Source: Candidatus Korarchaeum sp.
GTDB taxonomy: Archaea > Korarchaeota > Korarchaeia > Korarchaeales > Korarchaeaceae
Length of the DNA: 10,550 bases
Assembly (NCBI GenBank): GCA_020833055.1
Contig: JAJHQZ010000019.1
Span: 1 to 10,550 of the forward strand
Direction of reading: 5' to 3'
Part shown: positions 1 through 10,550 of the stretch, in pieces
Position numbering within the stretch: the stretch's first letter is position 1
How the letters are laid out: each line of letters begins with the position of its first letter
Made by a program: the position numbers and the translations under genes
The notes under the pieces: model-generated
Told to the model about the DNA's origin: nothing
Databases searched by the model: none
What the model saw: the letters and a program-made list of their open reading frames with translations, nothing else

Positions 1-6
1 GATAAG

Positions 7-945
7 TTGAAGGCAGTAGCTTCCTGGCCCACGGGCCTTCCAGAGGCTAGCACAGGGACCATCAGGGTTAAAGTCGGGTTCCCCGCGATGCTGAGGAATG
101 GCGTCATAATGGACGTTACTTCCGTTGAGCAAGCTCAGATAGCTGAGGACTCCGGTGCAGTGGGTGTGATGGTGCTCGATAAACTCCCATACGATGTCAG
201 GAAGAGCGGTGGAGTCGCTAGGATGGCGGATCTCAAGATAATAGAGGACGTGATGAATCACATCACGATACCCGTGAGCGCTAAAGTGAGGATAGGCCAC
301 TTCTACGAAGCCTTACTCCTCGAATCCATCGGTGTTGACCTGATAGATGAATCAGAGGTGCTAACACCTGTTGATGAGGCCCATCATATAAATAAGTGGG
401 CCTTCAAAGTGCCTTTCGTCAACGGCTGCAGGGAGCTCTGCGAGGCTCTGAGGAGGATATCTGAGGGGGCATCTATGATAAGGAGTAAGGGGGAAGCGGG
501 AACTGGAAACGTATCTGAGGCAGTTAAGCACTTCAAGCAGTTACTTAGGGCAATAATAACGCTCCACTTATCCCATAAGGATGGAGAGGAGGAGATCTTG
601 AGGGACTTCGCTAGGCAGTGTCAAGTCTCTCAGGGCTTAGTGAACTTAACTGCTAGGATGGGGAGGCTCCCAGTGATAACTTTCGCAGCTGGAGGCATAG
701 CTACACCAGCTGACGCTGCTCTAATGATGTACCTCGGTGCTGATGGTGTCTTCGTGGGCTCAGGTATTTTCAAGAGCCAGGATCCTAAGCAGAGGGCTTT
801 CGCTATCGTCTTAGCCACATCTCACTGGGACGATCCGGAAACGGTAGTTGAAGCCCAGAAGATGGTGAGCGAGAGAGCTTCGATGCTGGGTATCGAGATA
901 AGCTCACTAAAGGCGGAGGAACTGCTTCAGACGAGGGGTGTCTGA
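7..945 (+). CDS. pdxS: Pyridoxal 5'-phosphate synthase lyase subunit PdxS
   Basis: Synthase subunit of the DXP-independent vitamin B6 pathway; it joins ribose 5-phosphate, glyceraldehyde 3-phosphate and PdxT-derived ammonia into PLP in the cytoplasm. Numbering from TTG at 7, the (beta/alpha)8 barrel landmarks are present: GGVARMAD near 68-75, D36 in VIMDV, the Schiff-base lysine K93 in [16 protein letters not shown] near 114-121, the second lysine K161 in [10 protein letters not shown], and the phosphate-binding stretch [14 protein letters not shown] near 228-241 with [14 protein letters not shown] after it. The frame is open to the window edge and archaeal PdxS often has a longer N-terminus, so the true start may lie upstream of base 1; TTG at 7 is only the first candidate. 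The stop is followed directly by pdxT with no gap, so the two are co-transcribed. The identification is secure. Confidence 0.96.
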
Positions 946-1539
946 ATGAGAATAGGGGTCCTAGCACTTCAGGGTGATATAGAGGAGCATGAACAGGCTA
1001 TCAGGGATTCCTCAAGATCTTTAGGCTTTGATGTAGATGTCGTGAGGGTAAAGAGGCCTGGTGACCTCAAAGGCCTCTCAGGGGTCTTGATACCCGGGGG
1101 AGAATCAACTACTATATGGAAGCTATCCCAAGGCGAGTTGATGCTAGCGTTGAGGGATGAGATCTTAAATGGGCTTCCAGCTATGGGAACTTGCGCTGGA
1201 GCTATATTCATGGCGAAGGAAGTTAAGGATAGGGTTGTAGGTGAGACGGGCCAAGGTATACTGGGATTGATGGATATGACAGTCATCAGGAACTACTATG
1301 GGAGACAGAGGGAGTCTTTCGAGATGGATCTCAATTTGGAGGGGATAGGGAGCGTGAGAGCTGTCTTCATAAGGGCCCCGGCCATAGTTAGGATCTGGGG
1401 TAAAGCTAATGCTCTCTCTGAACTCAATGGGACATATCCCGCTGTCATTCAAGATAATATGTTAGCTCTGACCTTCCATCCCGAGCTAACGACGAGTAAG
1501 GTACATGAGTGGTTCCTAAGGGAACTGGTGTTAAAATGA
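946..1539 (+). CDS. pdxT: Pyridoxal 5'-phosphate synthase glutaminase subunit PdxT
   Basis: Class I glutamine amidotransferase that hydrolyses glutamine and channels ammonia to PdxS. At 197 residues it is the normal family length. The N-terminus MRIGVLALQGD is typical, the oxyanion region GGESTT is at 51-56, the nucleophile C83 sits in GTCAGA, the NYYGRQRESFE segment is at 116-126, and the triad partners H178 and E180 are in TFHPEL. The ATG directly abuts the pdxS stop, which fixes the start and indicates one operon with stoichiometric translation. All catalytic residues are present, so the PLP synthase should be functional. An oligo-T tract lies about 50 bases after the stop. Confidence 0.97.
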   Translation: MRIGVLALQGDIEEHEQAIRDSSRSLGFDVDVVRVKRPGDLKGLSGVLIPGGESTTIWKLSQGELMLALRDEILNGLPAMGTCAGAIFMAKEVKDRVVGETGQGILGLMDMTVIRNYYGRQRESFEMDLNLEGIGSVRAVFIRAPAIVRIWGKANALSELNGTYPAVIQDNMLALTFHPELTTSKVHEWFLRELVLK

Positions 1540-1590
1540 TCTAATAGATGAATTGCTAGCTAAACTCCGAAGTTACCAGGATTCCCCGAT

Positions 1591-1602
1591 ATTTTTTATT
1601 TT
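1591..1602 (+). terminator. Oligo-T tract after pdxT
   Basis: The run ATTTTTTATTTT lies about 50 bases after the pdxT stop. Archaeal RNA polymerase terminates at T-rich stretches without needing a hairpin, and none is evident here. Termination of the pdxST operon is inferred. Confidence 0.4.
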
Positions 1603-1632
1603 CATAAGTGCAACTGCCCCAGACCCCATAAA

Positions 1633-1642
1633 AAATTAATTT
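1633..1642 (+). promoter_or_regulatory. Possible TATA element for the class V aminotransferase
   Basis: The A/T-rich AAATTAATTT is centred about 33 bases upstream of the TTG start at 1671, allowing a leaderless or very short-leader mRNA. The stretch 1540-1670 otherwise holds only the oligo-T tract; I see no gene in it on either strand. Confidence 0.3.
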
Positions 1643-1670
1643 CTCTCAGCTCGCATTTAAGGGGCTGACA

Positions 1671-2804
1671 TTGAGGGAGGACTTACTCCAGGAGTTCCCA
1701 TCATTAGAGAGATACATATACCTGAACACAGCGAGCATAGGCTTGGTACCTAGGAGAACGATAGAGGCCATTAGGGATTTCTCCGAGAGGGTTATGAGAG
1801 AGGGTTCAGCTTACCTCGATGAGGATATGGAAGAGGGCATCTTCGAGGAGCTCAGGAGGGCCTCCTCTAGATTGATGAAGTGTGATGAGGATGATGTAGC
1901 TATATTCAGTAGCGTCACAGAGGCCATAAATTCACTGGCCTGGGCTTTGAGAGGAGGGGGAAAGATCATCTCGACGAGTTTGGAGTTCCCATCCCTGATA
2001 TATCCATGGATAAGGGTAGGGAAGGAGAAGAACTGGAGCTTGGAGCTCTTGAAATCGGATCTCCTAGTGGATGAGGACGAGCTCTTGAAGAGGATAACTG
2101 AGGGAGTTAGAGCAGTTTGCCTGAGCCATGTGGAGTTCTTGACTGGCCAGAGGTTGAATTTGAGGGAGATAGCTGAGAGGGCTCATGAAGTAGGCTCCTT
2201 GCTCATTGTCGATGGGATACAGGCAGCAGGCTGCATTCCTATCGATGTGAAGTCCCTGGATGTCGATTTTTATGTCTTCGGAGGCTATAAGTGGCTTCTA
2301 GGCCCTATGGGAGCTGCTGCAGCTTACATAAGGGAGGAGCTATCCGATGAACTCGAGCCCGGTATAGTGGGCTGGCGGTCCGTCGAAGATATGTGGTCCC
2401 TCGATGCCTCTAGTATGAAATACGCGAGGGGAGCGAGGAAATTCGAGTACGGCACTAGCTCTTACGATTCGAAGGTGGGCTTGGCTAAATCCATCGAGTA
2501 CTTGCTCGAGATAGGGATAGAATCGATACATGAGCAAGATATGAGGGTCAGCGAGAGGTTAATGGAGAGGATCAGGGAGATAGAGGGGATTAAGATCGTG
2601 ACACCCCAGAACAGGGGGCCCATAGTGACTATAGAGACCGATAGGCCTCACGATCTCCTTAAGATGATGGAGAGGGGAGGGAGGAAGCTCATCGCCAGCG
2701 TCAGGAGAGGGCTGATCAGGTTCTCCATCCACCTCTACAACGATTACGAGGACGTTGAGGAAGCCTCTGACCGCTTGGCTGAAGCTGTCAAGAGTCTATC
2801 CTGA
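1671..2804 (+). CDS. PLP-dependent class V aminotransferase-fold enzyme (COG0520-like, not a cysteine desulfurase)
   Basis: Fold-type I PLP enzyme of 377 residues. YLNTASIGLVPR (16-28) is the N-terminal substrate loop, D181 and Q184 in VDGIQAAG contact the PLP ring, and K207 in FGGYKWLLGPMG is the Schiff-base lysine. The C-terminus has SVRRGLIRFSIHLYN (343-357). In SufS/IscS this zone carries the persulfide cysteine; here the only cysteines are C71, C150 and C188, so a standard desulfurase role is unlikely. Relatives with this compact C-terminus include isopenicillin N epimerase-like and other COG0520 lyases or aminotransferases of unknown substrate. TTG at 1671 is the first start matching the family N-terminus. 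It lies downstream of the PLP synthase genes but behind its own likely promoter. Confidence 0.85.
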   Translation: MREDLLQEFPSLERYIYLNTASIGLVPRRTIEAIRDFSERVMREGSAYLDEDMEEGIFEELRRASSRLMKCDEDDVAIFSSVTEAINSLAWALRGGGKIISTSLEFPSLIYPWIRVGKEKNWSLELLKSDLLVDEDELLKRITEGVRAVCLSHVEFLTGQRLNLREIAERAHEVGSLLIVDGIQAAGCIPIDVKSLDVDFYVFGGYKWLLGPMGAAAAYIREELSDELEPGIVGWRSVEDMWSLDASSMKYARGARKFEYGTSSYDSKVGLAKSIEYLLEIGIESIHEQDMRVSERLMERIREIEGIKIVTPQNRGPIVTIETDRPHDLLKMMERGGRKLIASVRRGLIRFSIHLYNDYEDVEEASDRLAEAVKSLS

Positions 2805-2851
2805 CGATCCGAGTTGCGAAATAGTAAAAGATTGAGAAAGCGTCGAATGGG

Positions 2852-2875
2852 GCGAGGCTTTATAGAATCCCTCGC
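2852..2875. repeat. Inverted repeat flanking a TATA-like core
   Basis: GCGAGG at 2852-2857 and its complement CCTCGC at 2870-2875 bracket CTTTATAGAATC. It could be a promoter overlapped by an operator, or a short hairpin. No convincing gene follows on the plus strand. The 2805-2993 stretch holds only this element, a 43-codon open frame (2847-2978, ATG, not recognised) and the palindrome GAGAGCTCTC at 2936-2945. Confidence 0.35.
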
Positions 2876-2993
2876 ATCTATCATTGGGAGAGAAATTATT
2901 TCCATCCTTCGCAAGAGAGCTATTTATCATAGTACGAGAGCTCTCATTGGACTTGATATTAGCTTTCAATCACAATAGTGCTATTCAAGAGTC

Positions 2994-3254
2994 CTATCCT
3001 CCCCCGGCGGGTGGGAAGATGTCTATGGAATCCCCCTCCTCCACCTCAGTATCTAGCCAGTCTAAGAGCCTTATGTTCCTCCCGTTCAGTAATATCATGA
3101 AATTCTCATATCCAAAATCCTCAAGAACTCCCTTCAGATCCTTCAGCTCATCTAGAAGCTCTGAAAATTTCACTTTATTCCTACCCAAACTCAGGGTCTT
3201 GCTCTTCCATCCCAGTTTCTCCCTCAGCGTCAGGTATACCCTTACCTCCACCAT
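2994..3254 (-). CDS. MoaD/ThiS-family sulfur-carrier protein
   Basis: An 86-residue beta-grasp protein starting MVEVRVYLTLREKLG and ending DIFPPAGGG. The C-terminal Gly-Gly is what an MoeB/ThiF-type E1 adenylates and thiocarboxylates, so the protein would donate sulfur, most plausibly to the pterin dithiolene of a molybdenum or tungsten cofactor. The frame is open further upstream (first ATG 3362), but that extension would overlap the radical SAM gene. The start at 3254 fits MoaD length and has a TATA-like box at -27. It is encoded on the same strand directly behind the AOR-type radical SAM gene, as in tungsten-cofactor loci of archaea. With the oxidoreductase next door reduced to a fragment, the carrier may serve another enzyme or be relict. 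Confidence 0.85.
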   Translation of the reverse strand: MVEVRVYLTLREKLGWKSKTLSLGRNKVKFSELLDELKDLKGVLEDFGYENFMILLNGRNIRLLDWLDTEVEEGDSIDIFPPAGGG

Positions 3255-3277
3255 CGCCTCATACAGGCGTCCCTCAC

Positions 3278-3284
3278 TTATATT
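3278..3284 (-). promoter_or_regulatory. TATA-like box for the MoaD-like gene
   Basis: On the minus strand ATATAAG is centred about 27 bases before the ATG at 3254, the archaeal TATA-to-start spacing for a leaderless mRNA. It lies in the 59-base gap after the radical SAM stop, so the MoaD-like gene may have its own promoter. Confidence 0.5.
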
Positions 3285-3313
3285 CATTCGGGAGCTAACT
3301 CGAATCCCTCGAT

Positions 3314-4264
3314 TCAGAGGGGACAGTATGAGAGTCCGTGTAAGTAAGGGCAGTGCGAGCATGAGGGTTTATTCCCCCAGCAATCCGTTTCATTGCTCCT
3401 AGTGATCAAGCAGTAGTTTACGAGGTTGCAATCTAAACAGGAGGGGAGTCTCAAGAAGTAGAGCCTGAAAAACATCTTATAAGATTTCCTCCATATATCT
3501 ATGAGGCCCTCCCTCTTTATATCTCCTAGTATCACCTCATTTATCCTCCTCTCCACCCCTAGGACCTTTGTCCTCCAGTTCCTCGAGTAATATATGCAGG
3601 GAGATACTATACCATCGCACCTGATGAATAGGGCTCTGTTTGAGAAGAAGGGGCAAGATCTATATGTTTTTGGGGCTAAATTTGGGATAACCACTTTTAC
3701 TCCACTCTCAAGGATCTTTAGGGGGACTAGATCGAGTTCCCTCCTGAGCCTATCGAGGCAGCCCTCATCGTCTATGCAACTCAGATCGACTCCTCCGGGG
3801 TAGTGTATGTAATTGCTGAACCTGATCTCGCTCATGCCCAAGTCCCTGGTGAGCTCGATAGATCTGCTGACCTCACCTACATTTAGCTTCGTTATAGTGA
3901 ATATCGCATTTACCTGAGGCTTAACGCTTCCTTTCTCTATTTTAAGTTCTAGAAGCTTCTTCAAACCTCTCATAACTTTTGAGAGATCTCCCGGCTTTCT
4001 TATATCCCTGTAAAGTTTGATATCATAGGCATCTATGCTGACGAAGACCTCATCCACCCCTAATCCAACGAGCTCCTCAGCCATATCCTCTAGAGCGGAG
4101 CCATTCGTATTCAGAGCTACTGTGAATCCCAGCTCCTTAGCGGTCCTAAGCATCTCGATCATTTTCGGGTTCAATGATGGCTCTCCCCAGCCGGAGAGGA
4201 CTAATTTGCTCACTCCAGCCTCCATCCCCTTCCTCAAGATTTGCTCCAGCATATCGTAACTCAT
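3314..4264 (-). CDS. Radical SAM/SPASM protein of the AOR tungsten-cofactor type, N-terminally truncated
   Basis: The body matches radical SAM proteins encoded beside AOR (Cmo-type, proposed tungstopterin cofactor maturation). LSGWGEP at 23-29 is the SAM-contacting GGEP-like motif, followed by LNTNGSALED and VDEVFVSIDAYD barrel strands. The SPASM part has C204, C216 and C223, then C276/C279/C285, C295 in TDCWGN, and C302/C305 in SCSHCPY, all apparently intact. The expected CxxxCxxC motif that binds the SAM-cleaving 4Fe-4S cluster is absent: the protein begins at MSYDMLEQ, already past it. The open frame continues upstream as HCFKN...KKCN to about 4303, where a cysteine sits where the third cluster cysteine would be expected, but it has no start codon and then runs into AOR coding sequence on the other strand. 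Probably a pseudogene or an inactive remnant. Confidence 0.8.
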   Translation of the reverse strand: MSYDMLEQILRKGMEAGVSKLVLSGWGEPSLNPKMIEMLRTAKELGFTVALNTNGSALEDMAEELVGLGVDEVFVSIDAYDIKLYRDIRKPGDLSKVMRGLKKLLELKIEKGSVKPQVNAIFTITKLNVGEVSRSIELTRDLGMSEIRFSNYIHYPGGVDLSCIDDEGCLDRLRRELDLVPLKILESGVKVVIPNLAPKTYRSCPFFSNRALFIRCDGIVSPCIYYSRNWRTKVLGVERRINEVILGDIKREGLIDIWRKSYKMFFRLYFLRLPSCLDCNLVNYCLITRSNETDCWGNKPSCSHCPYLHGLSYCPL

Positions 4265-4305
4265 ATTGCATTTCTTAAAGTTTGAGACAGCATTTTTAAA
4301 GCAAT

Positions 4306-4476
4306 GTGTTGAGGTTGAACCTGACGGAGAGCAAGGTCATTAAGGAGCCTCTGCCATCCGAGGACGTCCTGAGGGCTTGGCTGGGAGGAAGGGGCCTAGG
4401 GGTTTATTACATGCTCAAGGAAGTGGATCCGAAGGTAGATCCGCTGAGAGCCCAGCCGCTCCGGCCCCTACAATAG
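4306..4476 (+). pseudogene. N-terminal fragment of aldehyde:ferredoxin oxidoreductase (AOR family)
   Basis: From GTG at 4306 the frame reads VLRLNLTESKVIKEP, then AWLGGRGLGVYY and LKEVDPKVDPL. These are the hallmarks of the AOR N-terminal domain: the (I/V)LRVNLT start, the GGRGL turn that binds the tungstopterin, and the VDPL segment that normally runs into SPEN. Homology stops at about base 4449 and the frame closes after 56 codons; a full AOR has about 600 residues. None of the cysteine cluster ligands or later domains are present, so it cannot be an enzyme. Its left end abuts the truncated radical SAM gene and its right end abuts a flavoprotein fragment on the opposite strand. Confidence 0.75.
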
Positions 4477-4531
4477 CTACCCTAATACCATTAGAGCTCC
4501 TCCTCTCCCTGCAGAGGAAGGCGAACTTCAA
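4443..4531 (-). pseudogene. N-terminal fragment of a GltD-like FAD/NAD(P) oxidoreductase
   Basis: On the minus strand from TTG at 4531 the frame reads LKFAFLCRERRSSNG and then IRVAIVGAGAAGLSA, the beta-alpha-beta Rossmann fold with the GxGxxG FAD-binding motif as found near the N-terminus of glutamate-synthase-small-subunit-like flavoproteins. Homology stops near 4443, where the sequence passes into the AOR fragment read antisense, and a stop follows about nine codons later. Only some 30 codons survive out of an expected 350 or more. Flavoproteins of this kind are sometimes encoded next to AOR, which supports a common origin for the debris. The call rests on a short but characteristic motif. 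Confidence 0.6.
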
Positions 4532-4568
4532 TGATATCAGCCTAGGGATAGGCCGATGGAACAATAAA

Positions 4569-5132
4569 TTATTTCCCATCCATGAGGTCCCTGTAGTACT
4601 CCATCACCAGCTTCTTCACCGCCCTCCTCAGGATCTCTGTGAGGCTAGCTTGACTCATCCCCAGCATATCAGCCAGCTCCCTCGTCCTTATTCTCCTGGG
4701 GAAGTCGAAGTACCCCATCCTCACAGCAGTCAGGAGGACCTCCTCCTGCCTCTCCGTGAGCATCCGACCCCTTTTGACTATCGAGATTATCCTGAACCCC
4801 TTATATGACTTAAGAGCTGATGAGAGCTTCCTGAGGGTCTGCCTGCTCGGCAAGATGAGCTCGCACCTCATCTCATCATTCCTCATATTAGCTGAGATAA
4901 GGAAAGCTTTAGTCGATGAGAGGAGCTTGCAAAGCCCACATCCCTCCGATTCCAACATCCTGACCTTATTCGTCCCCTCCCGGATCTCAACAGCATGTAT
5001 CATTTTATCTCCATATGGTCTGATCCCTATTATCTTGAATTCCTTTATTCCATTCTCCCTAAGTAATTCTGAGACTTTGCATTCCTCATTTTTGACTCTG
5101 AATATTATCCCGAGGGGTTCCCCTTTCCTCAT
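4569..5132 (-). CDS. Bat-type HTH_10 transcriptional regulator with a cysteine-bearing sensor domain
   Basis: A 187-residue DNA-binding regulator. The C-terminal domain (about 123-181) is the archaeal Bat-type HTH_10: LTERQEEVLLTAVRMGYFDF, then RELADMLGMSQASLTEILRRA and KKLVMEYY, where the MSQASLTEILRRA helix should read DNA. The N-terminal 120 residues form an alpha/beta sensor-like domain with C18, a CGLC pair (C65, C68) and C90; a redox, metal or gas-sensing role is inferred. ATG at 5132 is preceded by a TATA-like box at about -25, so the mRNA should be leaderless. It is divergent from the membrane operon starting at 5187, with a perfect palindrome between them, pointing to autoregulation and control of that operon. 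Confidence 0.85.
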   Translation of the reverse strand: MRKGEPLGIIFRVKNEECKVSELLRENGIKEFKIIGIRPYGDKMIHAVEIREGTNKVRMLESEGCGLCKLLSSTKAFLISANMRNDEMRCELILPSRQTLRKLSSALKSYKGFRIISIVKRGRMLTERQEEVLLTAVRMGYFDFPRRIRTRELADMLGMSQASLTEILRRAVKKLVMEYYRDLMDGK

Positions 5133-5135
5133 ATT

Positions 5136-5149
5136 CCTAACATGTTAGG
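5136..5149. promoter_or_regulatory. 14-bp perfect palindrome, probable operator
   Basis: CCTAACATGTTAGG is identical to its own reverse complement. It lies between TATA and start of the regulator gene (positions -4 to -17 from its ATG, a repressor position). It is also just upstream of the TATA element serving the rightward operon (about -38 to -51 from its ATG, an activator-compatible position). The obvious ligand is the Bat-type regulator itself; this is inferred. Confidence 0.6.
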
Positions 5150-5152
5150 GTA

Positions 5153-5160
5153 CTTAATTA
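5153..5160. promoter_or_regulatory. TATA-like element usable in both directions
   Basis: CTTAATTA (TAATTAAG on the minus strand) is centred about 25 bases from the regulator ATG at 5132 on one side and about 30 bases from the ATG at 5187 on the other. Both spacings suit leaderless or near-leaderless archaeal mRNAs, so the two divergent units may share one TBP site. Confidence 0.45.
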
Positions 5161-5171
5161 TCTTTTCCACC

Positions 5172-5186
5172 CCCCTAAAATAGGGG
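5172..5186. repeat. Inverted repeat abutting the start of the membrane operon
   Basis: CCCCTA (5172-5177) and TAGGGG (5181-5186) are complementary arms separated by AAA, ending at the base before the ATG at 5187. It may be a second operator over the transcription start. Alternatively the AGGGG arm may act as a ribosome-binding site for the in-frame ATG at 5193, six bases further on. Confidence 0.4.
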
Positions 5187-5786
5187 ATGCCTATGTTCCC
5201 GGGAGAGGAACTCTTAACGCTCCTTTCTTCCCTCCTACTGCTCTCGATTTCCCTTTACAAATATCTAAAGAGTAAGGAGATTTCTTATGCTATGTGGTCG
5301 ATAGCTGCTCTCTCTTTCCTCATAATAGCTGCTGCTCTAGCCCTCTTGAAGCTGGATGCACTCTCGCTCCCGATAACTCCATACGTCGGGGCCCTCTATC
5401 CGGCTTTCATGGCAGCCGGAGTCCTCGGAAAGGACCACTGGAGGAAGTATGTGATCTTCATATTGCTAATGCTTCTCCTGATGGTGATAGGTCAGCTCTC
5501 ATATAAGTTGATATTCACGGGAGCCGAGGTAATCCTGCACTCCGTTTCCGGCCTGATAATAACATTCCTGCCGTTCATAATGGTCGCTATGAGGAGAGCT
5601 CCTCCGACAGAAAGCTTGATAGGGCTGGGTGGCTTGCTCATCTCAATAGGAGGCCTGGCCCTCGCGACGCTATTAGCTCAGAAACCTCTCCTCCCCATGG
5701 AGACCGTTATATTCCTGCTGCACCCATTACTATTCCTCTCAGCGTTCCTAATGGCTGCGGGCATATATTTATGCAGGAGGGGTTGA
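5187..5786 (+). CDS. Seven-helix membrane protein, partner of the NOR/HCO-like subunit
   Basis: I do not recognise the family. The 199 residues are strongly hydrophobic, with about seven predicted membrane segments (roughly 8-25, 34-54, 63-80, 87-106, 112-135, 144-164 and 171-195) and short charged loops such as KYLKSKE and GKDHWRK. Three histidines, H84, H118 and H179 in LLHPLL, could bind heme but do not form a known motif. The next gene starts one base after the stop and its ribosome-binding purine run lies inside this gene's end, so the two are translationally linked and probably form one membrane complex. ATG at 5187 or 5193 may be used; the first fits the TATA spacing. A role as a small oxidase or NO-reductase subunit is a guess from context. 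Confidence 0.7.
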   Translation: MPMFPGEELLTLLSSLLLLSISLYKYLKSKEISYAMWSIAALSFLIIAAALALLKLDALSLPITPYVGALYPAFMAAGVLGKDHWRKYVIFILLMLLLMVIGQLSYKLIFTGAEVILHSVSGLIITFLPFIMVAMRRAPPTESLIGLGGLLISIGGLALATLLAQKPLLPMETVIFLLHPLLFLSAFLMAAGIYLCRRG

Positions 5787-5787
5787 T

Positions 5788-7158
5788 TTGGACCCGGTAA
5801 GGGCCCATATGATCCTAGCCTTCACTCTAGCTGTGCTCTTAGTCGGCTGGGGGGTCCTCCTATCCCCTCCCTTCAGGGAGCTCAGGGCCTCGCTCGGTTT
5901 ACCGACGGAACTCCCAGGGGCTAGATACAATCCGGAAGTGAAGGCAGCTGAAATAATAAATAAGGATGAGGAGGGTGCTGAATTCTTCTTAGCGAGAGTA
6001 GCCCACTATTATCACGCTCTTTTCGCCACTCTCCTCTACGGGATGCTAGTAGCGTTCAGCTCCATGAGGAGGGATTTAATAGGGGCTGATATCCTCAACA
6101 TAACCCTCATAGGAACTCTCTTCACTATGATAGGGGCTCTAATTTACTCATATGTGAGTAGGACATTCTTCTGGCATGGTCTATTCATAGCAGGCCTCTC
6201 CATACTCTTCTCCTCAGGTCTATTGACTCTCCTGAGGTTCAGACCATCTAAAACTCTGGATCTCGCTTTAATAGTCGCCCTTATACTCCTCCTAGGCGGT
6301 GGAGCTATAGGAGCTTACGTAGGGAGCAGTTACATCAGCGAGGAGGCATCAGGAGGCTTCGAGAGGGCGAAGATACTAGCTAGGTTCAACCCGGATCTGG
6401 CTGAGGATAATGAGATCTGGAGGGCCATGACTGGCCATCTCCATACGATGGTAGCACTAGCGACCACTATAACTTTCTTACTAGGCGTTTACAAGATAGG
6501 GATCCCGAATGGAAGGTTTGCGAAGGTATCGATACTTTTAGTGATCCTAGGGGAACTCGTGATGGCCATAGCATCCTATTCAGTTTGGTTCTTCGGGAAA
6601 ATAGCTCACCTCATAATAACTCCTGCGGCTCTCATCCTGATAGCTTCAACCCTGATCCTATCATTTCTAGTGGGCGGTTACAAATTCAAGGAGAGCTTCA
6701 GAGAGCCGAAGGGCCTCCTCCTCTGGGGGCTCAGGCTGGGCAATATATGGACTTGGGCCTTCATAGCCCTACCCGGCGCTATAGTCGCGATTAGCTTAAG
6801 AAAGCCCCTCTTCTTCAAACCAGAGTTCAGAAGTGAGCTTTGGGATTGGGCTGAGTTATCTTATAATATAGGCCATTGGCACATAATAGTTGTCCTATGG
6901 GGTGTTATGCTCCTCCTGGTATATCTAGCTGATGTACGCTCTAAGTGGGCCTCAGCAGCGGGCTGGCTCTCCCTGATAGGGATGCTGGGAGCAACTGCCG
7001 CCACTAACCTCTATATGCTCGCCAATCCCCCCGGCCCCTACTCCCCGAATCCCTACTCAAATATCTGGCTCTCGACGATTGTAGAGCCTTCCCTCATCCT
7101 AATGTCAATAGGCATCGCCGCGAGCTATATAATCTTCCTGCTGGACAGCCTCAAATAA
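5788..7158 (+). CDS. Divergent subunit I-like protein of the heme-copper oxidase/nitric oxide reductase superfamily
   Basis: A 456-residue integral membrane protein with about 12 helices. Histidines fall where subunit I ligands would lie: H73 and H76 in RVAHYYHALF (helix 2, low-spin heme), H217 and H219 in TGHLHTMV (helix 6, metal site), H274 in KIAHLI, and the diagnostic HxH pair H363/H365 in NIGHWHIIVV (helix 10). The gaps (H76 to H217 141 residues, H274 to H363 89) resemble those of NorB. Departures are a single histidine where the family has a pair, no HPEVY, and no glutamate of the NorB HLWVE motif. TTG at 5788 has a good AGGAGGGG site 6 bases upstream. No CuA or cytochrome c subunit is nearby, so the electron donor is unclear. 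The gene ends by overlapping the convergent stress-protein gene by 8 bases. An unrelated multi-heme family remains possible. Confidence 0.6.
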   Translation: MDPVRAHMILAFTLAVLLVGWGVLLSPPFRELRASLGLPTELPGARYNPEVKAAEIINKDEEGAEFFLARVAHYYHALFATLLYGMLVAFSSMRRDLIGADILNITLIGTLFTMIGALIYSYVSRTFFWHGLFIAGLSILFSSGLLTLLRFRPSKTLDLALIVALILLLGGGAIGAYVGSSYISEEASGGFERAKILARFNPDLAEDNEIWRAMTGHLHTMVALATTITFLLGVYKIGIPNGRFAKVSILLVILGELVMAIASYSVWFFGKIAHLIITPAALILIASTLILSFLVGGYKFKESFREPKGLLLWGLRLGNIWTWAFIALPGAIVAISLRKPLFFKPEFRSELWDWAELSYNIGHWHIIVVLWGVMLLLVYLADVRSKWASAAGWLSLIGMLGATAATNLYMLANPPGPYSPNPYSNIWLSTIVEPSLILMSIGIAASYIIFLLDSLK

Positions 7159-7621
7159 CCTTTTTCACTATGAGGACGTTGCAAGGGGCATTCCTCACGA
7201 CTCCCTCGCTGACGCTACCCAGGAGGAGCTCCCTTATCTTGCTCATCCCCCTGGCCCCCATGACTATCAAATCGAAATCCCCCTCCTTAGCCAATTCCAC
7301 TATCTCATGGACAGCGTGACCCTCCCTTATCACTTTCTCCACTTCAACCCCTTCCTTTGAAGCTGATTCAGCGTATTTGCTCAGAATATCCTCCGCAGCT
7401 CTCTTCTCGGCATCTACTAGCCTCAGGAAGTCGGAAGGATTCACTATAGGAGAGTAAGGGATGAAGGGGGTCTCAGGAGATACTATGGGCATTATACTGA
7501 CGGATGAGACGTAGAGCAGGGTCAATTTGCTCCCATATCTTTTAGCTATATCAATGGCCACTTCGAGAGCCCTGTAGGAGTTCTCGGAGCCATCTATGGG
7601 GACGAGGATCTTGCTGAACAT
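7151..7621 (-). CDS. Universal stress protein, UspA family
   Basis: A 156-residue alpha/beta Usp-fold protein, a typical single-domain length. It starts MFSKILVPIDGSENS with D10 of the nucleotide site, continues to a REGHAVHEIVELAKE segment (99-113), and carries the ATP-binding signature G-2x-G-9x-G-S as G122, G125, G135 and S136 in MGARGMSKIRELLLGS. The ending PCNVLIVK is also typical. The frame is open to 7750, but the ATG at 7621 matches the family start and has TTTAAA at -26; the longer form would overlap the divergent gene. It is convergent with the NOR-like gene, and its role in stress is inferred from the family only. Confidence 0.93.
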   Translation of the reverse strand: MFSKILVPIDGSENSYRALEVAIDIAKRYGSKLTLLYVSSVSIMPIVSPETPFIPYSPIVNPSDFLRLVDAEKRAAEDILSKYAESASKEGVEVEKVIREGHAVHEIVELAKEGDFDLIVMGARGMSKIRELLLGSVSEGVVRNAPCNVLIVKKVI

Positions 7622-7643
7622 AAAATATCCTGATCGTATGCAA

Positions 7644-7649
7644 TTTAAA
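7644..7649 (-). promoter_or_regulatory. TATA box for the universal stress protein gene
   Basis: TTTAAA centred about 25-26 bases before the ATG at 7621, within a short divergent promoter region shared with the gene at 7692. It supports the short Usp start. Confidence 0.55.
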
Positions 7650-7661
7650 CCCAGCAGATAG

Positions 7662-7670
7662 TTTTTTAAG
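7662..7670 (+). promoter_or_regulatory. TATA box for the small anchored protein gene
   Basis: TTTTTTAAG centred about 26 bases before the ATG at 7692, consistent with a leaderless transcript divergent from the stress-protein gene. Confidence 0.5.
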
Positions 7671-7691
7671 ATAGCCCCGGCATACGCTGAG

Positions 7692-8045
7692 ATGGGTCCA
7701 GTGGATCTCCTCAAGCTCGGGGTCTTCCTCCTCGGTATCTCAGCCCTCATACTGGCTTCTATAGCGCTTCACTCCTACTTAACCCAGCCCCGCGGACCGT
7801 ATGAGAGATTCTGGGCTTACTGCAATTTCAACACAGTGATAATAAGGGCTAATGAGGATCTGAGGAATGTATCAGTCTTGGACGCCAATGGCAGCCTGAT
7901 CTGTAACTTCGATGAGATCCCGAAGGGCTCAGATAGAGTGTGCAGGGTCGGTGGGGATGGCGTCTACAGAGTGGTCTCGGGAGGGGAGGAAAGGGCCGTC
8001 GTTTGCATTCCAATAGCTCCTAGACAGGCTCCGGGAGGAGACTGA
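7692..8045 (+). CDS. Small membrane-anchored protein with a cysteine-containing outer domain
   Basis: I do not recognise the family. The 117 residues begin with one membrane segment (about 6-29, LGVFLLGISALILASIAL), either an uncleaved signal anchor or a signal peptide. A roughly 85-residue, beta-strand-like domain follows, with four cysteines: C44 in WAYCNF, C71, C83 and C104. Four cysteines in a domain placed outside a thermophile's membrane suggest two disulfides. The tail is PRQAPGGD. ATG at 7692 is backed by the TATA spacing. Nothing indicates a substrate or partner. Confidence 0.7.
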   Translation: MGPVDLLKLGVFLLGISALILASIALHSYLTQPRGPYERFWAYCNFNTVIIRANEDLRNVSVLDANGSLICNFDEIPKGSDRVCRVGGDGVYRVVSGGEERAVVCIPIAPRQAPGGD

Positions 8046-8058
8046 GAGCTCTCACTTC

Positions 8059-8065
8059 AAAAAAA
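8059..8065 (-). terminator. Oligo-T run after the small minus-strand gene
   Basis: Seven T residues on the minus strand directly after the TAA at 8066-8068, a typical archaeal intrinsic termination signal. The 12-bp palindrome at 8043-8054 lies just beyond and overlaps the stop of the convergent gene. Confidence 0.4.
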
Positions 8066-8293
8066 TTAGTGATCTAGGGATGGGTCATACCTGGCTGAGC
8101 CCCCGTATTTACTCAGCCTCCAGCTGACGTAGAAGGGCATATCTTCGGGCCCTCCTATCTCCAAGAACGCCTTCAAATGCATGCTCTTCTCTAAATTCCC
8201 GAGGAATCCCATGAGCTCTTCATCCCCACTGAACCCCAGTAGCTCGAGCCTCTCCTCCCCGCTGCAGTTCTGTATGTGGAGGGCCGCTTTCAC
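8066..8293 (-). CDS. Small hypothetical protein, start uncertain
   Basis: No family recognised. From GTG at 8293 there are 75 codons, with VKAALHIQNCSGEER, then LELLGFSGDEELMGFLGNL and MPFYVSWRLSKYGG. Codon use (AGG, GAG, CTC, ATA) matches neighbouring genes, so it looks genuinely coding. The same frame stays open and protein-like upstream to 8395, but contains no ATG, GTG or TTG there. The real product may therefore be about 110 residues, using an unusual start or having suffered a one-base frameshift. A TATA-like box at 8417-8424 suits a start near 8394-8399 better than one at 8293. Confidence 0.5.
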   Translation of the reverse strand: MKAALHIQNCSGEERLELLGFSGDEELMGFLGNLEKSMHLKAFLEIGGPEDMPFYVSWRLSKYGGSARYDPSLDH

Positions 8294-8395
8294 CTTGGGC
8301 TCATCCGGACCTCTGCCAACTAGCTTAGTTAGGAGATCGGGATCGGGGGCATATCCGAAGATCAGGAAGAACCTCTCCGCAAAGATGAACGACCC
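8294..8395 (-). other. Coding-like 5' extension of the small hypothetical gene without a start codon
   Basis: In frame with the gene at 8066-8293 this reads FIFAERFFLIFGYAPDPD, then LLTKLVGRGPDEPK, with codon choice like its neighbours, back to a TGA at 8396-8398. GTG at 8399 lies in the adjacent frame, so one extra base in the sequence or a mutation could have cut the gene from its start. Confidence 0.4.
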
Positions 8396-8416
8396 TCACC
8401 TCAGCCTCACTACTCC

Positions 8417-8424
8417 TATAAAAA
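8417..8424 (-). promoter_or_regulatory. TATA box upstream of the small hypothetical gene
   Basis: TTTTTATA on the minus strand predicts transcription starting near 8394. That is about 100 bases before the first in-frame GTG at 8293 but next to the GTG at 8399, supporting a longer gene. Confidence 0.45.
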
Positions 8425-8432
8425 AATTTCGG

Positions 8433-8690
8433 TCACTCAGCAGCTCCGCGTTGGGGCCTGAGGATGAAGTAGCTCAAGATCATCAGCGCTATCGCGAGCA
8501 GCATAGCAGCTAATATGAGGAGGAGGGGCTTATCCCCCACTCCGAAGCATATGGGGAAGAAGAGGATCACTATACAGCCGCCGAAACTTAATGATGCTTC
8601 CCCCGATATCATAGCTAGGATGGGGATTAGGAGTAACGCTATAAAGGCTAGGAGGAAGCCGGAGAGTATTAGTAGATGCCCGAGCCTCAT
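8433..8690 (-). CDS. Small membrane protein, DUF131-like (second of a tandem pair)
   Basis: An 85-residue protein with three hydrophobic segments (about 5-29, 36-50 and 54-76) and a short basic tail RPQRGAAE. The central GGCIVILFFPICFGVGD lines up with GGVLIIGPLPIIFGTD of the preceding gene, so the two are divergent paralogues. DUF131 proteins are small archaeal membrane proteins with no established function. ATG at 8690 overlaps the preceding gene's TGA as ATGA, which implies translational coupling; an in-frame GTG at 8699 is the alternative start. Confidence 0.7.
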   Translation of the reverse strand: MRLGHLLILSGFLLAFIALLLIPILAMISGEASLSFGGCIVILFFPICFGVGDKPLLLILAAMLLAIALMILSYFILRPQRGAAE

Positions 8691-8920
8691 CGCAACCACC
8701 CCATCATGAATATAATGAAGGTGACTATTGTTAAGACGAGAGCCAGTATTATTAGGCCCTTCGCCACCCTCTGGTCCGTCCCGAATATTATGGGCAGTGG
8801 TCCTATTATCAGGACGCCCCCTCCTCTGACCTCCCTCTCTCCTCCCAGGGAGAGGAGTATGAATCCCATCAGTATGAGGAGGAACGCCACTATCAGCATT
8901 AAGATTACCACTCCATACAT
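8687..8920 (-). CDS. Small membrane protein, DUF131 family
   Basis: A 77-residue protein with a membrane segment at about 3-25, the family-typical loop GGGVLIIGPLPIIFGTDQR (33-51), and a second segment at about 54-74, ending MMGWLR. The pattern of GG, IGP, PIIFGTD and a closing hydrophobic helix is characteristic of DUF131 (archaeal, unknown function). ATG at 8920 has a TATA-like CTTAAAAAT about 24 bases upstream. It is the first gene of a two-gene unit with its paralogue. Confidence 0.78.
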   Translation of the reverse strand: MYGVVILMLIVAFLLILMGFILLSLGGEREVRGGGVLIIGPLPIIFGTDQRVAKGLIILALVLTIVTFIIFMMGWLR

Positions 8921-8938
8921 AGGCCTTCTATCTGGATT

Positions 8939-8948
8939 TATTTTTAAG
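8939..8948 (-). promoter_or_regulatory. TATA box for the DUF131 pair
   Basis: On the minus strand CTTAAAAATA is centred about 24 bases before the ATG at 8920, giving a leaderless mRNA. Confidence 0.45.
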
Positions 8949-9144
8949 CGTTTTCATCCCTAGGGCCCCTCTGATGATTTAATGATACCCTTAGCATATA
9001 AGAATATTCCTCCACTCCTATTGGGATCTCCGCTACCCTGAGCAGCGTGAGATGAGCTTTCCCATTCCCAATATCACGCGAGCAGAAATGCAGAATTCCA
9101 TGAGCATGGATGAAAACTCTATATCCTTTGCCCCCTGAATGATC
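8944..9144 (-). other. Minus-strand open frame without a start, possible gene remnant
   Basis: Between the DUF131 pair and the next gene, one minus-strand frame is open for over 65 codons and reads protein-like, including GYRVFIHAHGILHFCSR, GKAHLTLLRVAEIPIGVEE and MLRVSLNHQRGPRDENA before TAA. No ATG, GTG or TTG precedes the conserved-looking part, and it includes CGT and other codons less common in the neighbours. It may be an eroded gene or chance. Apart from promoters I see nothing else in 8921-9146. Confidence 0.25.
9118..9124 (+). promoter_or_regulatory. TATA box for the 226-residue protein gene
   Basis: TCTATAT centred about 26 bases before the ATG at 9147, consistent with a leaderless transcript. 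Confidence 0.45.
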
Positions 9145-9146
9145 CG

Positions 9147-9827
9147 ATGGTTCAAGCGGCGAAGGTATTCGTATTGCCCCCTCTCGCTCCCGAGGATATA
9201 GCTAAGAGGATGAGGGGATTCTCGAAGCTAAAGAGGGAGAATTTAGCTGGTAGAGAGATCGAAATTGGTTCGAGCATCCTCGATCTATATTCAGAGGATG
9301 GGAAGCTGATAGGGACTTTCGAGGAGAACTTACTCCTATCGCTCAAGTATAAGGACGAGGTATTGAGAGCTCCTCTGACCGTCAGAACTCCTTTCATCTT
9401 CGTGAGGGGGGAGGGAGTCACTCACCTAATAGTGGCTGCGAGGAAGAATAGAGCTAATAGGATAGCTGGGCAGCTATCCTCAATAATATCTGATGAGAAG
9501 GGATTCATTCAGGAGGCCTGGATCCCTTCTGAGGAGTTCAGGAAGTTATATGAGGGGAGGATGGGTACGGTCAAGGTCATCTTCTTCAGTGACGTGAGGA
9601 TCCCCAACGTGAGGAAGCTGTCCCTGTACGGCGAGGAGCTAGCTAGCACTAGCCTGTATCAAGAGTATCTGAAGCTGGGCAGAGTATGGTACGTGGTCTT
9701 CGAGCCTGAGGATGGCTTAATCGTGGGGTTGACTAGGAATTGTGCTGTGACCTTCTTCTCCAGGGTTAGCCTGGAGGAGGCTGTAGCTTTCATAGAGAGG
9801 GAGATACTGCCCAGGGTGACGGAATGA
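9147..9827 (+). CDS. Soluble protein of unknown function
   Basis: I do not recognise the family. The 226 residues have no membrane segment or signal peptide and read as mixed alpha/beta. A strand MVQAAKVFVLPPLAPEDIAKRM opens the protein, followed by IGSSILDLYSEDGKLIGTF, TPFIFVRGEGVTHLIVAARK and RVWYVVFEPEDGLIVGLTRN, then a C-terminal helix SLEEAVAFIEREILPRV. There is one cysteine (RNCAVTF) and no obvious catalytic motif. Codon use matches the surrounding genes. The ABC ATPase gene follows after 28 bases and has its own TATA-like box overlapping this stop, so an operon is possible but not required. Confidence 0.75.
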   Translation: MVQAAKVFVLPPLAPEDIAKRMRGFSKLKRENLAGREIEIGSSILDLYSEDGKLIGTFEENLLLSLKYKDEVLRAPLTVRTPFIFVRGEGVTHLIVAARKNRANRIAGQLSSIISDEKGFIQEAWIPSEEFRKLYEGRMGTVKVIFFSDVRIPNVRKLSLYGEELASTSLYQEYLKLGRVWYVVFEPEDGLIVGLTRNCAVTFFSRVSLEEAVAFIEREILPRVTE

Positions 9828-9835
9828 TTTTTAAG
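9827..9835 (+). promoter_or_regulatory. TATA-like box for the ABC ATPase gene
   Basis: ATTTTTAAG begins in the stop codon of the preceding gene and is centred about 25 bases before the ATG at 9856. The same T run could terminate the upstream gene. Confidence 0.45.
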
Positions 9836-9855
9836 CAGAGGGACTAAATGGATTT

Positions 9856-10236
9856 ATGCTGAGTTACAGGGACGTCAGTAAGCGATACGGCGACGTGATC
9901 GCTCTCAAGGGCGTCACTCTGGAATTCCAACCTGGGAAAATACATGCCCTTCTGGGCCCTAATGGTTCCGGGAAGTCTACTCTGATGAAAATAGCGTTAG
10001 GGCTCGTGAAACCTGATTCGGGGAGCGTCAGGGTTTATGATGTAGATCCAGTCAGGGATCCGATAGGGGCTAGGAGGCTCATAGGCTACGTCCCGGAGGA
10101 AGTGCTCATTTACGAGAGCCTCACCCCATCCGAATGGTTCAGTTTCGTCGGGAGCATCTACGGGATGGATAGGGAGCTCCTGAGGGAGAGGTTGGATACC
10201 CTCATAAGGGTCGTTCAGCAGTTTCTGAGTAGTTAA
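9856..10236 (+). pseudogene. ABC transporter ATP-binding protein, truncated by an IS607-type insertion
   Basis: N-terminal part of an ABC-2-type ATPase. MLSYRDVSKRYGDVIALKGV gives the A-loop tyrosine (Y11), Walker A is GPNGSGKST at 34-42 with K40 and S41, and IGYVPEE (77-82) is the Q-loop zone with glutamate, as in several archaeal ABC-2 exporters. The sequence holds to about LDTLIRV (113-119), then changes to VQQFLSS and stops at 126 residues. The LSGGQ signature, Walker B and H-loop are all missing, so it cannot hydrolyse ATP productively. The break at about base 10212 coincides with the start of an IS607-type element, so insertion is the likely cause; the remaining gene portion would lie beyond the window. 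Confidence 0.85.
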
Positions 10237-10246
10237 CTTTTTATAG
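10237..10246 (+). promoter_or_regulatory. TATA-like box of the IS607 recombinase
   Basis: CTTTTTATAG lies about 29 bases before the ATG at 10271, inside the element, so it would carry its own promoter. Confidence 0.4.
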
Positions 10247-10270
10247 CTCTTCTCAACAATTCTTTACATA

Positions 10271-10550
10271 ATGTGTGAAAAACTGCTAACTCTCCGAGAG
10301 GCTTGTAGAAGGTTGGGAATACATCCCAATACGCTCAGGAAGTGGGATAAACAGGGGAAGATAAGGGTCGTCAGAACTGTCGGCGGTAGGAGGAGGATAC
10401 CTGAGAGTGAAGTTGAGCGTTTAATGGGATTTGTTAGGCCTGATGTCTCGGGGAAGGCGGTTATCTATGCAAGGGTCTCCTCCCACGACCAAAAACAGAA
10501 GGGCGATCTAGAAAGACAGAAGCAAAGCTTGCTGGAATACGCTAAATCAA
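10271..10550 (+). CDS. tnpA: IS607-family serine recombinase TnpA (partial, runs off the window)
   Basis: Transposase of IS607-type elements, which joins an N-terminal MerR-like HTH to a small serine-recombinase domain. Visible residues are LTLREACRRLGIHPNTLRKW (6-25), the DNA-recognition helix-turn-helix, the wing GGRRRIPESEVER (38-50), and then the catalytic start AVIYARVSSHDQKQKGDLER, where S70 is the expected nucleophile and the arginine of ARVSS is conserved. ATG at 10271 is the natural family start. About 93 of roughly 190-200 residues are in the window and nothing in them is broken. The element appears to have inserted into the ABC ATPase gene. Confidence 0.93.
   Translation, partial: MCEKLLTLREACRRLGIHPNTLRKWDKQGKIRVVRTVGGRRRIPESEVERLMGFVRPDVSGKAVIYARVSSHDQKQKGDLERQKQSLLEYAKS

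Follow-up and report, generated by a model that had tools for sequence, protein, structure and literature searches.

Common to the known families of the heme-copper fold is a single copper or iron site that includes a pair of histidines and, to our knowledge, the pore bounded by helices III–VI is empty in all known members. NnrS (PF05940) belongs to the NO response and is a polytopic heme/copper membrane protein. The two-gene unit described here encodes a 456-residue membrane protein that has in common with the C-type, PF00115 proteins CcoN of the cbb3 oxidase and NorB of cNOR a predicted fold, 12 helices, its length, the HxH motif of helix X, a histidine in helix II and one histidine at the VII–VIII junction that is as far from helix X as in cNOR. 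Unlike CcoN and NorB, the new family lacks the His pair, the HPEVY tyrosine, the NorB glutamate and any PF00115 match, it carries an HxH motif in helix VI instead of one histidine as well as an extra histidine (H130), and its conserved partner is a helical protein rather than a CcoO/CcoP or NorC subunit. The archaeal qNOR, represented by qNorB of Pyrobaculum aerophilum, whose gene adjoins that of a family member, shares with the new family a genomic island, possibly the substrate, and a single catalytic chain that works without a separate cytochrome c subunit. It differs in its NorB cytochrome c-like domain, its full canonical ligand set and its length (about 720 versus about 450 residues), and the two have no sequence relation beyond the superfamily. 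An NnrS-like gene lies in the same Pyrobaculum island, yet PF05940 matches no member of the new family. Among regulators, the HTH_10-type proteins NarO and DmsR govern the anaerobic respiration of haloarchaea, namely denitrification and DMSO respiration, and NarO activates denitrification genes (PMC11218638). A regulator of the same type adjoins our unit, and it is this position that suggests a regulatory role.

The two-gene unit and its distribution

The window, by which we mean the whole stretch of DNA that was analysed, is a 10.5-kb contig from the 1.39-Mb genome of a Korarchaeum-type archaeon (G000). The genes that concern us are these:

4569..5132, minus strand: HTH_10 regulator with a CxxC motif (CGLCKLL), divergently transcribed from the two-gene unit
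5187..5786, plus strand: 199-residue partner protein with about 7 helices and no known family, upstream of the large gene
5788..7158, plus strand: 456-residue, 12-helix membrane protein with a predicted heme-copper oxidase fold, TTG start

The initial annotation of this DNA had described two open reading frames one base apart, and the coordinates agree: the stop of the partner gene ends at 5786, the TTG start of the large gene lies at 5788, and a Shine-Dalgarno-like GGAGGGG for the latter overlaps the end of the former. A copy that is 99% identical occurs in G010, which we take to be Korarchaeum cryptofilum OPF8. Compared with the K. cryptofilum copy, the large gene has a dN/dS of ~0.11 and the partner one of 0.17, so that both genes are under purifying selection. 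Because the pair is kept in other phyla in the same gene order and its dN/dS is low, the unit is not a product of chance.

The large protein was found in 14 of the 29 genomes of the host phylum group, in 8 of 57 genomes of the Archaeoglobales order and in 13 of 398 sampled genomes of Thermoproteota type, among them Pyrobaculum, with distant copies that are about 25% identical, and a scan of genome contigs added further Methanodesulfokora, Archaeoglobus and Geoarchaeota records. Among the hosts, we take G156 to be P. aerophilum, G116 P. calidifontis, G056 Archaeoglobus sulfaticallidus, G172 Pyrolobus fumarii, and G306 and G324 Pyrodictium. In the tree the window protein groups with Methanodesulfokora and other korarchaea, Geoarchaeota and Archaeoglobus form separate groups, and the deep joins with Pyrobaculum depend on long branches. 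One korarchaeal genome (G003; contigs C44 and C36, loci L014–L016 and L033–L036) contains scattered fragments of the family gene with in-frame stops, apparently a decaying copy. No PF00115 protein was detected in the window genome, in K. cryptofilum, in two of three other korarchaeal genomes, in the Pyrolobus genome of locus L068, or in the tested Archaeoglobales and Geoarchaeota genomes that carry the new family.

The partner was initially called an unrecognised seven-helix protein, a description with which its AlphaFold model is consistent, at low confidence (pLDDT 66), and to which the database searches added no family. Three of its residues (H118, G122 and P129) are invariant in 15 homologues. 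The order partner-then-large gene is kept in the korarchaea of the window clade, Methanodesulfokora, Archaeoglobus, Geoarchaeota, Pyrobaculum and other Thermoproteota; the partner is missing beside the copies of a second korarchaeal clade (L082–L084) and of Pyrodictium. Co-occurrence of the two proteins, which had been put forward as a check, thus holds for most relatives and fails for some korarchaeal and Pyrodictium copies. In both Pyrodictium genomes a peroxiredoxin gene precedes the family member instead of the partner (L066 6147–6857; L067 5433–6131). The partner frame is broken or frameshifted in three Pyrobaculum-like genomes (L073, L074 and L076), and in L073 so is the start of the large gene, which may reflect sequencing error or decay. 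The PDB fold matches of the partner, obtained from the low-confidence model, were generic seven-helix proteins only and were set aside.

Several further features of the window were observed. A universal stress protein gene (7151–7750, minus strand) is convergent with the large gene and shares 8 bases with its end. Relative to the K. cryptofilum locus (L125) the window is short of about 3.1 kb (window 4301–4448 and 3314–4264): only a 148-base remnant of the aldehyde ferredoxin oxidoreductase gene is present, the ferredoxin and FAD-protein genes are missing, and the radical SAM maturase of the tungsten cofactor is without its start (316 versus 366 residues). At 9856–10549 an ABC-transporter frame is cut to 126 residues, the related frame in L082 having 246, and it is followed by an IS607-type serine recombinase-like frame that runs off the contig end, which suggests an insertion.

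Fold and histidine ligands of the 456-residue protein

The AlphaFold model of the large protein, built on an alignment of only seven sequences, has a pTM of 0.83, a mean pLDDT of 76.7 and 12 long membrane helices, in line with the number first estimated. With Foldseek, the top 30 matches were all heme-copper subunit I chains (best E 2.5e-3, probability near 1, TM up to 0.57), and VIA-align, for which the background of helical models reaches a Z of about 14, gave Z 24.1 against both the cbb3 oxidase (387 residues, rmsd 3.6) and cNOR (383 residues, rmsd 3.8). The protein is therefore predicted, with little doubt on our part, to adopt the 12-helix, pseudo-threefold fold of heme-copper oxidase subunit I, which had been set out in advance as a prediction open to refutation and which AlphaFold, Foldseek and VIA-align all bear out. 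It could be argued that AlphaFold forced an unrelated 12-helix protein into an oxidase-like shape and that the histidines are incidental, given the seven-sequence alignment, the mean pLDDT, the best Foldseek E value, and the lack of significance when whole-length profiles were compared with cNOR, qNOR or A-type oxidases. We regard this as very improbable, since a Z of 24 extends across 85% of the chain, shuffled controls fall far short of the repeat-level profile matches, in which the HxH motifs stay in register, and seven membrane histidines are invariant at about 25% identity.

Sequence databases do not recognise the protein. Neither reading frame of the unit has a credible match in Pfam, NCBIfam or PHROGs, with none above the Pfam or NCBIfam cut-off, and PF00115 (COX1) gave no match at E 0.01 in any of 25 members; the search with oxygen and NO reductase subunit I profiles suggested in the initial annotation was run, and no model recognises the protein. 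A Bestrophin-like Pfam match (E 6e-4, one member only, below cut-off) and PDB sequence matches to an acyl-CoA synthetase and a photosystem subunit, from both single-sequence and profile searches, were rejected as chance. A description of the family was not found in the literature searched, which comprised open-access and not subscription papers. This is a new, apparently unnamed family within, or just outside, the known heme-copper superfamily.

The conserved histidines, whose conservation was checked in 15 and then in 25 homologues, are located as follows:

6013..6015, plus strand: H76, helix II
6175..6177, plus strand: H130, III–IV junction
6436..6444, plus strand: H217-x-H219, helix VI
6607..6609, plus strand: H274, VII–VIII junction
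6874..6882, plus strand: H363-x-H365 (GHWH), helix X

Across homologues of about 23–85% identity these seven are invariant: all 25 aligned sequences keep H130, H217, H219, H274, H363 and H365, and H76 is kept in every homologue covering that region. Y122, E356, W364 and Y409 are likewise invariant in the 25 sequences. The histidine pattern first noticed (H76, H217/H219, H274 and H363/H365) is thus real and every listed member of it invariant, but the list left out the invariant H130 and the semi-conserved H73. The helix X HxH by which the superfamily is recognised is present as H363/H365, invariant and profile-aligned with the canonical HxH, and its ligation of heme is putative. The spacing from H274 to H363, 89 residues, equals that from the first FeB histidine to the heme b3 histidine in six cNORs. 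By eye, the motif around H130 (HGLFIAG) resembles the canonical HHMFTVG or HHYYWIG of the CuB/FeB loop.

The CuB/FeB His pair at the VII–VIII junction is absent, H274 being single, as is the alternative H130; the NorB glutamate of helix VI (H-x3-E) is absent, the position +4 after H217 being M or A instead of Glu or Tyr; and there is no HPxxY, hence no HPEVY cross-link tyrosine. No CuA or cytochrome c gene lies nearby, no CxxCH protein is encoded among the likely window genes, and the window has no CcoO or CcoP. The missing residues had been noted at the outset, as had the lack of a CuA or cytochrome c partner, which holds within the window genes. Without the His pair, the HPEVY motif or the NorB glutamates, the 456-residue protein is, by the sequence features that define them, neither a NOR nor an oxidase, and the family name of NOR or oxidase that had been considered for it is not upheld.

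The relation to the canonical proteins becomes visible when the three four-helix repeats are cut out on both sides and compared by profile, the signal appearing only repeat by repeat. Repeat 2 of the family (153–298) scores 33.0 against canonical repeat 3, which contains helix X (shuffled maximum 17.2), and 36.9 against the helix X repeat of B-type oxidases alone (20.9 shuffled); repeat 3 of the family matches canonical repeat 3 more weakly (26.2, shuffled maximum 18.7), and in both alignments the family GHxH falls on the canonical GHxH. Within the family, repeats 2 and 3 score 44.1 against each other (shuffled maximum 22.5 in 150), which places H217/H219 on H363/H365, and repeats 1 and 2 score 28.2 (versus 19.0), which puts H76 on H219 and brings H130 near H274. 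The idea that a threefold repeat visible in sequence is special to this family was dropped, as a diverse canonical profile shows the same (P 1.5e-7, repeats 1–3). Two assignments of the ligands fit these alignments equally. In the same-order register, close to the heme placement first proposed, H76 and H365 would flank a low-spin heme and H363 would hold the active-site heme, faced by H217 or H219 together with H274. Shifting the register by one repeat would instead place the active-site heme on H217, faced by H76 and by H130, whose HGLFIAG would correspond to HHMFTVG. Summed profile scores prefer the shifted register for the B-type and the pooled profile and the same-order register for the A-type. 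The seven ligands may also allow both sites at once, filling the pore between helices III and VI. Since the helix VI HxH mirrors that of helix X and H130 mirrors H274, this pore could hold another heme or metal, and we raise as a speculative and on balance unlikely reading that the family branches deeply within the heme-copper fold, has gone unrecognised until now and carries a third cofactor site (an extra heme or metal) in the III–VI pore.

Gene neighbourhoods and heme supply

The clearest functional context comes from the crenarchaeal copies. In P. aerophilum (L072) the gene order is NnrS-like gene, qNOR, HTH_10-like regulator, a second such regulator on the other strand, partner, large gene, a further regulator and narG; here the qNOR carries the NorB cytochrome c-like domain, the NnrS-like match is weak (E 6e-4) and the HTH_10-type regulators are below the Pfam cut-off. 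A qNOR is also a near neighbour of the family member in L073 and L074 (Pyrobaculum). The identification of the Pyrobaculum family member itself as the known NO reductase proved wrong, the known one being the neighbouring qNOR gene. In Pyrolobus (L068) an HTH_10 regulator precedes the family gene, which has a multiheme cytochrome on either side; among named proteins, these two cytochromes best match hydrazine dehydrogenase, an HAO-type enzyme. The Pyrobaculum and Pyrolobus contexts fit a role with NO or a nitrogen oxide, and from gene position in these two crenarchaeal lineages we consider a link of the family to N-oxides slightly favored. N-oxide genes were seen near the family only in Pyrobaculum and Pyrolobus and not beside the Archaeoglobus and korarchaeal copies, and close relatives of narG are absent from the Archaeoglobus and korarchaeal genomes that bear the family. 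HTH_10 homologues lie within about 1.2 kb of the family gene in the window and in L017, L022, L068, L072, L073, L076 and L085, their CxxC motif having been read in aligned members and not in all.

The protein probably binds heme, and the supply of heme in the host has to be considered with it. HemB (porphobilinogen synthase) is absent from the window genome and from all other genomes of the Korarchaeum genus tested, as well as from the hosts G016, G043 (Geoarchaeota) and G190; it is present in the tested Methanodesulfokora, Archaeoglobales, Pyrobaculum, Pyrodictium and Pyrolobus hosts. In Korarchaeum no AhbB exceeded the cut-off, the matches being only Lrp-like, and AhbB-like tandem proteins are missing, and K. 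cryptofilum has been described as lacking any heme genes (PMC3004389). Heme-synthesis radical SAM genes near the K. cryptofilum copy were considered and rejected, the better of two matches being to TIGR04053 and not to AhbC or AhbD. By known routes, therefore, the Korarchaeum host could make no heme de novo, and either heme would have to be imported or the fold would work without it. The latter would mean that in this host the histidines bind non-heme Fe, Cu or Zn, in a metal-site membrane protein or a transporter built on an oxidase scaffold, for which the missing HemB and Ahb pathway can be cited alongside seven histidines that are nevertheless under purifying selection. We think this improbable. 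The same seven histidines are found in hosts with and without HemB, so that lineages that make heme keep the identical set, and a korarchaeon without HemB (G001; L094/L104, contig C9) encodes a PF00115 protein with the His pair and the helix X HxH, which favors heme import over a heme-free protein. Helix VI of that G001 protein reads WWGLDM and has no histidine at the usual CuB position. Another PF00115 protein (L103, on contig C18 of G190) has an odd helix X, with H-G-T-Y-A-V-T-A-H instead of the usual HxH.

A hypothetical function and its alternatives

We now put forward, tentatively, as the best supported of the readings and yet with less than an even chance, that the large protein is a divergent relative of heme-copper subunit I with its own ligand set and b-type heme that reduces NO in the membrane. 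What we infer for its heme binding, substrate, electron donor, partner and regulation can be put as follows. At least two b-type hemes would be held by the histidines of helices II, VI and X, H130 and/or H274 would lie distal to a heme, and menaquinol would supply the electrons for converting two NO to N2O within the membrane. The partner would be a subunit for quinol or electron entry or a stabilising one, and the adjacent CxxC-containing HTH_10 regulator would switch the unit on. In the non-denitrifying korarchaea and in Archaeoglobus the reaction might serve as protection against nitrosative stress.

Other functions have to be weighed against NO reduction. The protein might, in the manner of NnrS in the nitrosative-stress response, use heme (and perhaps copper) to bind, transport or sense NO, or to shuttle electrons, and form no N–N bond. 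The lack of an FeB glutamate or paired histidines would be understandable in such a protein, a second NOR would be redundant in a Pyrobaculum island that already has a full qNOR, and the adjacency of the regulator suggests a stress response; we nevertheless consider it unlikely, though worth keeping in view, as no member of the family matches PF05940 and the family retains all of the canonical heme-face histidines, more than a binder needs. Less likely still is a membrane oxidoreductase acting on another substrate, for scavenging O2 or turning over sulfur or another small molecule under anaerobic redox stress. The homologues of Korarchaeum and Archaeoglobus reside in genomes without narG relatives, the Pyrodictium copies follow a peroxiredoxin gene and some family copies are near molybdopterin oxidoreductases, all of which would suit it, but the HPEVY tyrosine, the His pair and a CuA subunit are missing and the N-oxide enzymes are the clearest functional neighbours.

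In essence, anaerobic hyperthermophiles from three groups of archaea have a family in which the predicted fold and the histidines of the heme face are retained but the ligands of the second metal are altered, which bears on the evolution of the oxygen and NO reductases. If the reading with a third cofactor site is true, the family would show how an asymmetric heme-copper centre evolved out of a three-repeat ancestor of greater symmetry, and the Korarchaeum protein would run on imported heme. The presence of the family in heme-auxotrophic korarchaea poses the question of whether these organisms scavenge heme or whether the fold can work without it. For Korarchaeum and Archaeoglobus, which are without known NORs of the heme-copper type, the unit provides a candidate for NO handling that has so far gone unannotated.
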